DNA of 33,391 nt from Acidithrix ferrooxidans (lineage in GTDB: Bacteria > Actinomycetota > Acidimicrobiia > Acidimicrobiales > Acidimicrobiaceae): positions 1 to 33,391 of the forward strand of contig NZ_JXYS01000087.1 in the NCBI RefSeq assembly GCF_000949295.1. Reading direction: 5' to 3'. Below the pieces are notes generated by a model. The model saw only the letters and a list, made by a program, of their open reading frames with translations. It made no database searches and was not told the origin of the DNA. Shown here one piece after another: positions 1 through 33,391 of this stretch (within the stretch, counting starts at the first letter, position 1; each line of letters begins with the position of its first letter). A program made the position numbers and the translations under genes.

Positions 1-827
1 ACCTTAATCAGGCCAAACCATCGAAGAAATTGCAGCATCTCGAGCTCCACTTTTTCAATGTAAATCTTGTCACCGTCAAACTAGCGTTACCTCCGGAACC
101 ATCTTCCATCGAAGCCATATCTCTTTATCCAAGTGGTTCTCCGCTATCTATCTATTGTCCAACGACAAGCGTGGTCTTTCGGCTACTACCATTGCTAAAT
201 TCGTTCAAGTATCTTATTCGACTGGCTGGTTGATGCTAAATAAGCTACGAAAAGCAATGACTGACCGAAATGGTTTATATAAACTTGGAGGAAACGTCCA
301 GGTAGATGAGTTCTTTTTAGGTGGTGAGAGCCATGGCGAAGGCTAAAGAGGAAAGGGAACAAAACAAACCAATGTCCTAATTGGAGTGTCGATTAGCAAT
401 GGTGCTCCTACTCATTGCTTCATGGAAGTAATCAAAGATACCACTGCTAAATCACCCAAAGATGTTTTTGTGAGACGTTTAGATTCTAATACCAAGCTGA
501 TAAGTGATGGTAACCCAAGTTACGGGGTATGTGCTGAAAGACCTTGGACTAGCGCATTCGATCACTCTATCCAAAGACGAACAAGCACATGTAACATTCA
601 AATGGCTCAACATCCTGATAGGGAACTGCAAGAAATTTATCGACGGAACATACCACGGACGTGAGGAACATAAGCAACTTTACCTCGAGGAATTCGCATA
701 CCGATTCAACCGAAGGCACTTTGAAATGTCCTTGGTAGAGCGACTTCTCAATACATGTGTGTTTGCGTCTCCACATCCGCTACTCCGCGAATCTGATTCC
801 AAAATGGCTCTTGCTTACGAAACTTGA
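1..827 (+). pseudogene. IS1595-family (ISXO2-like) transposase, broken
   Basis: Remnant of a DDE transposase that would have moved an IS1595-type element. Frame 2 gives the second half of an N-terminal zinc ribbon (QCKSC near 60) and the usual TSVTSGTIF-type stretch, then VQVDEFFLGG (first catalytic Asp, near 300-330). A TAA at 344-346 interrupts the frame, which resumes unchanged and reaches LISDGNPSY (second Asp, near 496-525). A frameshift close to 525-540 moves the reading to frame 3, which carries GTYHG and the FAYRFNRRH signature and ends at 827. A further stop lies at 5-7, and the 5' end is outside the window. At least three lesions make it non-functional. The family call rests on the order of motifs; confidence in it is high, confidence in exact ends is low, because the boundary with the next element falls between about 800 and 835. 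Confidence 0.85.
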
Positions 828-835
828 TAAGTATG

Positions 836-1069
836 ATTCGAATCCATAAAGCTGGAATTATGGCTGCTATTGAGCCCCCTAGCTTGAAAAGGGTGTCTCC
901 AATGGAAGGCTTGAGGGTCTAAACAATATATTAGATCCGCCATTGCTAGATGCTATGGTCTTCACTCTGCAAAATCAACACTTGGCTTGGTGATGCTTTC
1001 ATGCGGTCCGATTGATCTCAAGCTCCCCTACGAAAGGGTTGCTTGATCCACATCTATGTTAGGAGAGCC
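836..1069 (+). mobile_element. ISL3-type element, 3' end remnant (left copy)
   Basis: These 234 bases match, inverted, the sequence at 32558-32791 with about six differences by eye. The stretch encodes the last residues of an ISL3-type transposase (RIHKAGIMAAIEPPSLKR, stop TAA at 920-922) followed by the untranslated end of the element. The outer end reads GGAGAGCC at 1062-1069, the complement of the GGCTCTCC at 32558; ISL3-family termini typically begin with GGCTCT-like sequence. The rest of the transposase is missing, and its place is taken by the IS1595 remnant. Weak similarity to the right copy may extend to about 815. Confidence 0.8.
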
Positions 1070-1541
1070 CAATTTTATTTAAGGATCCAGGGGCAATTGC
1101 GATCTTATCTATCGCAACTTATCGTTACACATGGAGACTTGGTGCGAGACGAGTCTTGGTTCATATGGATCATTTACCCTAGTTCCCAGCATTGCCCTGA
1201 CTCACACGAAGGGCGACGTTATTCCAATTCCCAGATAGTCATAGATCCGTTAGTGGGATAGATACTATAGTGGGTATTATTGAGATCTCAAGTTAGTTAT
1301 TGATTGTCACCCCAGGAGTCGTTAGATAGGTCGCCGCCTACCTGTATTGTCCAAAGCCAAAGGCCCAATCTGAATTAGAAGCTAACTTTTCACCCTTAAA
1401 TCCGAAGTCCTGGCAAAATAGGTCTCTAGCAGCGACATAGAAGCAACTATAGAACGAATCTAAGGCCGTACCTCGCAATGTTGCACCTCAGCCTCAAAGG
1501 AATCTAATTCCCCAACAAGGATCGAACCCAATAAAACAGAT
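1070..1541. other. Intergenic stretch, nothing recognised
   Basis: Between the IS remnant and the lipoprotein gene. The open frame at 1043-1261 begins inside the IS end and has no recognisable motif. No tRNA, terminator or repeat could be supported. The GGATCGAACCC at about 1517 resembles a tRNA T-arm by chance only, because no matching acceptor, D or anticodon arms surround it. Confidence 0.4.
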
Positions 1542-2678
1542 CTAGCCTGGATTCGCCACGAGAGTCAGAGAACCTCCCGACTTCCAACTAGATCCGCCAT
1601 CGCTCGTTAAAAATGAAACGACATTACCGCCGACGCTGGCTAAAATGACGCCACTTTTAATACTTGAAAACGATACCGCTTCGATCGCTCCACCTACGCC
1701 CTTTGTGAATACGGGCGAGAGCCATGCACCTTTAGCCGCACCATAGATATGCAATAGCGAGGCGCCGCCTAAAATCGAGTCCATTAAATAGATATCACCA
1801 GAAGGGTTACCCCCAACGATTGGAAGGCCCTGGCTCTCTATCGCCTTTGAGACTCCAGAGCTTGAAACTACTACAGTTTGATAGATATTGGCTTTCTCGA
1901 AAGTAACTGCCACCTCAAAGCCATTGCCGCCAAAGCCCATGGGAACATATGAGGCGACGATACGACCAAGGTTGCTTGAAAAGGTTGAGATCTCAGTCCA
2001 GCTTGCACCGGAATTGGAAGTCTGCCAGATCCCCATAATCCCTTTATTCGTTACCTGGGGATCGATTAGCGCGACTCCCTTTGATGGATTATTGACGTCA
2101 AAGCCGATCGCCGAGGCCGACTCTTCGCTAGAGCGTGTTGGACTCTGAGCAACCACCTGGTTCTTTCCCCCCAAATAGCGCACTATCTGACTCGATTTGC
2201 CGCCTCCCACTAGCACAAATAGATTATGGACAGAAAAAGCCATCGGCTGTCGAACGCTCAGAATCGGCCTAGAAGAAAATATAGGAGGCAACAATCCACC
2301 TCTTTGAACCTCAAAGACTACTGAATTCTTCTGGTCTTGATAGGGGAAAAAAGCCCACGCACTGTCTCCTGAGGAAGACTGCGCATAGGCAATGCCGTGG
2401 CGTGGTGAGATATTCGTTGGTATCTTCAAAGTCCACAACTTCCCTAAATTATTCGAGAAAAAGCTGGACCAATAGGGGGAAGTATAGGTCGTCGCCATCC
2501 AGGAGTTCGCCCCACCCGAAAGGTTCCACAGGTTTAGATAACCAAAGGTTGGGAGTGTGGTCGTGGAAGTTACGCTCGTGACGGTGTATGGAGAAGGAGC
2601 GCAAGAGCTAAGCAGCACCGCCCCAAGGGCTAAGGGAGTTACCGCTTTTAGGAAATGCTTAATGCTAAAAAACCGCAC
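1542..2678 (-). CDS. Lipoprotein with BNR/Asp-box-like motifs
   Basis: Predicted secreted lipoprotein of 378 residues. I start it at GTG 2678, preceded by AGGGAAAGG at good spacing; a longer frame reaches a TTG at 2792 but would place a non-signal segment ahead of the export signal. Residues 1-26 form a signal peptide: basic start (RFFSIKHFLK), hydrophobic core, and lipobox LSSC with the lipidated Cys at 26. Two Asp-box/BNR-type turns are visible, SNSGASW near 221-227 and SDGGSSW near 359-365, as in beta-propeller proteins of the sialidase or YCF48 type. It probably folds as a beta-propeller on the outer face of the membrane. It lies 120 bases downstream of the DoxX/SCO-like membrane gene on the same strand and is probably cotranscribed. 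The substrate is unknown and no sialidase catalytic set could be identified. Confidence 0.65.
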   Translation of the reverse strand: MRFFSIKHFLKAVTPLALGAVLLSSCAPSPYTVTSVTSTTTLPTFGYLNLWNLSGGANSWMATTYTSPYWSSFFSNNLGKLWTLKIPTNISPRHGIAYAQSSSGDSAWAFFPYQDQKNSVVFEVQRGGLLPPIFSSRPILSVRQPMAFSVHNLFVLVGGGKSSQIVRYLGGKNQVVAQSPTRSSEESASAIGFDVNNPSKGVALIDPQVTNKGIMGIWQTSNSGASWTEISTFSSNLGRIVASYVPMGFGGNGFEVAVTFEKANIYQTVVVSSSGVSKAIESQGLPIVGGNPSGDIYLMDSILGGASLLHIYGAAKGAWLSPVFTKGVGGAIEAVSFSSIKSGVILASVGGNVVSFLTSDGGSSWKSGGSLTLVANPG

Positions 2679-2798
2679 TCGGAATGACCTTTCCCTGGTT
2701 TTTAAGGGTGGTATGGGGTAGTCCTTCGTATTGGAAGATTGCCAAACTAGATAATCGGTCTCGAGGATATGGAAAGGGCGAAATCGGTGCAAAAATCA

Positions 2799-4586
2799 TC
2801 ACGGATGCAATACTCCAAGAGTCGCTGAGATAAAGTTCTCATAGGATTTGACTAGAGATGCTTGTGAACTTCCACTGTCTTCCATAAAACCAACCTCTCT
2901 ACCGTTACCATCGATAAAGTAAATCAATTGGGGATTGGCAACTCGCCCTATCGGAGCTTGTGCGGGTGATGCCGAATATTGCTTCCAGAGGGCATAGAGA
3001 TCAGAAAGAGGCCCCGTCACGAAGTAGAGATTTCTAACCGAGCCAAGACCATTCTCGTTCAAAAATTGATCTATCGAAGCAGCCGAGGTGAACGAGGGGT
3101 TGATATCGATCAAAAGAATCGCGACATTTTTACCCGCCGATCCTAGAGATGAAAGACTATTGAGCATCTCCTTAACCATCGTCGCAGAGACGTTCCAAGC
3201 AACCGGATCCACAAACGAAGCAACCACTACCTTGTTGGCAAAAGTTCCCATTGTAACTTGAGAACCATTTTGATCCACCAGTGAAAAGTTAGGCGCGCTT
3301 TTATTGGTCGCTACGAGGCCCCCTCCATCTGCCACCGCTCCGTAATAACTCGCGCTTGCGGCAGCCGAGGGCAAAAGAGCCATAATGGGTACTATGGCGA
3401 CCAATGCACCTATTAGTCCGGCAGTGATTCCAAATCCTCTTGGATCTCGCCGATACTCCTCCTCGATCACGACCACTCGCCTTGAGGGGACTAGAGCATC
3501 ACCACTGATCACTATCAACCCAATAGTCAAAACGATTAGTGGCAAGGGAGAATTTGGATCCACCGCATATGGCACAAAGATTCCAAAGGCCATTCCGACC
3601 CACCACGCAACCAAGGTTATTGCAATCGATCCGAAGGCAAAACCCTTGTTCTCCTTGGCAAAGGCAATACCAAGGCCGACCAAGACCATAGAAACGATAA
3701 AAATCAAATTCCAAAGCGAGGCAGATGAACTGGTCGCAGTCGCCATGAAAGCCATTGGGCCACTTATGAAGCTTGGTAGTGCTAAATTGGCATCCACCCG
3801 AAAGATCCCTGAAAGGCCCGATGCGCTCCAAAAGCCTTCAGATGGGAGCGCTTGGACCAGTGCCATCAAGAACCAAAAAAGGCCAAAAGTCAACCGAGCC
3901 CAGCGTTGAACGGTTCCATCGCGAAACCGTGAAGAGGGCACAAGCAGGAGAACTCCGCCCAAAAGATACAGAAGACCGCCGCCTGGCGCGCCTGAAAAAA
4001 ATGAGGCTCCGTTGGTTGCCAGCATTCCGAATCCTTCAACAAAGATCCAGGTTATGGCTCCCATTGATATAGCAAGCCATCCGACCACTTTACGAAGGGG
4101 GCCTCTGGATGCAAAGAGCATCAAAATCCCAATCGATGCCTCTAGCCAAAACTTGGCAACGCTAGCTCCCACTGGATCAAAACGCCAAAGATAAAGTCCC
4201 GCTCTCATCACCCACGAAATTGGCGAAGGTTGATTCACCAGCGCCGGTGAGATGTAGTCACTTATCATATTGGCTGGAGCGTTCGCTCTATTTGACATGA
4301 TCGCATCGACAATCCATAAGATTCCGAATGATACTCTGATAAAGGCCACGCCTTTAGATTCGATCTCACCATCTCCGCCGGAGGGTTCCAAAAGGAGGAC
4401 TCGACGCAAAGTAGTCATTATGCGACCAAAGGGTCTTCCCGCCATAAGAGTCCTATTAGAGGAGGCGAGATAGATCAAAAGATAGCAAATTAGGGCAACG
4501 ATTACGATTATCCCGCCAAATACCGCGAGCCGTTGAATTACCGCACTAGAAGTATTGGCAGAAAGTGCCTCACCCGGCAAATTCAT
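2799..4586 (-). CDS. Polytopic membrane protein: two DoxX-like modules plus cysteine-less SCO/thioredoxin-like domain
   Basis: A 595-residue protein. ATG 4586 is chosen because GGGGAG lies eight bases upstream; the frame opens earlier at a TTG (4637) with no better site. Numbered from this start: one membrane span near 18-42, then two related modules. Module 1 (about 80-190) opens with FIRVSFGILWIVDAI; module 2 (about 229-340) opens with WARLTFGLFWFLMAL. Both resemble DoxX-type four-helix units, so the membrane part looks internally duplicated. A last span near 386-410 leads to an external domain (about 431-595) with SCO/TlpA-like features: APNFSLVDQNG, KVVVASFVDP, and PQLIYFIDGNG. The CxxxC pair expected after FVDP is absent (AWNVS, 3180-3212), and the expected His is Asn (AN at about 2934-2939). 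No function in copper or disulfide chemistry can be assumed. A lipoprotein gene follows. Confidence 0.7.
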   Translation of the reverse strand: MNLPGEALSANTSSAVIQRLAVFGGIIVIVALICYLLIYLASSNRTLMAGRPFGRIMTTLRRVLLLEPSGGDGEIESKGVAFIRVSFGILWIVDAIMSNRANAPANMISDYISPALVNQPSPISWVMRAGLYLWRFDPVGASVAKFWLEASIGILMLFASRGPLRKVVGWLAISMGAITWIFVEGFGMLATNGASFFSGAPGGGLLYLLGGVLLLVPSSRFRDGTVQRWARLTFGLFWFLMALVQALPSEGFWSASGLSGIFRVDANLALPSFISGPMAFMATATSSSASLWNLIFIVSMVLVGLGIAFAKENKGFAFGSIAITLVAWWVGMAFGIFVPYAVDPNSPLPLIVLTIGLIVISGDALVPSRRVVVIEEEYRRDPRGFGITAGLIGALVAIVPIMALLPSAAASASYYGAVADGGGLVATNKSAPNFSLVDQNGSQVTMGTFANKVVVASFVDPVAWNVSATMVKEMLNSLSSLGSAGKNVAILLIDINPSFTSAASIDQFLNENGLGSVRNLYFVTGPLSDLYALWKQYSASPAQAPIGRVANPQLIYFIDGNGREVGFMEDSGSSQASLVKSYENFISATLGVLHP

Positions 4587-4697
4587 AGTCAAATACTCCC
4601 CAACTACAAAAGACGTCCCACAACTCGACCGCTCCAACTTCTGCGATCGATAAATTTCACTTCAAAAGATGATAAACGCTACTTTATGCTTTACTGC

Positions 4698-4735
4698 AAA
4701 AAAACATCGGCGACCAGCATATACTAGTCGCCGAT
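4698..4735 (-). terminator. Rho-independent terminator after zwf
   Basis: Perfect nine-base arms ATCGGCGAC (4706-4714) and GTCGCCGAT (4727-4735) enclose a 12-base loop. On the minus strand the hairpin is followed, after one G, by seven Ts (4704-4698). It sits 46 bases past the zwf stop, so it ends the zwf transcript and separates it from the membrane-protein/lipoprotein pair. Confidence 0.88.
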
Positions 4736-4781
4736 AAATAAATAGTAATTAGGACGTTGAGTCATTGTCGAATGATCTAAA

Positions 4782-6179
4782 TCATCCCCACATTGACCAT
4801 CCGCCTAGATTTTCAACAAGCCTGAATGAACTCTCTGGGCCGTTGGATCCTCGATAATAGATCTGACACTCAGGTGGATCGGTGATTATAGGCTCAACGA
4901 TTCGCCACGCCTCAATAACTGCATCCTGGCGCGCGAAGCGGGAGAGATCACCCCTTATTGCGTCGTGCAAAAGTATTTCATAGGCTTCAGAGTTTCCGGC
5001 CGACGCCTCTGGATCGGCTACTTCGAGATCAACTGGCATTGGGATCAGGTCCGACCCAGGCTGCTTCACATGGAGCCGAAGCGTGATTCTTTCACTTGGC
5101 TTGAGCTCAAAGCGCAACTCATTCGGCAACATCGACTTGGAGGAGAGCTCACCAAAAAGGCGCGAAGGTGGTTCTTTGAAACGAACTACCGCCTCTGTAG
5201 TAGTGGTATTTAGATATTTACCGGTTCGAATCAAAAACGGAACCCCAGCCCAGCGCCAGTTGTCGATCACAGTTCGCATTGCAACAAAGGTCTCCGTATG
5301 AGACATTGGGTCAACGCCAACCTCATTACGATATCCTTCGTATTGGCCTCTAACAAAGTCATCGCGAGATGGAACCCTCATCGCCTTGAGGACCTTCAGC
5401 TTCTCATCACGCAGAGCGTCTGGATCCGATGATGCCGGTGGCTCTAGCGCCAACAGTGCGACCAATTGCAGAAGGTGGTTTTGAACCACGTCGCGAGTTG
5501 CACCGATGCGATCGTAAAAACTCCCGCGATTTTCTATGCCAAAGTCCTCAGCCATCGTAATCTGCACACTGGAGATAAAGTTTCGGTTCCAAATTGGCTC
5601 TAAAATCGAGTTCGCAAAACGGAAGACCAATAAGTTTTGAACTGGTTCCTTGCCAAGAAAGTGATCAATTCGATAGATCGAGTCCTCACTAAAGTGGCGA
5701 TGCAGATGGGTATTTAGATCAATCGCTGACTCGGTATCGCGTCCGAATGGCTTTTCGATTACTAATCGAGCAGATCGAGTTATGCCTTGGGCTGCAAGAC
5801 CGTCGACCACGATCTCAAACATATCAGGAGGTACCGCCAGATAAAAGATTGGACGGTGATTTCGACCCAGCTTTTGCTCTAACTTTTGATAGATCGATGG
5901 ATCTAAATAGTTTCCAGATACATAAGAAAGAGTTGAGCACATCTCATCTAGCACATCCATCTCGATATCTTCGCCCGCGAGCTTTATTGAAGATATCGCA
6001 TAATCTCTAAATTCACCATCGGTCCACTCGGTTGCTGCAACGCCGATAACTTGAGCTGGAAGAAGCCCATTTCGAGCAAGTCGATAACAAGCTGGTAGTA
6101 GTTTCTTTTGGGCGAGATCACCCGAAGCTCCAAAAAGCACTAAGGCGTCTGATTTGGCTCGCTTTTTCTTACTCATCAT
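4782..6179 (-). CDS. zwf: Glucose-6-phosphate 1-dehydrogenase
   Basis: Oxidises glucose 6-phosphate to 6-phosphogluconolactone with reduction of NADP (or NAD), the entry step of the oxidative pentose phosphate pathway; cytoplasmic. In the 465-residue product the N-terminal Rossmann motif GASGDL is near 17-22, EKPFG near 142-146, and the active-site motif RIDHFLGKE near 170-178 with the catalytic His and substrate-binding Lys, then the conserved RFAN and IWNRNFI segments. Length is slightly under the usual 480-510, mainly from a short N-terminus. Two in-frame ATGs (6179 and 6176) are candidate starts; a TTG at 6206 opens the frame but is less likely. It is terminated by the hairpin at 4698-4735. 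Upstream on the same strand is a 6PGDH-like gene, but the usual OpcA partner is not in the window. Confidence 0.95.
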
Positions 6180-6474
6180 CTCTTCAACAAACCACCTAAC
6201 CCGCAATTCCTACGGCTCGTAACTTAAATTTATTATCAGGATCCCATAACGACGCTTGCTCAAACAATGGATATACAAAGGGGCACCCTACTGCCGCTCC
6301 TCCTATTTCCGCACTAATTCCGCATCGTTCGGCTCCTTAGCCATTATCTATAGTGATCGCGCTTCAGAATGGACTTCATTAGCACCAAAATCATTCGAGG
6401 TGGCCACTTCCTTTACGGTCATGGAGCTCAAAAAGAAGCCGATTTCAATCAAATCCTTTGACCGAAAAGGTAAA
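6180..6474. other. Gap between 6PGDH-like gene and zwf
   Basis: About 295 bases without a convincing gene. I translated the minus strand looking for a missing C-terminal half of the upstream 6PGDH-like protein and found only short frames with stops and no family motif, so the upstream gene does not appear to be a simple frameshift of a longer one. The plus-strand frame at 6256-6531 has no recognisable content. A promoter for zwf may lie here, but none could be assigned. Confidence 0.4.
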
Positions 6475-7137
6475 TCAAGCCTCGACACTAGAACCACCGG
6501 CCATCAAATCTCGACCAAATCTCGGCTTTGAATCGACGTTTCGAAAAAGAGACTTAACCAGTGACGGATCCATTTCAAAGTCACTATTGGATAATTCATA
6601 GGCTGCGCCTTGGTAAAGCTTCAATATCTCCGCATTCATAGCCTCTAAAGTATCTCTGGCGTAGTGACCCGCACCAGCCTTTGTAGAGAGATGAACGACA
6701 TTGCCCTCATTCGAAATAGCGTCAAGCAAGGGAAAAACCATCTCAAAATAGTCGTCAAATCCAGATACAAAAATTTGCGAACTTCTCTCGGATAAATCAC
6801 CATCTATCCAAAAGTCCATATAGCCGACTAGCAAATCATAAAAAGAGCTGGCGTTTCTCTTTGACTGCTGGTGATCCGATTGGGTCGCATCCAAGACTAG
6901 GTCACCAGCTGCTAATATGGCGAGCATTCCATGGATAAAGTCACCAGGAAGTTCGCATTCCGGATCTGTTACAAAAATGATTCTGGGCACCGGCAATTGT
7001 TCGACGAAATCATGGAGACTTTCACCTCCGTCACCGCCCACTGAACCACGATGGGTCAGAACTTCATTCCCCAAGTGGCAAAGTCTGCCACTTAGTTGAT
7101 CATGCAACAAACCTTGACCAATCAAACCAATCTTCAT
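6475..7137 (-). CDS. 6-phosphogluconate dehydrogenase-like protein lacking catalytic residues
   Basis: A 220-residue protein with the N-terminal fold of 6-phosphogluconate dehydrogenases of the GndA/YqeC type. It starts with a dinucleotide-binding motif (MKIGLIGQG) and keeps the family's GFDDYFEMVFPLLDAI and STKAGAGHYAR segments (about 126-161). Known enzymes need Lys, His-Asn and Glu in the GAGHxxKMVHNGIEY motif; here the aligned positions are Arg161, Leu164, Glu165 and Asn168. The SGG substrate loop is also unrecognisable (WIDGDLSE, about 110-117). It is shorter than the usual 300 residues and lacks most of the helical C-terminal domain. It lies upstream of zwf, the normal place for gnd, so it could be a decayed gnd, a binding or regulatory protein, or a different oxidoreductase. 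The ribosome site is weak. Confidence 0.65.
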   Translation of the reverse strand: MKIGLIGQGLLHDQLSGRLCHLGNEVLTHRGSVGGDGGESLHDFVEQLPVPRIIFVTDPECELPGDFIHGMLAILAAGDLVLDATQSDHQQSKRNASSFYDLLVGYMDFWIDGDLSERSSQIFVSGFDDYFEMVFPLLDAISNEGNVVHLSTKAGAGHYARDTLEAMNAEILKLYQGAAYELSNSDFEMDPSLVKSLFRNVDSKPRFGRDLMAGGSSVEA

Positions 7138-8050
7138 ATAATCTCGAAATCCTCGTGCAAGAACACTTCTGATCGATCCGAGACAGAATTACCTCTCGAC
7201 CGACAATTACCATGGTACGCAATCAAAAGTCTAAACCGATAGGGCGATGTTGCGAATCTTCCGACACAGGGTATCGACGATTGCCTAATTCCTAGTAACA
7301 CCTACAACCCTTAAGGCTACTTGATCAAAGTTGGATATAGATAGTAAGGTTTGATCATTAGCGCCCATCACGACTAAACAACCATAGTCGATACGCACAA
7401 AGAAATAGAGGTCGCGATGGCCAATTCCGGAGGCCTCAAGCCGCCAAAAAGCCAACGCCAGCAGTTTCGACCTATAAGTGCCCTTTTGAGTTGCAAAAGC
7501 CCGAGCTTACATCGGCGATAGGCCGACAATTCAGATCACCTGTGCTCGCGCGCCCCACGACGCAGTTAAAGGCTGCCAATTCCTTGACCGATAGTGGTCA
7601 GAGACCTAAACGGTGCCAGAGTCCAAATCGTATCCGTCCGCCCGAAGTGCCTCCTCCACTGTTTTGAGTCATTATTCATTGACATCCAAATCACTAGCTA
7701 GATGTCCGAGCCTTGCCACGTGCTGTGGTTTCTCCCATGAGACAACCAACAGCTCCAACTATTACTTGATTGTTCGCATCTATGTCTCCGATCCTGTTTT
7801 GGGTCATTAGATGGAGACCTGCCAATCACTTAATATGAGTACTCTCGAAATGAATGTGCAGATAGCAAGGCCAAAATATTGGATTTACCCTACGGACGAA
7901 AGCCTGCCTTGGTGCTCATTCAAAACTGCGCAAATTTCAAAGACAACTACGACTCAAACAATTTACATAACAGCAAAAGTCATTTGAATTTCATTATTTA
8001 GCTTTCTGCGCACAACCCGAACCAAGCTAGCCAAGCGATAGTATTCAAAT
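7138..8050. other. Long intergenic region between divergent genes
   Basis: Over 900 bases between the minus-strand 6PGDH-like gene and the plus-strand UvrA-like gene. It must hold promoters for both, but no convincing pair could be placed. The only frame of note (7613-7810, 65 codons) has no ribosome site or motif. Two short similar strings, CTGTTTTGAGTCATTA near 7659 and CTGTTTTGGGTCATTA near 7794, suggest a decayed repeat. No tRNA, small RNA family or LexA-type GAAC-N4-GTTC box was seen. Confidence 0.45.
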
Positions 8051-10453
8051 ATGACGAACGAAACTTCTCACCAGGTTGCTCTTTCAGATAGCCATGACTT
8101 CATCACGGTGATCGGCGCACACGAAAACAACTTGAAAGGAATTGACGTAACAATCCCAAAACGGCGTCTCACTGTCTTTACTGGAGTATCCGGCTCCGGG
8201 AAAAGCTCATTGGTCTTTTCCACAATAGCCGCCGAATCCCAGCGTCTGATAAACGAAACCTATAGCGCATTTGTACAGGGATTCATGCCCACGATGACTC
8301 GACCTGATGTCGATCTCCTTGAAGGATTGACGACCGCCATCATAGTGGATCAACAACGGCTCGGGGGAGATCCTAGGTCTACCGTTGGAACGCAAACCGA
8401 TTCAAACGCATTGCTTCGGATTCTCTTTTCAAGGTTTGGCAAACCCTACTATGGCTCCCCTAACGCCTTTTCGTTTAACGTTCCATCAGTAAGGGCCAGC
8501 GGATCTATTACCGTAGAGAAGGGTAACGCAAGAGCCGTTAAGACCACCTTTCAAAGACTGGGCGGAATGTGTTCAAAGTGCGAGGGGAGAGGAACCGTCT
8601 CTGACCTAGATCTGAGTGAACTATACGATGAAAATAAATCACTAAACCAAGGTGCTATCAAAGTACCTGGCTATGGACCTGACAGCTTTTGGACGCTCAA
8701 ACCATTTACCGACTCCGGCTTTTTAGACCCTGACAAAGCAATAAATCAATATTCCAAAAAAGAACTGCACGACTTTTTATATCACGAACCAGTTCGAATA
8801 AAGGTAAACAATGTCAATGTCACTTACGAGGGACTGATCCCAAAGATCCAAAAATCAATGCTCTCCAAGGATCAAGAGGGGCTGCAACCTCATATCAAAA
8901 CATTTATAGAGAGAGTTGCGACATTTTCTATCTGCAACGAATGCGATGGTACGCGACTCAACGAAGGAGCTCGATCGTCAAAAATTAACGGCCTTTCGAT
9001 TGCGGATGTATGTGCAATGCAAGTCAGCGATCTCAATTCATGGATCAAAGGAATCGATGAACCTTCAGCTGCCCCCCTTTGCGATTCCCTAAGCAAAACC
9101 TTTGCCGCATTTGTAGAAATTGGCCTCGGATACCTGACATTAAATCGCCCCACTAGCTCACTCTCTGGCGGCGAAGCCCAACGAACCAAGATGATCGGCC
9201 ATTTAGGTTCTTCACTGACCGATGTAACTTACATCTTCGATGAACCAACTATTGGACTTCACCCCCACGACATCGAGAGGGTGAACCAACTGCTTCTGCG
9301 ACTTAGGGATAAGGGAAATACCGTCTTGGTCGTCGAACACAAACCCGAAATGATAGAGATCGCGGATCATGTCATCGACTTAGGTCCAGGCGCAGGTAGT
9401 GAAGGTGGCCGCGTTTGCTTCAGCGGAAGCGTCAACGACCTAATTCTAAGTGACACTCTTACAGCCAAGCACTTTGGCTACCGCGCTTGCCTAAAGCCAC
9501 ATATCCGCAGCTTCATCCAAAAGCTGGAAATTCGTGGTGCCAATAGCCACAATCTCAAGAGCGTTGACGTCGATATTCCGCTTGGTATTTTGGTGGTCGT
9601 AACCGGAGTAGCTGGTTCAGGCAAGAGCTCGCTACTCGCTGGGTCAGTAGCAAAAATGGATCAAGTTGTCTATATTGACCAAAGCCCGATCAAAGGATCC
9701 CGTCGCAGCAATCCCGCAACCTACACCGGCCTTCTCGAACCAATAAGAAAAGCGTTCGCAAAGGCAAATGGCCTAAAGCCCGCGCTCTTTAGTTCCAACT
9801 CAGAGGGGGCTTGCCCCAATTGCAATGGAGCTGGAGTCATATATAGTGATTTGGCGATCATGGCTGGAGCATCCGTTGTCTGTGACGAGTGCGATGGAAA
9901 AAGATTTTTGCAATCAGTTCTTGAATACAAGCTCGGGGGCAAGGATATTTCAGAGGTCTTATCGATGTCCGCAAATGAAGTTCGCGACTATTTTGGAAGC
10001 CTGCAAACAAAGATCCCGCTCGCAGAGCAAACTGTCACAAGATTGATAGAGGTAGGACTTGGCTACATTCGAATTGGTCAGCCTTTGACAAGTCTCTCTG
10101 GTGGTGAGCGTCAACGACTAAAGCTCGCAACGCAGATGGCAGAGGAAGGCGATATCTACATACTCGACGAACCAACTACGGGCCTTCACCTAGCTGACAT
10201 CGAAAAATTGCTCCATCTTCTTGACCGCCTGGTCGACGGCGGTAAGAGTGTTATTGTCATAGAACACCACCAAGCAGTAATGGCTCATGCCGATTGGATA
10301 ATCGATCTAGGTCCCGGTGCGGGACACAACGGCGGCGAGGTGGTCTTCAACGGACCGCCCTCGCAGTTGGTTGAAGAAAAATCCACTCTGACGGGAAAAT
10401 ACCTAGCAAAATATCTCGAAAAAAAAAGACTAAGTAACTTCAACGATGCATAA
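8051..10453 (+). CDS. UvrA-like ABC ATPase, short form (UvrA2/DrrC type)
   Basis: An 800-residue tandem ABC ATPase of the UvrA superfamily. ATPase 1: Walker A GVSGSGKSS at 45-53, signature LSGGEAQ at 371-377, Walker B YIFDEPT at 394-400. ATPase 2: Walker A GVAGSGKSS at 519-527, a second LSGGERQ and a second ILDEPT. Zinc-module cysteines occur at 174/177 and 295/298 in the first half and 588/591 and 611/614 in the second. True UvrA is about 940-970 residues; the missing length fits loss of the UvrB-binding domain that normally follows Walker A. Such short forms occur as UvrA2 and in self-resistance to DNA-binding drugs (DrrC). It is likely a cytoplasmic DNA-binding ATPase for repair or drug tolerance, not the main NER damage sensor. 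Upstream Shine-Dalgarno is weak. Confidence 0.88.
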   Translation: MTNETSHQVALSDSHDFITVIGAHENNLKGIDVTIPKRRLTVFTGVSGSGKSSLVFSTIAAESQRLINETYSAFVQGFMPTMTRPDVDLLEGLTTAIIVDQQRLGGDPRSTVGTQTDSNALLRILFSRFGKPYYGSPNAFSFNVPSVRASGSITVEKGNARAVKTTFQRLGGMCSKCEGRGTVSDLDLSELYDENKSLNQGAIKVPGYGPDSFWTLKPFTDSGFLDPDKAINQYSKKELHDFLYHEPVRIKVNNVNVTYEGLIPKIQKSMLSKDQEGLQPHIKTFIERVATFSICNECDGTRLNEGARSSKINGLSIADVCAMQVSDLNSWIKGIDEPSAAPLCDSLSKTFAAFVEIGLGYLTLNRPTSSLSGGEAQRTKMIGHLGSSLTDVTYIFDEPTIGLHPHDIERVNQLLLRLRDKGNTVLVVEHKPEMIEIADHVIDLGPGAGSEGGRVCFSGSVNDLILSDTLTAKHFGYRACLKPHIRSFIQKLEIRGANSHNLKSVDVDIPLGILVVVTGVAGSGKSSLLAGSVAKMDQVVYIDQSPIKGSRRSNPATYTGLLEPIRKAFAKANGLKPALFSSNSEGACPNCNGAGVIYSDLAIMAGASVVCDECDGKRFLQSVLEYKLGGKDISEVLSMSANEVRDYFGSLQTKIPLAEQTVTRLIEVGLGYIRIGQPLTSLSGGERQRLKLATQMAEEGDIYILDEPTTGLHLADIEKLLHLLDRLVDGGKSVIVIEHHQAVMAHADWIIDLGPGAGHNGGEVVFNGPPSQLVEEKSTLTGKYLAKYLEKKRLSNFNDA

Positions 10454-10787
10454 CCTTGACACTTCCAGAGGCAAATTAGCTTCAATATACCCCAGCAGGA
10501 ACCTAGCCATGGTTGGCTTCTAGGACTCTCCAACATTGGCTTTAACGACTCTATCAGAATTCAATTGAGCTTCTCGCTAACTTCACCGTGATGCAAAACT
10601 GGCTTCCAAAGGGGTCCTATTCCTCACAATGATTGCTAATCACAACGAGAACGCTGACATTATGGATAAGAAAACTGACCCTAATGAAAAGCATTACAAA
10701 ATCCCTTATCGATCAAGTTCGAACCTCGGATAAGATAGAGGAAAAGGCTGTGTTTTTGCGGTATCAAAAAACGGGAAGGATTTAGTC
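10454..10787. other. Intergenic region upstream of the RDD gene
   Basis: About 330 bases with no frame of interest and no hairpin ending in a T-run. The RDD gene's ribosome site GGGAAGGA is at its 3' edge. I see nothing else to report. Confidence 0.4.
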
Positions 10788-11423
10788 GTGCTAGAGAATG
10801 AGGATTTCTTTCGAACGACACCTCGATCCAATCAAATCAATAACTATTCAAATGACCCAAACGACCGATCGACGAGGAGAGGCCGAAGGAGCTCTTTCTC
10901 CGCAGAAACCAACAATGCGTACGGAGGCTTCAATCCTTATATAGCCGGATCAGTTGAACCCGCGAGCTTCTTTCGTCGTTTAGGCGCCACCTTGGTAGAT
11001 TCACTTTTGGCCGGCATAGTCGCAGGAGTTGGATATTACATCTCCTATAACATAATTTCGACCAACTCTAACGCGTCCGTGGCACAGCTCACCTTTTCTG
11101 CCGTAGCGTTAAACCTTATTTTTACAACGATTTATCAGATCTTTTTAATCGGCAAATTTGGTCGAACACTCGGTGACGTCGTTACCCGTACCCGCATCGT
11201 AAACCAAGATATGCAAATACCTGGTTACGTAGCCGCAACAAAGCGCTTGGCAGTCACCCTAGTGGTGCAACTTTTAGCAGCACTGTCACTTTCAACCTTC
11301 GGACTCGTTATTACATTTGTCGACGATCTTTGGATGCTATCTGACAAGAACCGACAGACAATACACGACAAAATCGCTGGTACTTATGTTATTGTCGACC
11401 CAGCCCCTCGACGCGCTCAATAA
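10788..11423 (+). CDS. RDD-domain membrane protein
   Basis: A 211-residue protein starting at GTG 10788, preceded by GGGAAGGA. The first 60 residues are polar, rich in Asn, Arg and Ser (probably disordered and cytoplasmic). The RDD domain follows: SFFRRLGATLVDSL contains the family's Arg and Asp, with membrane spans near 68-88, 97-115 and 160-180, and the last Asp of the motif in FVDDLWML near 182-190. RDD proteins are small inner-membrane proteins, mostly uncharacterised; some act in ion or amino-acid transport. The gene stands alone between gaps of more than 300 bases, so context gives no clue. Confidence 0.82.
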   Translation: MLENEDFFRTTPRSNQINNYSNDPNDRSTRRGRRSSFSAETNNAYGGFNPYIAGSVEPASFFRRLGATLVDSLLAGIVAGVGYYISYNIISTNSNASVAQLTFSAVALNLIFTTIYQIFLIGKFGRTLGDVVTRTRIVNQDMQIPGYVAATKRLAVTLVVQLLAALSLSTFGLVITFVDDLWMLSDKNRQTIHDKIAGTYVIVDPAPRRAQ

Positions 11424-11807
11424 TTAGAAACTGTTTGGCCAAACATCGATTAACTCACCTTCTAATAACAAGTATGCCAACGAAAAAGTATTAGCGGGGA
11501 GGTAAATTCGCATAGATGCGTCTTTCATCTTTATCCCCTTTAAACGCTAATCGAGAAAGCCCTAGCATTACGGCGTCTACAATCCATTCTTTGGAATTCA
11601 CTCGTTCACTCCCCCATTGCATACCCATACGTGAGGTAACATCCTCCCCGCCCTTACGGACTGCGTATTCTGGCGATATTTGATAAACGAAATGCTATGT
11701 CCAAAAAGATCGCTCAAATGGTTGAGGAGAAACTCACCCCTTCGTGTCATTAATTGCCATTCCAAGGGAATTTGAAGAGGACCACGAACGATACAGGGTA
11801 ACTCGAC
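11424..11807. other. Intergenic region with an IS605-like hairpin fragment
   Basis: About 380 bases. TTTGGCCAAA near 11435 is a short palindrome just past the RDD stop. At 11643-11661 the plus strand reads CCTCCCCGCCCTTACGGAC, the reverse complement of a 19-base core inside the large palindrome at 22534-22606. The rest of the hairpin is not preserved here. No gene is visible. Confidence 0.5.
11643..11661 (-). repeat. 19-base core shared with the palindrome at 22578-22596
   Basis: On the minus strand this reads GTCCGTAAGGGCGGGGAGG, identical to 22578-22596, and continues ATGTTAC. The sequence resembles the 3' hairpin and terminal sequence that follows tnpB in IS200/IS605-type elements. Here the left stem arm (GCCCC) is not present, so this is at most a fragment. 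The mobile-element origin is inference. Confidence 0.5.
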
Positions 11808-12305
11808 GTGTATCGTGTCGTCATGCCCCTTTTAAAAGAGACCGGATATGTCAAAAAAATAATTGAACAGGTTGAAAAAGTATTGTATCTTCTGGTAGGT
11901 ACACTACTTGTGATAATGGCTTTGGCCGTCTTCGTGCAATCAGCAGCCGATCTCTCAAAATTGACGTTTTCAACTTTTGTAAACTCACAGATCGCAAAAC
12001 TCCTAAACGATGCCCTCTTTACCATTATCATCCTTGAGCTACTCTCAACTGTGGTTTCACACCTTTTCCGGGGAGGATTTCAGCTAAAGGCATTTTTGGT
12101 AATTGGGATAATTTCATCGGTACGACGCGTTCTCGTTATAGGAGCGCAATTATCCACGACCTCCACAATTACTAATTCATCCTTTAATCGTGGAATCATT
12201 GAGCTTGGAGTCGACGCGGGCGTAGTTCTCCTTCTTTCTGTTGCACTCGCCATCAATCGAAAGTATTCAACCGACAAAGAGAAAAAATCTGACGCTGTCC
12301 ACTAG
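11808..12305 (+). CDS. PsiE-like membrane protein
   Basis: A 165-residue integral membrane protein resembling the phosphate-starvation-inducible PsiE family. Four hydrophobic segments are visible (near 26-48, 68-85, 93-112 and 128-150). The strongest family-like part is the conserved third helix with its basic end, KAFLVIGIISSVRRVLVIGAQ-like, near 93-113. Start GTG 11808 has AGGG nine bases upstream; an in-frame ATG at 11823 is an alternative. The biochemical role of PsiE is unknown. I saw no recognisable pho box upstream, so phosphate control should not be assumed. It is a single gene with its own upstream gap. Confidence 0.7.
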   Translation: MYRVVMPLLKETGYVKKIIEQVEKVLYLLVGTLLVIMALAVFVQSAADLSKLTFSTFVNSQIAKLLNDALFTIIILELLSTVVSHLFRGGFQLKAFLVIGIISSVRRVLVIGAQLSTTSTITNSSFNRGIIELGVDAGVVLLLSVALAINRKYSTDKEKKSDAVH

Positions 12306-12474
12306 TACAAATTAAAGCTCAATTAATCTTGCTTGCTTCATCGAGCGCTGACAATGTTATGCGTGGCGAGCAACAATGAAATCACAACCAACAAAATAGC
12401 CAATCTCCAAAAACATTAGCTGAGAATGATCTATCATTGAAACAAGAATGCTATTTCGTTGATTTGGGGAACAC

Positions 12475-13236
12475 ATGGCTAATCTCACCTTTCCATCAAG
12501 ACCACGTTTTGATTCATTCGAGGACGAACGCCTCTATCGAAAACAACGACTCGCCGCTGGCTTTAGATTGTTTGCCAAGATGGGCTTTGATGAGGGCGTC
12601 GCTGGCCATATAACAGCGAGAGACCCTGAACGAAAAGACTGCTTTTGGGTAAATCCATTTGGTATGGACTTCTCTATGGTCCGAGTCTCGGATCTAATTC
12701 TGGTCAACGACGAAGGAGAAGTCGTAGAAGGTACATGGCCAGTCAATGCAGCCGCCTTTGCGATTCACTCACAGGTCCACAAAGCACGGCCAGACGTTGT
12801 GGCAGCCGCTCACGCCCACTCCATTCATGGCAAAGCATTTTCAACCCTTGGCACTCTCTTAGACCCAATCACACAGGATGCCTGTGCCTTCTACGGCGAC
12901 CATAGTCTCTTCGATGACTATTGCGGCGTTGTCTTAGAAGCTGAAGAGGGGCGCAGAATCGCATCTACTCTTGGGTCGTCAAAGGCTGTAATCCTTAGGA
13001 ATCACGGCCTCCTTACAGTTGGACAAAGTGTTGACGAGGCTGTCTTTTGGTTTATCACCATGGATCGATCTGCCCAAACCCAATTACTTGCACAAGCAAG
13101 TGGAACCCCTATACTTATCGACCACGAGATGGCGAAGCTCACATCAACCCAAGTAGGTACCAATGTCGCTGGGTGGTTTAGCTTTCAACCGCTCTACGAA
13201 CGAATAGTTCGCGAACAGCCCGACCTCCTCGAATAG
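12475..13236 (+). CDS. Class II aldolase/adducin-family protein
   Basis: A 253-residue protein of the class II aldolase/adducin fold, whose members are Zn-dependent aldolases, epimerases and dehydratases acting on phosphorylated or related sugars. The metal-site histidines are visible: HAHS (His113 and His115) and LRNHGLLTVG (His177). GHITARDP and VNPFGMDFSMV near 44-70 are also typical of the family. In the classical fuculose-phosphate aldolase a catalytic Glu precedes the first metal His pair; here the equivalent segment reads NAAAFAIHSQVH, as in the broad adducin-like subgroup, so aldolase activity is uncertain. Start ATG 12475 has GGGG a few bases upstream. Flanks of over 150 and 600 bases suggest a monocistronic gene. 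Confidence 0.85.
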   Translation: MANLTFPSRPRFDSFEDERLYRKQRLAAGFRLFAKMGFDEGVAGHITARDPERKDCFWVNPFGMDFSMVRVSDLILVNDEGEVVEGTWPVNAAAFAIHSQVHKARPDVVAAAHAHSIHGKAFSTLGTLLDPITQDACAFYGDHSLFDDYCGVVLEAEEGRRIASTLGSSKAVILRNHGLLTVGQSVDEAVFWFITMDRSAQTQLLAQASGTPILIDHEMAKLTSTQVGTNVAGWFSFQPLYERIVREQPDLLE

Positions 13237-13841
13237 ATCATCATCGACCCGATCCGAAGTCGATAATCAACCAAAGAATCTTTGCACTTGGGTGCTCAAA
13301 CCCATGATCTTCCGATAGTTACTGCCATACCCTTGGCCCAATTCTGTCCTTGATTCGACCTACCAACAAAAAGGTGATCTAACCACAAGATCACATCGAA
13401 CAACAAAAAGGTGGAAGTGGTGGCCCAACCAATCGGACTCCCTACCATCTTAAAAATAGGAACCGCAAATAGCCAGGTCAAAGTGGCACAGGGCGATTTT
13501 CAATGCATCGTTGATATCACAAACCAGACAAACTGCCTAGTCGAAGAACCTGCCTAGCAAAAAATTTACGTCAATTCATTTAGCCAACTAGTGACGTACT
13601 CGCCGCAAAGATCGAAGACCCGAGGAGATTCAAGAGATCAATGACCAGTTCTCTCCAATGGCACTGCTTGGTCGTAGTTCGCTCCTTGGGTAAGTCATTG
13701 ACTCCGAAGATATAAATCGCACGAAAGTAACTTGATGACTCTCAAATTGAAAAAGTCTTTAGAGAAAACCATAGATTCCAGATCCCACTAAATAAAGCCC
13801 CAACGGCCAAGACAAATCAAGGTGCGCAAGGGCTTTTATCT
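13237..13841. other. Convergent intergenic region with small inverted and direct repeats
   Basis: About 600 bases between the converging aldolase-like gene and gcvPB. At 13374-13394 is a perfect hairpin GTGATCT-N7-AGATCAC, flanked by two exact copies of CAACAAAAAGGTG (13364-13376 and 13401-13413). TACGTCA (13567-13573) and TGACGTA (13592-13598) form another short inverted pair. The minus-strand frame 13296-13481 (61 codons) is hydrophobic but has no ribosome site, so I do not call it. No clear terminator with a T-run for either gene was found. Confidence 0.5.
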
Positions 13842-15368
13842 TCATTTTGAATGGGCATCTACAGTTGTTATCAAGGTACGCGCAGCGCGGGCCTCGTCAA
13901 CTCGGGTCACCGGGGTTCGCCTAGGGCCTCCTGCCATTTTTGATGCTGCATCTTCATCGAGTGCATCTTTGGCAAGCTCGATCAATGCCTCAGCCATCGC
14001 ATCAAGAGTCTGTCTCGACTCCGTCTCGGTTGGTTCAATCATCAAAGCTTCATCTACAATGAGTGGAAAATAGACAGTCGGAGCATGAAACCCCTTGTCC
14101 AGAAGGCCCTTAGCTATGTCAAGTGCTCGAATTCCAAAGCTCTTTTTTAGAGCCGCAGTCGATACAACAAACTCGTGCATACAAGTAGCCTCGTAAGCCG
14201 GGGGATAATAGCTGGAGATCATGGCCTTTAGGTAGTTAGCGTTCAAAACTGCTATCTGAGACATCTGTCGAAGTCCCTCGCCGCCTAAAGCCTTCATGAA
14301 GGCTAAAGCACGAGCGTAAACTACGGCATTTCCATAGAAAGAGTGAACCCGCCCAATGGATTTACTCGGAGTGGTCCACTTTATACCGTCATGACCACGG
14401 ACAGGATATGGACCCGGTAGAAAGTCAAGCAACTTCTCGGCCACCGCTACAGGGCCAGAACCCGGACCACCACCACCATGTGGTGTAGCAAAGGTCTTGT
14501 GCAAGTTGGAGTGGACTATATCAAAGCCCATATCGCCAGGGCGTGCGATTCCTACGATCGCATTGAGATTGGCTCCATCGTAATAGAGAAGGCCGTCCAC
14601 GTCGTGGATCGCCTTTGCGATCTCTGCGATATCTTCTTCAAAAAGACCAACAGTATTGGGATTGGTCAGCATGATACCTGCGACATCATCGCCGACCAAG
14701 CTCTTCAATAGCTCTAAATCGACTAATCCCTTTTCATTTGAGGGAACTGTCACCACTGAATAACCCGCCAACGAGACCGATGCCGGATTAGTCCCGTGCG
14801 CAGAGTCAGGGATCAATATCTTAGTCTTATGATTTCCTCGATCTAAATGATACGCCTTCATCATCAAAAGGCCAGTAAGCTCGCCTTGTGCACCCGCAGC
14901 AGGTGACAAAGTTGCTCCAGCCATTCCAGTTATCTCTTTGAGGTAGCTTTCTATCTCAAGCGCAATTTCGAGCCACCCCTGAGAATGAGAAGAAGGAAGG
15001 TGGGGGTGCACCCCTGAAATACCCGACATTCCAGCAACTGTATCTGCGAGCTTCGGGTTGTACTTCATAGTACAAGAACCCAATGGGTATGCACCTAGGT
15101 CAACAGAGTACTGTCGATGCGTCAATCGAGTAAAATGACCCACTAGATCTCGCTCAGATACCTCGGGCAGAGCTACAGGTTCACTCCTAAGATAGGCGAG
15201 CGGAAGGTGGTCGCTAGCGTCCACAGATTCTATACCGCTATCTCTTATTGCACCACATCGGCGACCCGAAACCGATATCTCAAAGATGGTAGGTTCGCTA
15301 TCTCCACCCATTAACGGAATCGAAGATGCTCGACCTCCGCTGGCAGCTCCATAAACTTCCTTTGTCAT
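13842..15368 (-). CDS. gcvPB: Glycine dehydrogenase (decarboxylating), subunit 2
   Basis: C-terminal half of the two-chain P protein of the glycine cleavage system. With GcvPA it decarboxylates glycine using PLP and transfers the aminomethyl group to the lipoyl arm of GcvH. The PLP-binding Lys is Lys291 in HSNLHKTFATPHGGGG, with the family segments YPLGSCTMKYNP (94-105) and PAAGAQGE (157-163). Length (508) is normal for this subunit. ATG 15368 overlaps the gcvPA stop by four bases (ATGA) and has GAGGTG just upstream, indicating translational coupling. It is the last gene of the gcvT-gcvPA-gcvPB run. Confidence 0.95.
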   Translation of the reverse strand: MTKEVYGAASGGRASSIPLMGGDSEPTIFEISVSGRRCGAIRDSGIESVDASDHLPLAYLRSEPVALPEVSERDLVGHFTRLTHRQYSVDLGAYPLGSCTMKYNPKLADTVAGMSGISGVHPHLPSSHSQGWLEIALEIESYLKEITGMAGATLSPAAGAQGELTGLLMMKAYHLDRGNHKTKILIPDSAHGTNPASVSLAGYSVVTVPSNEKGLVDLELLKSLVGDDVAGIMLTNPNTVGLFEEDIAEIAKAIHDVDGLLYYDGANLNAIVGIARPGDMGFDIVHSNLHKTFATPHGGGGPGSGPVAVAEKLLDFLPGPYPVRGHDGIKWTTPSKSIGRVHSFYGNAVVYARALAFMKALGGEGLRQMSQIAVLNANYLKAMISSYYPPAYEATCMHEFVVSTAALKKSFGIRALDIAKGLLDKGFHAPTVYFPLIVDEALMIEPTETESRQTLDAMAEALIELAKDALDEDAASKMAGGPRRTPVTRVDEARAARTLITTVDAHSK

Positions 15369-16711
15369 CTAATCACCTCTACTAGTGCTCCAACGTAGCG
15401 ATCTATCTCGGTCCGAGTCCGCTTCTCCGTCAGAGCGATCAAAAGGTCGCCCTCAAAATTATCGATTGCCAAAGATCCTTCAAGTGCCACACCGGCCAAA
15501 AATCCCAATGGATGCATCTCGTCTATTACTGTTGATGCGCGCTTTTTGAGTCTCACTGGGAACTCTCTAAAGCTTGGCAGCCTCGTCTCAATGGTGGTGA
15601 GACCCTCGCTAACAAGGCGCCGCTCGAGATAGACACGCGAACTCAAGCAGCTCCTTCCTACGTCTAAGAATCCCGATTTACCCAACCATGTAAGTTGGAT
15701 TGCCGCCCATATCGCCATCAAAGTCTGATTGGTGCAAACATTCGACGAAGCCTTCTCTCGTCGAATATCCTGCTCGCGAGCGCGCAATGTTGTAACGTAG
15801 GCTCGCTTGCCATTCATATCGAGAGTCTCACCTACAAGGCGCCCCGGCAAAAATCGTACAAGCTCGTTGGAGACGGAAAATAATCCAAGGTAGGGCCCGC
15901 CAAAGGAGAGAGGGATGCCAAGCGGTTGCCCTTCTGCAATCGCGATATCTGCGCCATAGCTTCCAGGCGACCTAAGAAGTGAGATCGCAATCGGATCATA
16001 AGCCACAACCATTAGAGCTCCCGCTGAGCTAGCAAGGCCACGTACCGCCTCAAGGTCCTCTACAAAACCCAGAAAATTGGGGTAACCAACTACAAAAAGA
16101 GCAACTCCGTCAAGGTTGGTGGGCCAAATAGTAGCGCCATCGGGGCCAATAGGGGCGATCTCAATCTCGTGGCCAGGACCTTTAGCAAAGGTCTCTGCAA
16201 CTTCGCGCCAATTGGGATTAATGCCCCCTGAGATAACCACTCTCGAACGTTTGGTCTTAACGCAACCCAGGTTGATCGCTTCAACCAAGGCGGAAGCTCC
16301 ATCGTAAAGTGAAGCGTTCGAAATTCCAAGACCTGAGATCCGACTTACCATGCTCTGGAACTCAAACAATCCCTGCAAAACACCCTGTGCCACCTCGGGC
16401 TGATACGGTGTATAAGCAGTTACGAATTCACTCCTTGAGCCAATAGAGGAGGTAACTGAGGCTATATCGTGATCATAAGAACCGCCTCCAGCAAAGCAGA
16501 CCAGGTCTCGGTTGGATGGATGATTCATCGCCGCGTAATCGGCCATGACATCTATTACCTCAAACTCCGACAGAGCTTTCGGCAATTGCAAATCCCGCCT
16601 TAGTGCTACTGCATCTGGAATAGATGCATATAACTGGTCAAATGAGTCTAGGCCCAAAAAGGTGAGCATTGAATCAATCTCAGCTTGAGTATGAGGAGTG
16701 AAACTCGACAA
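15365..16711 (-). CDS. gcvPA: Glycine dehydrogenase (decarboxylating), subunit 1
   Basis: N-terminal half of the split glycine decarboxylase; forms an alpha2beta2 enzyme with GcvPB and shapes the PLP pocket without carrying the PLP lysine. Visible family features are PHTQAEIDSMLTFLG at the N-terminus, CFAGGGSYDH near 77-86, TAYTPYQPEVAQGVLQ near 100-115, and SNVCTNQTLMAI near 322-333. The 448-residue length is normal. The start is TTG 16711, preceded by GAAAGG at suitable spacing. It lies 62 bases after gcvT and overlaps gcvPB by four bases. A split GcvP contrasts with the single-chain enzyme of mycobacteria. Confidence 0.95.
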   Translation of the reverse strand: MSSFTPHTQAEIDSMLTFLGLDSFDQLYASIPDAVALRRDLQLPKALSEFEVIDVMADYAAMNHPSNRDLVCFAGGGSYDHDIASVTSSIGSRSEFVTAYTPYQPEVAQGVLQGLFEFQSMVSRISGLGISNASLYDGASALVEAINLGCVKTKRSRVVISGGINPNWREVAETFAKGPGHEIEIAPIGPDGATIWPTNLDGVALFVVGYPNFLGFVEDLEAVRGLASSAGALMVVAYDPIAISLLRSPGSYGADIAIAEGQPLGIPLSFGGPYLGLFSVSNELVRFLPGRLVGETLDMNGKRAYVTTLRAREQDIRREKASSNVCTNQTLMAIWAAIQLTWLGKSGFLDVGRSCLSSRVYLERRLVSEGLTTIETRLPSFREFPVRLKKRASTVIDEMHPLGFLAGVALEGSLAIDNFEGDLLIALTEKRTRTEIDRYVGALVEVIR

Positions 16712-16773
16712 GGAATGCCTTTCTTTGGAAAAATAATATCTTTGAATCGTCTAATTGCGCGACAAGGCCTTAT

Positions 16774-17826
16774 CTATTTGACCTTGGCTACAAATGGAAG
16801 CGGGCATATCTCGCCTTGAATCACTCGATCACCAGAGTGAAGCTCGACCGCATCACCGAGACTTTGATTCACTGGTGCAAAACACATTGCGATTCCGACC
16901 TCTAAAATCGGAGAATAATTTCCCGAAGTTGACTTCCCAACTACTTCGCCCTTGAAGATCAGATCCATTCCATCGCGCATTGGTTGGCGACTTTTGCCCT
17001 TTACTCCAACTAATTTACGATGAATGCCTCGCTGCGACTCGGCCACCAAGGCGTCACGCCCTATAAAATCGCCCTTAGTCAAAGAGACTGCCCAACCGAG
17101 ATTAGCTTGAAATGGAGTAATACCTCTCCCCAGTTCATGGCCGTGAAGCGGTAGGCCCGCCTCCAACCTAAGAGTGTCTCTAGCCCCAAGACCAGCCGGC
17201 ACAACACCGACCTCTAGCAACTCATCAAAGATCTCAAGAGCGATCTCGTTTGGGACCGCTAGTTCAATACCGTCTTCGCCGGTATATCCAGTTCCAGCTA
17301 CTAATACGTCATAGCCCTTATAGGAGAGTTCCTCTACCCTAAAACGCGGCACACGAGCACCCTCAGGAAAAAAACGCCCGAGAAAAATCCTTGCTTTTGG
17401 TCCTTGAACTGCTAATACGCTTCGGTCGGCGGTCACGTCTTGCCCGCCGATGGAATTTATAACCGAGCTTGTATTAGAGGCATTAGGCATCACGTCAAAC
17501 CTATTCTCGCTCACCCACCAGACTATAATGTCGTCTACAACAGACCCTTCGACATCGAGATGATGTGTGTATTGAGCCCGCCCAGGATTTATCTTGGCTA
17601 GATCGTTTGTAAAGGAACGCTGAAGAATCTCTAAGCTATCCTTACCTGCCAAGCGAACCGTGCCGAGATGCGAAACGTCAAAGACAACAGCACCGCGCCG
17701 ACACGCAAGATGTTCTGCGACAGTACCAGTTTTATAGGAGAGCGGCATCTCCCAACCAACAAATGGTACCATCTTGGCGCCTAGTTCCCGATGCCTATTG
17801 TTTAGAAATGTAGTTTTAAAATCCAC
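16774..17826 (-). CDS. gcvT: Glycine cleavage system T protein (aminomethyltransferase)
   Basis: Transfers the methylene group from aminomethyl-lipoyl GcvH to tetrahydrofolate, releasing ammonia. The 350-residue protein has the usual N-terminus (HRELGAKMVPFVGWEMP), the FDVSHLG segment, the NDLAKINPGRAQYTHHLD region and VVDDIIVW with the catalytic Asp near 98-99, GYTGEDG, and LGARDTLRLEAGLPLHGHEL near 207-228. Start is GTG 17826 with a TAAGG site upstream. It is the first gene of gcvT-gcvPA-gcvPB. I looked for the tandem glycine riboswitch often found upstream of gcvT and did not find its conserved cores. Confidence 0.95.
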   Translation of the reverse strand: MDFKTTFLNNRHRELGAKMVPFVGWEMPLSYKTGTVAEHLACRRGAVVFDVSHLGTVRLAGKDSLEILQRSFTNDLAKINPGRAQYTHHLDVEGSVVDDIIVWWVSENRFDVMPNASNTSSVINSIGGQDVTADRSVLAVQGPKARIFLGRFFPEGARVPRFRVEELSYKGYDVLVAGTGYTGEDGIELAVPNEIALEIFDELLEVGVVPAGLGARDTLRLEAGLPLHGHELGRGITPFQANLGWAVSLTKGDFIGRDALVAESQRGIHRKLVGVKGKSRQPMRDGMDLIFKGEVVGKSTSGNYSPILEVGIAMCFAPVNQSLGDAVELHSGDRVIQGEICPLPFVAKVK

Positions 17827-18127
17827 CTTATGAACCTTAGCTCATTCGACACTTCTTTATGGTTGCTAACGATACGGGCGAGCAAGAATAAGCTACAACC
17901 GGAGGTTTCAAGGTTGTTAAATACGCCAAATGACACCGTTTTCAGACAAAGGGTATCCTAAACGAAAGCACGACCTACCCAATAAATCCCAGGTCTCTCT
18001 TCTAAGGTTGCTGACCATAGTTCCATGGATCGTCGCGATATGGCCGCCATCACTGCGAACCCGTCTAAATCAGGAAATAAGGCCTATCATAAGTGAAGCT
18101 ATTCTTAGGGAATCGCCAAAAAAGAGA
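17827..18127. other. Upstream region of gcvT
   Basis: About 300 bases between the MerR gene stop and gcvT. It is expected to hold the gcvT promoter if gcvT is not transcribed through from the MerR gene. Only weak promoter-like matches occur and no riboswitch-like motif is visible. The plus-strand frame 17930-18145 shows no gene features. Confidence 0.4.
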
Positions 18128-18643
18128 TTAACGAACATCCTTTAGATCCATCATCGCACCCACAGGTACCGTGGTGTCGTCTAGGTCTGGAAGTTCGTCA
18201 CTCAACGATGGACGAGGATCTATCGAGACTATATCCGCGTCAACCTCGTTACGTATATCACCAAAGGCCATTACCATTCCAAAGACCATCTGATTTCCAC
18301 GCAGCAAGTCGACCAAATTCTCACCGTCTTGAGCAAAGACTGATTTGGAACCACTGACAACGAGAACAGGGGCACTTGCGCCGGAAAGGTCCGAGATCGA
18401 CTCCAGCGACGCTAGAGCGTTTCGAACGCCTTGAAGCGAAAGACCGTTATCGATCAATTTCTTGATCATCTTCAACTTTAAAAGATCGTCATAGGAATAC
18501 AGTCGTTGGCTGCCACTGCCGTGGGCATCAGCTATCGAAGGTCTAATTAAGTCCGTTCGCGCCCAATAGTCAAGTTGGCGGTAACTAATCCCTACGATCT
18601 TTGAAGCCAAATGGCCACTGTAACTTTTTAGTGGTGTAGTCAT
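18128..18643 (-). CDS. MerR-family regulator (Rv1830-like position)
   Basis: A 171-residue transcriptional regulator. Residues about 10-80 form a MerR-type winged helix: YSGHLASKIVGISYRQLDYW (helix-turn-helix), RLYSYDDLLKLKMIKKLIDNGLSLQGVRNAL. The remainder (about 85-171) is a short acidic effector or dimerisation part without a Cys metal site. ATG 18643 is preferred to the TTG two codons earlier; the ribosome site is weak. Position is telling: second MerR gene after garA, ftsR and DUF151, directly before glycine cleavage genes, exactly as the mycobacterial Rv1830 lies before gcvB. It may therefore control this locus, but that is inference. Confidence 0.85.
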   Translation of the reverse strand: MTTPLKSYSGHLASKIVGISYRQLDYWARTDLIRPSIADAHGSGSQRLYSYDDLLKLKMIKKLIDNGLSLQGVRNALASLESISDLSGASAPVLVVSGSKSVFAQDGENLVDLLRGNQMVFGMVMAFGDIRNEVDADIVSIDPRPSLSDELPDLDDTTVPVGAMMDLKDVR

Positions 18644-18963
18644 GGACAACTAGATCGACCTTTGTTATTGACTGAACTCGTATCAGCCTACTTTATCATC
18701 GTAATCTATCGAGATAACCTTAACATCTTTCGAACCCAACTTTATGGTCAACATGAACGACAATCTCAGTTCTCTAACCGAATAAATATCCCAAACTAAA
18801 GATTCCTAAAGTCATATTCGTTCAGTATCTAACTTGAGAGGCGAGTTAAAATCTTTCGATATAAAGACTTAAATCGCCGGGCACTTGGTGATGAAATCAA
18901 CAAGAGATCAGATCCCGGATTCTTAGGCTAACCAAATCTATGAGACAGCCAGTTGCCTAGAGC
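18644..18963. other. Intergenic region with hairpin at DUF151 stop
   Basis: About 320 bases between the DUF151 stop and the MerR start. A perfect hairpin TTGCCTAG-AGC-CTAGGCAA spans 18953-18971, so the DUF151 stop codon lies inside the stem; no T-run follows on the minus strand, so it is not a standard terminator. Nothing else is recognisable. The region likely carries the MerR gene's own promoter. Confidence 0.45.
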
Positions 18964-19473
18964 CTAGGCAAAATCATCTGGATTGATATTGTCGAGAAAT
19001 TCACGAAACTCATCCAAAACAGCGGGGTCTTCATTTGGACTCTCGACGATTTCGTCATAGACCTCCTCATCTTGAACCACTACACCCTCTTTGGCGATCA
19101 ACTCATCATTTACAAAGAGAGGAGCGCTGACCCTTATCGCGAGAGCGACCGCATCAGATGGTCGGGCAGAGACAACGAAGTTACCACTACCTGAAGTGAG
19201 ATGAATATCGGCGTAGTAAGTCGAATCGCGCAGATCAACGACTACTACACGATCAATCGACGCACCTAGAGCACGAACCATATCCACAGCAAGATCATGC
19301 GTTAGAGGCCTAGGGGCCTCATAACCACGTTGAGCCATTGCAATAGCCGTCGCCTCAGGGCCACCAATAAAAATCGGTAGGCTACGATGTGGCTCCTGAA
19401 CCTCACGAAGAAGTATCAAAGGAGTATTAGATCTAAGGTCGACCCGCACAGAAGATAACTCGACTTCTATCAT
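18964..19473 (-). CDS. Bifunctional nuclease family protein (DUF151)
   Basis: A 169-residue protein with the DUF151/BFN domain: MIEVELSSVRVDLRSNTPLILLRE, LPIFIGGPEATAIA, RPLTHDLAVDMVRALGA, YYADIHL and ARPSDAVALAIRVSAPLFVND, the last being the family's most conserved stretch. The acidic C-terminus (about 135-169) is typical of actinobacterial members. Some plant and bacterial relatives have been reported with nuclease activity, but the actual role here is unknown. ATG 19473 is chosen; the open frame runs to TTG 19515, whose extra 14 residues do not match the family. It sits between the two MerR genes as in mycobacteria (Rv1829). Confidence 0.88.
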   Translation of the reverse strand: MIEVELSSVRVDLRSNTPLILLREVQEPHRSLPIFIGGPEATAIAMAQRGYEAPRPLTHDLAVDMVRALGASIDRVVVVDLRDSTYYADIHLTSGSGNFVVSARPSDAVALAIRVSAPLFVNDELIAKEGVVVQDEEVYDEIVESPNEDPAVLDEFREFLDNINPDDFA

Positions 19474-19556
19474 GACACACAGCCTAGACCCACCGTCGGT
19501 CAAATAAATTTCCAAATTGAAAAATTAACTCTTTGGCTACAAATTAGCCCTCAAAG

Positions 19557-21251
19557 TCAACGTTGCTGATCACCCAAAAGTTGAGCTATGAGGTCACCTA
19601 GGAGAATGGATCGAAATCGGTCCACATTCTCTTCAAGGATCTTTGCGGTCTCCTTAGCACGGCGCTTGGAGCGAGCGTTGCTGCCACCTAGCGCAGTTGC
19701 AATAATCTGTTCAAACATTCCATATTCTTTTTCAACCGAGACCCGAATCGACTTCAGATGACGTGGTCCAAAGCCCAGCTGGGAAAGACTCTTGCACAAT
19801 TTGACTAGCTCGACACTGCGTCTTGGATATATCAGCGATCCCTGGTGACGACGACCTTTTACAATTCCAAATGCATCTAACTCTGTCAGAAAGACCTCTG
19901 TCACCCCTGCCTCACGTGTCAACCCTTTGAGTGTCAAAAATCCTTCAGGAACGTCCTGCGCTGCTGGATTCAGCGCTCCGACTATCGCCTTAGCGGAATT
20001 GGTCCGAGGGACTCTATGTCGAGGAGTTTTACCAATTGGCTCACCCTGTAGAGCGTTGTCTTGAACCTTTGCCAGGGGCCTGCCAATTTGAATATCTGGA
20101 ACCTTAGGCTCTGCCTGCTGGCTAAGATCTGGGTTCGACTCGACTACCTCCCTCGAAGGATTCGAAAAGTTAGTCGTTGCCTCCCTGGGACCGACCGGAC
20201 GAGGAGTTCTGCGCCTTTTGGTCGAAGAGACATGAGAATCGCCAGAAGCCAAAATAGCACTAGGCATAACTGGTTCAACAGAGGTAGCCTCTAGCGAACC
20301 ATCACCTATCAAATTGGGCGATTGGCTAAGTTGTGGATCATTTGCGACAGCGGCGATCTCTCCATCGGACTCGGGTGATTCATCCGCTCCAACCGATTCA
20401 ATAGGACCATTTGGCTCTTTTTGTGCTTTGTCTACTACAAAATCACTCGAAGTTGCAACAGATAGATCAATCTCGAAGGGCTCAGGAAAATCTTCTGCTT
20501 TGAAGGATGGCTTTGGCGAATCATCGATTTGCCTCGATCGCTTCCGAAGCGGCTTTTTCAACTCGCCGCCCTTAGCCACAGAGTCGCCGACCAATGGCTC
20601 AACACCGGGTGTCAAAGAGGAAGGAGTTGGAGAGCTAGGGCTATCAAGTGGCACCAGATCTGACAAATTCAGTTTGGATGGAATGTCGCTGCGAGTTAAT
20701 TTATTAATGTCTCGCAGAAATTCCGCATCTAACGTGGAATCCTCTTTGTCGCAGGGCAACTCTAGTAACTCCGAGCGCTTTGTATGGGGTCTAGAGCCAC
20801 TCCTATATGCTACGACTCGTCCAACTGCGGGATTTTCAACCTCAAGGTCCTCAGAGCGAGTTGAAGTAGAACCCTCAGTAGCTGGGCTTATACCTTCAAT
20901 CTCAAATGCTTTTTCGTTTTCCAGACCCAACAACGGTTGGTCGTTGCGGGTCGCACGGTCCGCCTTGGTTCTTCGTCCACCGACACTTCGTTCCAGCTGA
21001 TCTAATCCAAATTGTTCACGGATTACGCGCAGCGGAAGGTACTGGTCTCGTTGGAGACGCAAGATTGAAGCCAAACGCTCAATATCTTTTGCTACAAACT
21101 TCCGAAAACCTGATGTCGTCCGCTCAGGTGCAATCAACCCCTGCGACTCGAGAAATCGAATCTTTGACATTGATATATCTGGAAATTCTTTTTGTAAAAG
21201 AGTTAGCGTTTCGCCTATCGATAGCGGTAGTTCCGGATCCTCTGCCCCCAC
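19557..21251 (-). CDS. FtsR-like MerR regulator with a long disordered insert
   Basis: A 564-residue regulator. Residues about 10-85 form a MerR helix-turn-helix: SIGETLTLLQKEFPDISMSKIRFLESQ, GLIAPERTTSGFRKF. Residues about 434-564 form the C-terminal half found in Rv1828/FtsR: FLTLKGLTREAGVTEVFLTEL, SLIYPRRSVELVKLCKSL and a helical end. In known FtsR proteins (about 250 residues) these halves are close together; here about 340 residues rich in Ser, Pro, Glu, Asp and Arg/Lys separate them and look intrinsically disordered. Start GTG 21251 is one base after the FHA gene stop, with AAAGGA placed correctly; a TTG at 21269 is less likely. FtsR activates ftsZ in corynebacteria; a cell-division role here is inference from family and synteny. 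Confidence 0.82.
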   Translation of the reverse strand: MGAEDPELPLSIGETLTLLQKEFPDISMSKIRFLESQGLIAPERTTSGFRKFVAKDIERLASILRLQRDQYLPLRVIREQFGLDQLERSVGGRRTKADRATRNDQPLLGLENEKAFEIEGISPATEGSTSTRSEDLEVENPAVGRVVAYRSGSRPHTKRSELLELPCDKEDSTLDAEFLRDINKLTRSDIPSKLNLSDLVPLDSPSSPTPSSLTPGVEPLVGDSVAKGGELKKPLRKRSRQIDDSPKPSFKAEDFPEPFEIDLSVATSSDFVVDKAQKEPNGPIESVGADESPESDGEIAAVANDPQLSQSPNLIGDGSLEATSVEPVMPSAILASGDSHVSSTKRRRTPRPVGPREATTNFSNPSREVVESNPDLSQQAEPKVPDIQIGRPLAKVQDNALQGEPIGKTPRHRVPRTNSAKAIVGALNPAAQDVPEGFLTLKGLTREAGVTEVFLTELDAFGIVKGRRHQGSLIYPRRSVELVKLCKSLSQLGFGPRHLKSIRVSVEKEYGMFEQIIATALGGSNARSKRRAKETAKILEENVDRFRSILLGDLIAQLLGDQQR

Positions 21252-21252
21252 T

Positions 21253-21726
21253 CTAATCCTTTGTGACAATTAGAAAGAGCAACTTGTATTTTCCAATCTG
21301 GACTTCATCGCCGCTCTTTAATACTTCAAAGTCCGAACGCTTATGATTAACATAGGTCCCATTTAGAGAGCCCACGTCGCTAATCGTATACTCGTCGCCT
21401 TCTCTCACTATTTCCGCATGGCGCCGAGATACAGTTACGTCATCCAAAAAGATATCACTAGCGGGATGCCTTCCAAGAGAAGTTCGGTCTTTTTCTAAAT
21501 TAAACGAAGTACCAGCACTTGGACCGCCCTGCACGATAGTCAAAGCGCTTCCATTTTTGGCACCTTCAATAAGACTGGCAATCAGATCATCGCCCAATTC
21601 GTAAACCGGCTCGACCGAAGCAAGGGTGCCAGTCACCTCGTCGCTGTGATGCATTGCATCACCACAAGAAGAGCAATAATTAGCTCCCGCTTGATTCAAA
21701 TGGCCACAACTACGACAAATAGACAA
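21253..21726 (-). CDS. GarA-like FHA protein with N-terminal zinc ribbon
   Basis: A 157-residue phosphopeptide-binding protein. The FHA domain (about 60-155) keeps the phosphothreonine-contact residues: SLGRHPASDI (Gly-Arg), VSRRHAEI (Ser-Arg-Arg-His), SLNGTYVNHKR (Asn-Gly-Thr). Unlike mycobacterial GarA, it begins with a zinc-ribbon: CRSC (Cys4, Cys7) and CSSC (Cys18, Cys21). The GarA N-terminal phosphorylation motif ETTS is not seen; VTGTLAS near 31-37 is a possible substitute. GarA binds and inhibits 2-oxoglutarate dehydrogenase and glutamate dehydrogenase in mycobacteria. Start TTG 21726 has AAGAGGT eight bases upstream. It lies between gcvH and the FtsR-like gene, the conserved order. 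The stop is one base before the FtsR start. Confidence 0.85.
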   Translation of the reverse strand: MSICRSCGHLNQAGANYCSSCGDAMHHSDEVTGTLASVEPVYELGDDLIASLIEGAKNGSALTIVQGGPSAGTSFNLEKDRTSLGRHPASDIFLDDVTVSRRHAEIVREGDEYTISDVGSLNGTYVNHKRSDFEVLKSGDEVQIGKYKLLFLIVTKD

Positions 21727-21807
21727 ACCGTCAAACCTCTTGAACTTTTATCGCCGATACTCAAAGACCGACACCCACTCTTACGCCGTCAGATTCGCGC
21801 ACAAGCT

Positions 21808-22185
21808 CTAATGTGCCGTTAGCTCATCATAGTCAGTTGAACTCATTGTCTCGAGATCGCTCTCATCGCCAAATTCAATAATGGCAATCCAGCCATCTTC
21901 GTAGGGGGATGAGTTTACCAGTTCCGGTGAGCTAACGAGTGACTCATTTACTTGAACGATATTTCCGCTCAGAGGCGAGTAGATATCAGAGACCGATTTG
22001 GTCGACTCTACCTCCGAAAATGAATCTCCCTTGGTCACAGCAACTCCCACCTCTGGGAGTTTCACAAAGACGACGTCACCTAAGGCGTCCTGTGCAAAAT
22101 CGGTAATACCAATCTTGACTCGATTACCATCTACGAGTGCCCACTCGTGATCTTTGGTATAGCTTCTATCATTGGGATTGATCAT
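21808..22185 (-). CDS. gcvH: Glycine cleavage system H protein
   Basis: Lipoyl-carrier protein of 125 residues that shuttles the aminomethyl group between P, T and L proteins. It shows YTKDHEWA, IGITDFAQDALGDVVFVKLPEVG, and the lipoylation segment ESTKSVSDIYSPLSG with the modified Lys at 63, then the usual PYEDGWI. ATG 22185 is chosen because it gives the standard length and N-terminus; the open frame extends 48 residues further to 22329, but that part is unlike the family. The gene is the first of gcvH-garA-ftsR-DUF151-MerR and is about 4.4 kb from gcvT on the same strand. Confidence 0.95.
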   Translation of the reverse strand: MINPNDRSYTKDHEWALVDGNRVKIGITDFAQDALGDVVFVKLPEVGVAVTKGDSFSEVESTKSVSDIYSPLSGNIVQVNESLVSSPELVNSSPYEDGWIAIIEFGDESDLETMSSTDYDELTAH

Positions 22186-22533
22186 ATGAGACAACTTAGC
22201 TTTCAAAAAGGCCGAAACACTCCTAAAAATCGGACAATTCATCTTAGAATCTATTGAAAGTTCTTGAAGCCACAAAAGCTCACCTTCGCATAGATGCTTG
22301 AGGCGAACTCCCGTCCCCAGGTTAGCCAAACAAGAGATCTATCTTTTTATCAACAAGCTAATCCCAGATCCACACAGTACTATTTTGATTTTCCGATCAA
22401 TCCGAAAAGATTTTGATCTCACTGACCAAATTTTGCCAATCATAAAAGATCCACCGCAGATCCAACAGCCAATATCATGATTGATAAAAGACGAAAAGTC
22501 GCAAATGAAGACATTCATTTACCTCATTATCTA

Positions 22534-22606
22534 CCTTAGTGAACCTCCCCAACCAAAACGGCGGAGCCAGAAGCCCCGTCCGTAAGGGCGGGGAGGTTCA
22601 CTAAGG
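22534..22606. repeat. Perfect 17-base inverted repeat with inner hairpin, IS605-like
   Basis: Arms CCTTAGTGAACCTCCCC (22534-22550) and its exact complement GGGGAGGTTCACTAAGG (22590-22606) enclose 39 bases. Within it, GAAGCCCCGTCCGTAAGGGC plus GGGGAGGTTCAC can form a competing stem, a form seen at the 3' end of IS200/IS605-type tnpB elements and their guide RNAs. No tnpB is adjacent. The 19-base core recurs at 11643-11661. No T-run follows on either strand, so it is not a typical terminator. A palindromic mobile-element remnant is the best guess. Confidence 0.6.
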
Positions 22607-22749
22607 AGTAAGAGTCCGCAACTGCGATGCTACTGCAATCACACCTTCAACGGCAGCCTTGTTTGCTGAGATAGAAGCAAGGAGAGTGCTGTCTTTTATT
22701 CAAAAACAGTCAAATCAAAGATCGCTACTAAATTAAAGTCATAAGTAAG

Positions 22750-22791
22750 AAAAAATTATAGGGGTCCACCTTTTTAAAGGCCGACCCCTAT
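22750..22791 (-). terminator. Rho-independent terminator after the sugar-nucleotide transferase gene
   Basis: Nine-base arms ATAGGGGTC (22758-22766) and GACCCCTAT (22783-22791), with an inner CCTTT/AAAGG stem in the loop. On the minus strand the hairpin is followed by a run of Ts (complement of AAAAA at 22751-22755 and neighbours). It sits just past the stop at 22814. Confidence 0.85.
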
Positions 22792-22798
22792 TGATCTA

Positions 22799-22828
22799 TT
22801 AACGAAGGCGAAGTTAACGAAGGCGAAG
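22799..22828. repeat. 15-base tandem duplication across a stop codon
   Basis: TTAACGAAGGCGAAG occurs twice in tandem (22799-22813 and 22814-22828). On the minus strand this repeats the last four codons and the TAA stop of the transferase gene, so the duplicate copy lies in the 3' untranslated region. Confidence 0.9.
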
Positions 22829-25330
22829 TCCAGATGAGTCGTTCACTATTACCGCGATTCTCTCCCTCAGAGAACTCAAAATACTTACTCCTTCAATTTC
22901 AGAGTCACTCTCCACCCATATATGCGTAATTGGCTCGACGGGATCTGGAGCTACCAAATACCACGATGAATTGGTCTCTGCATATATTCCATCGATAAGC
23001 GTGGTCTCTTGATCGCCGATACCATCCAAAAGGATCCTCATCACAATTCCCTTGGACTCCCAAGGAGTAATAACGGAGTCGTGAATTACTCGAATTGGCT
23101 CAATCTCCCCAACGACCTCGGCAAGGGTCCTATTGGTAACAGCCAAAAGCGAGAGAAGCTGGACCAACGCCGCGCAACCATCATATCCAGGAAGAAAGTT
23201 GGGAAAGATAAAGTTTCCTTCAACCCCAGCTACCAAATCACGGCCACGGGTAGCAGGCGAGGCCGCCTCCATAAGGCCACTTGTAGATCGCTTTGTAAAA
23301 TGCAAGGTGCCGCCAAAACGCGTAACTGCATTTCGAAGAGCCTTTGGAGATCCAATAGGTACCGAAATCTGAGCCGATGGATTGGCCTCAGCGACTAACC
23401 GACAGAATATCACCTGAGATTCGAAGCCACTCAAAATTCGGCCCGTATTGTCCACGAGGATAATCTTCTCCCCAACAGAGTCGATTCCAATTCCAAATTC
23501 CGAACGTGATGTAACCACTAACTCAGAAAGGCGGCTCATGTTAGCAGACTGATCCGACTCGACAATTCGTTTCGTGGATGAGAAGGGGTTTATCCCCAAG
23601 ACATCACCGCCGAGTTTCGACAAGACACTAGGAAAGATATGAGACGAAACACCAAAGCCATAGTCAACTACGAACTTAAAGTTACGATCTCGAATCCGAC
23701 CTATCTCGGCTTGCTCAAGCAAGCTCTGGGCGTAAAACTCGGTATTACGGGCGGGAAAGTCCAATTCGCCAAGTTCAGAAGCCAAGACATTTCGAAAATC
23801 TTCTCGAGCTAAGCCACGTTCAATTTTGCGCTGCGAGGCCTCGTCGAGGTCAATTCCATTCTCATCGATGAATCGAATGACGACCGACTCCGGATCATCA
23901 GGATCCAGAACGACCGCTAGCCCCCCCTTGCTCGATGTATTTCGCACGTGAAAGCGCAAAGCTGGAATCGGTGCCACCTCGAGGTCCGCTACGTCAATTC
24001 CAACTGCATTCAATCCCACCATGAGTGCACGCTTTAACATTCGTGCCGCCCTAGAGGAGTCTCTGGCGGTCGATATTCTAGCACCAGGCTTCAAATTTGA
24101 ACCAAATGCCATCGCGAGTCTAAGAGCAAGCTCAGGGCCGATATCGACATTAGCGATACCCGATACGCCATTGGATGAAAAGACACTTCTTGTCCCTTTG
24201 GACTCCCAAACGATCGATGTCAAAACAGTAGCACCGGATTGAACCGTCTTTGAAGGATAGATCTTCACCTTGGAAAAGAGCTGCGCACCATCGCCTACAT
24301 AGCAGTCCGAGCCCAGGACAACTCCATCTTCGGTGTGCACACTTCTCCGCAAGTCACAAGATTTTCCAACGATAGTACCACGGATAATGCTACCTTCACC
24401 GATGTAGACATTCTCATGAATAACAGAGCGGTCAACCTCTGCGTGTTTAGAGATACGTGAATTAGAGCCGATTACGCTATAGGGCCTTATCTTGGCTTCC
24501 GGACCGATTCTACAGTTGTCTCCAATAATAATTGGACCTTCAAGCAAAGCAGTGGGATGTACCTCGGTCCCATCACCAAAGTAGACACCCTTGTCTACCA
24601 TAAAGCCAAGAATTTCAAGATCTACACGATGATCCAAAATATCCTTATGCGCATTCAGGTATGCTTCCAAGGTCCCTACGTCTTCCCAATAACCTTCGCA
24701 AACCATGGCGTGGATCGGAATCGAATCCTCCAGTAGACGCGGAAAAACATCCTGAGAGAAGTCTAGGGCTTTACCAACTGGCATATAGGAAAATATCTCC
24801 GGCTCCAGAACATATATGCCTGTGTTGATAGTGTCGGAAAAGACCTGTCCCCAGGTTGGCTTTTCGAGAAAGCGACCTACAGTACCGTCGTCATTTGTCG
24901 TAACGATACCGAACTCCAGCGGATTCTCCATTGATTTGAGGCCGATGGTAGCTGTAGCTTTGTTGGACTGATGGAACTCAAGCAATGCACCCAAATCAAT
25001 ATCGGTTAGAACGTCGCCAGAGATAACCATAAAAGTCGACTCTAAAAGTTCACGACAATTCCCAACTGACCCAGCAGTACCAAGGGGTGAATCCTCATTA
25101 GAGTAACTAATCCGAATTCCAAACTCCGAGCCATCCCCAAAGTAGGTTCGAATCGCGTTGGCCATGAAGGCAACTGTGATAATCACCTCATCAAAGCCAT
25201 GCTTTTTCAGAAGCGTTATTATGTGCTCCAACATCGGGGCATTTCCGATTGGCAACATCGGCTTTGGAGCGGTTGCCGTTAACGGCCGCAAACGGGTCCC
25301 CTCACCGCCAGCCATTATTACAGCTTTCAC
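22814..25330 (-). CDS. Mannose-1-phosphate guanylyltransferase-like protein fused to a phosphomannomutase-like domain
   Basis: An 838-residue three-part enzyme for nucleotide-sugar supply, probably GDP-mannose. Residues 1-240: nucleotidyltransferase, with [11 protein letters not shown] (8-18), the KPMLPIGN segment (23-30), SGDVLTDID (104-112) and EKPTWG (156-161). About 250-375: left-handed beta-helix hexapeptide repeats. About 390-838: phosphohexomutase-like part with [16 protein letters not shown] (421-436) and a late [12 protein letters not shown] segment. In that part the catalytic Ser loop TASHNP is replaced by RNTSSKGG (463-470), and the Mg motif DGDxDR by GIDSVGEK (615-622), so mutase activity is doubtful; such loss is common in this fused family. 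Start GTG 25330 has GGAAGGGG upstream. A terminator follows at 22750-22791. Confidence 0.85.
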
Positions 25331-25459
25331 ATAATCCCCTTCCAGCGCTACGAACTAGTCTCTTGGTGTGAAACTAGCAGGATAGCCACCCATTTATCAA
25401 CATTTTGGTAATATTTACAGCCATCTAGGCAATTATCTACAAAATTCATAGTTCCTCGC

Positions 25460-26131
25460 TCAACGCGAAGGCGGCAAAACATTGCCTTTCAAAACCGGTA
25501 TCAAGACTTTAGTCACGTAATTAAAGGCCGCCAAATAAAGGGTTACTATCCCGATTATTGCTAGTCCGAGGCCAATAAGGTGCAAAAATGAAAGATTCGG
25601 CGACTTAGACTCCCCCGCCACCAAAGTAGGCAACGCACACAAAAGTGCAAATGTACCTGCCTTACCTAGCCATATTACGTCTAGGCGATAGCTCCTGGTC
25701 TTATAGAGATAACTCGACAGAAGTGAGATAAAGACCTCTCGAACCATGATCACAATTCCAAGCCAAAGCGGAATCCATCCCTGTATTATTGCAGTTATCC
25801 CAACAGCGATGATCACTATTCGATCTGCCGATGGATCAATAATCTTTCCCAGTTCAGAGACTTGATTAAAGTGCCGAGCAACATATCCATCTAAAAAATC
25901 TGTAAGACCAATAAAGACTAAGATGGCCGTAGCTAAAACAAATTGTCCACGTCCTACTGCCTCGTATATCGCAACCGGCAAAAGACATAGTCGCGCCACC
26001 GTAATTAGGTTAGGTACAGTCAACACGCGTGAATTTGAATCGAATCTATACTGATCCATGTCTTTTGGTGATACACCATTTGGTTCTGTAGATTCCGTCA
26101 ATAATGGACCTTTCTCCACGCTCTTACACAT
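25460..26131 (-). CDS. pgsA: CDP-diacylglycerol--glycerol-3-phosphate 3-phosphatidyltransferase
   Basis: Integral membrane enzyme of 223 residues that makes phosphatidylglycerophosphate from CDP-diacylglycerol and glycerol 3-phosphate. The CDP-alcohol phosphotransferase motif D-x2-D-G-x2-A-R-x8-G-x3-D-x3-D is intact: DFLDGYVARHFNQVSELGKIIDPSAD, about 83-108 (split here between two halves). The N-terminal 38 residues before VPNLITVARL are polar and not part of the family core, so a later start is possible; ATG 26131 or GTG 26119 fit the frame. About five or six hydrophobic spans are seen. Other phosphatidyltransferases (for example phosphatidylinositol-phosphate synthase) share the motif, but VPNLIT at the N-terminus favours PgsA. 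Synteny with mycobacterial pgsA2 near gcvH supports it. Confidence 0.88.
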   Translation of the reverse strand: MCKSVEKGPLLTESTEPNGVSPKDMDQYRFDSNSRVLTVPNLITVARLCLLPVAIYEAVGRGQFVLATAILVFIGLTDFLDGYVARHFNQVSELGKIIDPSADRIVIIAVGITAIIQGWIPLWLGIVIMVREVFISLLSSYLYKTRSYRLDVIWLGKAGTFALLCALPTLVAGESKSPNLSFLHLIGLGLAIIGIVTLYLAAFNYVTKVLIPVLKGNVLPPSR

Positions 26132-27003
26132 CTACCCAAATAGATCTCGACCTTAGTGCTTATGCTAGATACCTCGAAGAACGTATTTCAACTTAGCTTC
26201 TAAATACAACTATCTATCCTAATTCTAACCCGATGGTATCTAAAAGAGGATCTCGCCAACCGGAAGGTAAAAGTCATCCCAGAAACTTGTCCTAAAAACA
26301 CGAGACCACCGCGCAAAAGGGAATCCGCAAAAAGGGACCTCGATCACTTGTCCAGTTTCATCAAAAGAGAGATGAAACTAACGCCAGGATGCCTCTTGAC
26401 AAAGAACTCTTGGCCATTACGTGGCTAATGGATGCCAAATCATATGGATGCACCAGCGCTCAACAACCTAGCTACAGTCATTGGTAGCAAACAATCTTTC
26501 GGAAAAAATGACTTAACTGGAACAGCGGTCATTATATTTACCTATCCGGCCGACCAAAATAATTACCCCAATGAGCACATAGGGCCTAAAAGAGTCCCAA
26601 AACCGCTAATTTGCTCGTCCAGCAACTCAAAGAATTCAAAAGTCGATTGAGCTGGGATTCTAGAAAGGCAACTAATAGTGATTCGGTTGCCATCTCGCTA
26701 AAATGCCAAGGGTCTCTAAATGGGGTATAGTGCACTATCTCACCCTAGCGCTGGGCTTATTGCCAATTAGACAGCATGGGCCTAGTTGGTGGTTTTAGCC
26801 TCAAATCTACTAAACGATTCGTGAGCCAGGAAGAGCCAGGAACCCGAGGAGTCCTTCGATCTAAACTTTACGATGGAATCTAAAAGTATCTAAAACCGAA
26901 CTACCGTAAATAGAACTACCGATCAATACATCACGGAATCGATCTTCACAATAAGCGAAAACCAGCAAAACCAAGGCTCAATCCTCTAGTTCAGACCTCT
27001 AGT
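26132..27003. other. Long intergenic region upstream of pgsA
   Basis: About 870 bases without a convincing gene. It holds a perfect hairpin AGTTTCATC-N8-GATGAAACT (26354-26379), a tandem GAGCCAGGAA pair near 26822-26843, two AACTACCG near 26899-26920, and part of a 13-base tandem duplication (26983-27008). The plus-strand frame 26432-26650 (72 codons) has no ribosome site or motif. I found no tRNA, RNase P or SRP RNA signature. Confidence 0.45.
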
Positions 27004-27008
27004 TCAGA
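26983..27008. repeat. 13-base tandem duplication across the MBL gene stop
   Basis: CCTCTAGTTCAGA occurs twice in tandem (26983-26995 and 26996-27008). On the minus strand each copy includes the TGA that stops the MBL-fold gene, so the second copy lies in the 3' untranslated region. Confidence 0.9.
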
Positions 27009-27747
27009 CCTCAATTACATCGAAATCGTTAGCAATTAAAATCTCCCCTGAATACTTCGTCGACGCAACTTGGCGAGCCTGATTCGGGTCATTTGGATAG
27101 GCTACGTGAGTAATTACCAAACGAGCAACGCCTGCGGCTTCGCCAAGCTCACCTACTTCAAGAGCATCCATATGAATTCCGCGAGAAGACCATCTAGGCC
27201 TCTCAATCCAGGTTGACTCCGCCAATAGGATGTCAGCATTTTGAGCAAGGGCAACCAGAGAATCGCAGTAGGCACTGTCTGCGCTATAGACGATCGTGCG
27301 ACCGTCCGACTCTGTAATTTTTATACCCAAAGTCCCATCGACATGATCAGTTTCGCAAAAGGTTAGCTCAAGATCACCCAACAAAATCTTAGAATTAACG
27401 TCAATCTTTCGAAAGTCAAAGACTTCCGCCAACGCTAGACCCGTAAGATTACACAGAGCCTCATAGGTGACCGCGGTAGCAAGTAATGGTAATTTATCCA
27501 CCTTCGCACCGGGCACAAACTTCATAAAATGAAAGAGTGAGACCAGATCGGCCAAATGATCGTGGTGACGATGAGAAATAAATACTCCGGAGAGCAGTGA
27601 GGTCTCGCTCACGGCCAAAAAGTTAGAAAATGAACCATTGCCAAGATCCATCAGTAGATTCGACCTCTCCGATGTCACCAAATAACTGGAACAGGCCCTC
27701 AAGGGTGCCCCATAGGAGCCTGCTGAACCACAAATAGTAAGCTTCAT
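27004..27747 (-). CDS. MBL-fold metallo-hydrolase
   Basis: A 247-residue metallo-beta-lactamase-fold hydrolase. The metal motif HxHxDH is present as SHRHHDHLADL (about 58-68); further ligands are the His in ETDHVDG (about 131-137), the Asp in VYSADSAYCD (about 151-160) and the His in LVITHVAYPND (about 214-224). The layout resembles the RNase Z/PQQ-B-like and cyclic-phosphodiesterase-like branch. A cytoplasmic location is likely, since no signal peptide is seen. Reaction unknown; it could act on a phosphodiester or a metabolite. Start ATG 27747 gives the usual MKLTICGSAG beta strand. It stands alone, and its 3' end carries a tandem duplication of the stop region. Confidence 0.88.
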   Translation of the reverse strand: MKLTICGSAGSYGAPLRACSSYLVTSERSNLLMDLGNGSFSNFLAVSETSLLSGVFISHRHHDHLADLVSLFHFMKFVPGAKVDKLPLLATAVTYEALCNLTGLALAEVFDFRKIDVNSKILLGDLELTFCETDHVDGTLGIKITESDGRTIVYSADSAYCDSLVALAQNADILLAESTWIERPRWSSRGIHMDALEVGELGEAAGVARLVITHVAYPNDPNQARQVASTKYSGEILIANDFDVIEV

Positions 27748-28059
27748 TGGATTCCCGTATCTTTAGCTAATGTGCGTTATTAGAGCATATCACTCATGGC
27801 CGCCCACCAACGAAGATGGCTTCATAGCCCTATAGGGTTTACAGCTCATAAGCATCCTAACCTTCACAAAAGTATTCACAAAAAAGGGCCAAAGATGCTT
27901 TAGAGGACCCAAATGATCACAGATAGACAACCAAAAGTGTGGGTTCAACTTGATCGAAAAAGACGCGTGGTTGAATGAGAGCAATATTTCCGAAAAATAC
28001 TTCATCATAACTGTCGGATAAGAGTGCGGAGATGCGATAATTATTACGGGTGGTGCAGG
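27748..28059. other. Divergent intergenic region
   Basis: About 310 bases between the minus-strand MBL gene and the plus-strand membrane-protein gene. The minus-strand frame 27790-28146 overlaps the latter and has no domain or ribosome site. Promoters for both flanking genes are expected here but not assigned. Confidence 0.4.
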
Positions 28060-28536
28060 TTGTCTAAGGTGTTCTTTGCATTTTCGATACCAATTATAGG
28101 TATTTTGTTTCTCGGAATTGCACCGGCAGTTGGCTGGTCTCGACAAAAACGAAAGATTGAGGAGGCTCGCCTAAAAAGAGCAAGATTGCATTCGAGCGAG
28201 CGCGCGCGATTGATCGCTCAAAGTTTTCCAACTTCCCAATCCGCCGAGATCACCGGAGTCGTCAACTTCGATGCAACCATTTTGATAGGTTACAAAAGGG
28301 ACTTTCCTAAGGATGGCTCATTGACCCCAGGTGAGACTGTCGGAGCGGACGGAACAGTAACGGGAACTTGGGTCGCTTGGACGCACAATTGTGCCGAAAG
28401 CGATATAAGCCGCCTTCAAACCTGGAGCAGCGATACGAAATCAATCGTATACCAAGTTGATAGTCAGAGCTCTGACCTGACCTTCATTGAGCCAATATCA
28501 CAAGAGAAGGTAAAAGTCCAGCTCGTTCCGTCATAG
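28060..28536 (+). CDS. Unknown single-span membrane protein upstream of ccdA
   Basis: About 158 residues if started at TTG 28060, which has GGGTGG just upstream and gives a clean start SKVFFAFSIPIIGILFLGIAPAVGW; the frame opens at GTG 28024 with a less sensible N-terminus. One hydrophobic span (about 4-25) is followed by a strongly basic stretch (SRQKRKIEEARLKRARL), so by the positive-inside rule the C-terminal part should be cytoplasmic. The rest, about 60-158, looks like a small beta-rich domain with GADGTVTGTWVAWTHNC and a single Cys. I do not recognise the family. It is about 100 bases upstream of ccdA on the same strand; a shared transcript is possible. Confidence 0.55.
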   Translation: MSKVFFAFSIPIIGILFLGIAPAVGWSRQKRKIEEARLKRARLHSSERARLIAQSFPTSQSAEITGVVNFDATILIGYKRDFPKDGSLTPGETVGADGTVTGTWVAWTHNCAESDISRLQTWSSDTKSIVYQVDSQSSDLTFIEPISQEKVKVQLVPS

Positions 28537-28634
28537 GCCCCAAGGCAATTCAACCAAACTAGATTAACTAGCACGAAACCGCTTTAGGGTGTTGGCGTCC
28601 AAGATTTAAATCTCGAGCAGGAAAAAGGAGACAC

Positions 28635-29453
28635 GTGGCAACAAGTCTTGGTTATATCGTGGCCTTTGGCGGTGGGATAATCTCATTCGCATCGCCATGC
28701 GTATTGCCACTTGTGCCCGCCTATCTTTCAATTATTACCGGCATAGACATTCGAGATAAAAAGCGCATTGAAGACAAAAAAGATTCACCGACAATCACAA
28801 CTAAGGTCAAAACCCAATCCAAAACAGTCGAATCAATTAGTTCTACTCAGTTCCAAGTCGCCAAAGCGACACTCTATTTTATTTTAGGTTTTGGAACGGT
28901 ATTTGTACTCTTAGGCATGACGGCGACTGCCTTGGGACGCTCGATCTTTCATAGCCACATCTTGATAGGACGAATTACGGGTCTCTTAGTCCTGGTGATG
29001 GGCGTTTTTATAGTAATCGGTGGTCTAGGACGGTTCAACATCTTCGCGTCGGAAAGGCGGTTTCATCCTAACATTGCACGCCTTGGCCGATTTGGGCCAG
29101 CAATCGCCGGGGTCGCCTTTGGCTTTGGATGGACACCGTGTATCGGGCCAATACTCTCATCTATTCTGGGAGTTGCAGCAAGCCAAAAAAGTGTGACGCA
29201 AGGAGCAATCCTGCTCGTCTTTTACAGTTTAGGTCTAGGGGTTCCTTTCATGATTACGGGCCTCGCCTATACCAGAATCAAGACGTCATTCGATTGGCTA
29301 AAACGTCAAAGTTCCAAACTCTCTCTCATCTCTGGATTCGCCTTAATATTCTTTGGATTGCTATTAGCGATGAACAGATTTTCACTTGTTACGATCGCCC
29401 TAAATGGCTTCTTCACGAAAATTGGCCTCTCCAAACTCGTATATTTAGGTTAA
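28635..29453 (+). CDS. ccdA: CcdA-type thiol-disulfide electron transporter
   Basis: A 272-residue integral membrane protein that carries reducing equivalents from cytoplasmic thioredoxin to extracytoplasmic thiol proteins, often for cytochrome c maturation. The paired redox cysteines are in the expected places: Cys22 in FASPCVLPLVPAYL and Cys169 in FGWTPCIGPILSS. Six hydrophobic spans are visible. The loop after helix 1 (about 38-75) is unusually long and charged (DKKRIEDKKDS, TKVKTQSK). GTG 28635 has AAGGAG just upstream, a strong site. No ResA, ResB or CcsA gene is in the window, so the partner is unknown. Confidence 0.92.
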   Translation: MATSLGYIVAFGGGIISFASPCVLPLVPAYLSIITGIDIRDKKRIEDKKDSPTITTKVKTQSKTVESISSTQFQVAKATLYFILGFGTVFVLLGMTATALGRSIFHSHILIGRITGLLVLVMGVFIVIGGLGRFNIFASERRFHPNIARLGRFGPAIAGVAFGFGWTPCIGPILSSILGVAASQKSVTQGAILLVFYSLGLGVPFMITGLAYTRIKTSFDWLKRQSSKLSLISGFALIFFGLLLAMNRFSLVTIALNGFFTKIGLSKLVYLG

Positions 29454-29457
29454 ATTC

Positions 29458-29487
29458 CACTTCAAAGGCAAATTTAAATTTGAAGTG
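29458..29487 (+). terminator. Probable terminator after ccdA
   Basis: Perfect nine-base arms CACTTCAAA (29458-29466) and TTTGAAGTG (29479-29487) with a 12-base A/T-rich loop, five bases past the ccdA stop. The tail (CTTCTCAGTTTGT) is only moderately T-rich, so strength is uncertain, but the position between ccdA and the lut promoter fits. Confidence 0.55.
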
Positions 29488-29496
29488 CTTCTCAGT

Positions 29497-29525
29497 TTGT
29501 AATTGATCATGTATCTATGTAGAAT
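29497..29525 (+). promoter_or_regulatory. Putative promoter of lutABC
   Basis: TTGTAA (29497-29502) and TAGAAT (29520-29525) are separated by 17 bases, a good housekeeping-sigma match, 33 bases before the lutA start. A TGATCA palindrome lies inside the spacer (29504-29509). No known LutR or LldR operator could be recognised. Confidence 0.5.
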
Positions 29526-29558
29526 TTCAAAAACATTTACTGCAAGGTATCTATCGTT

Positions 29559-30311
29559 ATGAATTCCCAAAAGATTGCAATCTTTGAAACCTGTCTAAAC
29601 GGCGCACTATTTAGCCGAACCACCCAGGCCACTTTCAACGTTTTAACCAGGTACGGATACCAGGTGCATCTCCCAAAAACACAGGTGTGCTGTGGTCAAA
29701 TGCACTTCAATACCGGCTATCCGGATCTGATCTCGGAGATGATTCGTTCGTTCGTTAAAACCAATATCGACTATGACTACGTCGTCTTTCCATCAGCTTC
29801 CTGTGCTGCAATGGTGCGCGAAAACTATCTCGAACTTGCGGGAGGATTTATGAGCCCAACCAATGTTCACAAACTTGCATCGATTCTAAATCGTTCATTC
29901 GAGCTCGTTGAATTTATAGATACCTATCATCGAGAAGATGTATCTAGCTCATACTTCCCCCATAAAGTAGTATTACATCCCACATGTCACTCAGTGCGAT
30001 CGTTGGGTCTATTAGAGCCATCACTTAGAATTCTAGGCTCGGTAGACGGGATTGAATTGATCACAAACCCCACTCAAACGACCTGTTGTGGCTTTGGCGG
30101 TACGTTTTCAGTAAAAAACAATGACGTCTCTGAAGCGATGCTAGAAGATAAAGTCAACTCCATAATTTCCCTAGATGCGCAATATTTAGTCGCACTCGAC
30201 AACTCTTGCCTGATGCATATAGGCGGAGGGCTCAAAGAAAAGGGATCGCAGATAAAGACGCTACACATAGCTGAAATACTCGCTAGCACTAAAGAGTCAG
30301 CTCTAGTTTAA
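29559..30311 (+). CDS. lutA: Lactate utilization protein A (Fe-S, CCG domain)
   Basis: First subunit of the LutABC complex that oxidises L-lactate to pyruvate. The 250-residue protein has two CCG-type cysteine modules: QVCCGQMHFNTG (Cys44, Cys45) with CAAM near Cys87, and HPTCHSVRSLG with QTTCCGFGGTFSV in the second half, as in heterodisulfide-reductase-like Fe-S proteins. Usual length is about 240. The first ligand Cys is in FETCLNG (Cys12). ATG 29559 has a GCAAGG site upstream. It starts the lutA-lutB-lutC operon; 14 bases separate it from lutB. Confidence 0.93.
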   Translation: MNSQKIAIFETCLNGALFSRTTQATFNVLTRYGYQVHLPKTQVCCGQMHFNTGYPDLISEMIRSFVKTNIDYDYVVFPSASCAAMVRENYLELAGGFMSPTNVHKLASILNRSFELVEFIDTYHREDVSSSYFPHKVVLHPTCHSVRSLGLLEPSLRILGSVDGIELITNPTQTTCCGFGGTFSVKNNDVSEAMLEDKVNSIISLDAQYLVALDNSCLMHIGGGLKEKGSQIKTLHIAEILASTKESALV

Positions 30312-30325
30312 GTGAACGGGAAATA

Positions 30326-31747
30326 ATGTCTCAATATCCAATAAAAGCAGCACTTGGGCAATCAGGCGAGATTAAATTCTCGAAATTAGCCCACGAATTT
30401 ACAAAGATTCCAGCCCTAAGAGCCAACCTAACCAACGCCACCGGAACGATTAGAAACAAAAGGGCTTCGGTAGTTTCTGAGGTCAGCAATTGGCAGACAA
30501 TGCGCACCAGAGCCGCAATGATAAAAGATGACTCACTCGCTAATTTGGACGACTTGATAAAGACTCTAATTCAATCAGTCCAAGAGCGTGGTGGTCAAGT
30601 TCACTTTGCTCATGACGCTCGCAGTGCTAACGAGATTATCGTTGGAATAGCCAAAAGCCATAACTTCACTGAGGCCATCAAGGTCAAATCGATAACTACC
30701 GATGAAATTGGGGTAAACGACGCTCTTGCAAAGGCGGGCATCAAAGCACAAGAGACGGATTTAGCCGAACTGATAGTGCAACTTGCCGGGGAAATGCCTA
30801 GCCATATTCTGGTGCCAGCTATTCATAAGAACAGAGATGAGATAGCCGAACTATTTTCGTCCACAATCTCTAAGACAAAACTTGAGAACTCTCCCGCAAT
30901 CCTCGCAGAGGCAGCTCGCGTTTATCTAAGAGAGAAGTTCCTAAGTGTACCGTTCGGAATCTCTGGGGCAAACTTTGCTGTGGCCGATTCAGGTTCAATT
31001 GCAATAGTTGAATCCGAAGGAAACGGTAGAATGTGCCTCACCCTTCCAGATGTCCTAGTTACAGTCATGGGTATCGAAAAGGTCATCAAATCATTTCAAG
31101 ATGTACCGCTCTTTATGGAACTCCTAGCTAGGTCATCCACTGGCGAACGGATGAACCCCTATACAACTATCTTCCATGGCGTAACACCAGGCGATGGCCC
31201 CCAGGAATTCCATTTGGTGCTACTGGACAATAATCGATCCTCGATCCTCTCAGATCCGGTCTCGTTTGAGACGCTACGATGCATCCGCTGTTCGGCTTGT
31301 CTGAATGTCTGTCCCGTCTATGAAAGGGCTAGCGGATTTTCATATGGATCCGTATATCAAGGTCCAATTGGCGCAATCCTTGTACCACAGTTGCTTGGAC
31401 CCGAACAAGCCGGCTCACTAGCATTTGCTTCGACACTATGCGGCGCCTGCTATGAAGTCTGCCCAGTAAAGATTAACATTCCAAGGATACTGACCTACCT
31501 AAGGAGCCGAGCCAACGAAGCCAATACCTCTAAATCTCAGCGTCGCGCCTTTGCCGTCGCCTCAGTCGTGATGTCGAATCCAAAACTCCTTCGAACGGCG
31601 TATGCTGGGGTAGGTTTTGGCAACGATCTTGCCGCCAAAATTCCAAAGAAGCTAATAGACGCTATCCCATTGATGAATAAATGGACCAAATCTCGAGGAA
31701 TACCTAGTTCTCGACGGATTAATAAAATCTCCGGGAAGGAAAAATAA
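30326..31747 (+). CDS. lutB: Lactate utilization protein B (Fe-S/LUD domain)
   Basis: Second subunit of the LutABC lactate-oxidising complex, 473 residues, the normal length. An N-terminal LUD-type domain includes GISGANFAVADSGSIAIVES (211-230). Two ferredoxin-like clusters follow: Cys319, 322, 325 and 329 (CIRCSACLNVCP) and Cys372, 375 and 379 (CGACYEVCP). This cysteine set is expected to bind two 4Fe-4S clusters. The C-terminal 80 residues are basic, ending SGKEK. ATG 30326 has GGGAAAT upstream. The stop TAA shares its last base with the ATG of lutC, so the two are translationally coupled. Confidence 0.95.
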   Translation: MSQYPIKAALGQSGEIKFSKLAHEFTKIPALRANLTNATGTIRNKRASVVSEVSNWQTMRTRAAMIKDDSLANLDDLIKTLIQSVQERGGQVHFAHDARSANEIIVGIAKSHNFTEAIKVKSITTDEIGVNDALAKAGIKAQETDLAELIVQLAGEMPSHILVPAIHKNRDEIAELFSSTISKTKLENSPAILAEAARVYLREKFLSVPFGISGANFAVADSGSIAIVESEGNGRMCLTLPDVLVTVMGIEKVIKSFQDVPLFMELLARSSTGERMNPYTTIFHGVTPGDGPQEFHLVLLDNNRSSILSDPVSFETLRCIRCSACLNVCPVYERASGFSYGSVYQGPIGAILVPQLLGPEQAGSLAFASTLCGACYEVCPVKINIPRILTYLRSRANEANTSKSQRRAFAVASVVMSNPKLLRTAYAGVGFGNDLAAKIPKKLIDAIPLMNKWTKSRGIPSSRRINKISGKEK

Positions 31748-32421
31748 TGAGCGGACCACACGACAATCCAGATCCATTAGAAGAAGGCGTATCCGCTATC
31801 TCGGTGGCGATTCGCCGCAACCCTAAGCTCGCGCAAGTACCATCGCAATATCGTCGCACTCCGAACCCTACCCATCAGGTCGAACATAACTTACTGGGAA
31901 CATTTGTCGAATTGGCGCGCGACTACAAGGCCATAGTAGAAGTCGTATCGAGCAAAAACGTCTCGAAACTACTTTATGAATTAACCGAAAAAGACTCCCA
32001 AAAATCTTTAATAATGCCCGAGTCGTTACTTCAAGATCTACAGCTAAACATCTTGGACGATTTGCGGACGCACTTCGATCTAACTATGGATGATCCAAAA
32101 CTAAATGCCTCGCAAATCTCACAAATCAACGCCTCGCTCACTGGAGCGTCCGCTGCTGCCGCCACAACCGGGTCGATAATTCTAAATAACCCAGTTACCG
32201 ACGGTCGACGGATCATCTCCTTGGTTGTCGACTACCACTACTGCCTCTTGCGCGCCAGCTATATAAAGTCAAGCTTTACCGAAGCTATGGCAATGGTAAA
32301 TCTAAAATATCCAATTACAGTAGTCTCTGGGCCCTCCGCAACCTCAGACATTGAACTATCAAGGGTTGAAGGCGTCCACGGTCCTCGGAAATTACGCATA
32401 TTGGTCTTGGAGGATCGCTAA
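31747..32421 (+). CDS. lutC: Lactate utilization protein C (LUD domain)
   Basis: Third subunit of LutABC, 224 residues. The LUD domain ends with the conserved VVSGPSATSDIELSRVEGVHG, about 195-215. The N-terminal 35 residues are poorly conserved, as usual. ATG 31747 overlaps the lutB stop by one base. No lactate permease or GntR-type regulator is present downstream: an ISL3-type remnant begins about 140 bases after the stop, so any such genes lie elsewhere or were displaced. Confidence 0.93.
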   Translation: MSGPHDNPDPLEEGVSAISVAIRRNPKLAQVPSQYRRTPNPTHQVEHNLLGTFVELARDYKAIVEVVSSKNVSKLLYELTEKDSQKSLIMPESLLQDLQLNILDDLRTHFDLTMDDPKLNASQISQINASLTGASAAAATTGSIILNNPVTDGRRIISLVVDYHYCLLRASYIKSSFTEAMAMVNLKYPITVVSGPSATSDIELSRVEGVHGPRKLRILVLEDR

Positions 32422-32557
32422 ATCACGCTGAGGCATTAGATTTACACTCCAGGTTCTTCTTGAAAAGTCGTGGGAAGTAAACTAAATAGCTTTAACGAAT
32501 CGAACTCAGCACGAATTGTGTGATTACACATTCCACGCGGTCGAACAACTAAAAACT

Positions 32558-32791
32558 GGCTCTCCTAACATAGATGTGGATCAAGCAACCCTTTCGTAGG
32601 GGAGCTTGAGATCAATCGGACCGCATGAAAGCATCACCAAAGCAAGTGTTGATTTTGCAGAGTGAAGACCATAGCATCTAGCAATGGCGGATCTAATTTA
32701 TTGTTTAGACCCTCAAGCCTTCCGTTGGAGACACCCTTTTCAAGCTAGGGGGCTCAATAGCAGCCATAATTCCATCTTTATGGGTTCGAAT
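32558..32791 (-). repeat. Inverted copy of the left-end ISL3 remnant
   Basis: These 234 bases are the inverted counterpart of 836-1069, with about six differences by eye. The outer end begins GGCTCTCC at 32558. The two copies point towards each other's flanks and enclose about 31.5 kb, so homologous recombination between them could invert the whole segment. The two flanks outside the IS ends are not similar, so they are separate insertions. Confidence 0.85.
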
Positions 32792-33391
32792 TGTCTTTGA
32801 TAATCTGACAAAGCTAGGTATCTGTGCTCGTGAAGCACGAGCACACCAGGAATCCAAGAACTCAGCTACTTCGTCATTGGATAATCCACTACCGAATATC
32901 CCTCTTAGGGATTCTTTCATCTCTAAGGGCTTTAGAAGTATTGCAGCGGTTGACTTTATTTGACGTAGAGTCTCATTTTGGCGTTGAGTCAAATCACCAG
33001 GATTCTTTAGTAATGCCCATCTTGCACTCACAAACCTACGGGCGTAATCTGGAGTAGGAAGTTTTCTCAGTTGGCGCCATAGGTCGCATCTTACCTCCTC
33101 CAGGGCCTCAGTGCCCAATTTAACGACATGAAAAGGATCGAGGTTGCGACCTAAGTATCTGGTGTGCGATCAGCGAAAGCTTTAGCAAAAGCTGGTCCCA
33201 TGTCCATTGTTGCTACTTGTGTGAGAGCTTGGAACGTTGCGAACCAAGCTCACATAAGAACCCATCTAGACTCTTAGCGCTTTTTCCTTCTGCTCCATAG
33301 ACGATCTTTCCAGTTTCATGATCTGTTACGGGCTCTAAATAACTTGGGTTATGTACTTATGGTATTTACGATAGGCAATCTCATCTACCCC
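32705..33391 (-). pseudogene. ISL3-family transposase, frameshifted and truncated by the window edge
   Basis: C-terminal part of a DDE transposase of the ISL3 type. From the window edge inward one reads VDEIAYRKYHKY (first catalytic Asp), an in-frame TAG, then PVTDHETGKIVYGAEGKSAKSLDGF; in another frame MDMGPAFAKAFADRTPDT (second Asp); then, after a lost base, LDPFHVVKLGTEALEEVR and the intact 3' part 32705-33118 ending LKRVSPTEGLRV. At least one internal stop and two frameshifts make it inactive. Its 3' untranslated end runs to the terminal GGCTCTCC at 32558. The 5' part is outside the window. Confidence 0.85.

Follow-up and report, generated by a model that had tools for sequence, protein, structure and literature searches.

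To our knowledge, pseudoenzymes of bacterial central carbon metabolism that have demonstrably been retained after the loss of catalysis are not often documented. In the sheep 6-phosphogluconate dehydrogenase (6PGDH), Lys183 acts as the general base and Glu190 as the general acid, and Ser128, Gly129, Gly130, His186, Asn187 and Tyr191 are ligand residues, as given in the accessible part of the source (PMC8900737). A member of the same superfamily, NPAC/GLYR1, harbors a catalytically inert β-hydroxyacid dehydrogenase domain that serves as a scaffold, according to the accessible text of PMC13144531. OpcA (PF10128), an assembly factor or regulator of glucose-6-phosphate dehydrogenase (G6PDH, encoded by zwf), would be a functional analogue of the protein considered here if the latter acts on G6PDH. 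In the accessible text of a literature coverage without most subscription journals, no description was found of an inactive 6PGDH of this kind or of an Acidithrix 6PGDH.

The protein in question is encoded in a stretch of 33,391 nucleotides of Acidithrix ferrooxidans (contig NZ_JXYS01000087.1), which is called the window below and belongs to a genome assembly of 183 contigs and 4,019,867 bases. A preliminary description of the window had presented it as a 6PGDH-like pseudoenzyme next to zwf, a designation that is supported by its homology to the short-chain 6PGDH gene gnd, by the loss of the catalytic residues and by the zwf gene at its side (Table 1).

The locus

Table 1. Features of the window at and around the zwf locus
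Feature	Position	Strand	Remarks
Membrane protein with SCO1/SenC domain	2799..4637	-	Adjoins zwf in 5 of 5 congener stretches examined
zwf (glucose-6-phosphate dehydrogenase)	4782..6206	-	TIGR00871 509 bits, cut-off 400.6; same direction as the ORF
Gap between ORF and zwf	6207..6474	-	268 bases, without detected gnd C-terminal remnant
Pseudo-6PGDH ORF	6475..7137	-	220 aa, ATG start, catalytic residues lost, C-terminally truncated
Former catalytic helix, residues 161-168	6634..6657	-	R161 (Lys), L164 (His), E165 (Asn), N168 (Glu)
GAGH, residues 155-158	6664..6675	-	Retained
Eroded dinucleotide motif, residues 7-12	7102..7119	-	GQGLLH; GLGRMG-like in gnd
UvrA-like ATPase, 800 aa	8051..10453	+	Between ORF and RDD in the window
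RDD-family protein	10788..11423	+	Flanks the ORF in three congeners
PsiE-family protein	11808..12305	+	Outer flank in 5 of 5 congener stretches examined

Despite its extreme divergence, the ORF runs through 220 codons without a stop or frameshift, the chance of which is about 3e-6 at its own base composition, and it does not show the broken frame of a pseudogene. In frame, it has a codon score of 0.153; the 12 training genes of the window range over 0.096-0.181 and the other five frames over -0.06 to 0.01. The ORF is more than a chance open frame. A promoter and terminator scan of positions 6000-8200 returned one promoter-like site, on the plus strand, and zero terminator-like sites, both counts lying below the mean of shuffled sequences.

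The place of the ORF had been described as the one where gnd is usually found, and this is fair: among the 80 zwf loci of highest similarity out of 593, two of which have less than 900 bases of upstream flank, 39 have a gnd, recognized by its motif, immediately upstream. The order pgi-gnd-zwf is intact in a genome of the same taxonomic order as the window genome (G026, locus L006). In 37 of the 39 gnd-zwf pairs, no more than 124 bases separate gnd from the zwf match; across the window and the congeners that carry the ORF, the gap between ORF and zwf is 192-268 bases, wider than in most of those pairs, so that co-transcription of the two genes is not implied. A pgi remnant was sought in the 900-base gap upstream of the ORF with the pgi of G026, and this candidate was discarded, as the three tblastn hits in the window (best E=1.1) all fell outside the gap. 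Further upstream, the UvrA-like ATPase scores 704 bits with TIGR00630, under the cut-off of 730, and no match to it was seen in the five congener stretches examined.

Relationship to short-chain 6PGDH

By its profile and alignment scores, the ORF is a real, although diverged, homologue of short-chain 6PGDH. Residues 1-198 align with positions 1-211 of the 302 positions of the NCBIfam model PRK09599 with E=1e-15 and 57.7 bits, far under the curated cut-off of 271 bits; in the search of its own genome it reaches 44.8 bits with TIGR00872, below the cut-off of 297.2, and the Pfam model NAD_binding_2 gives 17.5 bits, under its cut-off of 21. When compared with six gnd proteins, the window protein yields z values of 16-25. 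Its AlphaFold2 model has a mean pLDDT of 83.8, with values below 50 at residues 34-36 and 202-220, and the best PDB matches of this model in Foldseek are short-chain 6PGDHs (6vpb, E=4.4e-13; 10gw; 4e21), a fold match that is not independent evidence, because the model was built with the gnd alignment. Identity to the 11 best structure matches is 18-20%. The window protein thus has in common with the short-chain enzymes (TIGR00872/PRK09599; 6vpb, 10gw, 4e21) its descent, the N-terminal fold as predicted with the gnd alignment, the GAGH segment and the site upstream of zwf.

Unlike these enzymes, it is short by some 70-90 C-terminal residues and does not contain their C-terminal helical domain. 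Three intact gnd relatives of the nearest type have 291-307 aa, compared to 220 in the window. The earlier statement that most of the C-terminal domain is lacking has therefore held, given that the profile alignment to gnd stops at position 208-211 of about 300 and that a tblastn search of positions 6100-7200 with four gnd C-termini gave a best value of E=0.12. With the same tblastn value, and with none seen by eye in the three frames past the stop, a frameshifted C-terminal domain downstream was rejected.

In the gnd tree, the window protein sits at the end of a branch of about 10 changes per site, and AU tests reject none of the placements compared: with the operon-type clade (p 0.25), with a 16-row long type that includes the intact gnd proteins of the same genome (0.517) or with the family gnd proteins (0.205). 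The window protein and the gnd proteins of G026, G029 and G037 have a shortened stretch after the second strand in common, which favours this gnd type as a possible origin, gaps being weak evidence.

Loss of the active site

The reference alignment comprised 21 gnd proteins from zwf loci, chosen out of 44 found. Among its 76 columns with at least 95% conservation, the window protein retains 19, three of which (L211, G214 and G215) stand in a tail of doubtful alignment, and the other 57 are changed or absent. Lys, His, Asn and Glu occupy the four columns of the former catalytic helix in at least 95% of the 21 proteins, Lys being found in all 21 at the column of R161, and the conserved Tyr is replaced by A169. 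With the residues of the sheep enzyme assigned to window columns by motif, the protein differs from short-chain 6PGDH in having none of the catalytic Lys, His, Asn, Glu and Tyr. It has also lost two further elements of the short-chain enzyme: the GGN turn reads A84-T85-Q86, and the Ser-Gly-Gly loop reads D112-G113-D114, the conserved Ser and the second Gly both being Asp. The alignment bears out what had been noted of the sequence at the outset, namely that Arg161, Leu164, Glu165 and Asn168 replace the catalytic Lys, His-Asn and Glu and that the GAGH segment is present. The claim that the dinucleotide motif is kept stands in part: G7 and G9 of GxGxxG are there, but the third Gly is His12.

ORFs at the same position in congeners

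Congeners were searched upstream of the orthologous zwf (77-83% identity within the genus). An ORF of 220 aa was found there in G001, G007 and G008, which are three of the nine other congeners in which the region can be assessed; counting the window genome, 12 genomes of the genus were available and the region is assessable in 10, four of which carry the ORF while six keep zwf without it. The two genomes outside this count are G006, where only other zwf fragments were found, and G010, whose contig ends inside zwf. In G002, G003, G004 and G011, RDD starts too near zwf to leave room for the ORF; G005 and G009 have different neighbours there, and inspection by eye showed no similar ORF; G002 and G009 were also negative by tblastn. 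The gene order SCO1-zwf-ORF-RDD-PsiE is found in all three ORF-bearing congeners, and the window has the same order plus the UvrA-like gene before RDD. The ORF of one congener lies at 580-1242 of L045, and neither it nor its counterparts in L044 and L046 match any Pfam or NCBIfam family above cut-off.

A model of the three congener ORFs detected no other strong copy among the 12 genomes of the genus, the next best hit, in G005, having E=0.076. Over 397 genomes of the order, its single match was G008; G001 and G007, which would match, were evidently absent from that sample. Searches with the window protein returned, besides itself, only hits of gnd level in 41 relatives (31 with a match, its own genome included) and in 42 family genomes (23 with a match, its own again included); the loci read from these hits have the KM(V/I)HN motif intact. 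A protein search of genome_contigs with the window ORF gave no hit.

The window protein is far nearer to gnd (z 16-25) than to the ORFs of G001, G008 and G007, with which z is 5.0, 6.9 and 5.0, and 1, 0 and 0 of 500 shuffles, respectively, aligned as well. The three ORFs themselves give z values of -0.5 to 2.9 with four gnd proteins, jointly retain 14 of the 111 columns conserved to 70% or more in gnd, and show no GxGxxG first-strand motif by eye. Alignment of the window protein with them by hhalign gave E=0.0023 with a probability of 12.7%; the model of the three ORFs missed the window protein even with hits admitted up to E=10, and the ORFs in turn were missed by tblastn when the window protein was the query at E 1e-4. 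Both are 220 aa long, but their gaps lie in different places, so that the equal length is partly coincidence. Sequence similarity makes a weak case for orthology.

A second line of evidence comes from shared replacements. S125, Y130, R161, E165 and A169 are common to the window protein and the three ORFs, and each is absent from the 21 gnd proteins. At 16 positions of the four-row alignment, all four proteins have the same residue and the 21 gnd proteins rarely have it; six of these positions are at invariant or nearly invariant gnd columns, namely S125 (G), R161 (K), E165 (N), A169 (Y), L172 (M) and S203 (V). These are raw counts that depend on the alignment, since S203 is in the doubtful tail and R161-E165 are matched across a one-residue gap. 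From position, similarity and shared replacements, the best reading is that the window and congener ORFs probably descend from a common ancestor that had already lost catalysis. Catalysis would then probably have been lost before the split of the four carrier lineages, with the protein retained. The congener ORFs are, as far as their sequences tell, a lineage-specific protein, whose putative gnd origin is visible only through the window copy and the position.

The ORFs of G001, G007 and G008 share 69-77% protein identity, and silent sites are saturated; identity by codon position is 0.71-0.80, 0.86-0.90 and 0.38-0.40. A codon model of the three gives an omega of 0.025 (0.037 is a second value from the same run), a figure that saturation makes rough; the log likelihood is -1913.5, against -2086.4 with omega fixed at 1 (kappa grid), a cost of 173 log units. 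The direction of selection is clear: with omega about 0.03, the congener ORFs are under strong purifying selection. The zwf genes of these three genomes give an omega of 0.011. As for the window copy, its open frame suggests that it would be under selection too.

The four carriers group together on one side of a branch of the zwf tree whose support is 67/95.7; this is weak by bootstrap, and other arrangements are not rejected. At ten sites of zwf, the four carriers agree with one another and differ from the six other genomes; when the window genome is swapped for G009 or G005, 3 and 4 such private sites are obtained, and none with any of the four remaining swaps. These sites were not read as co-evolution of zwf with the ORF, since the carriers might just form a clade.

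Possible function

The gene derives from a short-chain 6PGDH gene that preceded zwf, as gnd still does in related families. The catalytic residues and the C-terminal helical part have been lost, and the shortened protein is retained in three congeners and, by implication, would be in A. ferrooxidans as well. The most likely role of such a product would be that of a non-catalytic protein–protein scaffold or regulator, and its most plausible partner, judging by position, would be G6PDH from the adjacent gene or some other component of the oxidative pentose phosphate pathway. We see about an even chance that a dead 6PGDH derivative has been retained as such a scaffold or regulator, possibly of G6PDH. 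A partnership with G6PDH in particular is spoken against by the six of ten genus genomes that keep zwf without the ORF, and by an adjacency inherited from gnd-zwf pairs. The same applies to the idea of a zwf chaperone put forward in the preliminary description, which may be right and draws its support from position. If the protein does act on G6PDH, a later enzyme of the pathway would have been recruited as a regulator of an earlier step. The material in hand forms a series of intact gnd-zwf pairs in related families, a dead and still recognizable copy in the window, and further-diverged copies in the congeners.

NPAC/GLYR1 offers a parallel to this scaffold or regulator, as far as the accessible text describes it: the catalytic Lys is replaced there too, and catalysis has been lost while the protein was retained, as would be the case for the window copy. 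The two differ in that GLYR1 is tetrameric and still binds NAD(P)H, whereas the window protein, which is bacterial and stand-alone, has neither the ligand sites nor the C-terminal domain. With regard to OpcA, the Pfam scan of the window protein gave no match to it at E up to 10. Of 41 genomes, 4 have an OpcA match, which is about 200-260 bases away from a zwf match; a search of 25 family genomes, the own genome included, found no PF10128, whether or not they carry the ORF. The ORF as a stand-in for OpcA is thus unsupported by presence and absence, there being no complementary pattern, and the same count neither supports nor refutes such a role. The narrower proposal that a clade-specific, non-catalytic subunit derived from 6PGDH controls or assembles G6PDH, in a family where no OpcA was found, must be called unlikely.

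It could also be argued that the protein has acquired a new chemistry or ligand, or a wholly different role that has nothing to do with the pentose phosphate pathway, and that it sits by zwf only through inheritance from the old gnd-zwf pair. The adjacency of gnd and zwf looks ancestral, as the 39 of 80 loci and the pgi-gnd-zwf order of L006 indicate, and position need not mean function; the congener ORFs are past detectability as gnd, and six congeners do without the ORF beside zwf. We hold this account to be rather doubtful, no domain or family match pointing to another activity.

Decay is the next explanation, in which the window copy would be what is left of an operon gnd that became redundant once intact gnd genes had taken over and that is now being lost. 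The genome does contain two full-length gnd genes, on contigs C3 and C117, which score 427 and 424 bits with TIGR00872 (cut-off 297) and have GAGHFVKMVHN intact; the surmise that gnd had been replaced elsewhere is thereby borne out, and actual 6PGDH activity would come from these two genes, to judge from their sequence. The missing active site and C-terminus, the very long branch and the absence of the ORF at zwf in six congeners agree with decay as well. Against it stand the 220 codons free of stops and frameshifts and the codon score like that of live genes, together with the ORFs in the same slot of three congeners, which are under purifying selection and appear to share the replacements at the former catalytic positions. 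The simple decay that the preliminary description had envisaged is therefore disfavoured, and we consider it quite unlikely.

That description had also suggested a sensor, which would keep the 6PGDH ligand pocket for NAD(P) or 6-phosphogluconate and dispense with catalysis. A Rossmann-type fold is predicted and G7 and G9 are retained, but His12 stands for the third Gly, and the GGN turn, the loop Ser and the Lys, His, Asn, Glu and Tyr are lost, as is the C-terminal part; the window sequence argues against dinucleotide binding. As ligand and catalytic residues are gone and the congener ORFs have no first-strand motif, a sensor of this kind is highly improbable. That the protein is still an active 6PGDH, or a related dehydrogenase whose residues are unusual, could be argued from the intact frame and fold, but is hardly credible when the general base Lys, the general acid Glu, the His, the Asn and the C-terminal domain are all absent.

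Other sugar-metabolism genes

At L001 949-2708 and L002 949-2665, both intact gnd genes are followed by an ORF resembling HAD-family hydrolases, for the copy on C3 by Pfam comparison. On that contig, a second zwf (439 bits) comes after gnd and the HAD-like ORF. A third zwf, on contig C130 of the same genome (G000; L073, 610-1113, minus strand), consists of an N-terminal piece of 167 aa only, and is followed on the same strand by an ORF of 112 aa that resembles, by eye, a piece of a zinc-ribbon transposase; this copy may be a G6PDH gene that an insertion sequence has interrupted. The window itself also encodes, at 22814-25330 on the minus strand, a protein of 838 aa that combines a sugar-1-phosphate nucleotidylyltransferase part (about residues 1-353) with a part resembling phosphoglucosamine/phosphomannomutase (about residues 382-823).
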